Assembly (NCBI GenBank): GCA_021795235.1
Contig: JAJYPP010000002.1
Location: 1 to 64,000 of the forward strand
Reading direction: 5' to 3'
DNA from: a bacterium
Lineage (GTDB): Bacteria; Chloroflexota; Dormibacteria; Aeolococcales; Bog-877
DNA length: 64,000 bases
A model generated the notes under the pieces. The model had not been told where the DNA came from, did not search any database, and worked only from the letters and a program-made list of their open reading frames with translations. Positions 1 to 64,000 of the stretch are shown here, piece by piece (the stretch's first letter is position 1; each line of letters starts with the position of its first letter). The position numbers and the translations under genes are program-made.

Positions 1-123
1 GTCCGGAACCTCGACGTGCCCGGACTCGTCGAGGACAGCGCCGGGGATACGGCCCTTGCGAAAGCGCTCCCACGCCGCCCGATACCCGATGCCCTGCTGC
101 CGGGCGTACGTCGACAACTTCAT
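1..123 (-). CDS. IS607-type serine recombinase TnpA, N-terminal fragment (runs off left edge)
   Basis: The first 41 codons of a reverse-strand gene start at the ATG at 123 and run off the edge. The sequence begins MKLSTYARQQGIGYRAAWER and continues with a FRKGRIPGA stretch. This is the MerR-like helix-turn-helix that opens IS607-family TnpA recombinases, which read MKLS-x-A-x5-Y-x2-A-x2-W-F-x2-G-x-I-P. The catalytic serine domain would lie outside the window. IS607 elements integrate with little target specificity, so its position just before a truncated cyclase gene suggests the element's end lies between 123 and about 190. A solo MerR-like excisionase is the main alternative. Confidence 0.75.
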   Translation of the reverse strand, partial: MKLSTYARQQGIGYRAAWERFRKGRIPGAVLDESGHVEVPD

Positions 124-190
124 TCTCGCATCATATCATAGATGGCACGTCTATTCCAGTCACTAGCTTGCTCTATGAATCCAGCGACTT

Positions 191-2185
191 GTGACCAACA
201 CTCCCGAGGGATTGGCCGTGCTGACGCTCTTAGACCTTCACCGGCCCGAGGATCGGGAGGTCGTGAGGGCAGAGTGGGCCGCACTAGCGGAGGGACAGCT
301 CGACGAGCACCGCGCGGCACGCCACGTTACCAAGAGTGGGACCGAGTTCTCTGTCGAGCTGTCATCCTCCAGCCTCCACATCGCCGGGCGGAGCGTTCGG
401 CTCATGGTCGTCACCGAGACCGGCGCCGACAGCCCCGTGCTCAAGGACAAGCCGGAGACGAGTGCGAGATATCGTCAGGTAGTCGACACCGCCCACGAGG
501 GTGTCTTGACCGTCGACTCTGAAATGGCAATCTCCGATGCCAACCAGCCGACCGCGGACATGCTGGGATACCCGATCGACGAACTGATAGGCCGTCCTAT
601 GGCCGAGTTCTACGGTCCCGGCATGGCCGACACGGCAAGTCGCGAGGCGCAGCAGCGCGCCGCGGGCATGTTGGCGGAGAAGCGCGAGGCCACCCTCCAG
701 GATAAGGAGGGTCTCCCCCTCCCGGTCGTCATCAACGAAAGTCCGCTACTGGACACCGAAGGCAACTACGAGGGCCAGCTCAGTATGATCGCCGACCTGA
801 CCGAGCGACATGGCCTCCAGGAGAAGTTGGCGTTCCAGGCCCTCCACGACCCGCTCACAGGGCTCCCCAACCGCCTCCTGCTCGCGGAACGGCTTCAGCT
901 GGCGCTCGAACCGGCAACGGTAGGGCATGGGGGCGTGGCCGTGGCCCTGGTCGACATCGACGGTTTCAGGATGGTGAACACTGCCCACGGAACCGGGGGT
1001 GGTGACGCGCTGTTGCTCGAAGCCGCTCGGCGAATGTCCGCCACGGTCGATGAGGGCGACACCGTCGCCCGTTTCGGCGGCAACGAGTTCGCCGTCATCT
1101 CTGAGCACTCCGGAGACAGTGCCACCGCGGCCCAACTGCTCGCGGACCGGCTACGAGCTGGACTGACGGGGCCATGCCCGATCGGCAATACCCAGGTACC
1201 ATTCACGGTCAGCATCGGGGGCGCGCTCGGGCGGCGGGGAGATCGACCCGGGACGCTCCTGCGCAGCGCGGATATGGCGCTGATGAAGGCCAAGACATCC
1301 GGCGGTGACCGCACCGAGTTCTTCACCAGAGCGCTCGCAGCGGCCTCGAGACGACGCCTCGCCATCGCCTCCGACCTGCGCCACGCCCTAGAGCGCGGGG
1401 AGTTCTCGTTGCGCTTCCAGCCCGTGGTAGCCCTCGCCGACAGGACGATTGTCGGCGCCGAGGCTCTGGTTCGTTGGGAGCACCCCCGGCGGGGGACCCT
1501 CAATCCGGCGGAGTTCATTACCGTCGCCGAGGAGACCGGTGCCATCGGGCCCATTGGTCAATGGGTCATCGAGGAGACCTGCCGGCAGTTCGCGGAGTGG
1601 CAGCCCCTCGCGCCAGACCTGTCTGTGTCGGCGAACGTCTCGGCCCACCAGATCACGGCTGGAAATCTTAATGAGGTCGTGCGCAACGCCGTGGCCGCCA
1701 CCGGCATGGACGCGTCCCACTTGACCCTAGAGATCACTGAAAGCGTGCTGATGGATGATGTGGCGCTCTCTCGGGCCGTACTGGCCTCGCTGCGCGCCAC
1801 CGCCGTGAAGATCTCCGTCGATGACTTCGGCACTGGGTACTCCTCGCTCTCGTACCTCAACACGTTCCCATTGGACGCTTTGAAGATCGACCAGTCCTTC
1901 GTCGCGGGCATCCCCGGTGACTCTTGCGACACGGCCTTGATAGAAGCGATTGTGGCTATCGCCGCAGCGTTGGGGCTCTCGGTGATCGCGGAGGGGATCG
2001 AAAAGCAGGCACAGGCCACGACTCTTATGGGCCTGGGATGCTAGCAGGGCCAAGGGTACTACTACTATCACGCACTGTCGGCTGAAGCCTTCAAGGGTGA
2101 GCTGCTCACGTCGGGGGCAGCTGGCGCTGGGTTGACACATGCTCCGGCTACCGCAGCGACGCCAGCTGTCACCCCCGCTGAATAG
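191..2185 (+). pseudogene. PAS-GGDEF-EAL c-di-GMP signalling protein, 5'-truncated and interrupted by a nonsense codon
   Basis: The reading frame opens at a GTG directly in the middle of a PAS domain (LLDLHRPEDR...), so the N-terminus is missing. A second PAS (about residues 90-200), a GGDEF domain with a changed signature (FGGNEF) and an EAL domain (EALVRW, DDFGTGYSSL, AEGIE) follow. The frame meets TAG at 2042-2044 after LMGLGC. It then resumes in the same frame as QGQGYYYYHALSAEAF, the conserved final strand of EAL domains, and stops at 2183. TAG ends several intact genes here, so readthrough is unlikely. The cyclase is probably inactive; the phosphodiesterase half would be normal but for the stop. 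Insertion of the IS607-like element upstream probably removed the 5' end. Confidence 0.85.
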
Positions 2186-2242
2186 CGACCCCGACGAGCG
2201 CGAGCGGCACCATGGGCCGACCAGGCCGGACTTCGCCCCATC

Positions 2243-2527
2243 ATGGCCGGGCCAAGTCACGGCCGGACCACAGCTACCATCTTCCGCCTCGGGCAGCGTC
2301 TCCAGGGCGCCTTGCCAGACAATGTCTCGGCCCCCTCAGGCGCTGCGACGTCGGAGGGAGCCGCCGCCCTGCTGGAACGCCCCGACCGATCCCTGTACGG
2401 AGCCAAGTGCCCGATCCGGCCATGTGTCGGACCCTCCCTCGCCTCCGGGTTCCGGCGAGTTGATCCCGAGCTGGCTGCCGCCCTCCCATCTGCGGCACTT
2501 CGCGACGACGGCGGCAGCCACGGCTGA
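2243..2527 (+). pseudogene. Decayed GGDEF-domain fragment
   Basis: The frame starting at 2243 contains RLGQRLQGALPDN, then SAPSGAATSEGAAALLERPD and RSLYGAKCP. This matches the closing segment of GGDEF domains (L-x-R-L-R-x-AL, S-x-G-A-A, LL-x-x-A-D-x-A-L-Y-x-A-K) without any upstream catalytic part. Nothing credible continues after it. The rest of 2186-2948 holds no gene I can support. It reads as debris of a second cyclase gene behind the broken one. Confidence 0.4.
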
Positions 2528-2943
2528 CGGGCCAGAGGCGTCGCCCGTACCACGGGCCTACCAAGGCCCGTGGAAGCGCGGCGCTGGCTGTACCGCTCAC
2601 CGGCTACCCTTGGGGCATCGCCAGCGATGAGGTCTTGAGGAGATGCAGGGCCACCGACAGGTGTGGTTCGCCAACTCCCTGCACTCACCGCCATGCTCGG
2701 CAGTAACGACAGTGCAGGCCGGGATCTGCTACTTGAGCCCTTGATCGAACGCACGGCGCGCACTCGCAATTTGATCCTCTGGATCGGCGGCCCCCAGCGT
2801 GCCGACGGCCGGAGTGGCACCGGCGCACGGGATCTCCAGCCTCGTTCGCGCCAGCGACTGGGTCGTGTGCTCTGACAGTCCGGCCAAGGAGAACCCAACG
2901 CCGCGACCCCGATGGACTATCCCCAGGTCAGGATGCTAGCATT

Positions 2944-2953
2944 ATCAATTGAT
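2944..2953. promoter_or_regulatory. 10-bp palindrome at the start of the ArsR-type gene, possible operator
   Basis: ATCAATTGAT is a perfect palindrome and overlaps the ATG at 2952. It sits in a locally AT-rich patch in otherwise GC-rich sequence. ArsR-family repressors usually bind AT-rich dyads at their own promoters, so autoregulation is plausible but not shown. Confidence 0.35.
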
Positions 2954-3614
2954 GAATGGCATGTTTAAGGACAACCTCTATGAGCAGCTGGCACGAGTTG
3001 GCCAGGGACTCGCCAACGGCCACCGCCTGGAGATCCTCGACCTGCTCTGTCAGGGCGAGCGCACCGTGGATGAGATCTCCCGGGGGACCAGACTCAGCCT
3101 CGCCAGCGCCTCTCAGCACCTGCAGATCCTGTATCAGGCCCACCTGCTGGCGCGCCGCAAGACCGGGACCCAGGTTCGCTATCGGGTAGCCGACCGGGCG
3201 GTCGTCCAGCTCTGGCTCGAGCTCCGGGACGTGGCGGCCCGGCAGGTCCCGGAGGTGGACCGCCTAGTGGGTGCCGAATTTGGAGTCGACCCCATCGAGC
3301 CCTTGGACCAAGCCGAGCTGGAGGAGCGGCTGGCTCTGGGTAGCGTCATCGTGATCGACGTCAGGCCGCAGGTGGAATACCTCGCGGGGCACATCGCGGG
3401 CGCTGTCTCGATGCCCCTAGAAGAGCTGGAAGCTCGCCTGGGCGAGATCCCAAAGGATCGTGAGATCGTGGCGTATTGCCGGGGGCCCTACTGCGTCTTC
3501 TCGGGCCAAGCGGTTGCCCGTTTGCGCCAGGCTGGGTTCGAGGCCAGGCGGATGTCCCTCGGATACCCGGAGTGGAGCTTGGCTGGCAGGGCGGTCGTGA
3601 CCGGCACGGCGTGA
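2952..3614 (+). CDS. ArsR-family repressor fused to a rhodanese domain
   Basis: A 220-residue protein. Residues about 5-95 form an ArsR/SmtB winged helix (LYEQLARVGQGLANGHR, then LSLASASQHLQILYQAHLL). Residues about 110-215 form a rhodanese domain with active cysteine in YCRGPYCVFS, and DVRPQVEYLAGHI ahead of it. This is a known two-domain family in which the rhodanese cysteine is thought to sense or carry sulfane sulfur while the winged helix represses a neighbouring operon. The MFS gene starts 158 bp downstream on the same strand and is the likely target. ATG 2952 is chosen; TTG 2949 and ATG 2961 are alternatives. Confidence 0.9.
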   Translation: MNGMFKDNLYEQLARVGQGLANGHRLEILDLLCQGERTVDEISRGTRLSLASASQHLQILYQAHLLARRKTGTQVRYRVADRAVVQLWLELRDVAARQVPEVDRLVGAEFGVDPIEPLDQAELEERLALGSVIVIDVRPQVEYLAGHIAGAVSMPLEELEARLGEIPKDREIVAYCRGPYCVFSGQAVARLRQAGFEARRMSLGYPEWSLAGRAVVTGTA

Positions 3615-3771
3615 ACAGCTCCGACCCTCCGCCGACCACCGTCCGAGAGGCTGAATCGGACCTCGACGGCTCGAGGGGGCGATGCAGCTCGCGCTGGGGC
3701 CATGGTGTGGAGCAGCCACGATGCGGAGGTGAGCGGCCGAGCGGCCGCCCGCGGCGGGAAGGGCGCTGAAG

Positions 3772-5136
3772 GTGAGCCCTGGGACCTCGCGGCCCAGCTA
3801 CCAGCTAGGGAATCGCAAGATCCCGGTTCACGGCCTGGGTCGAAATTGGTTCCAGTTCAGCATCCTGGCGCTGCTGACGTTCTTGGTCGGAGCGACCATC
3901 GGGGTCGAGAGAGTAGCGCTCCCGCCACTGGCGCACCATGCCTTCGGGGTGACCTCGGTGCTCTACACCGTGTCGTTCATCTCTGCCTTCGGGTTCGTCA
4001 AGGCGACCATGAACCTGGTAGCTGGCCGCCTCTCAGACCGGCGTGGCCGCAGGCTGATCCTGCTGGCGGGCTGGGCCTTCGCAGTTCCTTATGCCATCCT
4101 CATCATCTTCGCGCAGAATTGGGCCTGGGTCCTGGTGGCCAACCTGTTCTTGGGCGTCAACCAAGCGCTCACCTGGACCATGGCTGTGACCTCCATGATC
4201 GACTTGGTCGGCCCTGTGCGCCGCGGCCTGGCAGTGGGGATCAACGAGGCGGCGGGCTACGTCGGTGTGGGCGCCGGGGGGTTCGCCGCCGGGGTACTGG
4301 TCACCGCTGACGGTCTGCGACCAGCTCCGTACCTCTTGGCATTGGCGATCGTCGGGCTGGGCGCCGGCTTGACGGTCTGGCCGACCAACGAGACCGTCCA
4401 ATTCGCCCGCGCGGAAGGCGAGCGGAGAGATCGCGGCGGATCCCCGGCGCTCCCGAGCGGATCGGGTTCGAGCCCAAGCCACACCCCAAGGCTCGGGCGC
4501 CTAGCTGCCTACATGAGCTGGCGTGACCACACCATGCTCGCCGTCTGCGTGAGCGGTTTCCTCAACAAGTTCGCCGACAGCCTGGTGATCGGATTCTTTC
4601 CTCTCTACTTCCTGCGCCGCGGCCTCAACCTCTTCCAAGTAGGAGTGGTGGTAGCTGTCTATGCCTGGGTCTGGGGCCTGGGGCAGGTTGCGACCGGCGC
4701 CCTCGCGGACAGGATCGGCCGGCGAATGCCGATCACCGCTGGTATCTTCACGGTAGGGGCCGGCGTCCTGCTAACTCAGCTGGGGTCTGGTCTCGCCTGG
4801 TGGCTGGCTGACGCAGCCGTGATGGGGGTGGGTATGGCACTGGTGTACCCCAATCTCATCTCCTGCGTCAGTGATGTGGCCGACCCAGCCTGGCGCGGGG
4901 GAGCCCTGGGCGTGTATCGCCTGTGGCGTGACGGCGGCTACGCGGTGGGACCGCTGGTCCTGGGGGCGGTCGCGGTCGGCTTCGGCTTGCCGGCGGCATT
5001 CTGGGCGATCGTCGTCCTGATGGGAGTGTCCGGCCTCTTGGTCGTGGTCTTCATGCGCGAGACAGAACCGCGCCGGCGGCGCCTGCCTCCCACATGGGAG
5101 CAGCATCCGGAGTGGGTTAGCGGCGGTTCCGGGTGA
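3772..5136 (+). CDS. Major facilitator superfamily transporter
   Basis: A 454-residue, about 12-helix membrane protein. Two copies of MFS motif A are present, one per half: GRLSDRRGRRLIL after helix 2 and GALADRIGRRMPI after helix 8, separated by a polar central loop (about residues 215-245). It starts at GTG 3772. It follows the ArsR-rhodanese gene, an arrangement seen repeatedly in bacteria, so it may export or import a sulfur-, arsenic- or metal-related solute. Substrate is not deducible. A terminator-like hairpin follows at 5399. Confidence 0.9.
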   Translation: MSPGTSRPSYQLGNRKIPVHGLGRNWFQFSILALLTFLVGATIGVERVALPPLAHHAFGVTSVLYTVSFISAFGFVKATMNLVAGRLSDRRGRRLILLAGWAFAVPYAILIIFAQNWAWVLVANLFLGVNQALTWTMAVTSMIDLVGPVRRGLAVGINEAAGYVGVGAGGFAAGVLVTADGLRPAPYLLALAIVGLGAGLTVWPTNETVQFARAEGERRDRGGSPALPSGSGSSPSHTPRLGRLAAYMSWRDHTMLAVCVSGFLNKFADSLVIGFFPLYFLRRGLNLFQVGVVVAVYAWVWGLGQVATGALADRIGRRMPITAGIFTVGAGVLLTQLGSGLAWWLADAAVMGVGMALVYPNLISCVSDVADPAWRGGALGVYRLWRDGGYAVGPLVLGAVAVGFGLPAAFWAIVVLMGVSGLLVVVFMRETEPRRRRLPPTWEQHPEWVSGGSG

Positions 5137-5342
5137 ACGGCCCGGGCCAGGGCGCGCAAGGCGGACGGGGGCGCGTGGATTCCCCGCCACCAGGGTCACC
5201 CAAGCAGGTGCCCACATGGTGCGGCCGACACTCTGCGGCACCCAGCGGCTCGCCACGACGCGTCTGCAAGGAGCATTTCACGCTGGCTGCGCTGGCAGAT
5301 GTGACGCCGGTCACGACAGCAGCGCCTCACGAAGCCAGTTCC

Positions 5343-5457
5343 CTCCCATCGCCTTGAGGTGGAGCAAATCGAATCGGTTCCCCCCTGCACGGCTGGAGCC
5401 ACGACGCCGATGATTGGCGGCGTGGCAGTATTTTGGCCCACCTCAAGGCGATGGGAG
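5343..5457. repeat. 20-bp perfect inverted repeat enclosing 75 bp, MITE-like
   Basis: The arms 5343-5362 (CTCCCATCGCCTTGAGGTGG) and 5438-5457 are exact reverse complements. The 75 bp between them contain a second hairpin at 5399-5425. The pair lies between the convergent MFS and SbcC-like genes, in the otherwise empty stretch 5137-5567. Either it is a compound bidirectional terminator or a small non-autonomous element; no flanking target duplication is obvious. Confidence 0.6.
5399..5434 (+). terminator. Rho-independent-like terminator after the MFS gene
   Basis: CCACGaCGCC and GGCGgCGTGG pair as a stem with one internal mismatch around a 7-nt loop at 5399-5425. It is followed by CAGTATTTT. 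It lies 263 bp past the MFS stop and before the convergent SbcC-like gene. Confidence 0.55.
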
Positions 5458-5567
5458 TGCCAGCTCTCCTGGTGAGACCGGACCAAAGGGCCGCCCCTAA
5501 GCGATGGATGCGCGACGGGCCGCGGAGTCCGGGCGGCCAAGCAGGGCTCCAGCCGTCAAGGATCCGC

Positions 5568-8237
5568 TCACACACTCGGGAGTCGCACGATCGTGGCCTC
5601 CCCGACCCTGCCGTACCGCTCAGGGGTGGACGTCATCACTATCACCTGTGCCTGCCTCGCAGCACTGGTGAAGGCAGGCGCCAGCCGGCGGAGCCTGGAA
5701 GGGTCGGAATTCCCCAGCGCGTCATCGAGAATGACCGGGACCCCGACATCCCCACTGGCGCCATCCGGGTTGACCAGGATGGCGCATGCGAGGCGGGCCA
5801 GCACCGCCAGCTGCTCCCTGGCCCCAGTCGACAAGGACTCGAAAGGGACCGTCACTGCATCCACTGTCCGCGAGCGGATGGAGAAGTCGTCGGGATCAAT
5901 CTGCACCGAAGTGTCGCGCCCAAAGACCAGTCTCGCCAGCTTCTCTATCTCAGTTTGGTAGGGAGCTACGTAGGCCAGGCGGGCCTCGTCGCGGTGCCGC
6001 GAGAAAGTCTCGAAGAGGAGTTCCGCAGCTCTTGCCTGACGTTCACGATCATCTCGCTGGGGTGCCAATTGCGCCAGCTTGGCATTGGCTGCATCCAAAT
6101 CCGCCTGCACATTGGAGGAGCCCTTGACCTGGAGAGTGGTGCCGAGTGCGACGAGATGGAGGGACTCCGCCTTCTGCTCCTCGGTCAGCCGCTGGACAAG
6201 CTTGGCGGCATTGTCAAACTGCAGCTTGACGGTCTCGGGGTCGCGATCACGAAAGGCGGCCTCGAGGTCCTCCGCATCCTGCTGAGCGCTTTGGGCAGTG
6301 GCTGATGCTGCCGCAGCCGCGGCCTCCAACTCCGCGTCTGGTTTGTTGGCTCGGTCCGCGCCGAGCTCTGCCCCAGCTCGCGCGAAGCGCTTCCTCTGCT
6401 CTTCGAGCATCCCCGCGTTGGTGCGCACCTCTACCCGCTTCTCATTCCGAGCGGTTTGGAGGCCATCGGCCCGGGCTCGAGCAGCTCTCTCAGAGTCAGC
6501 CGCTGCCCGCTCCCCCTCTTTGGCGGCGGCCCAGGCTTCCTCGGCCGCCTCAATCCCTGCAGGTATAGGTGGCTCAGCGTCGCGAGCGCCTGGGTAGGAC
6601 GCAACCAGGGCCCCAGTGCTTTGGACCTTGGCGGCCAGCTCCTCCTCGGACTGACCATCCAGGGCCTGGTCCTTGGCTTCCCTCGCCTGTTTGATCTGAG
6701 CCTCTGCCTCTCGACGCTTCTCCAGAGCATCGGTGACCTCGAAGAGGGGGTCGTCGGAGTGCAGGCCGGAGCCATCGCAGAGCTCAGCCAGGTGCTGCTC
6801 AGCTGATCGCATCGCCTCTTGCGCCGCTTGCTCCGTGGTCCCGGTACGGACTCGTATGGTCATGACCCCGTCGAGGGTGACCGCGACCGTATCGGAGACC
6901 AGGCCCTCGTGCCGGGTTTCCTTGTCGAGGCGGATGCGCTGGTCCCCTATGGAGAGATCGAGGTCCGTGAGTGCCTCGATTTCGTATGAGGGACTGGCGA
7001 CATCGCGCGCCGCACGGGCCTTGGTCACCTGAGCGACTGCCTTGGCGACCTGCGCACGGATTTCCTGGGTGACCTTGCAACCATCCAAGAACATCCGGGC
7101 TTCGGTCTCGGTCCGCCGGGCGTCCTCGACCCGTTCGAGGCGGCGCCTGAGAGCGGAGTGATCTAGCTCAGCCCGCCTGAAGGCAAAGTCGCGCTCCGCG
7201 GCCGCTCGTCCCGCGGCAGCTGCCTGCTGCTGCCGGGCAGCGGTCTTCAGATGCTCATCAGCGGCTCTGGTCTCCTCCTCCAAGCGTTCCAGGGCGGGCG
7301 CCGCGGCCTTGTCGGCCTCGGCCAGCCTTTCCAGCTCTTCTTGCAGTTTGGCCAATTCGGCCACCCTGCCCACTCTGGCATCCCAAGCCCCACGCGCGGT
7401 GGATGCCATCGCCAGCGCCTCGCTGGCGGCAGCCTTCCCCTTCTCGATCTCCAACTCGAGTCCGCGCAGCTCTTCTCGGGTTGAAGTGGCGGCCTTGAGT
7501 TCGTCCTTGGCCACGCTCAGGGCATCCTGCAGATCACGCTGCCGCCGTAGGGAGTCTCGATATGCCTCCCCTGTCGCCTCCAGCTCAACTAGCGCGCCTT
7601 GGGCAGCCTTGATCTTCAGCTCCAAGTCACTGACTTGGAGCTGAAGCTGCCCCCGCTCCTGGACGGGCTTGCCGTTCTGGTAGAAGTGCCGGGCCCGCTC
7701 CTGCTTGATGGCATCCCAGAGGGTGGACTCTGCCTTGGGGTCCGCGGTGCCGCCCGAGGCGGCTCGATCGAGAGCCCCGATCAGGGTGCTGGAACCATCG
7801 ACAGCTCCTTGCTGGATCTTCTCACCCTGGACGAACCGCAGCGCCCGGTAGAGGGTGTGATCAAGCGTCTCTTCGAGTATGGCCTCGACCTTGTCGTGGG
7901 CCTGCCGGGCCACCAGATTGGCTGGGGAGGGAGCAAGGATCCTGAGAAGAGTCTCTGGGTGATGGAGCCACCGCTTGAAGTAGACGAGGTGATAGTCGCC
8001 AGTTGTGAACTCCACCTCGACCTCGGGGCCATCACTGCGGTTCACCGGTTGGACCGCCTCCACATCGTGGTGGTGGGAGCTGTCAGGAAACCTGAGAACC
8101 AAGTCCAGAGCCTCGGCGAGGCTCGACTTGCCCACCTCGTTGGGGCCCTCGATGACCGTGAGCCCGGTGGGAGCGAATCTGACCTCGGAGGACACTATGC
8201 CCCGGAAGTTCCGAAGAGAGATCCGCAGGACCCTCAC
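5568..8237 (-). CDS. SbcC/YhaN-like ATPase with long coiled coil
   Basis: An 889-residue protein. The N-terminal half-ATPase has Walker A GPNEVGKSSL at about residue 33. The C-terminal half has an ABC-type signature (LSTGAREQLAVLARLA) and a Walker B VPVILDDALGNSD. Between them are about 500 residues of Ala/Glu/Lys/Arg-rich coiled coil. I see no CxxC zinc hook, so it resembles the YhaN/AAA_27 branch more than classical Rad50/SbcC. It overlaps the phosphoesterase gene by 4 bp, indicating a two-gene operon and complex that processes DNA ends or hairpins. Confidence 0.88.
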   Translation of the reverse strand: MRVLRISLRNFRGIVSSEVRFAPTGLTVIEGPNEVGKSSLAEALDLVLRFPDSSHHHDVEAVQPVNRSDGPEVEVEFTTGDYHLVYFKRWLHHPETLLRILAPSPANLVARQAHDKVEAILEETLDHTLYRALRFVQGEKIQQGAVDGSSTLIGALDRAASGGTADPKAESTLWDAIKQERARHFYQNGKPVQERGQLQLQVSDLELKIKAAQGALVELEATGEAYRDSLRRQRDLQDALSVAKDELKAATSTREELRGLELEIEKGKAAASEALAMASTARGAWDARVGRVAELAKLQEELERLAEADKAAAPALERLEEETRAADEHLKTAARQQQAAAAGRAAAERDFAFRRAELDHSALRRRLERVEDARRTETEARMFLDGCKVTQEIRAQVAKAVAQVTKARAARDVASPSYEIEALTDLDLSIGDQRIRLDKETRHEGLVSDTVAVTLDGVMTIRVRTGTTEQAAQEAMRSAEQHLAELCDGSGLHSDDPLFEVTDALEKRREAEAQIKQAREAKDQALDGQSEEELAAKVQSTGALVASYPGARDAEPPIPAGIEAAEEAWAAAKEGERAAADSERAARARADGLQTARNEKRVEVRTNAGMLEEQRKRFARAGAELGADRANKPDAELEAAAAAASATAQSAQQDAEDLEAAFRDRDPETVKLQFDNAAKLVQRLTEEQKAESLHLVALGTTLQVKGSSNVQADLDAANAKLAQLAPQRDDRERQARAAELLFETFSRHRDEARLAYVAPYQTEIEKLARLVFGRDTSVQIDPDDFSIRSRTVDAVTVPFESLSTGAREQLAVLARLACAILVNPDGASGDVGVPVILDDALGNSDPSRLRRLAPAFTSAARQAQVIVMTSTPERYGRVGEATIVRLPSV

Positions 8238-9364
8238 GGACGTCTGCCTGCCAAGCGATGCAGGAGCATGAGCGCATCTCGGGCGGTCGCAGCAGCCGCG
8301 TCCAGGCCCGCGGCCAAGTCCCCGAGTTCGGCAACTGCTGCACTTGCGAACCCTGAGAGGTCCAGTTGGGCCAGGTCGATGTCGTCGGGAAGTACGAGTA
8401 GGTCACTTCTACCCTCAGAGACCGTCAGCGCCGCCAGGAGGTGGCTCGCCTCATCCTTGACCTGTTCGAGACGCTCATTGGTGGAAAGGTTGATGGACCC
8501 CCGGAGGGCCAAACGCACGACTGTACGGTCTTTCTCGGGAAGCCCCGAAAGGTAGCTGGCGACCAGTCCGACACTGCTGTCCCCTGCCAGATCGAACTCC
8601 TTTCTCAGAAAGTGCCAGGCGCCGACTTCGACCGGGGTCACCGATATCGCCTCAGGCTGCAGCTCCACAACCAGGGCCTGATTGGGAGGGTCCTCCCCGT
8701 AGTCGGTCGACACCGGCGCACCCGAATACCAGACGCGCTCAGCCACCTCGGCCGTCGAGTGCCGGTCCCCCAGCGCCACGTAGCTGGCCCTCCCCTCCTC
8801 TATCGCGCTCTCGAGGGCGGCCACTGAGATCAGGGACGGATTGAGTGGGTCCGGCGACAGCGTGTCGACTGCCCCGTGGCCGATGGCGATCCGGAACTGG
8901 CCATGCCCGACGGGGTCGAGTGAGCGGAGCGCTGCGCTGACGAGGTCAGCATCGGGACGCCGACTCGGCCACGGGGCCCCCACCACCTCCGCATCGGTCC
9001 CGGGTACGCTCACGGGGGAGCTGTCGCGGAGTACTGAGACCAGGGGCGCAAGGCGATCGAGGGTGTCGCCGACCGACCAAAGCGCAGCTGGGCTGTCTGG
9101 GTCGTGGTTTCCGGGCAGGAGATAGACCGGGACCGTGAAGCGGGTGAGGGCGTCGACGGCACGCGCAATCACACGGCTATCGGGCTGGAGCGAGTCGAAG
9201 ACGTCACCGGCTACGACCACGAACTCGCAGGCGTTGTCGGAAGCGATACGGGCGAGCTTCCTGATCGCCTCGATCTGATCGTCCGCATAGCGGGCCCGCG
9301 ACTCTGCGGGCATGAACGCCCGGGCCATGCCGAGCTGCCAGTCTGAGGAATGAAGGAAGCGCAT
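8234..9364 (-). CDS. SbcD/YhaO-like metallophosphoesterase (DNA nuclease subunit)
   Basis: 376 residues starting MRFLHSSDWQLG. Phosphoesterase motifs appear in order: SDWQLG, VVVAGDVFD, LLPGNHD, IAIGHGAVD and ALGDRHST. The last is normally GHxH but here reads GDRH. The start at 9364 is chosen because the family begins directly with this strand; the upstream in-frame extension has no similarity. This is the Mre11-like partner of the downstream ATPase. The missing metal-binding His in the last motif is worth noting, since it could reduce activity. Confidence 0.88.
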   Translation of the reverse strand: MRFLHSSDWQLGMARAFMPAESRARYADDQIEAIRKLARIASDNACEFVVVAGDVFDSLQPDSRVIARAVDALTRFTVPVYLLPGNHDPDSPAALWSVGDTLDRLAPLVSVLRDSSPVSVPGTDAEVVGAPWPSRRPDADLVSAALRSLDPVGHGQFRIAIGHGAVDTLSPDPLNPSLISVAALESAIEEGRASYVALGDRHSTAEVAERVWYSGAPVSTDYGEDPPNQALVVELQPEAISVTPVEVGAWHFLRKEFDLAGDSSVGLVASYLSGLPEKDRTVVRLALRGSINLSTNERLEQVKDEASHLLAALTVSEGRSDLLVLPDDIDLAQLDLSGFASAAVAELGDLAAGLDAAAATARDALMLLHRLAGRRP

Positions 9365-9560
9365 CTCCCCGCTCTGTGAACTTGCTGGTGGGGTTGGCCT
9401 GAGATCACTGTACACTCGGCCCTGGGCTTGGAGATCTCCCCAAGCCAACGCGTCGTAAGGCCCCGATTTGCGGGCCTCTGCTCCCACCTATAGCGTTTAG
9501 CGTTCGCTACCCCGCACTTAACCGCTCTGACCGAACTCGACGGAGCTCCAAGGGGGGAAC

Positions 9561-9609
9561 TTGGAGCGGGAGACCGGGTTCGAACCGGCGACCTTCGGCT
9601 TGGGAAGCA
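9561..9609. repeat. Direct repeat copy A (49 bp, tRNA 3' half), putative att site
   Basis: Identical to 13673-13721 for the first 36 bp and the last 12 bp, with a single G/T difference at repeat position 37. The shared block covers the anticodon loop through CCA of tRNA-Gly, the segment that tyrosine-recombinase elements typically duplicate on integration. The complete integrase at 12559-13500 lies between the copies. Confidence 0.75.
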
Positions 9610-9637
9610 AACGCTCTCCTCATCAGGCTCAGAGCGC
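9562..9637 (-). pseudogene. tRNA-Gly(CCC)-like remnant, attachment site A
   Basis: On the reverse strand, 9562-9637 has the exact tRNA length. It has a good T-arm (GCCGG TTCGAAC CCGGT), anticodon loop TTCCCAA (CCC, Gly) and 3' CTCCCGC-T-CCA. The 5' acceptor strand (GCGCTCT) pairs at only 3 of 7 positions, the D stem is poor and the anticodon stem has one mismatch. It is therefore a remnant or recombined tRNA end rather than a working gene. Bases 9561-9609 repeat at 13673-13721 with one difference. Downstream to 10052 I see no supported gene. Confidence 0.65.
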
Positions 9638-10052
9638 GCATGTGCGATCTCAATAGGGTGCGGCTCTTCTGGAGGGACGCGGCGGCGGCGCAATCGAGTT
9701 CCCGAGGCAGCCCGAACAGCGGCGGAGGCGCCGTGCAGGGCAGCCGCGGGGCCCCAATACACGTTGGGCCGCTCCGTGTGGGGTGATCGACTACTTCGGC
9801 ACGTGGCGAGCCCCAGCCTTTTGGATGTCTTCCCCTCGGCCGCGGCGCCTGACGACTGCCCGAACAGGTCAGTCCAGGAGAGCCGCACCCATCTCAATAA
9901 CAGCGACTGAGATCAAGGTGCCCCTATTCAAGAGCATCTGCCTATGTAGCCCAAAACCGAGCAAGCGTTCTGCCAAATAGATGCCCGCCGCCAGCTCTTC
10001 ACTCGACGGCCCGAGGTGGAGAGACCTGTCCAGCGATCGCACCCGCGCTGGA

Positions 10053-10466
10053 TCAAGACCCGTCTCCGAGCAGCCTCAGAAAGGCGGCCGGGGAGTGGAT
10101 CGGCAAGGTCTGGTCGAGCTCGAGAAGATGGCGGTCGCCCGAAACAATGACGGCGCGGGCCGCCACCGCCAGGGCGATGAGGTAGTCGTCACCCGGGTCA
10201 GGCGACCGAAAGAGCGGCGGCTCGGTCGGGTCATCGACCACCCGCGCTTGGCGCTCAACCAATCTGACCGCCGCTGTGGCATCGCTGGCGGGAATACGGC
10301 GACGGATCTTGGGGTAGGCAAGAGCTCGCTCCAGCTCGGCCAGGAGAAGAGGAGAGGCAACCAGGTCATAGGCACCGTCCAACCCGGCCCGCAAGACCTT
10401 CGCCGGCGACCCGTCCGGTGCCAGCAGGGCCGAGATGATGACGTTGGGGTCGAGGATCGCCCGCAC
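10053..10466 (-). CDS. PIN-domain toxin (PIN_3, VapC-like)
   Basis: 137 residues with the PIN fold acidic set: D6 in ILDPNVIISALL, the E in LAELERAL, the Asp pair in DPGDDYLIALA, and D in SGDRHLLEL. This matches the PIN_3 family of putative RNase toxins. The RHH-type antitoxin gene ends 3 bp before its ATG on the same strand, so the two form a toxin-antitoxin operon. The substrate RNA cannot be told. Confidence 0.85.
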   Translation of the reverse strand: MRAILDPNVIISALLAPDGSPAKVLRAGLDGAYDLVASPLLLAELERALAYPKIRRRIPASDATAAVRLVERQARVVDDPTEPPLFRSPDPGDDYLIALAVAARAVIVSGDRHLLELDQTLPIHSPAAFLRLLGDGS

Positions 10467-10469
10467 AGC

Positions 10470-10700
10470 TCAGCGCTTGGCGCGCCGAGTGTGGTGTTGC
10501 GCCTCGACGGCCAGCTCCATAGCCTCTCCCTCTTGGAGGTTGTTGCGAGCCCACAGCCGGTCGAGGAGGTCCAGGCCCAGGTCGCGCCGGATTGCCGCCT
10601 CGATCACCGCGCTGTCGCCCTGCCCAGTGCGGGCCGCGCGCACCCTCACCGCACGCAGCACATCCTCATCGATCGTGAGAGTGGTGCGAGTCTTTGACAC
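10470..10700 (-). CDS. Ribbon-helix-helix antitoxin partner of the PIN toxin
   Basis: 76 residues from GTG 10700, beginning SKTRTTLTIDEDVLRAVRVR. The TTLTID strand plus helix-turn-helix is a CopG/Arc type ribbon-helix-helix. The C-terminal tail is acidic then basic and probably wraps the toxin. The gene precedes the PIN gene with a 3-bp gap, the usual antitoxin-first order. Autorepression at its own promoter is expected from the family. Confidence 0.78.
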   Translation of the reverse strand: MSKTRTTLTIDEDVLRAVRVRAARTGQGDSAVIEAAIRRDLGLDLLDRLWARNNLQEGEAMELAVEAQHHTRRAKR

Positions 10701-11100
10701 ATTGGCATCGTAGCATCGTTGTGCGCAGATGACTAGCTCCAGCCAGGCGCGCCCGACAGTCGTCTGCAGTGTCCTCGCCGTCCGGGAGGCTGGCCCCACT
10801 GATCGGGTTGCGCCGCAAGCTTGGTCGGAGTACGCGGCCCAGGTTGAGGTCGAGCTTGATGGCGAAACGATCATCCTCCAGCAGCAGCGGTGCTGCGCCG
10901 CGAGGATGCGTAAGCCGGCACACCAGAGCACCGAGGTCTTCTCTCCCGAGCCCACTCAGGCTCCAGTGAGGGCCGGGTTCAGCAGTTGACCGAGGCTGAG
11001 CTGAAGGTAGTCGCCTGTCAAGTCCTGCCGGGGGCACCATGTCTTGAGTGCAAATTGGGGCTAAGTCACCCACTAAGACGACCTGTCTCGCGGACCCGTT

Positions 11101-11121
11101 GATACCAACGGTGATACCAAC
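11101..11121. repeat. Short tandem repeat GATACCAAC x2 in a gene-poor stretch
   Basis: GATACCAAC occurs at 11101 and 11113, a 12-bp period. It is the only structure I notice in 10701-11223, about 520 bp with no supportable gene. The significance is unknown; it could be an integrase arm site or chance. Confidence 0.3.
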
Positions 11122-11223
11122 CCGGCCGGGCACGCGTGTTATGGGATGGACCAGAGGGCGAAGCGGAGCGGCCGAGCTGGAGCTACCTCGCGTTGGCAAG
11201 TAGCCCCGCCACCGAGCCCGTGG

Positions 11224-11487
11224 TCACCCGCAGGCCAACCATGGCGGCGGCCGCCATGGGCTCCGATCGGCACGGTCAGCGGCTATACCAGTCAAACTGG
11301 CAGGGCAGGGCGCCACGACAGGGGTCACCTGACACCGGGTCCGTTCGAACTCAGCTTCAGTCGCTTTCGCATCCTCAGCCCTCCGCGCCTTGCGGGCTTG
11401 GCCCTTGACGACCGCCCGGTACTCGCCGCGCTCCCTGCCATGGCCGCTCCCCCGGTAGGGATGCCCCAGCTTCGCGTTCAGGCCCAT
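11224..11487 (-). CDS. Small basic hypothetical protein
   Basis: 87 residues beginning MGLNAKLGHPYRGSGHGRER and continuing with a Lys/Arg/Ala-rich segment (VVKGQARKARRAEDAK). The first half looks like a genuine small protein; the last 30 residues look poorer. It follows the HicA-like gene on the same strand with a 30-bp gap. No function is recognised. Confidence 0.35.
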   Translation of the reverse strand: MGLNAKLGHPYRGSGHGRERGEYRAVVKGQARKARRAEDAKATEAEFERTRCQVTPVVAPCPASLTGIAADRADRSPWRPPPWLACG

Positions 11488-11517
11488 GCCAGTCAGTATC
11501 GGTCGAAACGCACTACC

Positions 11518-11727
11518 TCACCGGGCACGTCGCCCTGCTTGCCACCACTGCCAGAACTCTTCCCGAGAGACGCCGAGGTGACGAAGCAGGGAGGTCAGCG
11601 CTTGGGGCCAGAAGTCTTGGGCCGGGTGGCAATGCACGGATCGCCACTTCCCCTCGCGGTTGCGAACGATGAGCTGTGGCGAGCCCTCGCCCCGAAGGTC
11701 CGTCCCGAAGTGCCGGAGCATGGCCAC
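11518..11727 (-). CDS. hicA: HicA-like mRNA interferase toxin
   Basis: 69 residues from GTG 11727. The segment LRHFGTDLRGEGSPQLIV, then HCHPAQDFWPQALTSLLRHLGVSREEF, follows the HicA double-stranded-RNA-binding fold. The catalytic His region GSHR of typical HicA reads GSPQ here, a loss of the usual key His, though a His pair (HCH) remains at the strand that carries PVH. The domain clearly begins about 9 codons earlier (LPELKYRELV), in frame and open back to a CTG that overlaps the hicB stop, so a non-ATG/GTG start is possible. Confidence 0.6.
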   Translation of the reverse strand: MAMLRHFGTDLRGEGSPQLIVRNREGKWRSVHCHPAQDFWPQALTSLLRHLGVSREEFWQWWQAGRRAR

Positions 11728-11771
11728 CAGTTCGCGGTACTTGAGTTCCGGGAGTGATTCGGAGCGGGGCG

Positions 11772-12014
11772 TCAGACGGTGACCAGCTCGACCCGCCGGG
11801 CGGATTCGGCCCGGATGTCGTCGAGCACTTCCGGGTACGTGCGGATCAGCTCGCGCAGGTTCGAAATCGCCTCTGCCTGCGTCGTGCCCTGTGCCACAGC
11901 TCCGATTTCAACGGCATCAGCCACCCATCCGCGCCCCGGTGCCTCGATCAGCGTGACCGCGATGGTGACGGGGGCTGATGCACTCAAATGCGGGGTAGCG
12001 TCCATGCCCACCAT
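11772..12014 (-). CDS. hicB: HicB-like antitoxin
   Basis: 80 residues with the partial RNase H fold of HicB: VTIAVTLIEAPGRGWVADAV, then a Gly-Thr-Thr-Gln-Ala-Glu-Ala turn and helix. It precedes the HicA-like gene on the same strand, antitoxin first. No C-terminal DNA-binding domain is present, so repression would need another factor. The stretch upstream, 12015-12558, contains no gene I can support. Confidence 0.7.
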   Translation of the reverse strand: MVGMDATPHLSASAPVTIAVTLIEAPGRGWVADAVEIGAVAQGTTQAEAISNLRELIRTYPEVLDDIRAESARRVELVTV

Positions 12015-12558
12015 GGTACGCGGCTCGGCCCCAAATGAGTTCGTTCAGGCCCTCCCCGTCCGCTACGCCAGGCCATTTTCCCATGGGCGGTGCCGGGCCG
12101 GCCCCATGGCGGACCGCCCAAGCGATCCCGACAGGGTCCGCGCCAGCCGACTCGCGCTCACGTGGCCCCGGGTAGCGTCTCTGCACCTCTGCGGAACTCC
12201 AAGTGAGGCGTAGCCGAGCGCATTGGGACCGAAGTCGCCACGAGAGACGACCGCGGTGGCATGGACGTTGCGGTGGAAGCCGCACCAGAGTGACACCCAT
12301 CTGGGAGGGTGTCCAGGCTGGGTCGAGTAGGGTTGCGCATTGGTGTCCCGCCCCCCGCTATCCCAGCGGATGCCCCCACCGAGGCGAACAGTGCCGGACT
12401 CCAGCGGACGCTCGCCCCCAAGAATGGCTCGTTTGATCTCGAAGCGGACGTCTGCGAACACGTGCGGACAGCAAGCGGATCGACTGCAAGACCCGGCATC
12501 GGTGGTTCGACCCACAACACGTTCGGACCAGTATCCGGACTTGGACAAGCGCCTCCAG

Positions 12559-13500
12559 TCAACGACCGCTGACCAGAGCTCGAGCCATGGCGTCGTAAGC
12601 GTCGTCGTGGCTGAGATGAGCGTAGTGATCGGCTATCACCTTCTCCGAAGCACCAGCTATCGCCGCCAGCTGAATCGGGTTCATTCCCCGCCTCAGCATC
12701 TCCGTGATCCACGAGTGCCGGAGTAGGTGCGGGTGGACCGGCTTGCCCAGTTGCGCCTGTTTGCCCAGCAATCCCACCATCTGGGCCACCCCGGACTCCG
12801 TCAGGGGCTCGTAGGTGTCGCCGTGCAACCGCCGGCTCGAGTAGAAGATTCGACCCCCGGCGGCGTCCGCCGGCCGGTTTCGGCTCAGGCACTCCACCCT
12901 CCTGGCCAGATCGGGAAGCATCGGCACCAGCCGCTCGCGGTCGCCCTTGCCCCGAACCCGCAGGTAGGTCCGGTTGCCGCCTCGTCTGATGTCCTCCACG
13001 CTAAGCCCAGTCAGCTCCGCCAGACGCAGGCCGCAGTCGGCGAAGAGCCGGACGATGACCTTGTCCCGTTCGGTCCGAGCGCTGTCCTCGAGGCGGTCGA
13101 TCTCAGCCCGGCTGAGCACCTCCCTCTCTCGTCTTGGCTGCTTTGGCAGCTGAGGCCGCCCCCCTACCGCCTCCCCGCGAGCCTCCGCCCAGGCCAGCAG
13201 CTGCCGCACCGGGCGCACGTAACTGTGAACGCTCGCTTTGGAGAGCGGCTTGCCTCGCTCGCTCTGGCGGCTCAGAAGGTCGGTGGTGAATCGATCCAGC
13301 GTGGACTGAGAGAGGTCGTCGGTGGTGGCGACTCCCTCCCTGCGGCACCACGGAAGAAAAATCCTGTTGAGAGCGAACCCATAGGCATTCTCCAGCGTTC
13401 GCACCGAGAGCCCTCGGGCCCGGCAGGAGTTCAAGTAGTCGTCGACCAGGTCCGGTACCGAACTGGCCCCCGGGGCAACCGTCTTGAGTGTGACTGGCAT
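12559..13500 (-). CDS. Tyrosine recombinase (XerC/D-like integrase)
   Basis: 313 residues. A SAM-like core-binding domain occupies residues about 15-110. The catalytic domain contains the expected set: Arg in CGLRLAELTGL, Lys in GKGDRERLVP, His-x-x-Arg in HLLRHSW, His and nucleophilic Tyr in VIADHYAHLS. The gene is intact. It lies 172 bp from repeat copy B, with its 5' end facing that copy, as integrases often do. An AT-rich patch (13540-13660) between them could hold its promoter and arm-type sites. It probably catalyses tRNA-Gly integration of the islet or the larger element. Confidence 0.92.
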   Translation of the reverse strand: MPVTLKTVAPGASSVPDLVDDYLNSCRARGLSVRTLENAYGFALNRIFLPWCRREGVATTDDLSQSTLDRFTTDLLSRQSERGKPLSKASVHSYVRPVRQLLAWAEARGEAVGGRPQLPKQPRREREVLSRAEIDRLEDSARTERDKVIVRLFADCGLRLAELTGLSVEDIRRGGNRTYLRVRGKGDRERLVPMLPDLARRVECLSRNRPADAAGGRIFYSSRRLHGDTYEPLTESGVAQMVGLLGKQAQLGKPVHPHLLRHSWITEMLRRGMNPIQLAAIAGASEKVIADHYAHLSHDDAYDAMARALVSGR

Positions 13501-13672
13501 CGCTTCTCGACTCCCCAGTGGCTTCTGCTCCCTGAATTAGATAATAGTGGCTCTTTGCAGAAAGCACCTGTTTATCAGCGTCTGCGCGTGTTAGATTTTG
13601 GATCTATTTCAGGCTGCTTTATGCTGCCCTAACAGCCCTAGCAGATGCTGTTATTGAACTCGAAAGTTCGCT

Positions 13673-13721
13673 TTGGAGCGGGAGACCGGGTTCGAACCGG
13701 CGACCTTCTGCTTGGGAAGCA
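13673..13721. repeat. Direct repeat copy B (49 bp, tRNA-Gly 3' half), putative att site
   Basis: On the reverse strand it encodes a perfect anticodon stem-loop (TCTGC TTCCCAA GCAGA), T-arm, acceptor 3' strand and CCA. The sequence that should give the D-arm and acceptor 5' strand (13722-13749) does not pair. It is therefore a tRNA fragment left or carried by an integrating element, not a tRNA gene. Confidence 0.75.
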
Positions 13722-13866
13722 GAAAGTTTTGAGCGCTGTGCTATGAGAGTGGAGGGCTGAGCGCTGTGCTAAAAGTTATAGTGTGTGGCCGCATCTCCTG
13801 GTACGGCCAGCCCGCGACCCGAGTGCGTGAATCTTGGCCCCTGGGATGTGGTAGGTTGGAAACAAG

Positions 13867-14343
13867 GTGAGTCAGACAAGTAATCCGTTCGCGCTGGCAA
13901 TGGCCGAAGCCGAGTCGAGGCCCTTGAAGGCCAAGCGCCGAATGCCGGTGGCACCTCCCCATGCGATCCTGGCAGCCGACATCCTACAGTGTGGCCACTG
14001 CCACGCGCACTTGCCGGGGATTTACGACTGGTCGGCGTTTAGTCTGGCGTACGACGCAGACGGGGTTCCGGACCCAGCCATCAGGCTGTGGCATGCGGAG
14101 CGCCAAGAGTGGGAACAAGTCGTCTGGTGTATGGCCGCGTCGGTCCGGCGGCACGGGCAGAGAACCGGACGGGTTCAGCCGCGACGGGGATGGGATGCGC
14201 CGCGAGAGCGAGGCCCCGTATCCCCGCAGCGAAGCTTTCGCGACGCGCGCTGGCCGACGAAGGGCCGCCCTGAGCCACCGTGCTGGGCACAGTGCTGGCG
14301 GTGCGAATACGTGAACCGCATCGAAGTGGCACCAGTCTACTAG
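13867..14343 (+). CDS. Hypothetical protein with split Cys pairs (possible zinc ribbon)
   Basis: 158 residues from GTG 13867. CGHC occurs near residue 46 and CWRC near the C-terminus, which could coordinate one zinc ion across a long, basic, low-complexity middle. No family is recognised. It is the first forward gene after attachment copy B. Codon quality is moderate and the central Arg-rich part could be out-of-frame noise, so the length is uncertain. Confidence 0.45.
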   Translation: MSQTSNPFALAMAEAESRPLKAKRRMPVAPPHAILAADILQCGHCHAHLPGIYDWSAFSLAYDADGVPDPAIRLWHAERQEWEQVVWCMAASVRRHGQRTGRVQPRRGWDAPRERGPVSPQRSFRDARWPTKGRPEPPCWAQCWRCEYVNRIEVAPVY

Positions 14344-14550
14344 CCCTCCCTCTAGCGAGCATGCCCCACCCCCACAAGTAACAACATCTACAAACCAGTC
14401 TCCTAGAGGTTTGCGATGGGGTAGAGAGTGGTAACCTAGATCCTAAGTAGTCCGGACCGGGTTAGAACACCTAGCGGAACCCTTTCTCCTTCACGGCTCA
14501 GGCACGGCTCGTCGCTCTGAAGCGGCAGGTACGGCCGGAGAGAGTGTGCC

Positions 14551-14799
14551 GTGAAGACACCGGACACCGATCGGGTGCAGAGAGCGCGCATCGCCGCGTA
14601 CGCGCTCCATGCGACTCATAACTCTCGTGAGATCACCGCGCCCGCACGGGCCGCATTCTTGGCTGGGGTGGCTCGGCGGGTAGATCCTGAGGGCATCCTG
14701 GGCGAGGAAGAGCGGGAGCGCCGGGCTCGCGCAGCGCTCCGATCGCACATGGCAGCGCTGGCCCTCAAGTCGGCACAGGCGCGGCGGAGGCGCGGGTGA
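14551..14799 (+). CDS. Small hypothetical protein upstream of the replication initiator
   Basis: 82 residues from GTG 14551, predicted helical and Arg/Ala-rich (RIAAYALHATHNSREITAPA, then FLAGVARRVDPEG). Small proteins of this kind are common on actinobacterial plasmids and phages, function unknown. Its TGA overlaps the next ATG by one base, so it is translationally coupled to the Rep-like gene. A GGAGAGAG ribosome-binding site lies 8 bp before the start. Confidence 0.65.
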   Translation: MKTPDTDRVQRARIAAYALHATHNSREITAPARAAFLAGVARRVDPEGILGEEERERRARAALRSHMAALALKSAQARRRRG

Positions 14800-16031
14800 T
14801 GAGCGCGGCGGCCATGCTGTCGGCCAGCCCTACACCCCGAGTCAGTCGGCGGTCGCCGTGCGACCCGACCCTGGCACGGCTACCGATCTGGGTGCCCCGT
14901 GGCGGAGATCAAGCCCCGTCGTCCATCTATGGCGCGCCGTGCTCGGTGGCATTTGCCGCAACCGACGGCGAGGGGGTGCAGATTCCGCCGGAGCTGGCCG
15001 GGCCCCGGACCGGTCTGACGAGTACGGATCTCCGGATCTATTTGGAACTGCTCCGGCGCTGGGACATCGATGGCCGTCCCAGCAACGCGAAGGTGCACTT
15101 TGGCGGGCGCGAACTCTGGCGCACGATCGGAATGAAGGGTTGGGGCCTCCGGCAAGTCCAGCTCGTCGAGGCGTCGCTCATGCGGCTGAAGACGGCGGTG
15201 ATCACCTCCGCCATCCGCGGCGAGGGCACCAAGGACCGGACCCACATCTGGGGCCTCGTCGACGAAGCCGAGTGGGCTCGGACGGACACCTCGGCCGCGT
15301 GGGTAGCTCTGTCGTCAGCCGTCACATCGCGCATCGCCGGCGGCCGGGCGACCTGGGTGGACCTCCGAGCGTACGACCAGATCCACTCGGTCGACCAACT
15401 CGCTGCTCGGCTCTGGCTCTTCCTCGAGGCTGAGAAGCTGGAGCGGCCATGGCACTATGCGATCTGGCCCGACCCTCGGCGCGGAGCGCCAGAAAACCCG
15501 CCAGTCGCCGAACTGCTCCGCCTGCGACCCCAGCGAGCCAGAGATGGCCTCCGGACCATTCGGCGAGCTGCAGCGAACGTGGTGGACCAGGACCCGAGGT
15601 ACGACCTCAAGGTGCGACTGGGTGGCCGGGGCGCGTGGGAGTTGCTGGCCGAGCGTCGGCAGCGAGAAGCCGGGCAGCATCCCCACGACACTGTCGCCGG
15701 CCTTCCCCGGGAGCTCGTGGAGGCATGGCGCCGTCGCTACGACCTCCACCTGCCCTCGCGCCGGCAGGCGACCACAGCCACTGAGCTACTCAACCGGTGG
15801 ACTCTGCCAGAGGCAGTGGCGATCCTGGCCAGCGCAAGCGGGGATCCCCTGGACGAGTGGATGGCGCGTGATCGGGACCGGTCAACCGAGCGCCTGGCTA
15901 CGGCCGATGCCACAGAGGCGGCGTGGGCGGCGACCAAGCGAGAGGAAGAGAGGACGGCCGCCGCGGGGCTCGCCCGGATCAGTGAGCTCCTGGCACAGCT
16001 GGGCACGAAGGTGGGGCCGGCCTGTGGATAA
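14799..16031 (+). CDS. Candidate plasmid replication initiator (winged-helix Rep-like)
   Basis: 410 residues. Residues about 70-150 (LTSTDLRIYLELLRRWDI, then FGGRELWRTIGMKGWGLRQV) look like the winged-helix domain of iteron-binding initiators. The family assignment rests mainly on context: a perfect DnaA box and four iterons start within its last codons and just beyond. The C-terminal 120 residues are helical and charged. ATG 14799 overlaps the previous stop; GTG 14796 is possible. A phage-type DNA-binding protein is the alternative. Confidence 0.6.
   Translation: MSAAAMLSASPTPRVSRRSPCDPTLARLPIWVPRGGDQAPSSIYGAPCSVAFAATDGEGVQIPPELAGPRTGLTSTDLRIYLELLRRWDIDGRPSNAKVHFGGRELWRTIGMKGWGLRQVQLVEASLMRLKTAVITSAIRGEGTKDRTHIWGLVDEAEWARTDTSAAWVALSSAVTSRIAGGRATWVDLRAYDQIHSVDQLAARLWLFLEAEKLERPWHYAIWPDPRRGAPENPPVAELLRLRPQRARDGLRTIRRAAANVVDQDPRYDLKVRLGGRGAWELLAERRQREAGQHPHDTVAGLPRELVEAWRRRYDLHLPSRRQATTATELLNRWTLPEAVAILASASGDPLDEWMARDRDRSTERLATADATEAAWAATKREEERTAAAGLARISELLAQLGTKVGPACG
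16023..16031. promoter_or_regulatory. Perfect DnaA box
   Basis: TGTGGATAA is the reverse complement of the consensus TTATCCACA. It overlaps the last codons and stop of the Rep-like gene and lies 3 bp before the first iteron, the arrangement of iteron plasmid origins. Confidence 0.75.
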
Positions 16032-16033
16032 CC

Positions 16034-16123
16034 CATGTACTTTGACGCGCGCTGGCCATGTACTTCGACACGCGGAATCATGTACTTCGACGCGCGCTGG
16101 CCATGTACTTTCACGCGCGGCAG
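16034..16123. repeat. Four iterons, candidate replication origin
   Basis: Four direct repeats begin with ATGTACTT at 16035, 16058, 16080 and 16103 (spacings 23, 22, 23), consensus CCATGTACTTYGACRCGCG. About two helical turns per unit is typical of Rep-binding iterons. A relatively AT-rich GAGATCAAATCAAGG follows. Together with the DnaA box and the adjacent Rep-like gene this supports an origin of replication. Confidence 0.8.
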
Positions 16124-16143
16124 TGAGATCAAATCAAGGCAGC

Positions 16144-16170
16144 ACCGTACCCAACGTAACCGTACCCAAC
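16144..16170. repeat. Second direct-repeat pair beyond the iterons
   Basis: ACCGTACCCAAC occurs at 16144-16155 and 16159-16170 (15-bp period), followed by a third partial CCGTA. It may be a further initiator site or part of the control region of the RHH gene. Confidence 0.5.
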
Positions 16171-16244
16171 CGTAGGAGACTCGCTGGCGCGAGGCTCCAC
16201 TGCCTGTTGAGTTGGTCGCCGAAAGCCACTCAAGGCGATCCGGC

Positions 16245-16451
16245 CTACTGCCGCCGACCCACCAGCTCCGCGCCGCAGAGAGGGCAGGTGCCCGCCCTAC
16301 CGGCCGTGCTCCCCTCCCCAACCACTCCGAATCCAGCCTTCACTACAAGGCCGAGGGCGGCCGTCCGCGAGATACCGAGATGCTGGGCGAGTTCCCCCAG
16401 CCGGTCCCACAGCTCGTCCTCGAGCCTGATATGCGCGTCATGCCGAGACAT
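16245..16451 (-). CDS. Ribbon-helix-helix regulator with C-terminal zinc ribbon
   Basis: 68 residues from ATG 16451; ATG 16475 would add 8. SRHDAHIRLEDELWDRLGEL and ISRTAALGLVVKAGF form a ribbon-helix-helix. The C-terminus ends CPLCGAEL, half a zinc ribbon. It is transcribed divergently from operon 1, whose promoter motif lies at 16533. It is well placed to repress both directions, and possibly the other two operons that carry the same motif. A plasmid copy-control protein is the alternative. Confidence 0.7.
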   Translation of the reverse strand: MSRHDAHIRLEDELWDRLGELAQHLGISRTAALGLVVKAGFGVVGEGSTAGRAGTCPLCGAELVGRRQ

Positions 16452-16532
16452 CTCGAACCGAGGGCGGGGAGACATGTTGGGACAGTCTACTACCTCGGTG
16501 CGCACTATAGACGTACGCGTTACCGCCGTTTG

Positions 16533-16548
16533 TGGTACGCTACGGGGA
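16533..16548 (+). promoter_or_regulatory. Conserved extended -10 promoter motif, copy 1 (operon 1)
   Basis: TGGTACGCTACGGGGA is shared, apart from two positions, with 22745-22760 and 28657-28672. TG-N-TACGCT fits an extended -10 box. No common -35 is visible. The lipoprotein ATG begins on its last base, so transcripts from this copy may be nearly leaderless. Confidence 0.7.
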
Positions 16549-17102
16549 TGAGCAAGCAATCATTCTGGGTGGGGGCAGCGATCCTCGCAGTGGGCGGGCT
16601 GCTTCTGGTGAGCTGTGGGGCGAGTGCCGTGACCTCTCCCTCGGGGCGGACGGTCTGCTCGCCTCAGGGTGGCTGGTGCCTCGTTCTTCATCGCACCTTG
16701 ACCTCGGCGGGAGTGACGGTGACATGCCCAGCCAAGTGGTGCTCGGAGGCGACCTTCCTGGGGACGCACGTGGCGGGGCACCAGAGCTACGGGCGCGGCG
16801 CCTCGGTCCGGGCAGTCACTCCTGGCCCGCAACTCCACGTGGTCCCCATGCCACGCGGAACATGTGCTGGCGGCCATCGGCCATCGACTGGTAGTAGGTG
16901 GTGCTCCACTAGGGCCAGATGGAGCACGTCGCCCGTCTGGGCAGGCGGACCGGCTCCCATCACCACGGTCCGGACACCGAGCTTCTGGTGCTCGGGTAGC
17001 TGCTCTAAGGGATGGTCGATCGTTGCCACGGGCAGGGCCCACGGGCATCCCTGGCGGCTCGTGTTAAGCCTGCCGGTGATCCGCCCTGTGAGGGCCGAGT
17101 GA
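16548..17102 (+). CDS. Putative lipoprotein, first gene of operon 1
   Basis: 184 residues. The N-terminus has a basic start, a hydrophobic stretch and a lipobox (LLLVSC at about residue 22). The mature part holds several cysteines and no known domain. The C-terminal half (after about residue 105) has weaker coding character. The TGA overlaps the next ATG by one base, which supports the full-length frame. It is likely anchored at the outer face of the membrane as part of the element's surface apparatus. Confidence 0.55.
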   Translation: MSKQSFWVGAAILAVGGLLLVSCGASAVTSPSGRTVCSPQGGWCLVLHRTLTSAGVTVTCPAKWCSEATFLGTHVAGHQSYGRGASVRAVTPGPQLHVVPMPRGTCAGGHRPSTGSRWCSTRARWSTSPVWAGGPAPITTVRTPSFWCSGSCSKGWSIVATGRAHGHPWRLVLSLPVIRPVRAE

Positions 17103-17329
17103 TGTGGTGGCTCCTCCTGCTCGCTTACGTGGCCGGGGTGCTCATGAGCCTGGGGATGCTGGCCGCCCGGCTCAGCAGTGGAAGGGTCCTGGTGCTACGC
17201 CCCGCAGCCATGTACCCACTCTTTGTTGTTTGCTGGCCCGTCGCGTGGCTAGTTGGGTTCGGGGTGCTGCTGATCGTCTTGTGGGCTCTCGCAGGCACCG
17301 AGCTTGCGCGGCGGGGAGGGTCGAAGTGA
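17102..17329 (+). CDS. Small two-helix membrane protein
   Basis: 75 residues. MWWLLLLAYVAGVLMSLGML is one membrane helix, and YPLFVVCWPVAWLVGFGVLL with following residues a second. A basic C-terminus (ARRGGSK) follows. It is linked to its neighbours on both sides by one-base stop/start overlaps. No family is recognised. Confidence 0.7.
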   Translation: MWWLLLLAYVAGVLMSLGMLAARLSSGRVLVLRPAAMYPLFVVCWPVAWLVGFGVLLIVLWALAGTELARRGGSK

Positions 17330-17520
17330 TGACCATCTTCCGGCGCAGCTCTGCACGGATGGCGACATTCCTGTTCGCCGGGGTCGTACTCGAGAGGTAC
17401 GTGTGCTTTCGGGACTCCCTGGTCTGGGCGCTAGGGCTGGGGCTTCTGCTCGCTCTCATGGTGATGTTGCCATGGGCTATGGCCAGCGCAATTCGAAACT
17501 CAAATCGGAGGTATCAGTGA
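17329..17520 (+). CDS. Small membrane protein
   Basis: 63 residues with a central hydrophobic span (LVWALGLGLLLALMVMLPWA) and an earlier weak one (MATFLFAGVVLE). Start and stop overlap the neighbouring genes by one base each (TGATG), so it is part of the same polycistron. Function unknown. Confidence 0.65.
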   Translation: MTIFRRSSARMATFLFAGVVLERYVCFRDSLVWALGLGLLLALMVMLPWAMASAIRNSNRRYQ

Positions 17521-18020
17521 TGGCTACACGTCCAACTCGCGCACGGGCAACTCGTGCGCCTCGTCCACCACGCAAGGTGGCACCCGACTTCTATGGTCCT
17601 GAGGAAGTGCCACAGGGCGAAGTCATCGTCCAGAAGGCAGCGCGAAGCACACAGCCCAAGAACCCGAACAGAACGGCTGCCCACGTCAGGAAGACGCCCG
17701 GTGGTCATCCGGGACGCCCTCTCGTCCCAAGGATGCCGTTGCTTAACGCGGACGGTGTTGCATTTCGGCCCCGGGCGAAGGGATCGAAGGCTGTGCAGCC
17801 GCCTGTCGAGTTCGGGCCGATCACATCGCAGTTGAAGCTTGCTGCGGCGGTTGGCACGTTGCCCTATTCGTCGATCACTTCGAGCATGGGGTCCCTCATT
17901 AGGGAATACCGCCAGCTGATCGAGCGGGCGAATTTAATCTGGCAGCAATTTGAGCGGTTGGAGATCGCTTTGCGTGAACTCGTGAAGGAAGGCGAGGACC
18001 TGGACGGGACAGGTGCCTGA
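17520..18020 (+). CDS. Basic hypothetical protein with C-terminal helix
   Basis: 166 residues, Arg/Pro/Lys-rich and probably disordered to about residue 90. A helical segment follows (EYRQLIERANLIWQQFERLE) with an acidic end. It has no signal peptide, so it is cytoplasmic and possibly nucleic-acid binding. It is coupled by one-base overlap to the preceding membrane protein. No family is recognised. Confidence 0.65.
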   Translation: MATRPTRARATRAPRPPRKVAPDFYGPEEVPQGEVIVQKAARSTQPKNPNRTAAHVRKTPGGHPGRPLVPRMPLLNADGVAFRPRAKGSKAVQPPVEFGPITSQLKLAAAVGTLPYSSITSSMGSLIREYRQLIERANLIWQQFERLEIALRELVKEGEDLDGTGA

Positions 18021-18021
18021 C

Positions 18022-18183
18022 GTGTTGATCCCAGTGCTCGTCGTGATCGGCGTCGTGGACGCTCTTCTCCTGCTCGGCAATTGGCCGGCTGGGGTCGTGG
18101 AGCGCTGGCAGGAGGCGAGCGCCGGCTGGTGGCTCGCGGTTGATCGGGCAGAGTCGGCGCGGCGACGGGAAGCAAGGGAGTGA
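18022..18183 (+). CDS. Very small membrane protein
   Basis: 53 residues from GTG 18022, two bases after the previous stop. LIPVLVVIGVVDALLLLGNW is a membrane helix. It is followed by an amphipathic, charged tail ending ARRREARE. The gene fits exactly between its neighbours, its TGA abutting the next start. Confidence 0.55.
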   Translation: MLIPVLVVIGVVDALLLLGNWPAGVVERWQEASAGWWLAVDRAESARRREARE

Positions 18184-18185
18184 TG

Positions 18186-18962
18186 ATGAACAAGCGGAAT
18201 CGACGTATCGCCATCGCGGTAGCTGTCACTCTGGTGGCCATGGGAGGGGCCCTCTTCTTTCTCGGGCACCCGGGCCCACGCAAGCCCGTCCACCACGTCC
18301 TGCCCGTGGCAGCGGCCACTCCAACGCCCACGCCTGGGGTGCCACCTACGTTGAAGGCTGCGGCCACGACGGCGAAGACGGGGATGCCGATTCTCGTGAC
18401 GGCCTCAGGTTTAACCCCTGGGAGGTTGGGTGTCTTCATCGAGGGTGGCGTGATGGTCTATCTCTGCCGTGCGAATCGCCAGGGCACCTGCTCGGTGGAC
18501 CTGGGCAACAACTCCCCATCTCCGCGCACTTTCGTGGTGACCGACGTGGCGTCAGCCCTGGAATCCCAGTCGCTTACCCTCACATTCACCGGGGCCCACA
18601 TCCCTCCGAGTGGCGGCCTCATCCCGCAGTCTGGGCCGGGTGCCAAAGTAGATGGCTTGTGGTGGGGGGATCTGCCGGCCCCGACGCTGAAGGTAGCGAG
18701 TGCGACAGCCACTGTGGGCAGTACGGACAAGTACGTGATGGGCAACGTGGTGCCCGGACTTGAGTACACGATCACCTGGGGCGCAATCATCGACTTCCGG
18801 CAGGCGGCGACATTCTGCACGCCAACGTCGGGCTCGCACACTTGCAGCGGAACTCTCACAGCGAGCACTGCTGGGGTACGAAAGTACACCGCGAGCTATG
18901 GCGCCAGCGTGCCGAAGGCAGTGACTGTTACCTGGACTAGTCCGGGTGCGGCGCCGTCATGA
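18186..18962 (+). CDS. Membrane-anchored extracellular protein
   Basis: 258 residues from ATG 18186 (ATG 18183 overlaps the previous stop). An N-terminal signal anchor (IAIAVAVTLVAMGGALFFLG) precedes a Pro/Thr linker and a Thr/Ser/Gly/Val-rich, beta-type exodomain with cysteines at the Cys-x-x-x-x and FCTPTSG-SHTC region, resembling Ig-like or surface-adhesion modules. It overlaps the next gene by 4 bp. It probably forms part of a surface structure. Confidence 0.7.
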   Translation: MNKRNRRIAIAVAVTLVAMGGALFFLGHPGPRKPVHHVLPVAAATPTPTPGVPPTLKAAATTAKTGMPILVTASGLTPGRLGVFIEGGVMVYLCRANRQGTCSVDLGNNSPSPRTFVVTDVASALESQSLTLTFTGAHIPPSGGLIPQSGPGAKVDGLWWGDLPAPTLKVASATATVGSTDKYVMGNVVPGLEYTITWGAIIDFRQAATFCTPTSGSHTCSGTLTASTAGVRKYTASYGASVPKAVTVTWTSPGAAPS

Positions 18963-19159
18963 GCCGCTCAACCCTTCTCTTGGGCGCCTGGATCTGGGCC
19001 TGTGTAGCCGTGGCTCCGCTCCTCATTTTCCTTGTGATGACTGCAGGGGCTCACAGCGGCGTTGCATTCCCTCTCACTCCCGGCGCCTTGAATCACGCAT
19101 TGACGCAGTGGGCATCGAGTTTCGGGAACAGGTTGGCAAGTCAGATTGGAGGTGGATGA
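18959..19159 (+). CDS. Small signal-anchored protein
   Basis: 66 residues. LLLGAWIWACVAVAPLLIFL is a hydrophobic helix, and a short Gly/Ser/Ala-rich exterior follows (FGNRLASQIGGG). The ATGA overlap with the previous gene shows coupling. The single helix with small exterior is pilin-like in size, but no pilin cleavage motif is evident. Confidence 0.65.
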   Translation: MSRSTLLLGAWIWACVAVAPLLIFLVMTAGAHSGVAFPLTPGALNHALTQWASSFGNRLASQIGGG

Positions 19160-19160
19160 C

Positions 19161-20324
19161 ATGCGCAGGACTGCCGCGCTGAAAGCACGGGTGAACCAGG
19201 TCTGGATCGCCGTGGGGTTGATCTGCGCCGTCGCAGCGTTCGGGCTCGCGTACTACTTCACGCGCGCCAGTGCCACTCCTCCCAAGCCGGTGATCCCGGC
19301 CAACGGCTACTTGGTGGTGGTCGCTCGCGTGTCGATCCCCAGCGGGACCCTCATCACCCCCGGCATGCTCGAGGTGACCAGGATCAAAGGGGTCCTCCCG
19401 GGCAACGCATACACCTCCTGCCAGACTCTGGTGGGGGAGCCCTGCGCCACAGCCGCGGGCGTCTCCGCTCCGACCACGGCCACCAAGGCGACCACCCTCA
19501 ACTACTTCGCGGTGGTCCCCATAGCTCCCAACACCGTGCTCACCCAGAGCATCGTGGCGCCCAACAAGGTGGCTCAGACCCCATCCTTCGGCAGCCTGAA
19601 CCTCCCCCCGGGAGACGTGGCCATGGCGGTGACGCTTCCCCATAGCTCGGTCGGGGGTTACCTTCAGGCCGGCGACAGGATCGACATCATCTCCAAGGCG
19701 ACCAACGGCAATGCCGACTTCTCGTTCGAGGATCTCCCGGTCCTGGCGATCGGTCCACCGGTCACCACCGGATCGGGGAGTTCAGCCTCCGCCTCGGGCG
19801 GATCGGTTGTCCTCCAGCTCACTCGCAGCCAGGCGCTGGGGATTCAGGAGCTGGTGGCGACGGGCTCGATCTACACCGTGGTGCTGCGATCCGCGGCCGA
19901 CTATGGCCACGGGTACATCCCGACCACAGTCAGTCCCGCCGACCAGTTCACCCAGGCCTGCGCGGTTGGCACCTCTGTGAATCCGATCATCGAGGAGGAT
20001 CTGCAGCAGGCTCAGGCGGCGGTGGCGGCGGCGACAAAGACCTATACCCTCGCTCAGAAGCAGTACAGCAAGGCCAACAGCACTCTGCAGACCCTCTCCA
20101 GCAACAGCCCGCAGCAGCCGGCTGCCAAGCAGTTGGTGCTGTCCGATGCCGCAACCCTGGCCCAGGATCAGTTCTCCCTCATTCAGGCGCAGAACACAGT
20201 CACCTCGGACCAATCCGTGCTCTACTGCGGCGCCAAGGCGGCGCAGTCGCAATCCAGTGCCAGCGGCTACGGATCCGGGAGCCCACAAATGTTGCAGAAC
20301 CTATTTGGGTTCAACGTCAAGTAA
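19161..20324 (+). CDS. CpaB/RcpC-like SAF-domain protein (Flp/Tad pilus assembly)
   Basis: 387 residues. An N-terminal membrane helix (VWIAVGLICAVAAFGLAYYF) is followed by a SAF domain (VVVARVSIPSGTLITPGMLE and the PIAPNTVL strand), then the RcpC-like segment with LQAGDRIDII and LQLTRSQALGIQEL. The C-terminal 130 residues form a Gln/Ala coiled coil. CpaB/RcpC proteins act in the periplasm or wall zone of Tad pilus machines. The start at 19161 has GGAGGTGG six bases upstream. Together with TadE/TadG genes in operon 2 it suggests a Tad-like apparatus. Confidence 0.82.
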   Translation: MRRTAALKARVNQVWIAVGLICAVAAFGLAYYFTRASATPPKPVIPANGYLVVVARVSIPSGTLITPGMLEVTRIKGVLPGNAYTSCQTLVGEPCATAAGVSAPTTATKATTLNYFAVVPIAPNTVLTQSIVAPNKVAQTPSFGSLNLPPGDVAMAVTLPHSSVGGYLQAGDRIDIISKATNGNADFSFEDLPVLAIGPPVTTGSGSSASASGGSVVLQLTRSQALGIQELVATGSIYTVVLRSAADYGHGYIPTTVSPADQFTQACAVGTSVNPIIEEDLQQAQAAVAAATKTYTLAQKQYSKANSTLQTLSSNSPQQPAAKQLVLSDAATLAQDQFSLIQAQNTVTSDQSVLYCGAKAAQSQSSASGYGSGSPQMLQNLFGFNVK

Positions 20325-20338
20325 TGGAGGTAGGTGAG

Positions 20339-20599
20339 ATGAAGTGGATGGCGCGACTGCGAGTGTTCTTGGTGGCGGCGTCGATGGCAGGCGCTCTGAC
20401 CTTACTTAGCACAGTCCCGGCGGCCGCAGGGGGGTGCGGAAACAGCTGCAAACCGTGGTCGCCTCCAGCGCCGGCCCAGAACGGGTTGCAGACGATATTG
20501 CTTATCGACGCCGGCGGTGTAGTGGTTCTTGGGGTGCTTCTTCTTCTCGTGGTGCTCTACCTCAGGAAGAGGCGGAGCCGGCTGGGAAAGGCGGAGTAG
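20339..20599 (+). CDS. Small type-I-like membrane protein
   Basis: 86 residues. A signal peptide (VFLVAASMAGALTLLSTVPAAAG) precedes a short exterior with two cysteines (CGNSCKPW), then a membrane helix (VVVLGVLLLLVVLYL) and a basic stop-transfer (RKRRSRLGK). ATG 20339 has GGAGGT upstream. Location and size suggest a minor structural component. Confidence 0.65.
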   Translation: MKWMARLRVFLVAASMAGALTLLSTVPAAAGGCGNSCKPWSPPAPAQNGLQTILLIDAGGVVVLGVLLLLVVLYLRKRRSRLGKAE

Positions 20600-20691
20600 T
20601 AAGGGCCATTTTTTCGACCGCGCCAGAGGGGCACGATCTTCGCGAGGCCGGTGCGGACCGGCAGCGTCAAAGCGGTACGGAGGCGTAAGCG

Positions 20692-22503
20692 ATGAGCGTA
20701 TTTGGTTGGATTGCGCGGCGGCTGCAACCGGGGCAAGAGGAGCGAGAGAGGGTCGGAGAGCGAGAGAGGTACCGGGCGTGGTTGGAAAATAGGGAGCCCG
20801 GGCAGAGCTTCCCTCGTGATCGAATGCAGGCGGAGGCAGACGCTCGGCGCGAGCGCCACCCCGACATGTTGAGGCGGCGGGCGGTGGAGCGGGACGATGC
20901 GTTGGAAGCCGTGGCGTGGGCGGAACGCGAGGCGTACTTCGTGGGCAGCCCGGGCCAGATCGAAGGCCGTCCGATGACGCATCGCGAGGCCGTTAGGTGG
21001 GATATGAAGAGGAAGCGTCAAGAGCTTGAAGAGGCAATTCTTCGCGAAATCGACTGGTTCGTGGGAAAGGGCATCCAGCGGGACCATGCCGAGGATATGG
21101 TCCGGACTGGGGGTGGCGAGGACAAAGGCGCGGTCGCTCGCCTGAGCGCCGAGTTCCATGCGCTCGAGCGTGAGTTGGCCGCGCTGGACGCGGCTGAGAC
21201 GGCTGGCGCCGAGCCTGCTCCGGAGTCCGAGCCCACTCAGGTGGTAGGCCCGGAGGCCAAAGTGAGCGGCGTGGTAGGGGAAGTGGCTCAAGCGCGGAGG
21301 GCGCGCGGAATTTGGCACTACGAAACTCCAGCTGAGGTGGCGGCGGATCAGCGCTGGGCCGAGGCAGCCGAGAGGGCCGGTGTCACGGCAGAGGGAGCGC
21401 GTGAGTGGGAACCAGTGGCGGCCGAGCCGACTGCGGCCGCCGAGCCGCGGGGAGTTGAGCGAGGCCCGCTGACGGCAGCCGAAGAGGCGCTGGCGCTGGA
21501 GTTCATGCTTGATGAGCCGACGCGCGATGAAGAGGCGGAGGCTCCCACGCCCGAGGCGGTGCCGGACTTCGAGCACGAAGCCCAGGAAGCGAGCGGGACT
21601 CGGTGGCCCTATGGCCTAGTCCCGGCCCCGCCCAAGGCCGCGCTTCTCGCGCCCGTCGACGACAAAGCGGAGTTGCGAAGGCGGGCGCGCGAGGAGCAGG
21701 CAGAGCGCGAGCGAGCCGCGGCCGAGGCGTATCAGAAGAACCTGGACGGACTCAAGGAGATGGGCTTGTCGGCACGAGCCGGCGAAACCCCTGGGGCGGA
21801 GCACGACCCCACCGAGGGAGTCCCACTTGTCCCCCCCTCCAGTAGGCAGAGGGATGTGCCCCAGGTGGTCTTCGATCTCCGGGCGCCGGAAGACAGGCTA
21901 GAGGAAGAGTTCCTGGCCGCGGGCATGGACCCGGAAACGATGGTCTGGGACCCAGATGAGGTGGCTGCGCGCGCCGCCGAGATCAGCATATTGGGTGCCG
22001 AGTTGGACGCTGTGAGCGCCGCTCCGGCTGGGCTGCTGGGGACCATGGAGCCCGTGACCTCGCTGACTCCGGAGGACGAAGCAGCAGCGCGCAAGTTGAT
22101 GTTCGACGCGCGGACACGCGCTGAAGAGAAGGCTGAGATGCGCGAACAGTTCGCGCAGTGGAACGGAGTGGAGGCTGACGTTGTGGTGCCGGCCTCCGAG
22201 CCAGTGCAGAAACCTGCGGCTCCCGACACGTGGGAGGCCGACCAACAGCACGCGATGGCACGGCTTGGCGGCGTTCAAGAGGTGGCGGATAGAGAAGGCT
22301 GGGAGGCTGAGCCTGAGGTGCCGGAGGTGATGGAGGACACACTCCAAAGGTGGCAGACGGCCGCGGCCCTGGCGAAGGACCCGGATGCGCAGCTCCAAAA
22401 GGAACTCCAAGAGACCGAGCGGCGGAGGCAGGCCCGCAAAGCTCAGCAGGAGCAAGAAAACGACGCACAGCAGCAGGACCGCGGCCAGGAGCTCCAGCTG
22501 TGA
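20692..22503 (+). CDS. Large acidic coiled-coil protein, possible transferred substrate
   Basis: 603 residues, very rich in Glu, Ala and Arg, with long coiled-coil segments (residues 1-60, 310-360, 540-600) and no signal or membrane segment. No enzyme motif is visible. Its last residues are GQELQL, matching the E-x-Q-L end of the coupling protein and the relaxase. The start ATG 20692 follows a 92-bp gap after the small membrane gene. It might be a structural cytoplasmic partner of the transfer machine or a substrate passed through it; neither is shown. Confidence 0.7.
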   Translation: MSVFGWIARRLQPGQEERERVGERERYRAWLENREPGQSFPRDRMQAEADARRERHPDMLRRRAVERDDALEAVAWAEREAYFVGSPGQIEGRPMTHREAVRWDMKRKRQELEEAILREIDWFVGKGIQRDHAEDMVRTGGGEDKGAVARLSAEFHALERELAALDAAETAGAEPAPESEPTQVVGPEAKVSGVVGEVAQARRARGIWHYETPAEVAADQRWAEAAERAGVTAEGAREWEPVAAEPTAAAEPRGVERGPLTAAEEALALEFMLDEPTRDEEAEAPTPEAVPDFEHEAQEASGTRWPYGLVPAPPKAALLAPVDDKAELRRRAREEQAERERAAAEAYQKNLDGLKEMGLSARAGETPGAEHDPTEGVPLVPPSSRQRDVPQVVFDLRAPEDRLEEEFLAAGMDPETMVWDPDEVAARAAEISILGAELDAVSAAPAGLLGTMEPVTSLTPEDEAAARKLMFDARTRAEEKAEMREQFAQWNGVEADVVVPASEPVQKPAAPDTWEADQQHAMARLGGVQEVADREGWEAEPEVPEVMEDTLQRWQTAAALAKDPDAQLQKELQETERRRQARKAQQEQENDAQQQDRGQELQL

Positions 22504-22682
22504 GCCGCAGACGTAGCGACGAGGCGATCGGGCGGCCGGTACCCATCGCGCCGGGGCAGTTGCCCTTGTTCCCAACCGAAGACGCCGGCGATGAGTGGTG
22601 GACAAAGCGGCCAGAAGTCAAGGTAGTTGAACCGTCAGAACGCGCGGAAGTCGAGGACCCGTGGCGTGGCGCTGGAAGCTAG
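22500..22682 (+). CDS. Small acidic hypothetical protein
   Basis: 60 residues from GTG 22500, overlapping the 603-residue gene by 4 bp (GTGA). It carries a PIAPGQLPLFPTED stretch and ends DPWRGAGS. It closes operon 1. No family is recognised; PGQLxLF-like peptides often dock on sliding clamps or polymerases, so a clamp-binding role is a possibility only. Confidence 0.5.
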   Translation: MSRRRSDEAIGRPVPIAPGQLPLFPTEDAGDEWWTKRPEVKVVEPSERAEVEDPWRGAGS

Positions 22683-22744
22683 CAGCCTGGATCTTGATAG
22701 TGGGGCGAATCACGTACTGGGACCGTTCGTAGTAGGGTACTATC

Positions 22745-22760
22745 TGGTACGCTATAGGGA
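22745..22760 (+). promoter_or_regulatory. Conserved extended -10 promoter motif, copy 2 (operon 2)
   Basis: TGGTACGCTATAGGGA; 64 bp before the first ATG of operon 2. A second GGTAC lies 11 bp upstream (GGTACTATC), giving a tandem pair only at this copy. Confidence 0.7.
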
Positions 22761-22823
22761 CGGTGCATCAATCCGTCGGGGTACAGGTAGCAGGCCCCGA
22801 ACCCAACGAGAAGGAGGTGGGAC

Positions 22824-23480
22824 ATGAAGATTGGAACGATCACTGTCGTGGCTGTGGTGGGCCTCATGGCCGTGGTGGCGGCAGTCGGATTGGTGTCGCC
22901 TGGAGCAAAGCCCGGTGCTGCGAAGCCATCTGGCGCATGCACAATCACCAACGGGCACTTTGTATGTCAGGCCACCGCCCCTAGCCATGCGCCGGTGCCA
23001 AGGCCGAAGCCTGGATCTCGATACAAGGCGGTGAAGGCAACCTCTCTTCTTCTTCTGGCCAGCCCGCCATTCCCTTACCCATTCTCGATCGGTCCGGCGA
23101 AGCCCTGGGTGGCGGGTCAACCTGCGCCAAAGCCGACGCCCATCCTCCTTATGCAGGTGTCGGCAGGTCTGGCGACAGCGCCAGCCTCCCCCACTGCGAC
23201 CGTACTCCTCTCGGACTGGCCGGCCACTGGCAAGGGGATGGTCTTCGTCAGTGTCTATCAAGGGGACAACGTCGACGCCTGCTCGTCCCCTCCGCTCATG
23301 ACCAAGCCGGCCGCAGCCGGCGCGTGGGGGGATCCCCATGAATGGTCGGCGACATTCGTTGGCTTGGGGGTCGGCAGTTATGAGGTGCAAGCGACGTTCA
23401 GCGGCGCCAAGGGCCCGATGTCAACCCCGTGTGGGCGCGCCGCCCTCAAGGTCGTCCCAGCGCCGGGGAGTGGTCAGTAG
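22824..23480 (+). CDS. Secreted or membrane-anchored hypothetical protein
   Basis: 218 residues with an excellent ribosome-binding site (GAAGGAGGTGGGAC). A signal anchor (ITVVAVVGLMAVVAAVGLV) is followed by a Pro/Lys-rich linker and a beta-rich exodomain with four cysteines. It is similar in build to the 258-residue protein of operon 1, and both are followed by short membrane genes. No named family. Confidence 0.68.
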   Translation: MKIGTITVVAVVGLMAVVAAVGLVSPGAKPGAAKPSGACTITNGHFVCQATAPSHAPVPRPKPGSRYKAVKATSLLLLASPPFPYPFSIGPAKPWVAGQPAPKPTPILLMQVSAGLATAPASPTATVLLSDWPATGKGMVFVSVYQGDNVDACSSPPLMTKPAAAGAWGDPHEWSATFVGLGVGSYEVQATFSGAKGPMSTPCGRAALKVVPAPGSGQ

Positions 23481-23482
23481 GC

Positions 23483-24346
23483 ATGGCCATCGCCGTGCGG
23501 GTTGCGCGCTTGAGGACCCTTGCTGGGCCTCGGGCTTCCTTGAAGCTCGAGGCCAGCGCGTGGCTCGTTCCGGCGGTCATCGCCTTGGCCGGCGTCGTGC
23601 TCCTGGTCCCGCCCGCGCTCGGGTACGGGTCAAGCGATCCATTCGCACTCCGGCTGTCGGTACCGTTCGGCCTGTTGCTGTTGGCAACCTGGGTCCTCCC
23701 CAGATGGGGTCGGCTGACGGTTCTAGCGGCGACTGGGGTGCTCCTCACTCTCCCTGCCACCGTGTGGCTCTGGTCGAGCACCTTGTCGATCGCCCCTGGA
23801 TGGCTGCCGCCCGTCGCCTACCTGGCATCGACAGCCGCCGGGATCTGGCTCTGGCGCCGGTTCGCGACCGCCACTGCTCCCCGAGTCCGGATCGCGCGGC
23901 CGAGTTGGTGGGTTGTGGGCATTGCGGGGGCGGGTGGTGTTGCCATCTGGGGCGGAGCCTGGCTCCTGCCTGCCTCATGGTTGGGCCGCTGGGCCTACCA
24001 GCCACCCGCTAGTAGCCTCGCGGGCTGGATTGCCGTGGTGGTCGGCTGCACCGCCCTGGCGGGGGCTCAGGAATTGGCGTTCCGCGGGGTCCTCTTGGGC
24101 GTGCTTGAGCCCCGCTGGGGCACGGTCGCGGTCCCCTTGCAGGCCCTCGCGTTTGGACTCGCCCATCTCTCGGCACCAGGAGCGACCTCGGGCGTGGGAC
24201 CTCTCATTCCTTTCTTTCTGGTCGTGGTTGCGCTCGGCCTCATCTGGGGCTGGATCTCTCGGCGGACCGACTCACTCCTGCCGAGCTTTGTGATGCACAC
24301 CGTCGCTCTGGTCTTCCTCTACACGTTCGTGGTGGGGGTGGGGTGA
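23483..24346 (+). CDS. CPBP-family intramembrane metalloprotease-like protein
   Basis: 287 residues, about 7-8 membrane helices. CPBP/CAAX-protease motifs occur in order: motif 1 QELAFRGVLLG near residue 195 (family EExxxR, here first E replaced by Q), motif 2 FGLAHL, and motif 3 FVMHTV. The change in motif 1 may weaken activity. CPBP proteins process prenylated proteins or bacteriocins, and some act in immunity to peptides. On this element it could mature secreted components. ATG 23483 starts two bases after the previous stop. Confidence 0.75.
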   Translation: MAIAVRVARLRTLAGPRASLKLEASAWLVPAVIALAGVVLLVPPALGYGSSDPFALRLSVPFGLLLLATWVLPRWGRLTVLAATGVLLTLPATVWLWSSTLSIAPGWLPPVAYLASTAAGIWLWRRFATATAPRVRIARPSWWVVGIAGAGGVAIWGGAWLLPASWLGRWAYQPPASSLAGWIAVVVGCTALAGAQELAFRGVLLGVLEPRWGTVAVPLQALAFGLAHLSAPGATSGVGPLIPFFLVVVALGLIWGWISRRTDSLLPSFVMHTVALVFLYTFVVGVG

Positions 24347-25371
24347 TGAGACGGGGCAACAGGCAGCGAGGGCAGGTCGCTGTGCTGGGCGCGATCGTCT
24401 CCGTGGCACTGATCCTGATGGTGGGACTCGCGGTGGACGCGGGCATCAGCTACGTGGACAAAGGGTCCTTGCAGGCAGGTGCCGACACCGCCGCCACCGC
24501 TGGTGCGACGATGCTGGAGGTAGACTTTCGCGCCTGCCTGACCACGGGCATCCTGCCCTACAACAACGAGGACATCGCCGCGGTTGCGAGCGGGATCGCC
24601 CATAAGGCGGTGATCGCCGTCGCCAAGGTCAGCAGCGGCCCCGCAGTCGACTACGTGACGTACAGGAGCGGAGTGGCCGTTTCGATGGGGCCGGCAGGTG
24701 CATACAGTGGTCCGCTTTGCCTTGGGCCCGGGGAATGGGCTGGACCTGAGGGGGTTAACGTGGCTCTCGGGAATAGCCATCAGACCCCAATGCTCTCCCT
24801 TGGTGGGATCCACTCCGCGAGCGAGGCCGCCACGGCGACAGCGGCGTTCGGTGTCGTCCAAGGAGGGGGGTACGACCCATTTGTCGCCTGTGCCCAGCAG
24901 CCTGTTGGGGCCAGCGGACCCCTCCAAATGGGCGACACCGTTCTGCTCGCTAGCCCCTCCTGGACGAGGGCCGAAAGCGCATGTGGCAGCGCGGCGGGGG
25001 CGGGATTCATGGGGTATCTCCACAACCCGTCCCCCTTGAGACTCACCTTGCCAAGCTCGACGGGAATCGTCGCCGACAGCGCTGGCGGAAACGCCTGCGG
25101 GCTCTGGCCGCACCACATCGCGCCTGGTGATGTGGTCCTGGTGCCTTTGACGAACTCCGTGCGCTACGACGGCCGGTATCAGATCTCGGTCGCTGGTTTG
25201 ATCGCGGTCCGGATCACCCGGTACACGTGCCCCATCGCTGAGGGAGTGGTGACCTCCACTGCCGGCTCTGCCAGGGGCCTGCTGGTGTGCTCCGGCCCGA
25301 CTTCCCCTGCCTGCCTCGCCGCACCAGCCGACGTGAACACGGAGGCCACAGTTGTTCAACTCGTCAGCTAG
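24346..25371 (+). CDS. TadG-like Flp pilus-assembly protein
   Basis: 341 residues. The N-terminus (RGQVAVLGAIVSVALILMVG, then LAVDAGISYVDKGSLQAGAD) is the TadG/TadE_N membrane helix and the conserved Asp-Ala-Gly segment. The exodomain is beta-rich with several Cys. The length suits the smaller TadG-like proteins without a von Willebrand domain. Overlaps on both sides place it in one operon with two TadE-like genes. Confidence 0.8.
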   Translation: MRRGNRQRGQVAVLGAIVSVALILMVGLAVDAGISYVDKGSLQAGADTAATAGATMLEVDFRACLTTGILPYNNEDIAAVASGIAHKAVIAVAKVSSGPAVDYVTYRSGVAVSMGPAGAYSGPLCLGPGEWAGPEGVNVALGNSHQTPMLSLGGIHSASEAATATAAFGVVQGGGYDPFVACAQQPVGASGPLQMGDTVLLASPSWTRAESACGSAAGAGFMGYLHNPSPLRLTLPSSTGIVADSAGGNACGLWPHHIAPGDVVLVPLTNSVRYDGRYQISVAGLIAVRITRYTCPIAEGVVTSTAGSARGLLVCSGPTSPACLAAPADVNTEATVVQLVS

Positions 25372-25762
25372 AGCGAAGCGGCGCGGCCAGAGCATGGTCG
25401 AGTTCGCGCTCCTCCTGCCCATTCTCTTGATCCTGGTGGCAGGTGGGGCCGACCTGGGGCGGGCCTTGTTCGTTGGCATTCAGATCACCGATGCCGCACG
25501 ACAGGCCTCCTTGTACGCCGCGGGGAACCCAACCTCGTACACCCAGCCCGAGCTGAAGGCGATTGCCGAGGACGGCGCCGGATCCGGGGCCTTGGTGTGC
25601 CCGGCTGGCCAGCTGCACCTTTCACTGGGCCCAACCTCCGACGTCACGGGTGGCGGCAGCCTCCAAGCGGTCACCGTAACCTGCGACCTTCCCATGCTCA
25701 CCCCGGGGATCCCGTCCCCGGTAAAGCTTCAGGCGACTACCACGGTGCTGATCCTGTCATGA
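25352..25762 (+). CDS. TadE-like minor pilin 1
   Basis: 136 residues from TTG 25352. RRGQSMVEFALLLPILLILV is the classic TadE N-terminal helix with the G-x-x-x-VEFAL-x-x-P signature. A globular exodomain of about 100 residues follows. TadE proteins are pseudopilins of Tad systems. The 20-bp overlap with the TadG-like gene and 4-bp overlap with the next indicate coupling. Confidence 0.87.
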   Translation: MFNSSARAKRRGQSMVEFALLLPILLILVAGGADLGRALFVGIQITDAARQASLYAAGNPTSYTQPELKAIAEDGAGSGALVCPAGQLHLSLGPTSDVTGGGSLQAVTVTCDLPMLTPGIPSPVKLQATTTVLILS

Positions 25763-26220
25763 CCGCACTCAGACGCGCCAGGAGCCAGCGGCGGGGTGAG
25801 CGCGCGCAGACCTTTGTCGAGTTTGCCCTGGTGGCGCCCATCTTCTTCGCCTTGCTGGTCGCCATCTTCAGTGTCTGCACCTACGTCTTGGAGGTTCAGG
25901 TCGCCAACGACTCGGCCCAGGCGGCAGCGCGGTGGGCTGTGGTGGCCGCCAACTTCTCGGGGAGTCCGCCAGCACTCCAATGCCCCAGCGCTCCCACTCC
26001 TCCCGACATGGTCCGAGCGGCCCGCAGCGGAGCTGGGCCGTTCGCTGGCTCCATCAATGGGTCGACCGTGCAGGACTCCGCAGCTCCCACGCCCGCCACC
26101 ATCGCATCTGGAACCTACGGATGTCAGGTTAGGGTGACCATCCCCTACTTCAGCTTCGGCGGCTACTTCGGCCTTGGGCCGGCCGCAATCACCGCCACCG
26201 CCGTGGACTACGTGGAGTGA
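25759..26220 (+). CDS. TadE-like minor pilin 2
   Basis: 153 residues. RGERAQTFVEFALVAPIFFA is the TadE signature (VEFAL-x-x-P). The exodomain has Cys residues, one in CPSAP and one in YGCQV, possibly disulfide-linked. ATGA overlap with TadE-like 1. With the TadG-like gene it makes a three-member pseudopilin set. Confidence 0.87.
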   Translation: MTALRRARSQRRGERAQTFVEFALVAPIFFALLVAIFSVCTYVLEVQVANDSAQAAARWAVVAANFSGSPPALQCPSAPTPPDMVRAARSGAGPFAGSINGSTVQDSAAPTPATIASGTYGCQVRVTIPYFSFGGYFGLGPAAITATAVDYVE

Positions 26221-26224
26221 CGTG

Positions 26225-28573
26225 ATGATGCGATTGAAGGGTTGGCAGACCAGGATCGGGGGGGCGGCCCTGCTGGTCGTCGCTCTCGACTGGGGAACCC
26301 AATATTGGGTTAGCCATCTGGGGGTGGCGCCGTTAGCGAACACCGCGAACGGCGCCGTGGGCCCGCTGCGGGACGCCATCTGGAACGGAGGCCCGGTACA
26401 GATTTACTACGCCGAAAACGGAGACCAGGTCCCTGCTTGGCTGATCGGGCTAGCACTGGTGGTCACCTTGGCGGTCTTGGTCTCGTTGCGACGCGATCTA
26501 CCCCACTTTCCGTGGTGGGTGCAGGTAGCGGGTGGGGCGGCGTTGGGCGGAGTCCTGGGAAACGGGCTTGAACTGTTGGCAGTGGGGCATGTCGTGGACT
26601 GCATTGCGACCACGCTGCCACTTATTGATCGAGAAATTCTCAACCCGGCCGACGCTGGCCTGCTCGTCGGCGGATCGGTAGCCGTAGGCGGTGGTTTCGC
26701 CCTCGCAGTCGTCAAGGCGTTGCCGAAGGCGCTCCCAAGCTGGCTCAAGCGCGGGATGGCGGTGGTGGCGATCACGGGCTTGTCGGTCGCGGTGGCCTCG
26801 GCCGTCTTCATGGCATGGCGCGTGGGGCTCGCGGCACACCCCACGCCGACAGCCATCACTACGACTGCTTCCTCCGTCCCGCGGATCACCGCCCTGGCCT
26901 CGGCCTCGGGATCACGGACCCTCGCAATCCGGGGCGGGCATGTGGAGTGGCTGTCCCTGGACCCGACGCGCTGGACCCCCGTGAGCTTGGCAACCCGGTT
27001 CCCCTTCCCACTGAATGGAGCAATGCAGCCAACTGCCGTGGCCGTGACCTCCCGTGGTGTGGGTCTGGTGGGAATGAGTACTGGGGTCGTGCTGGCAATC
27101 GCGCCCGGCGCCGACCATCCGGCTGCAGGGTTTGCCGATACCGCGTGGGGCCGCGTGGTCGCGCTGGCCGGCATGGGGCCCATCGGGCACCTCGAGATGT
27201 TGATCGCCACCACGGCCGGAACTTACTCGTACGGTCTCCCGAGTCCACTCGCAGTTGTCTGGCCCCACAAGGAGGCGACCGCCGTGGTCGCGCCGGCGAA
27301 TTCGCAGGGGACATGGGCGGCCGTGGTCGGTGGGCACCTGATGTGGGCTAGCGTGGCGGCGGGGACCGCAGCAGGAGGCTTGGAATGGGATCCGGGCACC
27401 TGGTCAAGGTTCAAGAGGGCCAGCTCAACCACTTGGACCGAGGCCTGGCACCCCGGCTTCTGGTTCTGGGGCAATGAGCCGGCGGGTAGCGCGTGGTCGC
27501 AGGCGTCGTCCCGGCCACTCGGGGTCCACCCGCTCTTGACCGAGCGCCCCGGCGGTCAGGTCGCCGTCGCGACAAGGAAAGGCGCCGTCCTCGCTGGTTC
27601 CCCGGGCGAAAGCCTCAGCGCGCAGCTGCACACGGTGGCGACCTCGCCGCTTGGCGCGGCTGCCGAGCCGACGGGTCTGGTCGCCACGGCGTTCGCCACC
27701 CCGGGGAACGTACTCGTCTTGGCCACGGCTGGCGCGCCCCTGCTGGTCGACGGCTGGTCGGGCTGGGAATCGCTGGGTGGGCCCACAACCACCGTCCACC
27801 TCGTAGCCGACGTTGGCGGGAGTGTGGTGGAGGTGCTCGCGGGCGGCGGCGTCAAGGTCGTGGCGGTCCCGCCCACTGTGGGGCTCATGCCGTCACCGGG
27901 GCGGTCCATCCCAGGATGGGCGGGTCCTGCCTTCGGGCTCGCTGTGCTCCTGGCACTCCTCACGCTGGCCGGCTTCGCCGCCTGGCGGCTCCCCTGGCGG
28001 CCACGGGTAGCCGTGTTCACTGCGGCGGGAGTGCTCGTCTTTGGCGCCGGTGGGGTGGCGGTGGGTCGCTTCGTGATTCCGCCTGCCGCCCGGTACACCC
28101 GGAGCCAGGTGCAAGAGGCGTGGGTGAACGGGGCAGATGCCGCTGGAATCGGAAGTTGGCTCCTGACCCCGCCTCAGTGTGGCTGGTTGGCTCGGGCGGT
28201 GGGCTGGCATGGCCCGTTGCCCAACGAGGTGACAACAGCCGGTGAGCCAAGCTACGGCCAGTTGCCCAACGAAGTTGTCCCAAGCTGCGCGGTATGGGTG
28301 CAGCAGAGCCCGGCGCAAGACCACGCCGCCATGCGGCATCCGCTGAGCGTGGATCTGAATCAAGACTCGACTACCTACTACCTGCAGATCGACTTGGGCC
28401 CGGTGGCGACGGCGGTGACCCAAGCCGCCGCGCAAGGCGCATGCACCAGGTTTGCATCTGCCTGTGAGCCTGTGGGACAGAACGGGAAGTTTCTGGCGTA
28501 CTACGCGGTCCGGGTGGCTCTTCCTCATTCGTTCTATAGCGTCTGGCAGAAGGTGCTGGGAGGGGCGGCATGA
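26225..28573 (+). CDS. Signal-peptidase-II (LspA)-like domain fused to large exodomain
   Basis: 782 residues. Residues about 15-165 follow LspA: LDWGTQYWV (family vDqxTKyxv), GGVLGNGLELL (family GaxGNxxDR, here Glu in place of the first catalytic Asp), HVVDCIA, and LNPADAGLLVG (family FNxADxxIxxG, second catalytic Asp kept). A further helix, an approximately 350-residue Ser/Thr/Gly/Trp-rich beta-propeller-like region, two more helices (about 560-630) and a C-terminal exodomain follow. It may bind or process lipoprotein-type precursors of the operon, or be a catalytically altered scaffold. GTG 26222 is an alternative start. Confidence 0.68.
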   Translation: MMRLKGWQTRIGGAALLVVALDWGTQYWVSHLGVAPLANTANGAVGPLRDAIWNGGPVQIYYAENGDQVPAWLIGLALVVTLAVLVSLRRDLPHFPWWVQVAGGAALGGVLGNGLELLAVGHVVDCIATTLPLIDREILNPADAGLLVGGSVAVGGGFALAVVKALPKALPSWLKRGMAVVAITGLSVAVASAVFMAWRVGLAAHPTPTAITTTASSVPRITALASASGSRTLAIRGGHVEWLSLDPTRWTPVSLATRFPFPLNGAMQPTAVAVTSRGVGLVGMSTGVVLAIAPGADHPAAGFADTAWGRVVALAGMGPIGHLEMLIATTAGTYSYGLPSPLAVVWPHKEATAVVAPANSQGTWAAVVGGHLMWASVAAGTAAGGLEWDPGTWSRFKRASSTTWTEAWHPGFWFWGNEPAGSAWSQASSRPLGVHPLLTERPGGQVAVATRKGAVLAGSPGESLSAQLHTVATSPLGAAAEPTGLVATAFATPGNVLVLATAGAPLLVDGWSGWESLGGPTTTVHLVADVGGSVVEVLAGGGVKVVAVPPTVGLMPSPGRSIPGWAGPAFGLAVLLALLTLAGFAAWRLPWRPRVAVFTAAGVLVFGAGGVAVGRFVIPPAARYTRSQVQEAWVNGADAAGIGSWLLTPPQCGWLARAVGWHGPLPNEVTTAGEPSYGQLPNEVVPSCAVWVQQSPAQDHAAMRHPLSVDLNQDSTTYYLQIDLGPVATAVTQAAAQGACTRFASACEPVGQNGKFLAYYAVRVALPHSFYSVWQKVLGGAA

Positions 28574-28656
28574 CCACATCCCCTCTCTCCCTCACGTTCC
28601 CCGATCGAGCATCCGCGACTCTCACTTCCCCACGACTACCCGACTACTCCCGTATA

Positions 28657-28672
28657 TGGTACGCTATGGGGA
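28657..28672 (+). promoter_or_regulatory. Conserved extended -10 promoter motif, copy 3 (operon 3)
   Basis: TGGTACGCTATGGGGA lies 50 bp before the first ATG of operon 3. With copies at 16533 and 22745 it marks three co-regulated transcription units. Confidence 0.7.
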
Positions 28673-28721
28673 TGCTAGAGCATATCGTCAGGGTGGGCGG
28701 AGTGATCCCTGGAGGTGCCGC

Positions 28722-29252
28722 ATGAACGCGCCTCGGCTGCCGCTATCGATGGTCCCGTCCAGCGCCAAGGCGAACGTAAGGACCGTCCTCTCGGCAGAGG
28801 CTTGGCAGGCCGTGGCCAAGGAAGCCAAGGCGCGGGCCGGGCATCGCTGCGAGGCGTGCGGCACCAAGGACCTGCCGCTGGAGAGCCACGAATTTTTCTC
28901 GTTTGCGGCCGGAGTGCAGCGGCTGGAACGAATCGCCGCTCTGTGTGCTGCTGAGCCTACAAGTGGCCGGGTCGGCTGCCACAACGTCACACATGCAGGT
29001 CGCTCGTTGAGGCTCGGGGGTAGTCGGCTCGCGGAGCCCATCGTGAAGCGTCTCATGGAAGTGAACGGTTGGGAGGCGGCGGAAACCATCCGATACATCG
29101 AGGCCGAGTTCGCCCTTGTGCGGGCTCGCGGTCGGCAAGTATGGCGGCTCGACCTTGAGCTGCTGCGTGAATTTGGGATCGAGCCACGGGAACTTTTCCC
29201 GACTCGGCCCCTCGGCACATCCTGGTGGCGACGCCTCGTCGGCGCCGCATAG
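28722..29252 (+). CDS. HNH-like zinc-binding protein
   Basis: 176 residues with GGAGGTG upstream. Residues about 38-95 read RAGHRCEACGTKDLPLESHE, then ALC and GCHNVTHAG: two Cys pairs and the His positions of an HNH/beta-beta-alpha metal finger. The central catalytic His-Asn arrangement is altered (SHE and CHN-x-x-H). It may be a nicking nuclease or a DNA-binding relic used in transfer. First gene of operon 3. Confidence 0.62.
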   Translation: MNAPRLPLSMVPSSAKANVRTVLSAEAWQAVAKEAKARAGHRCEACGTKDLPLESHEFFSFAAGVQRLERIAALCAAEPTSGRVGCHNVTHAGRSLRLGGSRLAEPIVKRLMEVNGWEAAETIRYIEAEFALVRARGRQVWRLDLELLREFGIEPRELFPTRPLGTSWWRRLVGAA

Positions 29253-29262
29253 GAGGTTTGAC

Positions 29263-30192
29263 ATGGCTGGACCTGGACAAGGCGACGAACTAGAGCAGTG
29301 GATGGCGAGCGGCCAGCCGGCAGCGCCTCCGCTCCCTGCTGGGGTGGGGTCCAGCCCTGCAGGCCCTGGTGGAGGGACCCCGAAGCGCGGCCTGCTCAAC
29401 CAGCTGCTCCTCGGCGGTGGAGCACAGGGCGGCGATCCGACCCAGGGAGGGTTCGGAGCGGGGCAAACCGGGATGTTGAAGGGAGCCTTGTTCCCTACCC
29501 ACAACTGGCAGGCCTCGGTCGTGGCGACCGGGATGTCACTGGCGGCTGGGGCCATGGGCGCGCTCGGCAGACGGATCTGGGGTGAGCGGGTGTGGGAGCC
29601 CGATCGTCGTCTCCCGGGGATCGAGAGCCGCCTGAATGTCCTATACGAGAGGCATGCCCGCGGTGAGCGCGTGAACAGCACTCAGGCAGCCCTCATGGAA
29701 CGGGAAGTCAAGGCACTGCAAACGTTGGCGGACCGGCCGGCGCAGCTGCACGACGAGCTGGCGGCGACCTACCAGACCGAAGCCGACGGGGTGGACGTGA
29801 ACACTCGGGCGGTGTTCGCGCTGGAGCGGGAGTACTTCCGGTGGGCAGCCGGGGAGAACATCCGAGATGCCGTCGGCCCGTTCCCTTGGTTGGCTCCGCT
29901 TGGTTGGCTCACGGCAATTGGGATGGTCATTGTGGCTGGGATGGTCGTTCTCTTGGTCGCGTGGAACCTCTTGATCGACCTTCCGGCGGAACTCACAATC
30001 ACCGTCATCCTTGTGGGTTTGTTCACCTTGATAGTCGTCCGCAAGCGGGCTCAACACAAGTGGAAGAAGGGTCTGCCGACACGATTCGGTGCCTGGGAGT
30101 ACAGCATCTCGAACTGGCGGAATGACGTGGCGGATGGGGCCTACGCAAGGTGGCAGGATCGCCGGGCGAAGGCTCAGGAGGCAGGCCGGTGA
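29263..30192 (+). CDS. Membrane protein partner of the coupling ATPase
   Basis: 309 residues with AGGAGG seven bases upstream. A Gly/Pro-rich N-terminal 75 residues precede a helical cytoplasmic part and a strong double membrane span at about residues 215-262 (LGWLTAIGMVIVAGMVVLLV, then LTITVILVGLFTLIVV), and a basic C-terminus. It overlaps the coupling-protein gene by 4 bp. That ATPase lacks its own membrane anchor, so this protein probably recruits it to the membrane. Confidence 0.7.
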   Translation: MAGPGQGDELEQWMASGQPAAPPLPAGVGSSPAGPGGGTPKRGLLNQLLLGGGAQGGDPTQGGFGAGQTGMLKGALFPTHNWQASVVATGMSLAAGAMGALGRRIWGERVWEPDRRLPGIESRLNVLYERHARGERVNSTQAALMEREVKALQTLADRPAQLHDELAATYQTEADGVDVNTRAVFALEREYFRWAAGENIRDAVGPFPWLAPLGWLTAIGMVIVAGMVVLLVAWNLLIDLPAELTITVILVGLFTLIVVRKRAQHKWKKGLPTRFGAWEYSISNWRNDVADGAYARWQDRRAKAQEAGR

Positions 30193-32279
30193 TCTGGGGT
30201 AAGCGCCCGACGGCAGCGGCACCCGACACCCGGCCGCGGACCCCGAGCGGCGTGCTCGATCCGAGCGTCGCGGAGGGCGAGTGGGCCGGGTTCTGGTTGG
30301 GCTGGACGGCGAACGCGCGCTGGGATGGCGCGGGCCGGCCCATGGTGGACAACTGGGACCAGATGGCGGTGCTCGATGGCGGGATCCAACTGGTCCCCCC
30401 GCCTGCGCCAGCGAGCCAAGAGCTCGCAGTCGGCCTCGTGGCGGGCCCCGGTTCCGGGAAGACGTCGATGATGGCGACGGCGGCGATGCTATGGGGCTCG
30501 TCGGCGATCATCGTGACGTCAAAGCCAGACCTTGGCAAGCTGGTAGCTGGCTACCGCTCGAGGCTGGGCCCCGTCCGGTGGTTGGACTGGTCTGGGGCGG
30601 CGGTGCCGGTGCCAGGAGTCATCCCGGTCCGCTGGTCGATCCTCGACGGCATGGACGACCAACGGACCGTGATAGCGCGCGTGGAAAGCCTGCTCTCGGC
30701 GGTTGAACACGGCGGACAAAGAGAGACAGGCATGTGGCGCGTGAACGCGGGCAAGATCGCCAAGGCCTACCTATTTGCGGCAGCCACCGCGGGGCTGGGC
30801 CCCGAGCAGATCCTGGACTGGCTGAGTGAGTGCGACGTGCGTACGTCGGCCGCGATCTGCGACAAAGTACCAGGGTGTCGGTTCGGCCGGGACCTCAGAG
30901 GGCTGCCTGTGACCGCACAAGTCACTCTTGAGGGCATGTTCGCGTCCGCGTCGCCTATGTTCGCGGCCCTTTCAGATCCCTTGGTGTTGGAGGCGATGCA
31001 GGACCCGAATCTGCGTGTGACGGACATGCTTCGTGAGCGCCAGACCTTGATCATCGTTGACCCGCAAGGAGAGTCTGAGGAGTCGCCCAACGCGCCTTTG
31101 ACAGTTGCGTTGGTGGCCCGCATCCTCTCTGAAGCCCGTCGGCTGGCCGCCGCCGAGCCTGGCGGGGCCGATCATCCCCCTCAGCGTCTCCACCCAGCCT
31201 TGGCACTTTTTTTGGATGAGGTCGCCAACGTGTGCCCCTTGCCCCTTTCCCGACTCCTGAGTACCGCGCGGGAGATCGGCCCGGTTGTGTGGGCCGTCCA
31301 GAGCCCCGGGCAGCTGGAAGCTCGCTATGGGAAAGCTCAATCCGAGGCCATATGGGACCACACGTCGGCCCGCATGCTGGGTTCGGGGATCGCCTCAGAG
31401 CAGTGGCTCGGGGGCGTGTCGGCCATATTGGGCAAGTTCGAAAAATTGTCGCCATCGTGGGACCCCGACGGGAAGCGGAGCCACGCGGTGAAGGAGCAGG
31501 AGGTGATGACAATCGCCCAGCTCTCGAGCATCCCGAAGGGTACCGCTCTGCTGATGAGGCAGGGCACTTGGGAGATGGTGCGCTGGCCGCACCCGGCCAG
31601 CGTCGAGCCAATGAAGACCTGGATCAAGCTCCCGGTTGAGCCCGCCGAGCAGAGAGAGGAGCGAGAGGCGGAGATCCGCGCTTGGAATGAAGCCGTGGAG
31701 GCGTCCCGTGGGGTAATCGTTGGTGAGTCGGAGAGCCCCCCGGAAGGGTCGCTGACAGTCAAGGGCACTCGCAACCCGTTCCCTTATGGACAGTGCACGT
31801 GGCGGGCCTACCACGAAAACCCTATCCCTGGTGTGGGCGGTGACGACGACGCCGACCGGTGGGTGGAAAGAGCGGCCCGCAGGGTGGTGCGGGTCCCACC
31901 AGACAGCCGACCGCCGGTCGGTGGGCTGGCGGTCTACCGCCCTGGCGCGGCGTATGGCGCTCACGGTCACGTCGCCGTGGTCACCGATGTCTTCCTTGGC
32001 CCACACAGTGGCGTGCAAGGCTATCGCGTCGGCGAGGCCAACCTCAAGCTCGGGAACCCCGGCCTCACTACCTACCGGGTGGTGACCTGGCCGGACCCGA
32101 ACGTTGTGGCATTCCTTCCGCCGTTGGACGAGTGGTACTCGTATAAGCCTGAGGCCGCTTTCGCGGAGCCCTGGGAAGCTGAGGAGGCTGGCAACGGCGG
32201 TGGAATGGACGGAGTAGGAGGCGGTGGCGACGATGAAGTAGGAACGCCGGACATGTTCCGGGAGGAGGCACAGTTGTGA
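30189..32279 (+). CDS. VirD4/TraG-type coupling ATPase fused to a C-terminal CHAP domain
   Basis: 696 residues from GTG 30189. Walker A GPGSGKTS at about residue 86-93; TSKPDLGKLVAGYRSRLG and FLDEVANVCPLPLSRLLSTA are T4CP hallmarks. The usual N-terminal membrane helices are absent. Residues about 525-650 form a CHAP domain: PFPYGQCTW with Cys536, GAHGHVAVV with His594, VGEAN with Glu616. CHAP domains are normally secreted peptidoglycan amidases or peptidases. The reading frame is continuous and codon use even, so the fusion is not a sequencing join of two genes. It ends EEAQL. Confidence 0.88.
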   Translation: MIWGKRPTAAAPDTRPRTPSGVLDPSVAEGEWAGFWLGWTANARWDGAGRPMVDNWDQMAVLDGGIQLVPPPAPASQELAVGLVAGPGSGKTSMMATAAMLWGSSAIIVTSKPDLGKLVAGYRSRLGPVRWLDWSGAAVPVPGVIPVRWSILDGMDDQRTVIARVESLLSAVEHGGQRETGMWRVNAGKIAKAYLFAAATAGLGPEQILDWLSECDVRTSAAICDKVPGCRFGRDLRGLPVTAQVTLEGMFASASPMFAALSDPLVLEAMQDPNLRVTDMLRERQTLIIVDPQGESEESPNAPLTVALVARILSEARRLAAAEPGGADHPPQRLHPALALFLDEVANVCPLPLSRLLSTAREIGPVVWAVQSPGQLEARYGKAQSEAIWDHTSARMLGSGIASEQWLGGVSAILGKFEKLSPSWDPDGKRSHAVKEQEVMTIAQLSSIPKGTALLMRQGTWEMVRWPHPASVEPMKTWIKLPVEPAEQREEREAEIRAWNEAVEASRGVIVGESESPPEGSLTVKGTRNPFPYGQCTWRAYHENPIPGVGGDDDADRWVERAARRVVRVPPDSRPPVGGLAVYRPGAAYGAHGHVAVVTDVFLGPHSGVQGYRVGEANLKLGNPGLTTYRVVTWPDPNVVAFLPPLDEWYSYKPEAAFAEPWEAEEAGNGGGMDGVGGGGDDEVGTPDMFREEAQL

Positions 32280-33631
32280 CCAACGAACTCATGGCTCTAC
32301 CGCACAATCTCGATGCGGAGAGGGCTGTGCTTGGAGCTCTGCTCATCGATAAAGAGGCGCTGGGTGAAGTGGTCGGGCTCTTACAGCCGGGCGACTTCTA
32401 CCTCGATGCTCACGGGGACGTGTACCGAGGGATGCTCACCATCTTTGCGGGGGGCGGCCCCATCGACACCCTGACCCTGGCGGACGAACTCGAGCGGCAG
32501 AAGACCTTGGAAAGGGTGGGTGGAATCGAGGCCCTGACCGCACTCCAGTCCGCAACGCCAACTGCGGCGAACGTCGTCCACTACGCGAGGATCGTGAAGG
32601 ATGCCGCGACGAAGCGAGGGTTGATCCAAGCGGCGGGCCGGGTGGCGGGGGTGGGCTACGACGAGGCAGTAGCGGCGGCAGCCGCGATAGAGGCTGCAGA
32701 GAAGGAGATCTTCACTGTGTCCGACAGTGGCCGGGCCCGAGGCCAATGGGAGACCCCTGGACCAGGCTTGGCGGTGCTCTGGCAGGGCCTGGAGACCGCC
32801 CACAAGAAGGGCCCCGGGCAGGCGCTTACGGGCGTCGCGTCAGGTTTCGCCGAGCTGGACGCCATCACGTACGGGTTCCAGCCGTCCGATCTGGTGATCG
32901 TGGCAGCTCGCCCGGGGGTGGGGAAGACCTCGTTCGTCCTCAATATCGCGCGGCACGCAACACTCAAGTGCGGAGCGCGGGTGGGCCTCTTCAGCCTGGA
33001 GATGAGCCGGGATGCCTTGCTGACGCGGCTTCTCTGCAACGAGGCGGGAGTGGACCTCTACCGATTGCAGCGGATGCAGCTAACCGCGGATGAGTGGACG
33101 AGAGTGGCCCGCGCTATCGAAGCCCTGGCGCCGGCGAGTCTGTTCATCGACGCGACAGCGGGACTTTCCATCATGGAGATGCGCGCCATGGCGCGGCGGT
33201 TGATGGCAACGGGCCCAGTCGACCTTCTCATTGTGGACTACTTGCAGCTGATCGCGCCTGCCCGTCGTTCCGATTCGAGAACCCAAGAGGTGACGGAAAT
33301 CTCGGCAGGGTTGAAGACGCTGGCCCGGGAGATGAACGTGCCGGTGATCGCAGTCTCCCAGCTTAGCCGGGAGTCGGAGCGACGGACGGACCGACGGCCC
33401 CAGCTCAGCGACTTGCGCGACTCTGGCAGCATCGAGCAGGACGCCGACATCGTGATGTTCCTCTACCGCCCAGGGATGCACGAAGAGGGCAAGGATCCGG
33501 GAGTCACGGAGCTGAACGTAAGCAAGAACCGGAACGGCCCGCAAGCTCGTCTCTCTTTGTACTTCTCCGCGAAGCAAACAGCCTTTCACGAAGTGGACCG
33601 GGTCCATGGGCAGGAGGGCAGCCGTGGATGA
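32276..33631 (+). CDS. dnaB: Replicative DnaB-type helicase
   Basis: 451 residues from GTG 32276, 4-bp overlap with the coupling protein. The N-terminal primase-interaction domain (LPHNLDAERAVLGALLIDKE) and RecA-like core with Walker A ARPGVGKTS, the DnaB FSLEMSR motif, LLIVDYLQL and DLRDSGSIEQDAD are all present. Full length for the family. It is encoded by the element next to its transfer ATPase, so the element probably loads its own helicase at the iteron origin or on transferred single strands. Confidence 0.95.
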   Translation: MTNELMALPHNLDAERAVLGALLIDKEALGEVVGLLQPGDFYLDAHGDVYRGMLTIFAGGGPIDTLTLADELERQKTLERVGGIEALTALQSATPTAANVVHYARIVKDAATKRGLIQAAGRVAGVGYDEAVAAAAAIEAAEKEIFTVSDSGRARGQWETPGPGLAVLWQGLETAHKKGPGQALTGVASGFAELDAITYGFQPSDLVIVAARPGVGKTSFVLNIARHATLKCGARVGLFSLEMSRDALLTRLLCNEAGVDLYRLQRMQLTADEWTRVARAIEALAPASLFIDATAGLSIMEMRAMARRLMATGPVDLLIVDYLQLIAPARRSDSRTQEVTEISAGLKTLAREMNVPVIAVSQLSRESERRTDRRPQLSDLRDSGSIEQDADIVMFLYRPGMHEEGKDPGVTELNVSKNRNGPQARLSLYFSAKQTAFHEVDRVHGQEGSRG

Positions 33632-34262
33632 GAAAGACACCCTCCCGGAGGCGAGAGGCGCTGCGCCACTCGCCTCCGGGAGCGAGTGGACCCCTTGGGG
33701 CGACGTCCATCCGGCCCTGCGTGCCGCTGAGCAAGGAAAGCTCATTGAGTTCGTCGACCGCGAACTTCGGGTGGGTTGGCCAAAGGCAGCATCCTTGCTG
33801 GAAGCATGTTTTCCTAGCCATGGCGACGTGGTGCTCCAGCTGCGCTCCCTGCGCCTCCACCTAAGAGATGCGCTCATACCCCAGTTGAACGACGACGGGA
33901 CGGTGGGCACGGCAGAAGTGGGGCTGATCAAGCAGTGGCAGGAGGAACTCCACCAGTACCGGGACCTGTGGGTGGAAAGCTTCAAGTCCTGCCACGGGAA
34001 GACGTGCCCACGCATGGAGTCGCCCGAGACGTCTGCTGAGGACATGGCCGCCTGGCACGCGAAGGAGGTTGGGTTGGCCGCCCGCGCATGGGGGCAAGTG
34101 CCGACGGAACCCGAGCGGTATCTCGAGCCCTACGAGCAGGCGGCGAGAGGTGCAGAGCATCGGGCATCGAGAGGGAATGGCCCGAGATCTGAGGCGTCCG
34201 AATACGACGGGGATCCGGGGCCCGGTGAGCCCGACCCGTATGAGACGGTCCCGACGTGGTAG
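33606..34262 (+). CDS. Hypothetical protein at the end of operon 3
   Basis: 218 residues, overlapping dnaB by 26 bp; GTG 33624 is an alternative start. Mostly helical (LIEFVDRELRVGWPKAASLL, EVGLIKQWQEELHQYRDLW), with a disordered, acidic, Pro-rich tail ending DPYETVPTW. Position directly behind dnaB suggests a helicase loader or accessory, but no loader signature is visible. Confidence 0.6.
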   Translation: MGRRAAVDEKDTLPEARGAAPLASGSEWTPWGDVHPALRAAEQGKLIEFVDRELRVGWPKAASLLEACFPSHGDVVLQLRSLRLHLRDALIPQLNDDGTVGTAEVGLIKQWQEELHQYRDLWVESFKSCHGKTCPRMESPETSAEDMAAWHAKEVGLAARAWGQVPTEPERYLEPYEQAARGAEHRASRGNGPRSEASEYDGDPGPGEPDPYETVPTW

Positions 34263-34274
34263 AGGGGTGATGGT

Positions 34275-34529
34275 GTGGCCAGGAGCTTGGCGGTTCGGCC
34301 TGGTCCGGCCCTCGTAGGGCGTCACACAATCCCAACCTGCGCTGTCTGTGGGCAGGAGTTCGAGGCCCGGCCCGCCGGAGCCCCTGGCCGACCACGTCTC
34401 ACTTGTTCCGTGGCCTGTCGCGCCGCTGCCTACCGTCGACGGGAACGCGGGCTCCCGGCTTCGACGCCAAAGGTGCGGCCACGTGGCCGTCTGCCACTGG
34501 CAGCCCTGGTCGCAGAGCGCGCCCCGTAG
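34275..34529 (+). CDS. Small treble-clef/FCS-type zinc finger protein
   Basis: 84 residues from GTG 34275 with GAGGGG upstream. CAVCGQEFEARPAGAPGRPR then LTCSVACRAAAYRRR form a Cys4 zinc finger of the kind found in small actinobacterial DNA-binding or toxin-linked proteins. The C-terminus is basic. Function unknown. Confidence 0.65.
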   Translation: MARSLAVRPGPALVGRHTIPTCAVCGQEFEARPAGAPGRPRLTCSVACRAAAYRRRERGLPASTPKVRPRGRLPLAALVAERAP

Positions 34530-34533
34530 TAGG

Positions 34534-34725
34534 GCGCCTAACTCCCCCTACCTCCACGCCAAGGTGATCCTCTCCACCACTGAAGGCCTTGGGGGAAGCG
34601 CAAACCTCAGCTACCACGGATTGAGCATCAACCGAGAGATGGATGCCATGGTGCCCGCCTCACTGCTCCCCGCCGCCTGGGCGTGGGGCGAGGCCTTGTG
34701 GAGCAAGGGGACACCGGCGGGCTGA
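34534..34725 (+). pseudogene. Phospholipase D-like domain, C-terminal fragment
   Basis: The open frame from 34534 reads YLHAKVILSTTEG, then GGSANLSYHGLSINREMD. This is the second half of a PLD motif: H-x-K, G-S-x-N-L and N-x-E, with the Asp of HxKxxxxD replaced. It ends ALWSKGTPAG at a TGA at 34723. No N-terminal half exists; the fragment starts 5 bp after the zinc-finger stop, so it is a truncated remnant. Confidence 0.7.
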
Positions 34726-34797
34726 CGGAGCCGCAGCTCGGCATCCTCCTACATCGAAGCCAGCTCGGTGATCCACTCCCTGACCTGCTCGACCGCC

Positions 34798-35634
34798 TCA
34801 TCCAGGTGTCATGTCGAACCCTTCGCGGTCCCGTAAAGCCGTCCAAGCGACTTCCCAGTCCGGCCAGACGGTGATCTCCGGCGGCCAAGGGTGCTTCGCG
34901 CGCCCCTCGAATATCTCCCGGCAAGCCGCCGCGATCGCAGGCTGGTCCTCCGGCCTTACGGCCAGCTCACGGATCAGGAGCAGGTCGTGGAGGTCATGGA
35001 CTCTCCGGTTGCTGCCTTCGGTGGGCACCTCAGTGCATGCGTGGAGCTTCTGGGCGACTTGGTATCGCAGGGGCAGAAATGGCGCGGTTGTCGGACCGGG
35101 CAGATGGACGGGGCTGAGGGAGATTGCTATTGTCGCGACTTCAAGCCGGTCCAACGAACGCCCTTCGGCCGCCGAGAACTCCAGGGGGACCGTGGCGAAT
35201 GGCTTGCCCTTGTAGGTCAGCCTGAGCGGCACTCGAACCGGCGGCGGAGTAATGCCCGCACGGGTGATCTCCTGTACTTCCCCCAAGACACCAACGAACC
35301 CGCGCCACCCGTTCTGGGCAGCCACGGCAATCTCGCTCAAAACGGCTTGGATCGAGCCGCGGTAGGCGGCATCGAAGTCGGCGGAAGCGCGGGCCATGAG
35401 CCCGAACCGGAGCTCAAGAGCTCTCCCGCCCTTGAGGGCGATCCGAGCGTCGCCTTGGTCATCGACCATTCCCTCGATCATCCCGACGACTACAAGGCTG
35501 CTCACGACGTTTCGCAGTCGTCCCGCTGTCGCCTTGACTGTTGGCTCTCGTGCCCATGTGTCGAGCAGACGCTCAAGGTGAGCACGGTCCCCGGGCAACT
35601 TGGGCGGTGATGGTGCCGGCGAATCACCGCTCAT
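34798..35634 (-). CDS. abiEii: AbiEii-like nucleotidyltransferase toxin
   Basis: 278 residues. ALKGGRALELRFG followed by ASADFDAAYRG is the G-G-x-x-L ... S-x-D-x-D signature of AbiEii/DNA-polymerase-beta-like transferases. VAQKLHACTEVPTEGSNRRV, then HDLHDLLLI, is the conserved C-terminal helix pair. AbiE systems abort phage infection; the toxin adds nucleotides to RNA, with tRNA a known target for relatives. It overlaps the antitoxin gene by 4 bp. Confidence 0.88.
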   Translation of the reverse strand: MSGDSPAPSPPKLPGDRAHLERLLDTWAREPTVKATAGRLRNVVSSLVVVGMIEGMVDDQGDARIALKGGRALELRFGLMARASADFDAAYRGSIQAVLSEIAVAAQNGWRGFVGVLGEVQEITRAGITPPPVRVPLRLTYKGKPFATVPLEFSAAEGRSLDRLEVATIAISLSPVHLPGPTTAPFLPLRYQVAQKLHACTEVPTEGSNRRVHDLHDLLLIRELAVRPEDQPAIAAACREIFEGRAKHPWPPEITVWPDWEVAWTALRDREGFDMTPG

Positions 35635-36206
35635 GGCCCGGTTGGCTGCTCCCGCTCAGCCAGCTGAACCCGAAGGCGGGCCTCGGCGAGTGGAGAGAGA
35701 AGCTGACGGCCCCTGGCGTTGACGATGGCCTGTTCGACCAGTGTCCCATCTAGCCCGCGAGCAATGCCCTGAGCAATAGCCACGCGAGGGATCACAACCG
35801 GGATGTTGTCGACGGAGTCTATGTCGGCTGGAGTCAGACGATCGTGCATGAGCCGGGCCCGAGGCCCAAGCTGTTTCCGAACTCGACCGCCCGGGGGAAG
35901 CACTACGTCGATCGCCCGAGGATTGACATCAGCCAGTTCCCAGAGGCCGATAGCAGCTTCGCCACCGACGACGGCACCTTCCCCAGCCCAAAGCACCGCC
36001 TCCTGATATTCATCTCGAGGAGTCGGCGGGATCGCCATCAAGCGGTAGAGGCCCCACCCTCGATGCTGAAGTCGCCCCTTGGCGGCGAGCTTGCGTAAGT
36101 AGGGGGCGCCCACTCCAATATCGCGGGCGTCGGCTATGCGGAGGAAGCCGTGCTGTTCGGCAGCTCGCTCAACCATGCGTTCGATGGTCAGCGGTGGTCT
36201 TGACAT
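35631..36206 (-). CDS. abiEi: AbiEi-like antitoxin / repressor
   Basis: 191 residues from ATG 36206 (ATG 36242 would add a 12-residue tail that would cover the operator). An N-terminal winged helix (MVERAAEQHGFLRIADARDI, then APYLRKLAAKGRL) and a C-terminal AbiEi domain (GGEAAIGLWELADVNPRAID) are present. The family binds inverted repeats in its own promoter; a GTACC-N6-GGTAC dyad lies at 36216-36231. Confidence 0.88.
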   Translation of the reverse strand: MSRPPLTIERMVERAAEQHGFLRIADARDIGVGAPYLRKLAAKGRLQHRGWGLYRLMAIPPTPRDEYQEAVLWAGEGAVVGGEAAIGLWELADVNPRAIDVVLPPGGRVRKQLGPRARLMHDRLTPADIDSVDNIPVVIPRVAIAQGIARGLDGTLVEQAIVNARGRQLLSPLAEARLRVQLAEREQPTGP

Positions 36207-36215
36207 GGCAAGATA

Positions 36216-36231
36216 GTACCGTAATGGGTAC
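36216..36231. promoter_or_regulatory. Inverted repeat in the AbiE promoter, likely AbiEi operator
   Basis: GTACC-CATTAC-GGTAC when read on the gene strand, 10 bp before the AbiEi ATG. TACTAT beside it would serve as a -10 box. This is the expected position for autoregulation. Confidence 0.5.
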
Positions 36232-36306
36232 GTTCGTGGCAACTCAGTCGTGTAACGCGGGCCGATAGCGTGTCCTTATGGGGGCTAGTGTGCCATCTAC
36301 GCCTTC

Positions 36307-36384
36307 ACGGTGCCCGTCTCCCTGCTGCCTGGGGCGTGGGCCCGGGGTGAGGCCCTCTGGGACAAGAGCACGCCGGCGGGCTGA
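36307..36384 (+). pseudogene. Second PLD C-terminal remnant on the other side of AbiE
   Basis: The 78 bp 36307-36384 align with 34648-34725 and encode TVPVSLLPGAWARGEALWDK then STPAG and TGA, against VPASLLPAAWAWGEALWSK and GTPAG. Identity is clear but not complete, so this is an old or parallel copy. An in-frame stop just upstream prevents a longer protein. Confidence 0.6.
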
Positions 36385-36505
36385 GTTCTCCTGCCCGGCT
36401 GCCATGGTGACGGGTACCGTTCGATCTGTCCGGCCAAGAGCCAGCCCTATAGAATCCCTGACTGGGCACTGGAACGCCCACTCACGATCACAAGGGGTGC
36501 TCTCA

Positions 36506-36847
36506 ATGAACCGTCGCGAACTGGCCAAGACCTTGCAGGCCCAGCTGCTCTACGACGGTGACCCGAGCGACCCCGTCTTCTCGAGCTTCAGCTTCGCCGA
36601 CGAGACGCTCCAACTGATCTTCGGGCTGATCGGGCAGAAGCTCGAGGCCGGGGAGGATGTGGCCATCGCTGGGTTCGGCCAGTGGAAGGTCCGCGAGAGC
36701 CCGGGTGGGATGCGGCGCAACCCCCGGACTGGGGCGCCGGTCAAGGTAGCCCCTTCCAAGAAGGTCCGCTTCTACCCGGCCACCGCTCTCAAGGTGGCCG
36801 TCGCCTCCAAGCCAGTCCGCCGACGCGCGACCCGGCGCCCCGCCTGA
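36506..36847 (+). CDS. HU/IHF-family DNA-binding protein
   Basis: 113 residues from ATG 36506. MNRRELAKTLQAQLL, a helical body, GFGQWKVRES, then a DNA-binding arm MRRNPRTGAPVKV and the closing VRFYPATALK match the HU fold. A basic tail (RRRATRRPA) extends past the usual 90-95 residues. It likely acts as nucleoid protein of the element or bends DNA at the origin or transfer site. Confidence 0.88.
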   Translation: MNRRELAKTLQAQLLYDGDPSDPVFSSFSFADETLQLIFGLIGQKLEAGEDVAIAGFGQWKVRESPGGMRRNPRTGAPVKVAPSKKVRFYPATALKVAVASKPVRRRATRRPA

Positions 36848-36885
36848 CCGGATAGCCTCGGACAACCTCTGGCAAGGGGGGGGCG

Positions 36886-37236
36886 GTGCGCTTCGAGAGT
36901 TTCTCCTTCGGCTCCATCCAGATCGATGGCGTGATCTATGAGCACGACCTGGTCATCGACCGAGGGGAGATCCGAAAGCGAAGGAAGAGGGCCTCCAAGG
37001 AGTACCGGGCCGCCTACGGCCACACCCCTCTCTCGATCAAGGAAGACATCCCGTGGCACTGCCGGCGGCTGGTGGTGGGGACCGGTGCTCAGGGCGCCTT
37101 GCCAGTGATGGACGAAGTCCTGCAGGAGGCCAAGCGCCGCAAGGTGGAGCTGCTGAGCCTGCCCACCGCGGAGGCGATCGCCGTCCTGAACGGTGGCGGC
37201 AAGGCCACCAACGCGATCCTGCACGTGACCTGCTGA
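36886..37236 (+). CDS. Mth938-like (DUF498) small protein
   Basis: 116 residues from GTG 36886. FGSIQIDGVIYEHDLVID, then LVVGTGAQGALPVMDEVL and LPTAEAIAVLN match the Mth938 alpha-beta fold, whose function is not established (linked in eukaryotes to mitochondrial complex assembly). It looks chromosomal in style, so this stretch of the element may have captured host genes. Confidence 0.75.
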   Translation: MRFESFSFGSIQIDGVIYEHDLVIDRGEIRKRRKRASKEYRAAYGHTPLSIKEDIPWHCRRLVVGTGAQGALPVMDEVLQEAKRRKVELLSLPTAEAIAVLNGGGKATNAILHVTC

Positions 37237-37287
37237 GCTTCACCATCGCATTCCCGCACCCTGAGCGGCACAGGTAGACTCCCCACT

Positions 37288-37542
37288 GTGGAGATGCCAA
37301 AGCCGGTCGATCCAGAAGGAGCTGCCCACGAGCGGGCGCTCCAAGAGGTCGGCGAGACCATGCTCATGATCGAGGCTGCGGTCACCCGTGTGGACAGGGC
37401 TCTCACGGCCCTCCAGCGAGAGTCAGAACCAGACCGGCAGGCACTCGTCGGTCTTACCAAGGCCAAGCGGGATCTGGAAGGCGTCAGGCGGAGGCTCCAC
37501 CAGGACGTGTACCTCTACGTCGACGCCCTGCCGCTCGAGTAG
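37288..37542 (+). CDS. Small helical hypothetical protein
   Basis: 84 residues from GTG 37288, predicted coiled coil (ERALQEVGETMLMIEAAVTR, then VDRALTALQRE). It ends 8 bp before the MmeI-like gene and may be cotranscribed with it. No family is recognised. Confidence 0.6.
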   Translation: MEMPKPVDPEGAAHERALQEVGETMLMIEAAVTRVDRALTALQRESEPDRQALVGLTKAKRDLEGVRRRLHQDVYLYVDALPLE

Positions 37543-37550
37543 GTAGAACC

Positions 37551-40322
37551 TTGGCCAGCCTCTCCGGTGAGCAGATCCAGTCTCAACTGACTAAGTTCGC
37601 CCGAGCCTGGGGGAAGTACCAAGGTACGGAGAGAGCGGAGGCCCAAACCTTCCTCAATGAACTCTTTGCTGCCTACGGGCAGGACCGGCGCGCGGCAGGC
37701 GCCCTCTTCGAGGACCCCCAGACGGACGGAGGGATTGTGGATCTACTCTATCCGGGGGTCGCGATCATCGAGATGAAGGCGCCAGGTCAAGCCTCTCGGC
37801 TGGAGGCTCACCGAGAGCAAGCCCTCCGTTACTGGCACCACTCAGACAGTCCTGCGGAAGGGCGCCCTGCTACGCCATATGTGGTGCTGTGCGCCTTCCA
37901 CCGGTTCGAGGTGTGGGAGCCCGGCAAGTTCCCCTCCGGGCCCCGGGACAGCTTCAACCTGGACGAGCTAGCGGACCGGTACGAAGCCCTACTCTTCCTG
38001 GCGGGGCAACAGCCACTCTTTCTCGCTCATCGCCGTCACCTCACCACGGGGGCGGCCGAGAAGGTAGCGGACCTGAACGCCGCCCTGAGCGACCGGCACG
38101 CCGCCGACCCCTCTGTCATTCGGCGGTTCTTGCTCCAAGCTGTCTGGTGCCTCTTCGCCGAGGGTCTCGGCCTGCTCCCACACGAACCGTTCTCGCAAAT
38201 CGTGGGGGCACTGTTGTCCGACCCGGCCCGATCATCCGCCGCAGAGCTAGGCCACCTCTTCGCCGTCTTGAATCTCGCCGAAGATCAGCAGGGTCCCAGA
38301 GGAGGCGTTTACTCAGACACCCGGTACGTGAACGGCGGTCTCTTCGCGGAGCCGGCTCGAGTCCACCTGGAGCCATCGGAGCTGGCCCTCTTGGCTGAAG
38401 TGGCGGCCTTCGACTGGCGAGATGTCGATCCCACCATCTTCGGGGCCCTCATGGAGGACTGCCTCGGAAGGGATAGGCGGTGGGAGTTGGGAGCCCACTA
38501 CACCTTTGAGGCGGACATCATGCGGATCGTCCGGCCCAGCATCGTCGAGCCGTGGGCCGAACGCATCACCGGCGCCACCTCGATCTCGGGCGTCGCCGAA
38601 GTCCTGGGAGCCCTCTGCAAGCTGCGGGTCCTCGACCCAGCCTGTGGCTGTGGGAACTTCCTCTATGTCGCCTACCGAGAGATCAGGGGCTTGGAGCAGA
38701 TGGCGAAGCAGCGCATCAGGGACCTGGCCACTGCCGCCGGGGTGGCACCTCCTGCGAAGCTCCCATCATTCCCCATCTCGAACATCCACGGCATCGAGAT
38801 CGATGAGTTCGCGGTTCTAATCGCGAGGCTCACCCTCTGGATGGGGCACAAGCTGGTCACCGACCAGTACGGGTTGGTGGAGCCAGTCCTCCCCCTCGTC
38901 GACCTGTCCGGGATACGGGCTGGAGACGCTCTGGTGTTGGAGTGGCCTGAAGTGGACGTGATCATCGGCAACCCCCCCTTCCATGGGGCTCAGCATCTGC
39001 GGGCAGCACTTGGCGACGATTACCTCACTTGGCTGCAGAAGACATTCGGATGCGGCGTGAAAGACCTTTGCGTCTACTGGTTTCGCAAGGCCGCCGACCA
39101 CCTACCGCCCGGCGGGCGGGCAGGCTTGGTCGGGACGAACTCCATCTCGCAAAACCGGGCCCGCGGTGCCAGTCTCGACTACGTGGTCCAGCACGGCGGG
39201 GTGATCACCTCGGCGATCTCCTCCGAAGTATGGCCGGGCGATGCCAGTGTGCATGTGAGCATCGTGAATTGGGTCAAGGAGCCTGAGACGTCGCCAGAGG
39301 CGTTCATGCTCGATGACAAGCCGGTGCCTGGCGGAATCGACACGTCGCTGCGTCCGATGGATCAGACGCCACGGCCACAGCGATTGGAGGCCAACCTGGG
39401 ACGCGCATTCCAAGGGCCGATCCCCGTAGGGAAGGGCTTCGTGCTGACCCCAGATGAGGCCCGACAGCTCCTTGCGGACGGGAGGGCGCCGTATGAACAG
39501 GTTGTGCGGCCCTACCTCATTGGGGATGACATAGCAAACGAGGTGGGCCAGCGACCGAGCAGATGGGTCATCGACTTCGCATGGATGTCCCTTGAGGAGG
39601 CACGGCGCTACCCCAGAGCGCTCGAAATAGTGGAACAGCGGGTCAAACCTGAGCGGGCGTCCAACCGGAACCCGGCCCGAAAGGCCAACTGGTGGCGGTT
39701 CGGCGTACCGCTCATAGAGATGCGGCAGGCCGTGATCGGGCTACACCGCTATCTGGCAGGGACAGCGACTGGTAAGCGCCTTCTGCTCACATGGTGTGAC
39801 TCCGGCTGGTGCCCGAGCAATCTGACCAACGTCTTCGCGTTTGATGACGACTTCACCTTCGGGCTGCTCAGCTCGACGGCCCACCTGGCCTGGGCTCGAA
39901 GGTGGTCGTCCACGCTGGAGGACCGCCTTCGGTACACGCCGACCACTGTCTTCTCGACCTTCCCGTGGCCGTACCCTGCGGATCCTGCGTGGTGCGAGGA
40001 GGTCGCCATTCTCGCGGTGGGCCTAGCGGCCCTGCGCTCCAAACTCTGTCAGGAAGCTAACGTCGGGCTGACCCGCCTCTACAACACCATGGATGCCGGA
40101 GGGTACAGGGATCTTGCCGACCTGCATCTGCGCCTCGACAGGGCAGTGGCTAGGTGCTATGGATGGCCCGAAGCCATCGCCCAAGACCACGAGGCGCTCG
40201 TTGAGCGGTTGGCCTATCGAAACGCGGAGATCGCCGCTGGGGCGGAGTACATTCCGTTCCCACCGCTACCAGGGCTAGCGTCAGAAGCAGCTATCGAACT
40301 CACCATCCATGACTTCATGTGA
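37551..40322 (+). CDS. MmeI-like type IIL restriction-modification enzyme
   Basis: 923 residues from TTG 37551. A PD-(D/E)XK nuclease part near residues 60-75 (GGIVDLLYPGVAIIEMKAPG) is followed by a helical connector and a gamma-class N6-adenine methyltransferase with motif I LDPACGCGNF near residue 361 and motif IV NPPF near 474. A target-recognition and C-terminal region completes the family length. These single-chain enzymes methylate one strand and cut at a distance. It protects the element or host against foreign DNA. Confidence 0.9.
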   Translation: MASLSGEQIQSQLTKFARAWGKYQGTERAEAQTFLNELFAAYGQDRRAAGALFEDPQTDGGIVDLLYPGVAIIEMKAPGQASRLEAHREQALRYWHHSDSPAEGRPATPYVVLCAFHRFEVWEPGKFPSGPRDSFNLDELADRYEALLFLAGQQPLFLAHRRHLTTGAAEKVADLNAALSDRHAADPSVIRRFLLQAVWCLFAEGLGLLPHEPFSQIVGALLSDPARSSAAELGHLFAVLNLAEDQQGPRGGVYSDTRYVNGGLFAEPARVHLEPSELALLAEVAAFDWRDVDPTIFGALMEDCLGRDRRWELGAHYTFEADIMRIVRPSIVEPWAERITGATSISGVAEVLGALCKLRVLDPACGCGNFLYVAYREIRGLEQMAKQRIRDLATAAGVAPPAKLPSFPISNIHGIEIDEFAVLIARLTLWMGHKLVTDQYGLVEPVLPLVDLSGIRAGDALVLEWPEVDVIIGNPPFHGAQHLRAALGDDYLTWLQKTFGCGVKDLCVYWFRKAADHLPPGGRAGLVGTNSISQNRARGASLDYVVQHGGVITSAISSEVWPGDASVHVSIVNWVKEPETSPEAFMLDDKPVPGGIDTSLRPMDQTPRPQRLEANLGRAFQGPIPVGKGFVLTPDEARQLLADGRAPYEQVVRPYLIGDDIANEVGQRPSRWVIDFAWMSLEEARRYPRALEIVEQRVKPERASNRNPARKANWWRFGVPLIEMRQAVIGLHRYLAGTATGKRLLLTWCDSGWCPSNLTNVFAFDDDFTFGLLSSTAHLAWARRWSSTLEDRLRYTPTTVFSTFPWPYPADPAWCEEVAILAVGLAALRSKLCQEANVGLTRLYNTMDAGGYRDLADLHLRLDRAVARCYGWPEAIAQDHEALVERLAYRNAEIAAGAEYIPFPPLPGLASEAAIELTIHDFM

Positions 40323-40365
40323 GGGAGGGGCGGTGTCGCGAAAGCACTTGCGCGAGGCGGGCTAG

Positions 40366-40626
40366 ATGGAGAGCCAGCAGCCGCACACACGCCTGGTGGC
40401 CGCCATCGAGGGGCTTATGATAGAGGTGGACTGGGATCTGGGGCAATGGGTGGCGACAGACCCAGTGACGGGAGGGTTCGGAGAGGGCGACACTCCTTCT
40501 CTCGCGGCGGCGGACCTGCTTCACCGCCTGCGGGCACTCCGTGAAGCTCTGAGGGCTGACCACGACAAATTGGACTCACGCCTTGCCTCACACCTTGCCC
40601 ACCTGGAGAGCTTCCTCTCTCGGTGA
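40366..40626 (+). CDS. HicB-like antitoxin candidate
   Basis: 86 residues. GLMIEVDWDLGQWVATDPVT and the following GGFGEGDTPSLAAADLLHRL resemble the HicB beta-beta-beta-alpha fold (strand, G-x-W-V-A, G-x-G-x-T-x-x-E-A). It overlaps the next gene by 4 bp (GTGA). The pair is probably toxin-antitoxin, with antitoxin first. Confidence 0.5.
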   Translation: MESQQPHTRLVAAIEGLMIEVDWDLGQWVATDPVTGGFGEGDTPSLAAADLLHRLRALREALRADHDKLDSRLASHLAHLESFLSR

Positions 40627-40922
40627 AGGGCAGGGACCTCGACACGGTGGCTCGAAAGCTCCGTGCCCTGGAGACGCCCTCCGATCATGTCCGCTGGCAG
40701 GTCCCTTGCGAGTGCGGCAAGATCCTCGCCGTCCCCTTTCGCTCAAGAAAACCACCCGGGCAAGACCTTGGAGATCGGATCGAGGGGTCGATCGTGAAGC
40801 AATTGGGAGTGAGTAAGGAACTGGTCAGGGAGATCGCAGCTTGCCACAAGAGTCGCCCTGAGTTCCTCGCCGCGCATGCCGGAAAAGGCCATCTGCGTGA
40901 CCTGATGCCACGTCTAGGTTAG
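40623..40922 (+). CDS. HicA-like toxin candidate with Cys-x-Cys segment
   Basis: 99 residues from GTG 40623, beginning KGRDLDTVARKLRALE. SDHVRWQVPCECGKILAVPF occupies the place of the HicA GSHR-x-n-P-V-H strands, as in actinobacterial HicA relatives that carry HVRW-x-C-x-C-G-K. A helical end (GSIVKQLGVSKELVREIA) follows. Function is inferred from this resemblance and the coupled partner. Confidence 0.5.
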   Translation: MKGRDLDTVARKLRALETPSDHVRWQVPCECGKILAVPFRSRKPPGQDLGDRIEGSIVKQLGVSKELVREIAACHKSRPEFLAAHAGKGHLRDLMPRLG

Positions 40923-40991
40923 GGGAGGTGGAGACGGCGTATGTTTGAGCGCTAGTTAGATCACAGCGCTTCCGCCCGTCAGAGGTGTCGC

Positions 40992-41486
40992 ATGCCCCAC
41001 CCAGGAGACACTTGGCCACGGTTCTGTTCGGCTCGACATGAGAAGCCAACGCTCTGGCTAGAGGGTCGACGGAGCATCGTCGTCGCCTGGCCTCCCACGG
41101 CGACTTGTGAGCGATGCCATGGTGAGTCCCCAGACGGCTACGTGGGACCTTCAGTGGGCGACTCCGTCCGCTTCCCTAATAAGGCGATCCAGTTCATGTG
41201 CGAACCTTGCGCCCGGGCCCTCCTTGGCCTTCGCCCGGGGGAACTGGCCAACGAGAACTGCATTACCCCTGACTGCAGCGGAAACGAGCACGAGAACGTA
41301 GTGCGCGGGATCGGCCCCACCTTACCTGCCGACGCCCCGGCCGACACGGCGATTGCCTACTTCTCGCCAGAGTACGCCGAACGCGGCTGGAGGGTGATAA
41401 GCGCCGAGCCAGACCCTAGGGGTCCGAGCCCCTGGAGCGGCCCAATGTGGCGCATAGTGTTCACGCCGGCCCGCAAGCTGTGGTGA
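40992..41486 (+). CDS. Hypothetical protein with multiple Cys pairs
   Basis: 164 residues. CERCHGE, CEPCAR and a later C-x7-C pair suggest one or two zinc sites in an otherwise unrecognised sequence. Codon use is ordinary. It stands alone between the HicBA-like pair and the convergent DUF2335 gene. Confidence 0.5.
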   Translation: MPHPGDTWPRFCSARHEKPTLWLEGRRSIVVAWPPTATCERCHGESPDGYVGPSVGDSVRFPNKAIQFMCEPCARALLGLRPGELANENCITPDCSGNEHENVVRGIGPTLPADAPADTAIAYFSPEYAERGWRVISAEPDPRGPSPWSGPMWRIVFTPARKLW

Positions 41487-41535
41487 CCTGGCATCACTTC
41501 TTGGCCGCCCCGAGGACAGCGTCCCCTCCGCGTGG

Positions 41536-42105
41536 CTAGGTCGCTGAGCTGTCTCCTGGCTCAGTGTCTCGGACCCGTCCACGCCGCAAGGGCAGGCGGT
41601 CCCCGACCACGAACACGGTGACGATGGACCCCAGGTCCAGTGCCGCCACTACACCAGCTACTGCTGGCTGGCCTAGCGATCCAAGGTACGCGGCCGCAGC
41701 GAAACCCACGATAGCCACGCCGAGACCGAACCACTGCCCACGCCGCCCGAACTCGGTGGCCGCTTTGAATTGGTCGCGTTCCAAGCCGATCTGGTGCCTC
41801 TGGTAAGCCTCGGCCATTTCGACTATCCGATTCGCCAATCCGGGCATGATCCGCTCGTACCCAGCCAGGGTCTCTGGCGCTGGGATTGGGTCCGAGAAGT
41901 GCGAGAAGAAGGCAGTGACCTGTGGCCTAGAGAACAGCCGCTCAAGGACCTCCGGGGTGATCTGCTCGAGCAGGTCCTTGGCCAACTCCTCGGCCGACGG
42001 GGATGGCCCGCTGGGGTGACCACCTGTAACGTCTGCCAGCCCCGCTCCAGGATCCCGAGCACCGCCATCCTCCGGGGAAGGCGCACTGTCCACAGGATGG
42101 GTCAC
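41536..42105 (-). CDS. DUF2335-like membrane protein
   Basis: 189 residues. FSHFSDPIPAPETLAGYERI, then MPGLANRIVEMAEAYQRHQI, matches the DUF2335 helix region. Two membrane helices follow near the C-terminus (WFGLGVAIVGFAAAAYLG, VAALDLGSIVTVFVV). The N-terminus is acidic and disordered. Such proteins are common on mobile elements and prophages; role unknown. ATGA overlap with the upstream small gene. Confidence 0.75.
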   Translation of the reverse strand: MTHPVDSAPSPEDGGARDPGAGLADVTGGHPSGPSPSAEELAKDLLEQITPEVLERLFSRPQVTAFFSHFSDPIPAPETLAGYERIMPGLANRIVEMAEAYQRHQIGLERDQFKAATEFGRRGQWFGLGVAIVGFAAAAYLGSLGQPAVAGVVAALDLGSIVTVFVVGDRLPLRRGRVRDTEPGDSSAT

Positions 42106-42329
42106 TTGCGCGATGCGGCTTCCTGACGATCAATCGCGCAGCGCAGGTCCGCACCGACGCGCTGCCAGGCACTTGCTGGGCTCGCCTTGGACTCCCGGAT
42201 GATCCGGCCCTGGTCAGCCCGCGCCCGTCTGGCGGCTAGATCAATGATGACACCAATCCCGGCTATCAGCGCTGCCACGCCCAACGCCGACCCAAACTCG
42301 TCAGTGTCTCCTCTGCGGCGGGCGCCCAT
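42102..42329 (-). CDS. Small membrane protein upstream of the DUF2335 gene
   Basis: 75 residues from ATG 42329, which is preceded by AAAGGAGGTGG, one of the strongest ribosome-binding sites in the window. One membrane helix (ALGVAALIAGIGVIIDLAA) precedes a charged cytoplasmic tail. Coupled to the DUF2335 gene by 4 bp. Confidence 0.65.
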   Translation of the reverse strand: MGARRRGDTDEFGSALGVAALIAGIGVIIDLAARRARADQGRIIRESKASPASAWQRVGADLRCAIDRQEAASRK

Positions 42330-42411
42330 TCCACCTCCTTTCGCTCGGGATCCATCCCCGAGGTGTGGTCCCTTCACACCAAGGCCCTCGATCTGATCAC
42401 CCCGGGAAACC

Positions 42412-44148
42412 CTAGCTAGTCGAGTCTACAACAGCAGCCAACTTCGGCTCCGGCCTCCCCAGCAGGAACCCCTGCAACTCGTCGCAGCCGTGCTGGGCCA
42501 GGAACTCCCGCTGGGCCTCCGTCTCCACCCCCTCGGCAACCACCGTGAGCCCGAGGCCGTGGGCCAGGCCAATGGTGGCCACCACGATCGTCTCGTCGTC
42601 AGGACGAACACCGATTCCACTGACGAAGGACTGGTCGACCTTGAGGACCTGGAAGGGGAAGCGCCTCAAGGCGGTGAGGGACGAGTTCCCCGTTCCGAAG
42701 TCGTCGATCGCCAGGACCACACCGAGGGAGTGCAGCTCCTCCAACACTCTTGCCGCCGCCTCTGGGTCCGTGCTCAGGACGCTCTCCGTGACCTCGAGGT
42801 GGAGATGGTCAGGGGAGAGGCCGCAGTTGGCGGCGGCCTCCGCCACGTGTGGGACCAGCCCCGGGTCCAGTAGCTGCGCGACCGAGAGGTTGACAGAGAC
42901 ATTCAGGTCGGCCGCGGCGGGATCGGCGGCCACCCATCCGGCCAGGGCCCGGCACGCTTCGTCGAGAACCCAGGAGCCGATCTTTGAGATGCTCCCGGTC
43001 TCCTCAGCCAGGGGGATGAACTCCGCTGGCGGCACCAGCCCTCGCTCGGGGTGCTCCCAGCGAACCAACGCCTCGGCGCCTGCGACCCGTCCAGATGCGG
43101 CGGAGACGATGGGTTGGAAGTGGAGCCTCAACTCCCCTCTCTCGGCCGCGCCGGCGAGCCGCTCCCCCAGCTCGACCCGCTCCACGAAGGCCCGGTCGTC
43201 CTCGGCCTCGAGGAGGTAGAGACGGTGGTGGGGTTGGAGCTTGGCCTCGTGCAGGGCAACCGCGGCACGGCGCAGCGTCTCCTCTGGAGCGTCGCGGTCC
43301 GAGCAGATGGCGGCACCTGCGCTCACAGCCACATCCATGTCATGGCCACCGATCCGGTAGTGCGAACCCAACTGGTCCAGCACCCTGGTGACAGCGGCCT
43401 CGACTTTGTCGACCGGGATCTTGGGCATCGCCACGACGAAGGTCTCCCCGTCGAGCCTCGCTACCACATCGCTGGGCCGCACGGCGCGCGTGAGCCGCTT
43501 GGCGAAGGTGCGCAGGACCTCGTCCCCGACAGCCAGGCCTTGGGAGTCGTTCACCTCGTTGAGCCGGCCGAGATTGAGAAGGGCGATAGCCCCGTGGGCA
43601 CTGTCCCGATCCGTCGCAAACGTACCCATCCTCTCCGTGAGGCCCCGCCTGTTGAGGAGCCCCGTGAGCTGGTCGTGTTGGGCCTGCCAGGCCAGCTCCG
43701 CCTCTATACCCTTGCTCTTGGTGATGTCCCGCAGGATCCCCAAGAGGGCGATAGCCCGGCCGCGGCGATCTTGCAGCGGGACGGTGGAGATGGAGACGTC
43801 GATCAGGCGGCCGTCCCGCCGGCGCCGTTTGGTCTCAAGTTCCAGGATGGACTCTCCGCCCAGGGTGCGGGCCACGATCTCCCTGTGCTCAGCCTCGAAG
43901 TCGGCCGCGATGGTCGGCAGCCGATGACCGACCACTTCACGGGCCTTCCAGCCGAACACTCGCTCGGCGGCGGGATTCCACAAGACTCCAACGCCGTCCG
44001 CGTCCACCACGGCCAGCGCCACGGGGGACTGCGCCACCACGGCCCTCAGGAGCCGGTGCTCCGAGAGATCGGGGTCGCGGACCGCGGGTCGGATCAAGCC
44101 CTCCCGATGGCCGTTGCCATCGGGCATGGCCTTGGCACGAGCGACCAT
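42412..44148 (-). CDS. PAS-GGDEF-EAL protein, probably a c-di-GMP phosphodiesterase
   Basis: 578 residues. PAS at about residues 35-150, GGDEF at 160-320 with the signature degraded to LDGETF, EAL at 330-570 with intact EALVRW, DDFGTGNSSL, AEGVET and QGFLLGRP. The cyclase is therefore likely inactive or a GTP sensor and the EAL active. No membrane helix, so cytoplasmic. It sits between the restriction genes and the relaxase. c-di-GMP often governs Tad and type IV pili, so it may tie the element's surface machinery to host signalling. Confidence 0.92.
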   Translation of the reverse strand: MVARAKAMPDGNGHREGLIRPAVRDPDLSEHRLLRAVVAQSPVALAVVDADGVGVLWNPAAERVFGWKAREVVGHRLPTIAADFEAEHREIVARTLGGESILELETKRRRRDGRLIDVSISTVPLQDRRGRAIALLGILRDITKSKGIEAELAWQAQHDQLTGLLNRRGLTERMGTFATDRDSAHGAIALLNLGRLNEVNDSQGLAVGDEVLRTFAKRLTRAVRPSDVVARLDGETFVVAMPKIPVDKVEAAVTRVLDQLGSHYRIGGHDMDVAVSAGAAICSDRDAPEETLRRAAVALHEAKLQPHHRLYLLEAEDDRAFVERVELGERLAGAAERGELRLHFQPIVSAASGRVAGAEALVRWEHPERGLVPPAEFIPLAEETGSISKIGSWVLDEACRALAGWVAADPAAADLNVSVNLSVAQLLDPGLVPHVAEAAANCGLSPDHLHLEVTESVLSTDPEAAARVLEELHSLGVVLAIDDFGTGNSSLTALRRFPFQVLKVDQSFVSGIGVRPDDETIVVATIGLAHGLGLTVVAEGVETEAQREFLAQHGCDELQGFLLGRPEPKLAAVVDSTS

Positions 44149-44241
44149 GGGTTCGAGACTACCCGCCCCGCCCCGGCGTCTGACGCCAGGCGATCAGGTT
44201 GTCACAGCGCCGTCACACGTGGTTGACCAAGGCGGCCAACG

Positions 44242-47200
44242 TCAGAGCTGCTGCTCTTGGCCCGGCTGCTGCTGCCTCGCCTCCTCCTCTTCATGCTTCC
44301 GGCCCCGGCGCCGCTGCTGGGCCTTCGCCTGGTCATTGTCGATGGTCCGACTCGCAACTCGAGCAACGGCCGCTGGGTCCGGTGTCGGCATGGGCGAGCC
44401 CTGCACTTGAGGAAGCTGTTCGGACGGGTGCACGACTTCAAGAGCAGACTCCTTGACCGGCACCTGGGGAGGCGCGACCGTGGCAGATGGGTCGAGGGGA
44501 ATGCCAGCCCTGGTCAAAGTGGCCTCCTGCCCGGCCACGATGGCTCGGGTCACCAATTGGAGGTCTCCCCGGTCAATGGCGTTGGTGATCTCAATCGCGG
44601 CCCGTAGCCGCGTAGCCCTTGGAGACTCCTGCGCGACGTACCGCTGGCGGGGCAAGTCCCGCAGAGGTCGTGCCGCCTCTGCCTCGCGCTCAACGGCCAT
44701 CGCCGCCAGCTGTGGCTGCAATTCGGGGATCGTGGTCGGCTCGGGCTCAGTCGCAAGCGGCTTGCTACGATCGCGGCGCAGACCAGCTTCGAGTAGGAGC
44801 TTTTGGTCATGTGCACTCGGGGTGTTTTCCTCTGGGAGGTGATGTTCCACATCCGCAGGCCTCTCCCCCGCGAAGCAGAGGATGTTCTCCTCCGAAGCCC
44901 GAGTCAGCGCGGTGTAGGCCCATTGGCGAGAGAGTGAGTTGGCATCGGCGAGCGTCCAAGCACGGCGCACGGAGTCACCCTGGCGACTGTGCACGGTCAT
45001 GGCGAACCCGTAATCGAGATAGTTCTCCGCATAGTACCGTGACAAGTACAAGAGTTCGCCGTCTGGCCTCCGCACTTGGACCACGCTCTGGCCGATCTTG
45101 TTCCGATTCAGGCGAAGCGGTAGCGACTGCAGGACAGGATTGTCTTCCGCCTCAACGTGAATCTTGGTCACGACCAACAGTTCACCAGTGGATACGCCAA
45201 GCTTTGGGTTGTTCCGCCGCGGCTGGAGGATGTCTCCTACCGCGAGCTTGAGCCCGCCGACTTCGATTTCGTCGCTTTGGATGGCTCCGCTTGCCACCAG
45301 CGCGGCCCGGATGGCAGTGTTGAGCGCCTTCCGGTCCTTGTGGGTCGCCGCCTGGGCTGCCACGGATTCGCCGCGGGCATGGGCCTCCACGTACTGATCC
45401 TTGATCCATTCGATCAGGTGAACCTTGGCCTCGCGGAGGCTGCCCGTCGCATAGACGACCCGTCCAGCACTAGTTGCCCAGTCGAGATAGGCCTTGGTAT
45501 CCCCCTCGTGGAGAGCATCAAGCGCGAGAGCTTCATCGTCATCCTTGAAGCGCTGGTTTTGCGTCAGGGTATAAGTGGGGACCAGGCGCGCCAACTCCTT
45601 GAGGGGCGCCGCCGGGCCGATGGGGTCGAGCTGAGCAAGATCGCCCACCAGGACCAGCTTGCCCTTCACGGCTTCGACGTGGCGGGCAAGAGCGTCGAGG
45701 TCCCTGGCATTGACCACCGAGGCTTCGTCGCACATCACTACGCATCCCTTCGGCAGGGGGGTGCCGCCGTGCTCGGCGGTCCCCTCCACGCGCTGCCTAA
45801 GCGCGGCGATAGTCAGCCACGCGCTTTCAGGAATGCCCAGGTCGGCGCCCAACGCCCTCGCCCTCCGCTTGACTGCGGCAGTCGCGATCACTGGGATTCG
45901 GCTATCTCTGAAAGCCTCTGCGGCCGCCTTGAGGGCGAAGCTCTTCCCTTTGCCCGCACCTCCAAAGACACACACGACGCCGGCGCCATCTTTGGTGATC
46001 CCCTCCACCATCAAGCTCTGCTCGGTGGGGTCTTTGGAGGTGCCGTCTTTGGTCTTGAAGAGACCGGGGTTGGATGCGAGCGCCTTGGTGACGGCCTCCG
46101 GCCGAGCAAGCGCTACGGCGGCGTCCAGCCGGCGGGTGGCGTTGTCCCGGATCCTCCGTTCCAGAGCGATGATCTCCTTGGTCGTGTACCGCTCGGCATG
46201 CTCGCCGCGCCATGCCCCTCGAGCGGCCACCACCCGCCCATCCTTCCGCCTGATCACGTCCTTGGCGGTGACCTCTCCGGTATCCCCTAGCCCCACGATC
46301 TCATCGGTCAGCTCGCCGCCCAAGAGGGCGCGGGCCAGCTCAACGCTGCGGTCCACGGGGACGCCCTGGGGGAAGTGGCCGGCAACCGCCTTGAGTGCGT
46401 CGGTGAACTCAAACACGTTCACGTTCTCTGTCAAAGCCCGGGCGAATCTCCGCGCCAGCGCAGGGTTGATCGCGGCGATCTCGGCCGCGCCCCGGTTCAG
46501 GACCTTTTGGATCTGCTCCTGACCCAGCCCGATTTCGGCAGCGATCTGGAGCCAGATCGCCCGAAGCTCAGCAGTGCTCTTCGGGCTCTCCTTGCCACTC
46601 CTTGTCCGATGGCTCGCTAGGTCGCGGGCCTCCGCCGAGGCCTCATCCAGAGGATCAAGCCCTCGGGCGATTCGGTCGGCATTGACCTCGGCCAGTGCAT
46701 CCCTGACCCCGCCTTCGACTTCGGCCGAACGCTGTGAGAAGGCTTCAATCACCTTACGGTCGTCCAGCCCCTTGATCTCGGATAGCCCGTTGACCGGCTG
46801 GGTCATCTGAAGTCCTAGACCCGCGAGGTTGGCCCGGTGCTGCGCCTCATAGAGGTATCCCGCCGTCTGTAGGAGCCGGTAAATCTCAGTGGCATCAAGG
46901 GCATTCCACTGCCCATCGGACAGGCTCCTCATCAGGTTAGCCACCACCACATGGGTGTGCATGTGAGGGTCCTCAGCACCATCCACTGGTCGGGTGGCGC
47001 GGTGGAAAAAGGCGGCGGCAACGAGCCCCGCAGTCCTCTCGTAGCGGATCGTGTCGGGATTAGGGTCGTCGAGACCGCCGCTGGCGTGACCCCTGCGCAC
47101 GAAGGAAACCTGCTCCTCCAGCCAGGCCAAGGCGGCATCCACGGCATCCTTGTGAGCGGTCTCCAGCTGGTCTGCGAAGGCTCGGTCGTCCGTCAGCGCC

Positions 47201-47925
47201 CACAGGATGGACACCGATTTCGGGCAGGTGAAGAGCAGGTCGTAGCCCGAGACTCGCGCCCCACCAGGCTGCCCCTTGGTTAGTTGGGCGCCAGTGTCCG
47301 GGTCCCTGCCCGCCATCAGGGCCTCGTACCGCTCCCGATTTTCGGTAAGGCTCACCCGTCCGGTGAGCCCCAGGTCCTCAACCGCGCCACGGCCGATCCA
47401 ACGGCCTGGGGCCTCGCCGTGCTCGGAGTAGTAGCCGAGGATCCGGCCATCCACCTCCTGAATGGCGACGCTGGATGCCATGATCACCCGTCCGTCAGGG
47501 CCAACGAAACCCGCCCCAACTTCGGCGGCGGTGACGGTGTGAACATCGTCCTTGGCAACCTCTCGCCCGTCTGCCAGGCGGTAGCCGACGGTCCGGCGCC
47601 GGGTGACCTTGCAGCGGTGGACGTCCTTGGCAGAGACCTCCTTACCACCCACTTGATAGCCAGTGATCCGACCCTCGGAGCGGATGGCGATTGCCCGGTC
47701 CAGCGCCACCTCGATCCCGTCGGCAAGCCTCAGACCAGCGACCGAGACCTCTCTGCGGATCCGCTTGACGTCATCTATCGGAACGGTTGTTCCGTCTGCT
47801 AGACGGTAGGCCACGAGGATGTTCGGGTCCAGGGATCGGGTGACACCCAACTCCTTGGCGGTGGCCACATCGGCCACCGCCCTGAGGTAGTAGCCGGGAT
47901 CTTTGATCTTTGCGATTCCTAACAT
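44242..47925 (-). CDS. MobF relaxase-helicase (TraA/TrwC-like) with repeat insertion
   Basis: 1227 residues from ATG 47925. The N-terminal TrwC domain has Tyr pairs at residues 12-13 (GYYLRAV) and 165-166 (GYYSEHG), and the metal-binding EDPHMHTHVVVAN near residue 324. The C-terminal RecD2-like helicase has Walker A GGAGKGKSFAL near 655 and CDEAS. Between the Tyr pairs, residues 37-162 are five tandem units of about 25 residues with pattern GYRLADGREVAKDDV, absent from typical members. The C-terminus is Gln/Glu-rich and ends QEQQL. It nicks oriT and unwinds the strand for transfer. Confidence 0.93.
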   Translation of the reverse strand: MLGIAKIKDPGYYLRAVADVATAKELGVTRSLDPNILVAYRLADGTTVPIDDVKRIRREVSVAGLRLADGIEVALDRAIAIRSEGRITGYQVGGKEVSAKDVHRCKVTRRRTVGYRLADGREVAKDDVHTVTAAEVGAGFVGPDGRVIMASSVAIQEVDGRILGYYSEHGEAPGRWIGRGAVEDLGLTGRVSLTENRERYEALMAGRDPDTGAQLTKGQPGGARVSGYDLLFTCPKSVSILWALTDDRAFADQLETAHKDAVDAALAWLEEQVSFVRRGHASGGLDDPNPDTIRYERTAGLVAAAFFHRATRPVDGAEDPHMHTHVVVANLMRSLSDGQWNALDATEIYRLLQTAGYLYEAQHRANLAGLGLQMTQPVNGLSEIKGLDDRKVIEAFSQRSAEVEGGVRDALAEVNADRIARGLDPLDEASAEARDLASHRTRSGKESPKSTAELRAIWLQIAAEIGLGQEQIQKVLNRGAAEIAAINPALARRFARALTENVNVFEFTDALKAVAGHFPQGVPVDRSVELARALLGGELTDEIVGLGDTGEVTAKDVIRRKDGRVVAARGAWRGEHAERYTTKEIIALERRIRDNATRRLDAAVALARPEAVTKALASNPGLFKTKDGTSKDPTEQSLMVEGITKDGAGVVCVFGGAGKGKSFALKAAAEAFRDSRIPVIATAAVKRRARALGADLGIPESAWLTIAALRQRVEGTAEHGGTPLPKGCVVMCDEASVVNARDLDALARHVEAVKGKLVLVGDLAQLDPIGPAAPLKELARLVPTYTLTQNQRFKDDDEALALDALHEGDTKAYLDWATSAGRVVYATGSLREAKVHLIEWIKDQYVEAHARGESVAAQAATHKDRKALNTAIRAALVASGAIQSDEIEVGGLKLAVGDILQPRRNNPKLGVSTGELLVVTKIHVEAEDNPVLQSLPLRLNRNKIGQSVVQVRRPDGELLYLSRYYAENYLDYGFAMTVHSRQGDSVRRAWTLADANSLSRQWAYTALTRASEENILCFAGERPADVEHHLPEENTPSAHDQKLLLEAGLRRDRSKPLATEPEPTTIPELQPQLAAMAVEREAEAARPLRDLPRQRYVAQESPRATRLRAAIEITNAIDRGDLQLVTRAIVAGQEATLTRAGIPLDPSATVAPPQVPVKESALEVVHPSEQLPQVQGSPMPTPDPAAVARVASRTIDNDQAKAQQRRRGRKHEEEEARQQQPGQEQQL

Positions 47926-48358
47926 TTGCCAACCCTCGGGTGAGTTGCGAGGCCCTCCCGTCAAGGGCCGACCGCGGCCATCGTACCACGTGGGCATCTT
48001 GATGCAAGTGTGCCAGGGATGCTCGGCAGCCATGTGCGAAGGTCACGCAAGCCAAGACAGTGGAGACAAGCGAGGCATGCGGGACGGCGAGCTGGCCAGC
48101 GGCAGACGGAGCAAAGGCCCGTGCTGAGGAGCGAGCGGGCATGGGGGAGACGGAGGGCGGCGGAGGTGGAGCGCGGCGGATTGGGAGTAGCCAGAGTGGG
48201 GCCCAAGCCTGGGTGGTCAGGCGCTCGCTTCCGCGCTATCGGCCGCCTCCAAGGCCGCTGTCCGTAGGACCACTGGCAGCGCGGGCAGGGTCCCCCGGGC
48301 CGTCCGGTACAGCCCTGCTCTCTTGAAGACCGCCCCGTCCGGCCCGCCGGCGAGACCC
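47926..48358. other. 433-bp intergenic region upstream of the relaxase, candidate oriT area
   Basis: No gene is supportable here. An imperfect hairpin at 48117-48140 (GGCCCGTGCT / AGCGAGCGGGC) and purine-rich runs are visible. MobF relaxases usually act on an oriT close to their gene, so this is a reasonable place, but no known nic sequence is recognised. Confidence 0.3.
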
Positions 48359-49630
48359 CTACCTGAGGCTGGCCGCCACACCCATTCGCCCGGCCGGAAT
48401 CTCCCTGGCGAACCCCGCCGCTCTGCGTCCCCTGGGCCTCGGCCCGAGCCGCTCAGCCACGAACTCTGGGGTGATCCACACCTGCCGCCTGGGAGCGCCC
48501 TGGGCGATTGCCCGCTGGATGACCGCCTCCATCCTGGTCTCCACCGACCGTAGCCCGGCCTCGTCCGGCCCCGCATAATCGGTGACCAGAACCTCCATAC
48601 CGTCCGGCGGGAGCGGGACCGACCCGGCAGTCACTCCATAGGCCGCGAGCAGCCGGGGCCAGACGTGAGAGACGGCCACCTCCACTCGCTGCGCCGCCGA
48701 CAGGCCCGGCACCTCCACCACCTCGCAGCGGTCGAGGAGCGGGGCGGGGATGGGGTCGAGGTCATTGGCCGTCGCCACGAAGCTCATCGCCGTGGTGGGG
48801 TAGGGGACACCCAGATACCGGTCTGACCAGCTGGTGGACCCGAGCAGCTCCAGTAGCCACGCCGTAGGAGAGGCGCCCCGCCCGTGACCGACGGTGACCT
48901 TGTCGACCTCGTCGAGCACAATCAGGAGGCGGGACGTCCCAGCCCGGCGCACGGCCCGAATGATCGCCCCGGGCTCCGAGCCCGCCCACACCCGATCCGC
49001 ACCCGCCAGATAGCACTCGTCCACGGCGGCCACCGGCACGTTGATCACCTCACATGGCATGCCGAGCGCTGTGGCCATCGCGCTGGCCAGGGTGGTCTTA
49101 CCGGTGCCTGGCGGGCCCACCAGGAGCAAGGGTCGCATCCGGTGGTCGCCGCGGCGCCGCTCGATGTGGGACATCGAGGCCACCCGGTCAGTGAGGATCC
49201 TCTTCACTCCATCGTGGCCGCCATGGGTCTGGTCGAGCACGCGACGGGCTGCGGCCGTGGTCGCCGGCGTCCCCTTCTCTTGTGTCGGGCCCCACGGCAA
49301 GGCCGCGATCACCCGAAGCCAGGCCTCTTGGCGGCGGACGGTGTACTCGTCATCGGTCGCCTCGACCGCCTCCGCTACAGCCTCCACCTCCGCTTGAACC
49401 GCATCCGAGGCTGTCTCAACCGCCTCGCGAGCCGCATCGGCCAGAGCCACCGTCCTCTGCGGTTGGGACGGTCGCTGCCCGGTGGCAGTGGATGCTGCCT
49501 GGAGCGCCACCACTTGGGCCCGCCTCTCCTCGGCAACGCGTCGGGCGAAAGGACAATCGCCTGGGGCGAGGGTAGGGTGAAGCACCCCACAGCCAGAGCA
49601 TGGGAGGTCCGAGAGTCGGCGAACGGCCAT
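48359..49630 (-). CDS. Lon-like AAA+ ATPase without protease domain, with N-terminal zinc motif
   Basis: 423 residues from ATG 49630, with AGGAGGTGG upstream. An N-terminal CSGCGVLHPTLAPGDC resembles a zinc site. Residues about 165-340 are the Lon AAA+ module: GPPGTGKTTL, ADRVWAGSEPGAIIRAVRRA, VLDEVDKV, then the Lon-type SWSDRYLGVPYPTTAMSFVA and LDRCEVVEVPG. The Ser-Lys protease domain that should follow is absent; the chain ends about 100 residues after the small domain. It may be an unfoldase or assembly ATPase for the transfer machinery. Confidence 0.82.
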   Translation of the reverse strand: MAVRRLSDLPCSGCGVLHPTLAPGDCPFARRVAEERRAQVVALQAASTATGQRPSQPQRTVALADAAREAVETASDAVQAEVEAVAEAVEATDDEYTVRRQEAWLRVIAALPWGPTQEKGTPATTAAARRVLDQTHGGHDGVKRILTDRVASMSHIERRRGDHRMRPLLLVGPPGTGKTTLASAMATALGMPCEVINVPVAAVDECYLAGADRVWAGSEPGAIIRAVRRAGTSRLLIVLDEVDKVTVGHGRGASPTAWLLELLGSTSWSDRYLGVPYPTTAMSFVATANDLDPIPAPLLDRCEVVEVPGLSAAQRVEVAVSHVWPRLLAAYGVTAGSVPLPPDGMEVLVTDYAGPDEAGLRSVETRMEAVIQRAIAQGAPRRQVWITPEFVAERLGPRPRGRRAAGFAREIPAGRMGVAASLR

Positions 49631-49907
49631 ACCACCACCTCCTGCCAGCCACCAGGGTGCTCGCCCAAGGCGCGCACACACCCCTGGGAACTGTGGAGGT
49701 GTGGCGCGGGCGAGGGGCCAGCGACCTCTTGAAGTCTAGCCCCGGCCGGCGGCCTGGGAACTACCTTGAGAACTCCGTGCCACTTGCTTGGGGACCGATG
49801 GCTGACCGACTCCCTCCGGCGGACGGCAAGAGAGACTTGAGGTCTCCGTTTCCTTGATGGGAGCCGGGCCAGACGCCGTGATCACGCCGACGAGGCGAAA
49901 AGCAATG

Positions 49908-49930
49908 TGCAAATTCTGCATATTGCTTCT
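49908..49930. repeat. Near-palindromic repeat, copy 1, beyond the Phd-like gene
   Basis: TGCAAATTCTGCATATTGCT matches the copy at 50248 apart from two positions. It lies 45 bp past the Phd-like stop. The two copies bracket that gene. Confidence 0.6.
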
Positions 49931-49974
49931 CAGACGCCGCTGCCCGGGCGCGGACGATCCCCCATGGGGCACAA

Positions 49975-50205
49975 CTACCGAGGAATGCTTGGCAGTTCCG
50001 CCGCCGCCCGGAAGTCGGCGATCCATGCTGCTGCGGCCTCCAGATCGTCCACCATCGTCCGATACCTCTCGTAGGGCACCAAGACCGCCTCGGCGTGGCG
50101 CCGCAGGCCCAGCACCACGGGTTCAGCAGCCGGGCCCGCCTCCCGGAAGCGGGCCAGAAGGGCGGGGAGCCGACGCCTTGCCTCCGTGATCGAGAGAACC
50201 TGCAC
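49975..50205 (-). CDS. Phd/YefM-like antitoxin, apparently without partner
   Basis: 76 residues from GTG 50205, reading QVLSITEARRRLPALLARFR, then a strand pair and VLVPYERYRTMVDDLE, the Phd/YefM pattern. No toxin follows: downstream sequence to 49682 contains no plausible Doc, YoeB or PIN gene. It lies between two copies of a near-palindromic repeat, one of them 41 bp upstream in the operator position. Confidence 0.65.
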   Translation of the reverse strand: MQVLSITEARRRLPALLARFREAGPAAEPVVLGLRRHAEAVLVPYERYRTMVDDLEAAAAWIADFRAAAELPSIPR

Positions 50206-50246
50206 AGGGAGGGCCGGGGAGGATCGACCGTCGGGGGGGTACATCT

Positions 50247-50270
50247 ATGCAGATTCTGCATATTACTTCT
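50247..50270. promoter_or_regulatory. 15-bp palindrome upstream of the Phd-like gene, copy 2
   Basis: ATGCAGA-T-TCTGCAT at 50247-50261 is a perfect 7+1+7 dyad, followed by ATTACTTCT as in copy 1 at 49908. The position 42 bp before the GTG fits an autoregulatory operator. Confidence 0.55.
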
Positions 50271-50480
50271 GGCCGCCAGGTCCCCCATGCGCGCGGGGCT
50301 CACGCAGCGCGGCACTATACCAATCGGCACTGTGCTAAGTGGCCTCCCCATGCACGGAGCTTGCGGAACATGGATAGTCCGCACTGCGGGAATGGTATGG
50401 CGGCGTCCCCCTCCGCGCGGAGCTTGCTGGTCCGCTGCCCCTCTAATGGCAGGGAGAACCGGCCGCGCCGGGCCCCACCT

Positions 50481-51110
50481 TCAGCGTCCTCTCTCCGCTG
50501 CCCTCTGGGTCCCCCACTTCCTCGCTCCGCCGTTGGCCTCGATCAGCTGGTCGAGCACCTGCTTCAGCAGCACGGGCCGGTAGTCGATCCTCTCAACCGA
50601 GGCGTTGAAGTGGCGGGGACTCGGCGGCGGGTTCTGGTGGATGTGGCCGTGGACGTTCAGCTCACCCTCGGCCAGGTCCTCAAGGGGTTGGTGGGTGAAG
50701 CGGACCGTCCAGCCCTGGTACTCGAAGGTGAAGGGCTCCACCATCAGCCAGCCGATGGCCGCAAGGGAGGCGAGCTTGTCGGAGCCGTCGTGATTGCCGG
50801 GCAAGAGAAAGACATGGCCGGGCAGGGTGGGGAAGCGGTCGGGCACGTCGGCCGCCTCTATGTCCCCCATGAACACGTCGCCCAAGTGAAGCACGGGGTC
50901 GTCCAGCCCGACCGTCTCCCACCATCGCTGGACCATGAGGGCGTCCACGTGGGCCGGCCGGACACCGGGTGCCAGGACCTCGCGCAGTCGGCGATGGCCC
51001 CAGTGAGTGTCCGAGATCAGCCAGAGCCGGTCCAGCTGGTCGAGGAAGCGGCTGGGCCGAACCCAAGGCAACTCGGCTCGAGATCGGATCGCTGTGCTCA
51101 TCGTGGACAT
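50481..51110 (-). CDS. Calcineurin-like metallophosphoesterase
   Basis: 209 residues. Motifs in order: LWLISDTHWGH, VLHLGDVF, LLPGNHDG, and NVHGHIH. All metal ligands are present. The size and Asp-Thr-His-W-G-H opening match small phage and plasmid phosphoesterases that act on phosphodiesters in nucleic acids or nucleotides. Substrate unknown. The stop is followed by about 235 bp with no gene before the Phd operator. Confidence 0.85.
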   Translation of the reverse strand: MSTMSTAIRSRAELPWVRPSRFLDQLDRLWLISDTHWGHRRLREVLAPGVRPAHVDALMVQRWWETVGLDDPVLHLGDVFMGDIEAADVPDRFPTLPGHVFLLPGNHDGSDKLASLAAIGWLMVEPFTFEYQGWTVRFTHQPLEDLAEGELNVHGHIHQNPPPSPRHFNASVERIDYRPVLLKQVLDQLIEANGGARKWGTQRAAERGR

Positions 51111-51123
51111 GATCCCTGCTTCC

Positions 51124-51409
51124 TACCATCAATGCCCAACCCCGAAGACCTGCCTCAGCCAGATCCATACGCCCAATGCCCATCCCTGATCTCGGTAGGT
51201 GACCGATCAGAGCGGTGCCATACGTCCAGTGCCCATCCCGGCACTTCCGGAGCGGGTTGGACAGACCGATCGGAAAGGTGGGGTTGGGCATTGATGGTAT
51301 GGAGCCGAGTTCGCGCGGCTCTTGCCGGGCGGGCGGGGTGGGCATCAAGTGTCGGTTTCGGTCGGGTATGGGTCCTCGTCCACATCAGGTGGTGGGCATT
51401 GGTGGTATG
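51124..51409. repeat. Cluster of dispersed 22-bp repeats in both orientations
   Basis: Units with core CATACGYCSARTGCCCATC start at 51165 and 51218 (same orientation). Related units TACCATCAATGCCCAAC at 51124 and its inverse at 51280-51302, and a further inverse at 51391-51409, share ATGCCCA. A sixth copy lies at 52292. The stretch 51111-51437 has no gene. They look like a REP- or MITE-type intergenic family or protein-binding sites. Confidence 0.6.
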
Positions 51410-51437
51410 AAGTCGGGGCCGCTGCCGACCGGAACGC

Positions 51438-52157
51438 CTACATCAGACGCGCGACGCTCCGCCGCCCATCGTTGGTCGCTCTCTCCATTGCCGCTGACGC
51501 CTCCCAAAACGCGGGGCTGAAGTTTCCGAGTTCTGCAGGCGCGATGCCCTCCTGTAGCCGACGGCCGATCACGGCCCATCGACCTGCTGCGGCATTGAAG
51601 TTGGCTTTCGCGGCTAGGAACTCCTGGGAGGGGCTGCGCCCGGCACGGGTAGCATCCTTGAGTTCATCCACATATAGGGTAGCCAAGCCGTTCAACCGCC
51701 TGATCTCAGCATCCATCGCTTCCCGAGTCGACTCATACGAACTGTTGTCCGGCTGGGGAGGTGACATACGTATCTCCTGGGTAAGGGCCGGAGACGCTGC
51801 GCGCATACCGCTGCGGTACCTTCTGACAGCGACTAGAGCGCTGATGGCGACAAACAACAGAAGCGGGACGATCGCGCCGAGCCCGACGCTTACGAGAGTC
51901 CAGGTGGCACTGGCACTTGTGGCTGCGGCGATGATGAGCCCGAGGCAACTGCCACATCCCACGAGGTAGCAACCGCCCTCCAGTGCGGTCCCGCTACTGT
52001 CCCCTTGCACACCTGGCCGGGTCCCACCACCGCCTCCGCGGCCTCGTCCTCGGCGCCGTGATCGTGGCGTCAAGGCACGATAGAGGTCCCGCGTCGCCTT
52101 GCGTCGCACCTTGCGGACGGGATGGCGCCACCCTAAGGCGCTCCTGGCTCGCCACAT
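51438..52157 (-). CDS. Hypothetical membrane protein
   Basis: 239 residues. An Arg-rich N-terminus is followed by GGCYLVGCGSCLGLIIAAAT, a Cys-containing membrane helix, and a second helix (LVSVGLGAIVPLLLFVAISA). The remaining 110 residues are soluble and helical (ESTREAMDAEIRRLNGLATL). No named family is recognised. It is flanked by the repeat family at 51.1-51.4 and 52.3 kb. Confidence 0.6.
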   Translation of the reverse strand: MWRARSALGWRHPVRKVRRKATRDLYRALTPRSRRRGRGRGGGGGTRPGVQGDSSGTALEGGCYLVGCGSCLGLIIAAATSASATWTLVSVGLGAIVPLLLFVAISALVAVRRYRSGMRAASPALTQEIRMSPPQPDNSSYESTREAMDAEIRRLNGLATLYVDELKDATRAGRSPSQEFLAAKANFNAAAGRWAVIGRRLQEGIAPAELGNFSPAFWEASAAMERATNDGRRSVARLM

Positions 52158-52291
52158 TTGGCGAGAGTTTAGATGACCAGGCCATGGTGAGGCGCAAGGC
52201 AGCTACGAGAGGCTTCGGGCCCGCTGGTCTCCGGCAAGTCCGGGAGAGTACGGCAGCTTCTCGACGCCGTCCACCCATAATCAGAACCGCT

Positions 52292-52313
52292 CCATACGCC
52301 GAGTGCCCATCCC
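52292..52313. repeat. Outlying copy of the 22-bp repeat
   Basis: Differs from the unit at 51218 at two positions; similarity extends about 12 bp upstream (ATCAGAACCGCT versus ATCAGAGCGGTG) and 5 bp downstream (GGCAC). It sits beyond the other end of the 239-residue membrane protein gene, in 52158-52485, which holds no gene. Confidence 0.6.
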
Positions 52314-52485
52314 GGCACGTCGTGATCGGCCCGGGCAGGCCAGGGGGACCTGGAAAGCTGGTCACGGGGGGTGTGGTTCGACTTCATCCGCCTCTTCTCA
52401 TCCCTGACTGCGAGCGGCTCGTAGAGGGTGGCAAGCCGCGCCATCTCGGCCTGTTCACCCGCCGTGAGTTCCCCCTTCGTCGCGG

Positions 52486-52569
52486 CTAGTCGCGTCGGTA
52501 GGCGGCCTTGAGTTCGGCAAGGTCTGGCTGGCCGGCGGCGCTCGTCTCGTCGTCGCCCGCTCCGTTCAT
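52486..52569 (-). CDS. 27-residue peptide coupled to the preceding gene
   Basis: ATG 52569 overlaps the stop of the 120-residue gene by 4 bp and opens a 27-codon acidic peptide (MNGAGDDETSAAGQPDLAEL and 7 more). The coupling and end-of-operon position suggest it is translated; nothing is known of its role. Confidence 0.35.
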   Translation of the reverse strand: MNGAGDDETSAAGQPDLAELKAAYRRD

Positions 52570-52928
52570 ATCGGATCCCCGAAGCCGTCGAAGTCGCCGG
52601 GCAGGCTCCACGGCCAGGTCCCCTCCCGGACGGCCCGAGCGACGCGACCGTTCTCGTAGAGCTTCTGGATCCGCTCCACCACCTCGTCGGCGTCGAGGTG
52701 CTCGCGTGTCTGGCCGTCGGTGCTGGGGTTGTTGGCCACGTGGAAGCGGACCCAAGGGTCAGGGCTCTTGCTCAGTTCGGCAAGCTCCTCCGGCGTGGTG
52801 CTGGTCATGGCCGCCCCGACATCTGGGCGGGGACAGCTGCACGCGATGGAATTCTCGACCGCCCGCTGCTGCTTGGCAGTAAGCCGATAGAAGGGCCACG
52901 AGTTCATGAAGTTCTCGACTATTTTCAT
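52566..52928 (-). CDS. Small protein with a leucine-rich-variant type repeat
   Basis: 120 residues. EELAELSKSPDPWVRFHVAN with NPST after it matches one LRV/HEAT-like unit (L-x-x-L-A-x-x-x-D-x-x-V-R-x-x-V-A-x-N-P). CSCP near residue 31 could join a metal site as in LRV proteins. AGGAGA precedes the ATG, which follows leader-repeat copy 1. Confidence 0.6.
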   Translation of the reverse strand: MKIVENFMNSWPFYRLTAKQQRAVENSIACSCPRPDVGAAMTSTTPEELAELSKSPDPWVRFHVANNPSTDGQTREHLDADEVVERIQKLYENGRVARAVREGTWPWSLPGDFDGFGDPI

Positions 52929-53006
52929 CTCAGTTCTCCTCTTGGGGCCGGGCTTGGGAACCGGCCTGCCGCATTGACCGGCGAGGTGGCGGCCCCTCTG
53001 CGTTGG
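52929..53006 (-). promoter_or_regulatory. Leader repeat copy 1 (5' of the 120-residue gene)
   Basis: On the gene strand it begins ACGCAGAGGGGCCGCCA and contains GGTCAATGCGGC, then the hairpin GGCCGG-N9-CCGGCC, then the ribosome-binding site. Copies 2 and 3 match over about 60 bp. The first hairpin (CCGCC/GGCGG in the others) is weakened here (CCGCC/GCCGG). It starts directly after the upstream gene's stop. Confidence 0.65.
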
Positions 53007-53480
53007 TTACTCAGCCCCCTCATCCGTCAAGTAGTCAACGAGACCGGGCGGAGCGTCCCCTACATCGTGAGGCCGATCCTCCCATTGCACTAGCCATCGC
53101 CCGCAGACACCGCCCGCCTTGGTGGCCGCCCCACCCGACGGCACCACCTTGACTACGCGGTCGCCAGTCAATAGGTACTCTGGCAGATCGCGGATGAGGC
53201 CCACCTCGTAGAGACGGAGATCGAGATCGTCCGACCACCAGAAGCGGATCGTGTCAAGAAGCTCCACATCCTTGCTCCCGAACACCTTGATTGTGAGACC
53301 GGTCTCGTCGGTGACCAACGCGATCTCGACACCAGCAGGCGCAGTGCGCTCCAAACAGCCCAGAGCCCGGGCGGCAACCTGTCGCATCGACTCCGGCGAG
53401 ATCGCCGGCAAAGAGGGCTCCGTAACACTTAGGGGCGACCCGAAGCGCCGAGTCACCTCATCCTCATCAAGGGCGCTCAT
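53007..53480 (-). CDS. Hypothetical protein in leader-repeat cluster
   Basis: 157 residues from ATG 53480, preceded by GGAGGAAG in leader copy 2. Contains alternating strands and helices (GVEIALVTDETGLTIKVFGS, IRFWWSDDLDLRLYEVG) and an acidic end. No family recognised. The upstream in-frame extension to 53564 would translate the leader and is rejected. Confidence 0.6.
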   Translation of the reverse strand: MSALDEDEVTRRFGSPLSVTEPSLPAISPESMRQVAARALGCLERTAPAGVEIALVTDETGLTIKVFGSKDVELLDTIRFWWSDDLDLRLYEVGLIRDLPEYLLTGDRVVKVVPSGGAATKAGGVCGRWLVQWEDRPHDVGDAPPGLVDYLTDEGAE

Positions 53481-53560
53481 CTCACTTCCTCCAGTAGTGG
53501 CCGGGCTTGGGAACCGGCCAGCCGCATTGACCGCCTCAGTGGCGGCCCCTCTGCGTGGGC
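53481..53560 (-). promoter_or_regulatory. Leader repeat copy 2 (5' of the 157-residue gene)
   Basis: Carries both hairpins: CCGCC-N5-GGCGG and GGCCGG-N9-CCGGCC, separated by TCAATGCGGCT, and CACTACTGGAGGAAG before the ATG. Nearly identical to copy 3. Confidence 0.7.
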
Positions 53561-53570
53561 TCACCCCTTT

Positions 53571-53729
53571 TCAGATGGCGGAATCGTTTTCCCGCTCCTG
53601 GGCCTCCCTCTCCGACTTCATCTCCAACTCCCGAGCATCCATCTCTCTCATCCGCCCCTCCCACGCCCTCTGCACCGCCGCCTCATCCTCCGCCGCCTCC
53701 TCCGCCTCCTTCGCCTGTGTGTCGCTCAT
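53571..53729 (-). CDS. Very small highly charged protein
   Basis: 52 residues, about half Glu, Lys, Arg or Asp (MSDTQAKEAEEAAEDEAAVQ, then RMREMDARELEMKSERE). Single coiled coil. It lies exactly between leader copies 2 and 3 with GGAGGAAG before its ATG, which supports translation in spite of its simple composition. Confidence 0.55.
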   Translation of the reverse strand: MSDTQAKEAEEAAEDEAAVQRAWEGRMREMDARELEMKSEREAQERENDSAI

Positions 53730-53803
53730 TTGGCTTCCTCCAGTAGTGGCCGGGCTTGGGACCGGCCAGCCGCATTGACCGCCTCGATGGCGGCCCCTCT
53801 GCG
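53730..53803 (-). promoter_or_regulatory. Leader repeat copy 3 (5' of the 52-residue gene)
   Basis: CCGCC-N5-GGCGG and GGCCGG-N8-CCGGCC hairpins and TACTGGAGGAAGCCAA before ATGAGC. It abuts the upstream gene's TGA. Its final 15 bases recur before the 159-residue gene at 54283 (TGGAGGAAGCCAAATGAGC). Confidence 0.7.
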
Positions 53804-54283
53804 TCAGCTATTGGCCGACTGGAGGGCTCCCACGCCCGCTTCGGCATAAGCCGCCTGCTCATGCTCCAGCGCAGCGGCGGCGATGAGCGCGCGGGCTTTG
53901 TCAGGGTCGATGGCTTGGCCCTTATTGGAGCGGGCCAGGCCTGCGAGGACCTCCAGCGTCGCGCGCACCTCGACGGTGTCCCGGAACGTTGGGCCGGTGA
54001 AAGTGGTTGAACCGTAGTGTCCAGGCTCTCCATGCTCCCAAAAATAGCTGTGCCCGTGCTCTATGTTCTCGTTGCAGTGGTCTGTGTCACAGACCGCTCG
54101 GGTGAGCAAGATCACCCCAGGCCGCCATGCTCCTCCCGCTCGCCGCCAGCCGCGCATCCCGCCCCTCGGGCCGCGGATTCGCTCGTCGTCCAGATCCACT
54201 GCATGGCTGTTCGGCAGCAGCTCTTCCAGAGCTTGCGCAAGCGCCTTAGTTGCGCTGGTCCTGTTACCTGTCTTGTTGCTCAT
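53804..54283 (-). CDS. Hypothetical protein in leader-repeat cluster
   Basis: 159 residues. N-terminal helix (SATKALAQALEELLPNSHAV), a central Cys/His-bearing stretch (CDTDHCNENIEHGHSYFWEH) that could bind metal, and a helical C-terminus. Overlaps the upstream gene by 4 bp. No family recognised. Confidence 0.6.
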   Translation of the reverse strand: MSNKTGNRTSATKALAQALEELLPNSHAVDLDDERIRGPRGGMRGWRRAGGAWRPGVILLTRAVCDTDHCNENIEHGHSYFWEHGEPGHYGSTTFTGPTFRDTVEVRATLEVLAGLARSNKGQAIDPDKARALIAAAALEHEQAAYAEAGVGALQSANS

Positions 54284-54582
54284 TTGGCTTCCTCCATGGC
54301 CTCAAGGGCCAAGGTCAGTTGTGCGGGCGGTGTCTTAGAGACTGTCCGCTCCCACGCCCGCTTCGGGAGCCAGTCATTGGCGTCGGTCCAGTCGATCACT
54401 TCCAGCACGGCATCGCTGGCCGTCTTGAAGTCGCAGCCTGCGGAGTCCCTGACCATGAGCATTAGCTCGTACCAAGTCGGGCGGTAGCCTCCGCGCTTGG
54501 GGCCATCCCCCGCCCAGTGGAGCGAGAGAGCACGGGCAGTGCGCTCCGGGTCTACCAGCTGACGGGTGCGGCGCCCTCTCAT
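54280..54582 (-). CDS. Hypothetical protein in leader-repeat cluster
   Basis: 100 residues from ATG 54582. TWYELMLMVRDSAGCDFKTA and AVLEVIDWTDANDWLPKRAW give a compact helical protein. ATGA overlaps both ends. No family recognised. Confidence 0.6.
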   Translation of the reverse strand: MRGRRTRQLVDPERTARALSLHWAGDGPKRGGYRPTWYELMLMVRDSAGCDFKTASDAVLEVIDWTDANDWLPKRAWERTVSKTPPAQLTLALEAMEEAK

Positions 54583-54806
54583 TCCAGCCCATCCCTGAGA
54601 GCGGCCATCCGTTGCCGGGCTCGCTCCACCTCGCCGGTCCAGTACTCGACTGCGTCCCAGCCGAAGTCCAAGGCGCACTCCAGATGGAACTCCGCGAAGT
54701 AGAGCGCGTCCTCAGCAATTTCGCGGCGCTGAATTAGAAAGCGCATCTCGGCGGTGGCTCCCAGGTCATCGGCGACATCCTGGGCCGTGCGCTCGATCTC
54801 GTGCAT
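54579..54806 (-). CDS. Small helical hypothetical protein
   Basis: 75 residues (MHEIERTAQDVADDLGATAE, then FHLECALDFGWDAVEYW), mostly helix, ending 4 bp into the next gene. Nine bp separate it from the upstream gene. No family recognised. Confidence 0.6.
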   Translation of the reverse strand: MHEIERTAQDVADDLGATAEMRFLIQRREIAEDALYFAEFHLECALDFGWDAVEYWTGEVERARQRMAALRDGLE

Positions 54807-54815
54807 GCCGCGCTC

Positions 54816-55142
54816 CTATGACCTTGCCAAGGCCCGAGCCCGAGAGAGGGCACGGGCAGAGGCCGCGTAGTTGCCGAAGGCCGCCGCCAAGTCTGCCCTC
54901 GCCCGCTCCCCCGCCGCCCTGATGGCTTGGACCGCTTCCGGGGCCCCGTCCACAGGAACGCGTATGACCTTGATATTGGCCGCCATGGCCGCGTCATAGG
55001 CGGCGCGAGCCCTGACCTCCGCGGCCTCCGCCTTTCCGTGAGCGAGGCGGGCCGCCTCGAAGTCATCCGTCGGAGTGGCGGGCATGGTGTCCACCGGGGC
55101 CGTTCCGAAGTCGAACGTCAAGAGGTCGGAACAGTTCCTCAT
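54816..55142 (-). CDS. Ala/Arg-rich helical hypothetical protein
   Basis: 108 residues with a short N-terminal segment (DLLTFDFGTAPVDT) and a long helix rich in Ala, Arg and Glu. 4-bp overlap with the first gene of the cluster. No family recognised. Confidence 0.6.
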   Translation of the reverse strand: MRNCSDLLTFDFGTAPVDTMPATPTDDFEAARLAHGKAEAAEVRARAAYDAAMAANIKVIRVPVDGAPEAVQAIRAAGERARADLAAAFGNYAASARALSRARALARS

Positions 55143-55456
55143 GCGTACACCCCCACGGTCCGAGCCGCGGTCCTGACCACCAGGGCGAGGCTCTCGGCGT
55201 ACACGTCGTCGATCTCGTAGGTCGTGGTGCTCTCGAAGGTCCGGCGATCGAACTTCATCGCCTCGACGGTGTAGGTGTCGTCAGCCGCCAGCAGGATGAC
55301 CACCTTGCGCAGAGTCCTGCCCGCCGACTGGCCCACTGTGAAGTGGAGCCCATCGCCCCGATCGACCATCTGCCGGGCTCCGAGGCCTTGCAGTGTGGCA
55401 TCGCCGATCTGCCGAAGGATCGTCCGAGCGTCTGCCGGTCGGGTGGCCTTGTTCAT
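55139..55456 (-). CDS. First gene of the leader-repeat cluster, hypothetical
   Basis: 105 residues. LHFTVGQSAGRTLRKVVILL and YTVEAMKFDRRTFESTTTYE suggest a beta-rich fold. TAATATATA lies 6 bp before the ATG with no ribosome-binding site, so the message may be leaderless, with promoter at about 55460-55490. From here seven further genes follow leftwards with few gaps. Confidence 0.62.
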   Translation of the reverse strand: MNKATRPADARTILRQIGDATLQGLGARQMVDRGDGLHFTVGQSAGRTLRKVVILLAADDTYTVEAMKFDRRTFESTTTYEIDDVYAESLALVVRTAARTVGVYA

Positions 55457-55745
55457 GGGTATATATTAGCACGTCCCTACATCCGTAGGTGCCCAGATCC
55501 GCAAGTGGGTACGTCACGATCTAGTTACTTTACGCTGAGTTCGAAGGGAATGCGCCTCGCGGCGTAGACAATGCCGGGCGGAGAGTCCCCAGTCGGCCAC
55601 CGTGCGCGCGGTGGTGCCGGCCTCCCGCTACGCGACCAGCAGCTGTCCGGCCCCTCGCCTCTACAGCGGGAGGGAGAGCGGGTTCACGGCCACCTGCGGA
55701 GCGGCCGCCACGGTGACCTGCGCTTGGCTGGCCACTGGCAGTTGG

Positions 55746-55976
55746 TTACCTCGGAGCTGGACCCTTCTCGACAAGCCGGGCATCCGCAACTCGCCCGGGC
55801 CGGATCCCGAAGCCCATCATGCCAACCGCCCCCGGGTCGACGACCACCTCGATGGACGGGGTGGCTGGGTCATCGTTGACCTCACCACCCTTCACCGTGA
55901 ACCTGTCCCCGGTAGCAGGGTCCACAAACACGAACCGAGGCTGGCCCTTCTGTCTCCCGAAGCCCAGAAACTTCAT
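55746..55976 (-). CDS. Small hypothetical protein
   Basis: 76 residues beginning MKFLGFGRQKGQPRFVFVDP and a TVKGGEV strand; compact and beta-rich, ending VEKGPAPR. GGGGGG precedes the start. It is separated from the 55456 operon by 290 bp in which I see no gene. Confidence 0.5.
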   Translation of the reverse strand: MKFLGFGRQKGQPRFVFVDPATGDRFTVKGGEVNDDPATPSIEVVVDPGAVGMMGFGIRPGRVADARLVEKGPAPR

Positions 55977-56154
55977 GGCGGCTAAAGTCTACCCCCCGAC
56001 CCACGCGGTCATTACCCAACGCAGGGATAGTAGAGCCCTCGCCACCTCCAGAGGTAAGGATGGCGTCACCTACTGACGTGACGAGTGAGCAACAATTGCC
56101 CGAGAGTGGGGTTTGGGTTCGACCACTATGGCTTTGGCTCTCGCCACTCTTTCC

Positions 56155-56218
56155 CTCACGTCCTCACGTCCTAATAGACGTACCTCATCACCTCCCGACG
56201 TGTTACCATCCGGACGTG
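56155..56218. repeat. Cluster of ACGTC half-sites upstream of parA, candidate operator or centromere
   Basis: CTCACGTC occurs twice in tandem (56155 and 56163), followed by GACGTA (56178), GACGTG (56197) and GGACGTG (56212) overlapping the parA GTG. CACGTC and GACGTG are inverse to each other. Small-type ParA modules with an RHH partner usually carry such repeats upstream. Confidence 0.55.
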
Positions 56219-56983
56219 AATACCACACGCATAGTCACGGTCAGCGCCTATAAGGGCGGGGTTGGCAAGACCACGCTGGCTTTCGAGCTTGCGGCGAGTC
56301 TCGGGGCGGTCCTGGTGGACTGCGACTGGGACAGGGGTGGAGCCTCGGGGACCTGGGGAGCCGCGCCGTCTGATGGCCGTCTCCTGCGGGGCCTTCTGGG
56401 AGACCATCCGCCTCGCCCTCTCCGTCGTGCCGGCAGGCCGGACCTCGTGCCCAGCTCCCCTGGCTTGGCGGGATGGATCGGCGACCCTGCCGTCGCTGCC
56501 GGCCGCCTAAGGGAGTGGGCCGAGGCCTGGGACCGTCCCGTGGTGATCGACACCCATCCTGGGGCCGTTCCGCTAACTGACGCGGCGTGGGCCGCCGCCG
56601 ACGTGGTGGTGGTCCCGGTCGGAATAGGGTGGCCGGAGCTGAGGGCGCTGGAGGGCCTGCTCTCTGAGCGGGCGACGGCTTTCACGCTCATCCTCGCCCC
56701 AAACCGGATACGGAGCCGAGCCGTGATCCGACCCCAGCTGATAGCGCTGGTGAACATGGCGCGGGCCCACGGGGTGGCGGTGGCCCCGCCCATCGGGGAC
56801 TACCCCTGGCTGCCACGTCGAGCGCGACGGTCCGCCCTGGTCCTCAACCCGAGCCCCGGCCGCGCCGTCGCGGCGGCGGCTGCGGACTTTAGAACACTCG
56901 CCCACACGGTGGAGCAGGCACTGGCGATTGACACGCCGGAGCTTCCTGCGCCAGCCGAAGTCTTGGAGGGAGCCAATGCCTGA
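56216..56983 (+). CDS. parA: ParA-like partition ATPase
   Basis: 255 residues from GTG 56216. Deviant Walker A YKGGVGKTT near residue 12, VLVDCDWDRGG, and VVIDTHPGA as Walker B. It has no N-terminal DNA-binding domain, so it belongs to the small ParA class. The RHH-type partner gene overlaps its end by 8 bp. It segregates the element when it replicates. Confidence 0.88.
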   Translation: MNTTRIVTVSAYKGGVGKTTLAFELAASLGAVLVDCDWDRGGASGTWGAAPSDGRLLRGLLGDHPPRPLRRAGRPDLVPSSPGLAGWIGDPAVAAGRLREWAEAWDRPVVIDTHPGAVPLTDAAWAAADVVVVPVGIGWPELRALEGLLSERATAFTLILAPNRIRSRAVIRPQLIALVNMARAHGVAVAPPIGDYPWLPRRARRSALVLNPSPGRAVAAAAADFRTLAHTVEQALAIDTPELPAPAEVLEGANA

Positions 56984-57413
56984 CGATGGCTTGAACACAC
57001 TGGAGGAGATGATCCAACAGCCGCGACGGGTTACCCCATCGCTGACGGGCGGTAGACGAACAGAACCAGAACGGGCCGCCGGTCGCACTCCCGAGGTAGA
57101 GAGTCCTCCACCTAGTGATGTCCCTATGCCGCGACGTGCCAAGGTGGCAAGCTCCCGATCATCTGTAGTCGGTACCCAGGAAGGCACGGAGCGCCCCACG
57201 TTCGCGGCCCGGAAGGTGCAAGTCCAGCTCCGCTCGGAGCAGGAGGAGTGGCTTCACCGCATCTTGGCCGATGGCCTGCGGGAAGGCATCCGCGTATCCG
57301 AGGCCGATGTCGTCAGGGTGGCGATGGACCGGCTAAGGGAGGGAAAGGCCGGCTGGTCCGAACTCCGCGAGGCAATCCTAGTCGAGACCAAGCAACGGGC
57401 CCGGCGACGGTAG
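56976..57413 (+). CDS. RHH-type partner of ParA (centromere-binding candidate)
   Basis: 145 residues. A flexible N-terminal 75 residues precede ARKVQVQLRSEQEEWLHRIL and GIRVSEADVVRVAMDRLREG, a strand-helix-helix that fits ribbon-helix-helix. ParG-like and other small ParB substitutes have this layout, the flexible arm stimulating ParA. It overlaps parA by 8 bp and lies before an 18-bp palindrome. Confidence 0.72.
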   Translation: MPDDGLNTLEEMIQQPRRVTPSLTGGRRTEPERAAGRTPEVESPPPSDVPMPRRAKVASSRSSVVGTQEGTERPTFAARKVQVQLRSEQEEWLHRILADGLREGIRVSEADVVRVAMDRLREGKAGWSELREAILVETKQRARRR

Positions 57414-57469
57414 AAACGCCAGGCCGCAGCGGGGCAAGGGCTCTTCTGAGATCGTTTGGATGGCCGTGA

Positions 57470-57487
57470 AACGGTTGCGCAACCGTT
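57470..57487. promoter_or_regulatory. 18-bp perfect palindrome after the partition operon
   Basis: AACGGTTGCGCAACCGTT is fully self-complementary. It lies 56 bp past the RHH gene stop and 72 bp before the convergent gene's end. It could be a terminator lacking T-run, a partition site, or a recombination or regulator site. Confidence 0.5.
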
Positions 57488-57558
57488 CCCAGTCGCTCCC
57501 GGGCAATGGTCTGACCTATGCGATCACTAAAGGAGAGGTAGCTTCGCCCAGACCGTGC

Positions 57559-58611
57559 TCACGGTGGCAGGTGCCCTTGGTGATCTCGGCGAGGCCCGCT
57601 GCGAACATGGACCTTGGCTGAGCTGCGGCCAGACAAGCTCCTGCCTTCCAGATCGAGAGCCGGGCCGCCGGACTTTGAAGAGGATCGCTTCCCAATAGTT
57701 ACACCGGTCCGCAGGCTCACCCTCAATCCTGGGTACTGACTCACCGAAGCCGGTTCGCTGCCAGCTGTGAGACGCTGGAAGAGTTCAGCCAACTCGCCAC
57801 CGTCGGCTACCTCCAGCACATGCCTACCCCGGCCCGGCTGAGCGATCAGGGAAGCCTTCGGTGAGGCCTCTAGTTGGTCGAGGTAATGAGCACGCAGCGC
57901 GGCGCCGTTGTCGGCGCACAGACACTGCATGGGCCGCTCCCCGATGACGTGGACCGTTCCTTCTTGGAGAGAGGCCCTTGCCACAACGAACTGGTGGGCT
58001 TGGGAAAAGGTCACGGAGGCAGCGGCGGCGAGCACCTCAGGCCGCTGCCGGTCCGCCACGTCAAAAGCCGCCCGCCTGCGATGCGCCGCCTCAATGAGGA
58101 CCGCCGCGCCACCCAGCGCTTCAGACAGCCTCTCGCCCATCGTGCGGTTATCAGACTGGTCCAATTTCAAGTCGTTAGGGACGCTCCAATCGCTTTCAGG
58201 CAGGCGCGCGAGTCCGCGATGGTCACGTGCAAGGACCAGCCATATTGCCGTCGGCTCATTGCTGGCATCGACCTGAACCCTGATAGCCATGCCGACCCAC
58301 ATCAGCCCCACATCACTTGGAGCTGTGACCCCTCGAATGGTCGCCCCGGCATCTGCAAGCCTGACGACGTCGTCCAGCGGACGCACCTCATCACGCGGGA
58401 CCCCATCCGCCGCAACCCACTGGATGGACACTGTGGCGTCACGGCCGATGGCCTCACGTGGGACGAGGCACCCGGCCTCACTGCGGAGGGCAATCGAAGC
58501 AACAGGACGGCCCGAGAGTACGACTTTCTCAACGGCGCGGACCACGGGGTCCTCGTTCAATGCCAGCCCGCATCGGCAAGCGGGCTCTACCAGAGACTGG
58601 CCGATCTGCAT
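57559..58611 (-). CDS. Hypothetical protein
   Basis: 350 residues. The central part has ordinary coding character (DPVVRAVEKVVLSGRPVASI, VLEVADGGELAELFQRLTAG, VSQYPGLRVSLRTG), but the last 45 residues look like non-coding sequence, so a frameshift or late stop change is possible. No family recognised. It is convergent with the partition genes. Confidence 0.5.
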   Translation of the reverse strand: MQIGQSLVEPACRCGLALNEDPVVRAVEKVVLSGRPVASIALRSEAGCLVPREAIGRDATVSIQWVAADGVPRDEVRPLDDVVRLADAGATIRGVTAPSDVGLMWVGMAIRVQVDASNEPTAIWLVLARDHRGLARLPESDWSVPNDLKLDQSDNRTMGERLSEALGGAAVLIEAAHRRRAAFDVADRQRPEVLAAAASVTFSQAHQFVVARASLQEGTVHVIGERPMQCLCADNGAALRAHYLDQLEASPKASLIAQPGRGRHVLEVADGGELAELFQRLTAGSEPASVSQYPGLRVSLRTGVTIGKRSSSKSGGPALDLEGRSLSGRSSAKVHVRSGPRRDHQGHLPP

Positions 58612-58850
58612 TATCGGATTCCTGCAAAGTAAGCTGGGGCGTTAACGTGACCCACGTCCAACGGGTCATGGTACGCCGCACCTTGGAGTACGGGCCCGGC
58701 CATGCTGACTGCGAGATGCGCATAGCTTGGGCATCCACGCAACGTCTGGCGAGTTCCACCCGACACGCAAGGTTCGCCACTAGCACCTATCTCGAGGCGG
58801 TAGAAGCTAACTCCAAAGCTGGGCGATCCACGGCAGGACAATAGCTACTC

Positions 58851-59882
58851 ATGTTTGAGGAGACGTTTACCGAGGAGCTGCAGCGCCGCTACGGTAGCCG
58901 CCCTCGGTCCCAGCGCCCTGAGCTGTATATCGTGGCGACCGATCCCGGTCGAGAGAAGCAGCGGGCCTGGATGAGCACAGCGGTGACCCTGGTCCCGGCA
59001 CCGGGGCGCACCAAGCTGATCACTCGGCTACAAGCTGCCCGCGGCTTTCTAACGGCGTACCACGAGCTCGCCCTGGCGGCGGTCCTTCAAGATGCCCAAC
59101 TGGTTCCGGAGTACGAGACCACGATCGCGGGGGTGACGCCAGACTGGTTCGTCCCCGGCCGTCCCCCACTGGTTGTCGAAGTATGGACACGCCAGCTGCC
59201 CGACCCCATCCGGGTGGCAGCGGACGGGTGGCGGCCACTCCGGGACCGGGTCCATACCATCCCTGTCCCGGTCGGGCTGCACATCATCAGCCCGGCACGA
59301 GAGGTCCTGTCCCCACCAGATGCCGCCACAGGCAAACGGATCGTAGGGCAGCTACAAAGCTGGCTCCTCAGTACCGTGGCCCCTCCCGTAGTCGGCGCGA
59401 GACAGGTCATCGAAGGGTATGAGTTTCGAGTGGCGCAGCCAGTACCGGGTCTCCGAGCTATCCTCCATACCCCTACAGGTGGCGGGTGGATCGACTCCAG
59501 CTTGCTGCTGGAGGAGGTTAGACGAAAGGTGTCTCGCTATGCCAGAGGCGCCCGGGAACGCGGAGCGTCCTTGATCGTGGTGGTCGCGGCTGAAGCTGGC
59601 TCTGGCATGGACGCGAACGTCCTCAAGGCAGCTCTTGCCGGAATGCAATCCCTTTCGCACTCTATCGACCCCCTGCCCGTACCAGGCCAGGCGTTCCAGT
59701 GGACGATCCAGAAGTGGAGCACGGGGGTTCCGGAGACCTTCGATCCAGCCCTGTCAGCCATCGGCTGGCTCGTTGCGGGGACCGACTCGCCGGGGACCTT
59801 GACCTTGTTTCCGATGGCCAACGCTGAACAAGCGGTGCCGAGGCTGTCAAGTGCGCTGGTGGCGTGGGAGGAAGGCTCGTGA
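58851..59882 (+). CDS. Hypothetical protein with a restriction-nuclease-like motif
   Basis: 343 residues. VPEYETTIAGVTPDWFVPGR followed by PPLVVEVWTR is the spacing of a PD-(D/E)XK core (E, PD, then E-V-x), with Trp where Lys is usual. The C-terminal half has strands and helices without known motifs. It overlaps the kinase gene by 4 bp. It might be an inactive or variant nuclease of a defence operon. Confidence 0.6.
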   Translation: MFEETFTEELQRRYGSRPRSQRPELYIVATDPGREKQRAWMSTAVTLVPAPGRTKLITRLQAARGFLTAYHELALAAVLQDAQLVPEYETTIAGVTPDWFVPGRPPLVVEVWTRQLPDPIRVAADGWRPLRDRVHTIPVPVGLHIISPAREVLSPPDAATGKRIVGQLQSWLLSTVAPPVVGARQVIEGYEFRVAQPVPGLRAILHTPTGGGWIDSSLLLEEVRRKVSRYARGARERGASLIVVVAAEAGSGMDANVLKAALAGMQSLSHSIDPLPVPGQAFQWTIQKWSTGVPETFDPALSAIGWLVAGTDSPGTLTLFPMANAEQAVPRLSSALVAWEEGS

Positions 59883-60421
59883 CCACGCAACTGAGCGCGA
59901 CTGGTCGGTTCGGGGTACCTGGGACCATCCTGCTGTCTGGGATTCCGGCGACCGGCAAGTCCACCTTCGGCAACTGGCTCTCAGAGCGGCACGGCTTTCT
60001 CCATACGGACGTGGAGCACGGCGGACTGCGTCCCCTGGGAGTTCAAGAGACTTGGGAAACGGCGCTCTCCACACGTGATCCTGGACCCTTCGTCGCGGCC
60101 CTAGCCATCCTCGGGCGCCCGGTGGTGATTGACTGGGGGTACCTGCCGGGCTTCCTGCCGTTCGTCCGATCCCTCCACGACGTGGGGCTCACGGCCTGGT
60201 GGTTTGATGGTGACGTGGCCGCTGCCCGAAGTCGGTTCGTGGCGAGAGGGACGGGCGACGTGCTGGCCTTCGATCAACAGATGGCCCGGATCGAGGCAGC
60301 GCGACCACTCATTACGGAGTTCTACGCCGACCGGATCGTCCGCACCCTCGACGCCGCTGGCCAGTTCGAGAGCTGGGAGGTCGTGCGGGACCGCGTGATG
60401 GCCGGCACCTCAACCCGCTGA
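59879..60421 (+). CDS. P-loop kinase-like protein
   Basis: 180 residues from GTG 59879. ILLSGIPATGKSTFGNWL is a Walker A of the AAA_33/polynucleotide or zeta-toxin kinase type. VIDWGYLPGF and the Arg-containing helix AAARSRFVARG could form the Walker B and lid. The substrate is not clear: nucleic acid 5' ends, nucleotides or small metabolites are all possible. Confidence 0.75.
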   Translation: MTTQLSATGRFGVPGTILLSGIPATGKSTFGNWLSERHGFLHTDVEHGGLRPLGVQETWETALSTRDPGPFVAALAILGRPVVIDWGYLPGFLPFVRSLHDVGLTAWWFDGDVAAARSRFVARGTGDVLAFDQQMARIEAARPLITEFYADRIVRTLDAAGQFESWEVVRDRVMAGTSTR

Positions 60422-60463
60422 AGCCGACGAGGAAATGGGCGCGCCAGCTCCCACGAGGCCTCC

Positions 60464-61018
60464 GTGGGTAATCCCCGCCCTGGCGGCGGCTACGATGCCC
60501 AAGTGCCTGGCAGTAACCGGAACACGCCGCCCCTCCTCTTCCTCGACGTGGACGGGGTGGTCTCCCCAATCGCCGGCGCGCACATGGGACCACTCCCCAC
60601 CTGCTGGCCGACCTGGCAGCGGGCGCCCTCTATCCACATGCCCGTCTTCTTCGCGCCCGACCTGGTGGCCCGCCTGACGGCGCTGCCTGTCGAGCGGATC
60701 TGGTGCTCGACCTGGGAGAAGGAAGTTGACACCTACGGGCTCTCGAAGGACCTTGGCTGGGCCGGGCAGCCATACCTGCCGCTTCCCGCTCCGGTTCGAC
60801 CGTGGAACAAGCTGGTGGCCGTCCAAGAGTCCCTGCGCTCACAGCCGGACCGCCCCTTCGTCTGGGTCGATGATGATCCGCGCATGGTCTCCAGTGGGAT
60901 GAGGTGGGCCCGAACCATCCAGACGCCGCACCTGCTCGTACACCCCGAGAAGAAAATTGGGCTGAGCCCGCGGCACGTGGACCGGATCCAGAAGTGGGTG
61001 GAGATGATCAGGGGCTGA
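60464..61018 (+). CDS. HAD-superfamily phosphatase-like protein
   Basis: 184 residues from GTG 60464; GTG 60503 is equally possible since the domain starts at LLFLDVDGVVSP. DVDG is the HAD nucleophile motif, CSTWEKE fits motif II, and VWVDDDPRM motif IV. A kinase gene stands 42 bp upstream, making a kinase-phosphatase pair. Confidence 0.75.
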   Translation: MGNPRPGGGYDAQVPGSNRNTPPLLFLDVDGVVSPIAGAHMGPLPTCWPTWQRAPSIHMPVFFAPDLVARLTALPVERIWCSTWEKEVDTYGLSKDLGWAGQPYLPLPAPVRPWNKLVAVQESLRSQPDRPFVWVDDDPRMVSSGMRWARTIQTPHLLVHPEKKIGLSPRHVDRIQKWVEMIRG

Positions 61019-61106
61019 GGCCCAGTTGCTGCGCTGAAACCTCCACACCCCGCCACTCTCCGGGTCGCCTCTTGGCTCTTGCGCCCGGTCGTGATAGGAT
61101 CCCGCC

Positions 61107-61421
61107 GTGCCAAGTGGTCAAGAAGTACCAGGGCAGCTACTGGTCCTCGACGAACACAACAGTCCGATCACTGCTCCCGTGCCGTGCGTCTTCGACTGGT
61201 TCATGAACATTGGACGAGCCGAGTTCAAGTTCCGCTCCCGGCACGACATTCCGATCCCCGAGGGAACCACGCCGAGAACTGTTGCCATAGCCGATGATGC
61301 GGGACGCATCCTTTGGGCACATCCCATCGTCCCCAAGGTGCAGCGGAGGCTATTTGTCCTACCTGACCCGGACCAACCGGCCGTGAATCCCGGCGAGGAA
61401 ATCCCAAGGTCTGTGCAGTAG
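61107..61421 (+). CDS. Small hypothetical protein
   Basis: 104 residues from GTG 61107. VFDWFMNIGRAEFKFRSRHD and GRILWAHPIVPKVQRRLFVL indicate a beta-rich protein. It lies between the HAD and phosphoesterase genes on the same strand. No family recognised. Confidence 0.5.
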   Translation: MPSGQEVPGQLLVLDEHNSPITAPVPCVFDWFMNIGRAEFKFRSRHDIPIPEGTTPRTVAIADDAGRILWAHPIVPKVQRRLFVLPDPDQPAVNPGEEIPRSVQ

Positions 61422-61456
61422 GTGCGGTCGGAACCGGCGGTCAGTAGAGTGGCCCC

Positions 61457-62455
61457 ATGCCCTCTCCCCTCCCCGGCAATCCAAAGCGCATCCTGGTCGC
61501 GGGCGACACCCACGGCAACTGGCTGCACTGGAAGCGCGTCCTGCTACCCGCCGCCCATGAGCATCAGGTAGACGGGATAGTCCAGCTCGGGGACTTCGGC
61601 TACTGGCCTCTGATCGGCGAGGGCCGGGACTACCTGGCCTGGCTCAGCGCTGAACTCGACGACGACGACTTGAGCGTCATCTTCGTTGATGGCAACCACG
61701 AGGACCACAAGGCCTTGCGCCAACTCCCAGCCCGCCCGGACGGCTTTGTGGAGGTCACGGACCGCATCCTCTGGGCTCCGAGGGGCCATCGGTGGAGTTG
61801 GCAAGGAGTCCGCTTCCTCGCTCTCGGCGGGGCCTACTCCATCGACCGGCACGAAAGGAAGCTCGACTCCGGGAGATGGGGATGGTTCAAGGAAGAAGTG
61901 ATCACGCCGGAGCAGGCGAGCCGGGCCATCGCCGGCGGCCCGGCCGATGTACTTCTCACTCACGACGCTCCAGTCGGGGCACTGCCCCAGGTGACGGTGT
62001 ACGGCCTGGTGAAGTTCCTGCCGGGTGTGCACCAGAGCGCCGGACGGGTTCGGGAGGTGGCCGACGCCACCAAGCCGAAGCTCCTACTCCACGGCCACTG
62101 GCACCAGTTCCAGCAGGTCCGGCTTCCAGGGCAGGAGACAGAGGTGATCGGTCTGTCCACGGACGGCACAAGAAAGAGTTGGATGGTTCTCGACCTGCCC
62201 GGGTTGGAGATCACCCACGCGCCCACGACCCAAGCGAGCCTGGATCCGTTCGCCGGCCTTGACGACGTGGGAGGGGGATACCGCCTCGCCGATGTCGAAG
62301 GGGCGCTCACGCCTGAGCAGCTGGCTGACTTCTCGGGGTGGTTCCGCGGCCACACCGGGATGATCGACCAGATCGAGGGGCCGATCATCTACCGCCACGA
62401 TTGTGAGCGCTGGCTTCAGCAGTGGTTGGCCCGAGGGGAAGCTGATGGTCAGTGA
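61457..62455 (+). CDS. Calcineurin-like metallophosphoesterase with C-terminal extension
   Basis: 332 residues. Motifs ILVAGDTHGNW, IVQLGDFGYW, IFVDGNHEDH, LLTHDAPVG and LLLHGHWH are all complete. An extra 90 residues follow the catalytic domain (GALTPEQLADFSGWFRGHTG, then a Trp-rich end), not seen in the short version at 50481. Related proteins hydrolyse phosphodiesters or nucleotides. Separate start with a short upstream gap of 35 bp. Confidence 0.88.
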   Translation: MPSPLPGNPKRILVAGDTHGNWLHWKRVLLPAAHEHQVDGIVQLGDFGYWPLIGEGRDYLAWLSAELDDDDLSVIFVDGNHEDHKALRQLPARPDGFVEVTDRILWAPRGHRWSWQGVRFLALGGAYSIDRHERKLDSGRWGWFKEEVITPEQASRAIAGGPADVLLTHDAPVGALPQVTVYGLVKFLPGVHQSAGRVREVADATKPKLLLHGHWHQFQQVRLPGQETEVIGLSTDGTRKSWMVLDLPGLEITHAPTTQASLDPFAGLDDVGGGYRLADVEGALTPEQLADFSGWFRGHTGMIDQIEGPIIYRHDCERWLQQWLARGEADGQ

Positions 62456-62602
62456 CGGTGGCCGCAGCGGCGGGGCGCGCGCTCGACCCGGATACTCTTG
62501 GACCCGCCCGGACTGGAGGTTACCCATGAGAGAGAGGATGCTCGGATCTACTCCTGAGGATCGGAGGCCGCTGGCCATCTGGCGACTAGCGAGGCTCTGC
62601 GG

Positions 62603-64000
62603 TTATCTAGGCGGTGGCATGTCGTCGAGGAGAAGCCCAGTAAACATCGCTTGGTCTGGCCACCCATCGTCGAGTGCCTTTCGAAGTGCGGCTCCCGTCA
62701 AGGCCCGAGCGTCGAGGCAGAGCTTCGCGGTTGCGGCCGCAGACTTCGTTGCCTCGGGCCCCATGTAGCTGCCGTGGACCACGGCTGACCTAGCTTCGTA
62801 CAGCTCCCGAAGAAAGGCAAACCTAGCCATCCGCTCCTCGCGTCGCTCTGCCAAGTAAGCCGCTCCGTTCACAGTGAAACGGAAGCCCATCTCCCCTCGT
62901 GGGCCACGCGGCAGAAACAACGACTCTAGCGCGATGACGAAGTCCACGATGGCATCTCTTGCGTCCGCCCGGGTAACTCCGGAAGTGAAGCGCCGCAGCG
63001 CCGCTGCTGCGGGCGAAGGACGCGTGGCGGCTAGCTCCTGTTGCACCTTGCCAGCCATGGCCAAGATCCGACTTAGGCTTGCTGGCTCAAGGGTACGCAT
63101 GCTAGATGGGCCACGTGGTATCAGTGGCACCGGAGTGTTAGTCCGCACCATCGATAGCCATCTCGGTTCAGCCATGAGTGCGGCCGCCCCACCCCCAGCG
63201 ATTGGGAACTCTAGCAAGTGAAATGCCAAGACCACGGCTTCTACGAGTAGCCGTGGATCAGCCGCCTCTGACTTGGGCCCGGTGCCTCGGACCTCGAGCG
63301 CTAGCGTCTCGCTCATGCCCACATAGGAGCTGAACGGCATCGGCAGGCCGTCTGTACCCCGCCCAATCATCGAGAGCGGTAGGCTGCGATAGTTGATGAG
63401 GGTGCCGACCTCCTCTGGTGATAGCCGAGTCACACGTAGAGGGCCAAAAGCCATGTCATCCTCAATCGCGAGGCCTGCCACGGGGATGCGGGCTACCCAA
63501 ACGGCGGTGGCTCCACGGGCGAAGTTGAGCACCTCTGACGTGAGGCTGGCTGCAAGGGCTACATCGGCATGCTCAACGCTTGGTAGTGCGGCTAGGTATT
63601 CGAAGAGACTTTGGCGCAAGAGCAACACGGCGTAGAACAGCGGGTCGTAGCTCGGTCTGCCGGACCCTGCAAGCCCGTCCCCGATACGCCCACTGAGGTC
63701 CAACAAGGTTGGAGTGGCCATAGACCGCGCCACTAGCCCCGGGGCGGCCGCAGTCTCGAAGCACACTCGATCGCCGAGTGATCTGACCATCGCCTGCGCG
63801 ACCGCTTCGGCTTCGAGGTCCAGGAAGGGCTGCAGCCATTGGTACAGCATGGCCCAGCCCGCAAAGTAGTTGGGCGCAGCCAGCACCGAGACGAGACGTG
63901 CTTCGGAGTGGGTTTGATGCCCGCCGCTTGGGCCAGGCTCAGCCACCGTGACTTCGATTTGCACCCTCGGGGGAATGCCCTGTTCTCTCAGCACGCGGGC
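62603..64000 (-). CDS. Apea-like HEPN-domain protein, partial at right edge
   Basis: At least 465 codons, open to the edge; an internal GTG at 63994 could be but need not be the start. The C-terminal part has VDFVIALESLFLPRGPRGEM, FRFTVNGAAYLA and LRELYEARSAVVHG, which fits the Apea-like HEPN domain with the R-x4-H pair (RSAVVH) that forms the RNase centre in many HEPN toxins. The upstream part is unassigned. HEPN proteins of this type often serve in phage defence. Confidence 0.75.
   Translation of the reverse strand, partial: ARVLREQGIPPRVQIEVTVAEPGPSGGHQTHSEARLVSVLAAPNYFAGWAMLYQWLQPFLDLEAEAVAQAMVRSLGDRVCFETAAAPGLVARSMATPTLLDLSGRIGDGLAGSGRPSYDPLFYAVLLLRQSLFEYLAALPSVEHADVALAASLTSEVLNFARGATAVWVARIPVAGLAIEDDMAFGPLRVTRLSPEEVGTLINYRSLPLSMIGRGTDGLPMPFSSYVGMSETLALEVRGTGPKSEAADPRLLVEAVVLAFHLLEFPIAGGGAAALMAEPRWLSMVRTNTPVPLIPRGPSSMRTLEPASLSRILAMAGKVQQELAATRPSPAAAALRRFTSGVTRADARDAIVDFVIALESLFLPRGPRGEMGFRFTVNGAAYLAERREERMARFAFLRELYEARSAVVHGSYMGPEATKSAAATAKLCLDARALTGAALRKALDDGWPDQAMFTGLLLDDMPPPR

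Follow-up and report, generated by a model that had tools for sequence, protein, structure and literature searches.

The window analysed here is a stretch of 64,000 nucleotides of bacterial DNA, in which nine small minus-strand ORFs lie adjacent to or overlapping one another (Table 1), as the first-pass annotation had described them. The locus sits in an integrated conjugative-type element, together with a TrwC/MobF-type relaxase-helicase whose best matches are mobF plasmid relaxases, a TraG/VirD4-type coupling protein that carries a CHAP domain, and, on one side of the element, a tyrosine integrase. A second ORF, judged XerC-like by eye, lies just past the window.

Table 1. Features of the gene cluster and of the surrounding element (positions in the window unless stated otherwise; cleavage sites and single-gene RNAs are predictions).
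Feature	Position	Strand	Remarks
Nine-ORF cluster	52486-55456	-	ORFs adjacent or overlapping
g1	55139..55456	-	105 aa; phrog_9437 family (E 1.5e-9; family function unknown)
g2	54816..55142	-	108 aa; overlaps g1; G003 homologue 64% identical
g3	54579..54806	-	75 aa
g4	54280..54582	-	100 aa; final backbone gene preceding the inserts; 75% identity to both relatives (G003, G015)
RBS-start motif GGAGGAAGCCAAATGAGC at g5	54274..54296	-	repeat family D3
g5	53804..54283	-	159 aa; inserted gene; overlaps g4; ribozyme 1 next; orphan
Leader g5/g6	53730-53803		74 nt
Twister-P5 ribozyme 1 (g5/g6)	53750..53803	-	RF02684 53.4 bits, E 2.8e-8; predicted cut 53777 (C) / 53776 (A)
RBS-start motif at g6	53720-53742		
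g6	53571..53729	-	52 aa; ribozymes 1 and 2 on either side; predicted RNA 53776-53529
Leader g6/g7	53481-53570		90 nt
Twister-P5 ribozyme 2 (g6/g7)	53501..53555	-	RF02684 46.3 bits, E 1.8e-6; predicted cut 53529 (C) / 53528 (A)
RBS-start motif at g7	53471-53493		imperfect
g7	53007..53480	-	157 aa; ribozymes 2 and 3 on either side; orphan; predicted RNA 53528-52976
Leader g7/g8	52929-53006		78 nt
Twister-P5 ribozyme 3 (g7/g8)	52948..53002	-	RF02684 41.3 bits, E 3.5e-5; predicted cut 52976 (C) / 52975 (A)
g8	52566..52928	-	120 aa; backbone gene; 55-58% identity in both relatives (G003, G015)
g9	52486..52569	-	27 aa; overlaps g8
TrwC/MobF-type relaxase-helicase	44242..47925	-	PF08751 E 2.4e-66
TraG/VirD4-type coupling protein	30252..32279	+	PF12696 E 4.8e-15; CHAP domain, PF05257 E 9.2e-9
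Tyrosine integrase	12559..13500	-	PF00589 E 6.9e-22
Second XerC-like ORF	contig 64095-65033		judged by eye

None of the nine proteins had been recognised at first, and this needs amending for two of them. The g1 product matches a phage protein family and has homologues of 33-37% identity in phages TM4, Mufasa, Milano and phiM12, while g8 is weakly LRV-like, with a score below the cut-off. A homology search returned no homologue of g3, the IMG/VR search none of g5 or g7, and across 110 genomes of the host class g7 matched only itself. The short g9 seems to be related to, but shorter than, the gene that follows g8 in the related genome G003, with which it shares an ELKAAY motif, judged by eye.

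The genes g6, g7 and g8 each follow a nearly identical leader with a repeated core of 71 nt, so that the threefold repeat reported by the first-pass annotation is real. The motif GGCCGG-N8/9-CCGGCC occurs in all three leaders, and CCGCC-N5-GGCGG in two of them, as reported. The length had been put at 60-75 bp and is 74-90 nt when measured; the leader was also said to begin at the previous stop, which holds for one copy (0 nt, ribozyme 1 starting directly behind the g5 stop codon), the other two repeats starting 15 and 4 nt past it.

All three copies exceed the curated gathering threshold of the Rfam family RF02684 (37.6 bits; E values in Table 1 are for 64 kb against 4227 families), and by sequence and predicted structure the leaders are type-P5 twister self-cleaving ribozymes on the coding strand. 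The full-length model aligns from position 1 to 58, with the type-P5 permutation in which P1 is a closed hairpin and the order is P2-P1-P2-P4. The two hairpins noted earlier correspond to P4/L4 and P1; P2 and the pseudoknots had been overlooked. The catalytic core is kept in all three copies (GCAGAGGG, AA past the cut, UGCGGC, CCGGU and CCCAAGCCCGG), including the A 3' of the cut, the GA of L1 and the CAAG of L4. Pseudoknot T1 reads GGG/CCC, and the T2 letters GGC/GCC occur. The window copies thus agree with type P5 in sequence, secondary structure, permutation, T1 pairs and conserved core, and differ from it in standing three in tandem in one operon, in a C for U 5' of the cut, and in an extra L4 nucleotide, a U, in ribozymes 2 and 3. 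The position 5' of the cut is nonconserved in twisters and cutting does not require P1 (PMC5408937); moreover, a C is found there in 13/165 copies and an extra L4 nucleotide in seven copies elsewhere, and the deviations therefore look tolerable. The minimum free energy folds of ribozymes 1 and 2 form P2, P1 and P4. Ribozyme 3 has a short P1 of four contiguous pairs, and its lone minimum free energy fold is not twister-like, which counts against self-cutting.

The fold is further supported by covariation in an alignment of 165 Twister-P5 copies. P1 pairs 2-5 are formed in 643 of 660 cases, against 298 +- 13 after shuffling, and all three pairs of pseudoknot T1 are present in 158 of 159 copies, in eight compensatory pair combinations. 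A lack of covariation or of further copies had been named as grounds for abandoning the annotation; covariation is strong, and many more copies were found outside the window. In the 3.67-Mb genome itself no other copy passes the cut-off. Among GTDB genomes, ten of 13 exact pattern matches failed the covariance model and were dropped, and a search of annotated phage and plasmid records for related ribozymes gave chance-level partial matches only. A survey of the host phylum found Twister-P5 in 2 of 400 genomes, and the ribozyme is therefore a mobile rather than a lineage trait.

Comparison with two relatives places the locus in three states. The g1 product is 92% identical in G003 and about 80% in G015. 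In G015, g4 overlaps g8 directly, with neither leader nor insert; in G003, one extra gene and a degenerate ribozyme lie between them; and the window holds three of each at this place, the ribozymes being intact. With zero, one (decayed) and three inserts, the ribozymes arrive along with the inserted genes. The cluster is therefore modular, as had been proposed from the repeats, the genes being added ahead of the leader and not behind it: the ribozyme closes an inserted gene on its 3' side rather than introducing it, and the genes joined the locus together with that 3' ribozyme. The RBS-start motif that recurs at g5, g6 and, imperfectly, g7 is the edge of the repeated unit. The leader kept in G003 lacks the catalytic parts, so that G003 can do without the ribozyme, which counts against a need for it.

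The same arrangement recurs in unknown phages from metagenomes. Among 68 IMG/VR virus records bearing Twister-P5, 28 hold at least two copies, always on one strand and with a maximum of 20; at least two same-strand ribozymes bracketing genes are thus found in these records, as in the window with its three. Runs of ten genes with a ribozyme after each occur, and the array genes are small orphans or of the DUF932, DUF2786 or ArdC type. When distances were taken from a gene finder blind to ribozymes, 108 of 154 ribozymes lay no more than 5 nt from the stop codon ahead of them, against about 12 expected (30/46 against 3.4 and 78/108 against 8.4 in the separate sets), and the next start codon follows about 30 nt past the ribozyme. 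The stop codon abuts P2 or forms part of it; it is often UAG, its last two bases shared with the ribozyme. About 30% of the sampled ribozymes are away from any recognised stop codon, which counts against the reading favoured below. Two related phages (L083 and L084) share a 75%-identical gene with a ribozyme behind it; the ribozyme core is identical in both, whereas P1 is wholly different, yet paired. A type-II hammerhead occupies the same stop-abutting position in L081, a sign that what is selected is the cleavage. Across phages, the ribozyme may travel with its upstream rather than its downstream gene, a slight lean from few pairs (14 with both members followed, against 11.6 expected).

We consider it likely that each leader is a type-P5 twister that cleaves a polycistronic transcript downstream of one gene and ahead of the RBS of the gene that follows, giving separate mRNAs and insulated accessory genes. 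A putative transcript shared by the nine genes would be cleaved in the cell at these points. Since the type-P5 permutation closes P1, with the scissile bond directly after it, the P1 hairpin would form the 3' end of the upstream message and bear a 2',3'-cyclic phosphate, about 27-45 nt beyond the stop codon. The downstream message would start with 5'-HO-AAUGCGGC, followed by the P4 hairpin and the Shine-Dalgarno sequence. An array would thus split the transcript into individual mRNAs whose ends are uniform and capped by hairpins, and an inserted accessory gene and its neighbours could then leave each other undisturbed; message stability may be altered, translation insulated and a selective benefit gained. 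An intrinsic-terminator scan at the leaders found none. A broader proposal is offered tentatively and could well fail: type-P5 twisters may generally replace terminators and internal promoters in phage and conjugative accessory arrays, each ORF being acquired with its own 3' ribozyme. In this broader proposal, because the stop codon abuts or lies within P2, a terminating ribosome would hold the ribozyme open, and upstream translation would time the cutting.

Other readings of the leaders can be weighed against the same data. The first-pass annotation had offered a translational switch, a protein-binding site or a processing site, and membership of a self-cleaving family, which it had not named, favours processing. 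A switch or protein-binding hairpin pair, with the ribozyme likeness incidental or a remnant, would suit a leader that lies 5' of a gene and adjoins the RBS, and P1 and P4 do fold alone in copies 1 and 2. However, the conserved fold does not include the RBS, the catalytic core and pseudoknot T1 show both conservation and covariation, and a hammerhead is able to substitute; both options are disfavoured and we regard them as quite improbable. Somewhat less improbable, though still unlikely, is that cleavage serves as a decay signal that destabilises or silences the flanking messages instead of making stable single-gene mRNAs. Fresh 5'-OH and cyclic-phosphate ends could indeed feed decay, but both new ends are left as closed hairpins, and P1, though dispensable for cutting, stays paired in almost every one of the 165 copies, in keeping with a protected 3' end. 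Furthermore, a decay signal on each gene in runs of ten would be odd.

Pairs of ribozymes could also excise gene-length RNAs to be ligated into circular mRNAs, as in designs that combine ribozymes with RtcB, since g6 and g7 each lie between two ribozymes and would carry the 5'-OH and cyclic-phosphate ends that are RtcB substrates. Yet the host genome (92% complete) lacks an RtcB family gene, where 9 of 14 control genomes were positive, and no circles were detected with tandem hammerheads (Perreault et al., PMC3088659); this reading was rejected for want of RtcB in the genome and is very improbable. We give hardly any credence to the repeats being DNA recombination sites of an integron-like cassette array, each ORF with a folded attC and the RNA beside the point. 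One-directional ORF-hairpin-ORF-hairpin arrays and the insertion states in relatives resemble such cassettes, but the attC signature RYYYAAC...GTTRRRY, with its R'/R'' core sites, surrounds 0 of 165 copies, the conservation pattern, pseudoknot pairs included, is that of a catalytic RNA, and the repeat edge coincides with the RBS-start motif instead of the hairpins.

Self-cleaving ribozymes in bacteria and phages number thousands. To our knowledge their purpose is open, glmS excepted. The placement at the stop codon, about 30 nt from the next start and in arrays of up to 20, is a strong positional clue to such a purpose and is easily testable, and the three-state locus among relatives offers a natural comparison with and without ribozymes.

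The closest precedent for transcript cutting is found in prophages, where tandem hammerheads flank genes; these cut polycistronic RNAs of about 2 kb in vitro, and one set does so within E. coli as well (Perreault et al. 2011, PMC3088659). There too, genes stand singly or in short blocks between several self-cleaving ribozymes, and chopping of long transcripts to gene-length mRNAs was proposed. Cutting in the window is inferred from sequence, whereas it was demonstrated there; the present arrays differ in their fold, in their far greater length, in their fixed stop-codon placement, in a conjugative-type host element and in the comparative evidence of insertion with genes. Bacterial twisters and hammerheads are also enriched near Mu-like phage genes, with gene associations unexplained (summarised in PMC10085705). 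Ribozyme class, phage association and other ribozymes nearby are shared with that case; the window differs in its element with relaxase and coupling protein, and the array genes in being orphans or of the DUF932, DUF2786 or ArdC type. Finally, RiboJ, a ribozyme plus hairpin ahead of the RBS, insulates expression and about doubles the transcript level (PMC6206723). It likewise standardises the mRNA 5' end by a ribozyme and hairpin before the RBS, but is synthetic, hammerhead-based and placed at a promoter, whereas the window twisters are natural and intercistronic and would also cap the upstream 3' end, a layout that would serve as a natural model of insulated multi-gene expression.

The nine ORFs of the cluster, g1 to g9, are all encoded on the minus strand, and a 71-nt core is common to the three leaders found between g5/g6, g6/g7 and g7/g8. 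Both hairpin motifs of the first-pass annotation are present as given; the leader lengths from stop to start (74, 90 and 78 nt) are slightly above its figure. When the 64-kb window was searched against all Rfam families, the three leaders were the sole matches at curated thresholds, all to Twister-P5 (RF02684), an already known ribozyme family, and in the orientation of the genes. The annotated GGCCGG...CCGGCC motif corresponds to stem P4 with loop L4, and CCGCC...GGCGG to stem P1. The elements that define the ribozyme, namely P2, the pseudoknot strands and the GAGGG internal loop, separate and flank these two hairpins. RNAfold alone forms P2, P1 and P4 in copies 1 and 2. Compared with the consensus, C replaces U before the cut in the window copies, copies 2 and 3 contain one extra U in L4, and copy 3 has a short P1. 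A crystal-structure review describes the base before the cut as nonconserved and P1 as unnecessary for activity (PMC5408937); C before the cut and the extra L4 nucleotide are also found in natural relatives. On these grounds all three window ribozymes are expected to be active, copy 3 being the least certain.

Pairing is preserved among the copies compared, pointing to selection on the structure. P1 pairs 2-5 are formed in 643 of 660 cells over 165 copies, against 298 ± 13 with partners shuffled, a count slightly helped by a parser that chooses the pairing-favouring AA; an earlier fixed-frame count over 47 copies gave 160/188 against 93 ± 7. All three positions of pseudoknot T1 are paired in 158 of 159 copies, through eight distinct combinations such as GTG/CAC, GAG/CTC and GCG/CGC. 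In the related phages L083 and L084, a ribozyme stands after a gene that is 75% identical between the two; the ribozyme core is identical, and P1 is different throughout yet paired in both.

The position of the ribozymes was analysed with genes called by a custom gene finder blind to ribozymes, the control being ribozymes placed at random in intergenic space. The preceding stop lies within 5 nt of 30 of 46 ribozymes in a first set (3.4 ± 1.7 at random) and of 78 of 108 in a second (8.4 ± 2.9). A spacing of -2 is seen most often, the last two bases of the stop codon belonging also to the ribozyme. The median distance from ribozyme end to next start is 29-32 nt, and ribozyme 2 of the window leaves a 20-nt gap to the g7 start.

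IMG/VR pattern scans without P1 specified, followed by covariance-model searches of whole records, revealed Twister-P5 in 68 virus records, of which 28 contain at least two copies, in every case on one strand (G479, 20; G474, 15; G475, 14; G472 and G074, 9 each); as the sample favours strict core matches and includes a few near-duplicate records, these counts are not prevalence figures. G479 displays two ten-gene runs with a ribozyme at every boundary. Consecutive ribozymes are most commonly separated by one gene (49/98 intervals), and by two in 28/98. A type-II hammerhead occurs inside the twister array of L081, and a weaker one in or next to that of L078 (see table). The layout is not confined to accessory genes, since the L091 twister follows a capsid gene. 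DUF932 or DUF932-like genes recur beside ribozymes of different records (L079, L080, L083, L084, L170, L173, L178), and DUF2786/DUF7168 and ArdC genes are present too.

Coordinates of the features in the window, the host genome, a relative and virus records
Feature	Sequence	Positions	Remark
Nine ORFs, g1-g9	window	52486-55456	minus strand
TraG-type coupling protein also carrying a CHAP (peptidoglycan hydrolase) domain	window	30252-32279	
Several dispersed imperfect copies of a CATACNCCCAATGCCCATCCC-like motif	window	51111-51422, 52280-52341	both orientations
ORFs resembling VirB6/VirB4 of a T4SS, and a CHAP-like protein	G000:C104 (host contig)	118305-124102	by eye only
Degenerate twister in the leader between the 171-aa gene and g8	L101 (G003 locus)	8893-8969	
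Twister directly 3' of HK97-type major capsid gene	L091	3457-3517	
Type-II hammerhead abutting stop codon	L081	1333-1394	43.9 bits
Type-II hammerhead, 14 nt 5' of start	L078	5245-5304	31.9 bits, below cut-off

With g1 as entry, the same element backbone was found in two relatives of the host, G015 and G003. In G015, g4 and g8 overlap as ATGA without leader. In G003, a 171-aa gene stands between them, and 77 nt of leader separate it from g8. Past the stop codon this leader retains a P1-like hairpin of 9 perfect bp and also the P4 half; neither the AA of the cut nor the 5' P2 strand is present, and the covariance model did not detect it. This degenerate twister, which has lost its cut site, may still serve as a 3' hairpin. 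In the window, the g4-g8 interval is occupied by g5, g6 and g7, each closed by a ribozyme. Genes g1, g4 and g8 are old; g5 and g7 are orphans. The RBS-start motif GGAGGAAGCCAAATGAGC, present at g5 and g6, is common to inserted units, and therefore the unit seems to extend from each start to the following one.

Given the type-P5 permutation, cutting would occur immediately downstream of the closed P1 hairpin. The upstream gene would then keep a short 3' tail with a hairpin and cyclic phosphate at its end, and the message of the downstream gene would begin with a 5'-OH, followed by the P4 hairpin and an accessible ribosome-binding site. The simplest purpose is probably to divide the transcript into mRNAs that are stable on their own and insulated from one another, as would suit accessory genes that come and go; we infer cutting, stability and insulation here. 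The same purpose has been proposed for tandem prophage hammerheads, which cut in vitro and in E. coli (Perreault et al., PMC3088659), and in the engineered RiboJ insulator a ribozyme plus hairpin before the RBS raises and standardises expression (PMC6206723). Circular mRNAs as the product are unlikely in this host, because no RtcB gene was found in its genome.

Tandem ribozymes in prophages were already known for hammerheads. As far as could be tested, the following are new: the long twister-P5 array with all copies on one strand (of which the primary twister papers may contain an earlier mention), its constant placement next to stop codons, its occurrence within a conjugative-type element, and a locus whose three states show gene and ribozyme inserted together.

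The array resides inside an integrated element that encodes a tyrosine integrase, MobF/TrwC relaxase, TraG-type coupling protein, DnaB and ParA, and past ~65 kb the contig resembles ordinary chromosome. No further Twister-P5 copy above the Rfam gathering score was found elsewhere in the host genome, and just one other genome among the 400 sampled from its phylum contains the ribozyme. The T4SS-like ORFs are far from the relaxase, ~54 kb past the element. The CATACNCCCAATGCCCATCCC-like copies could represent a repeat element or a binding-site cluster.
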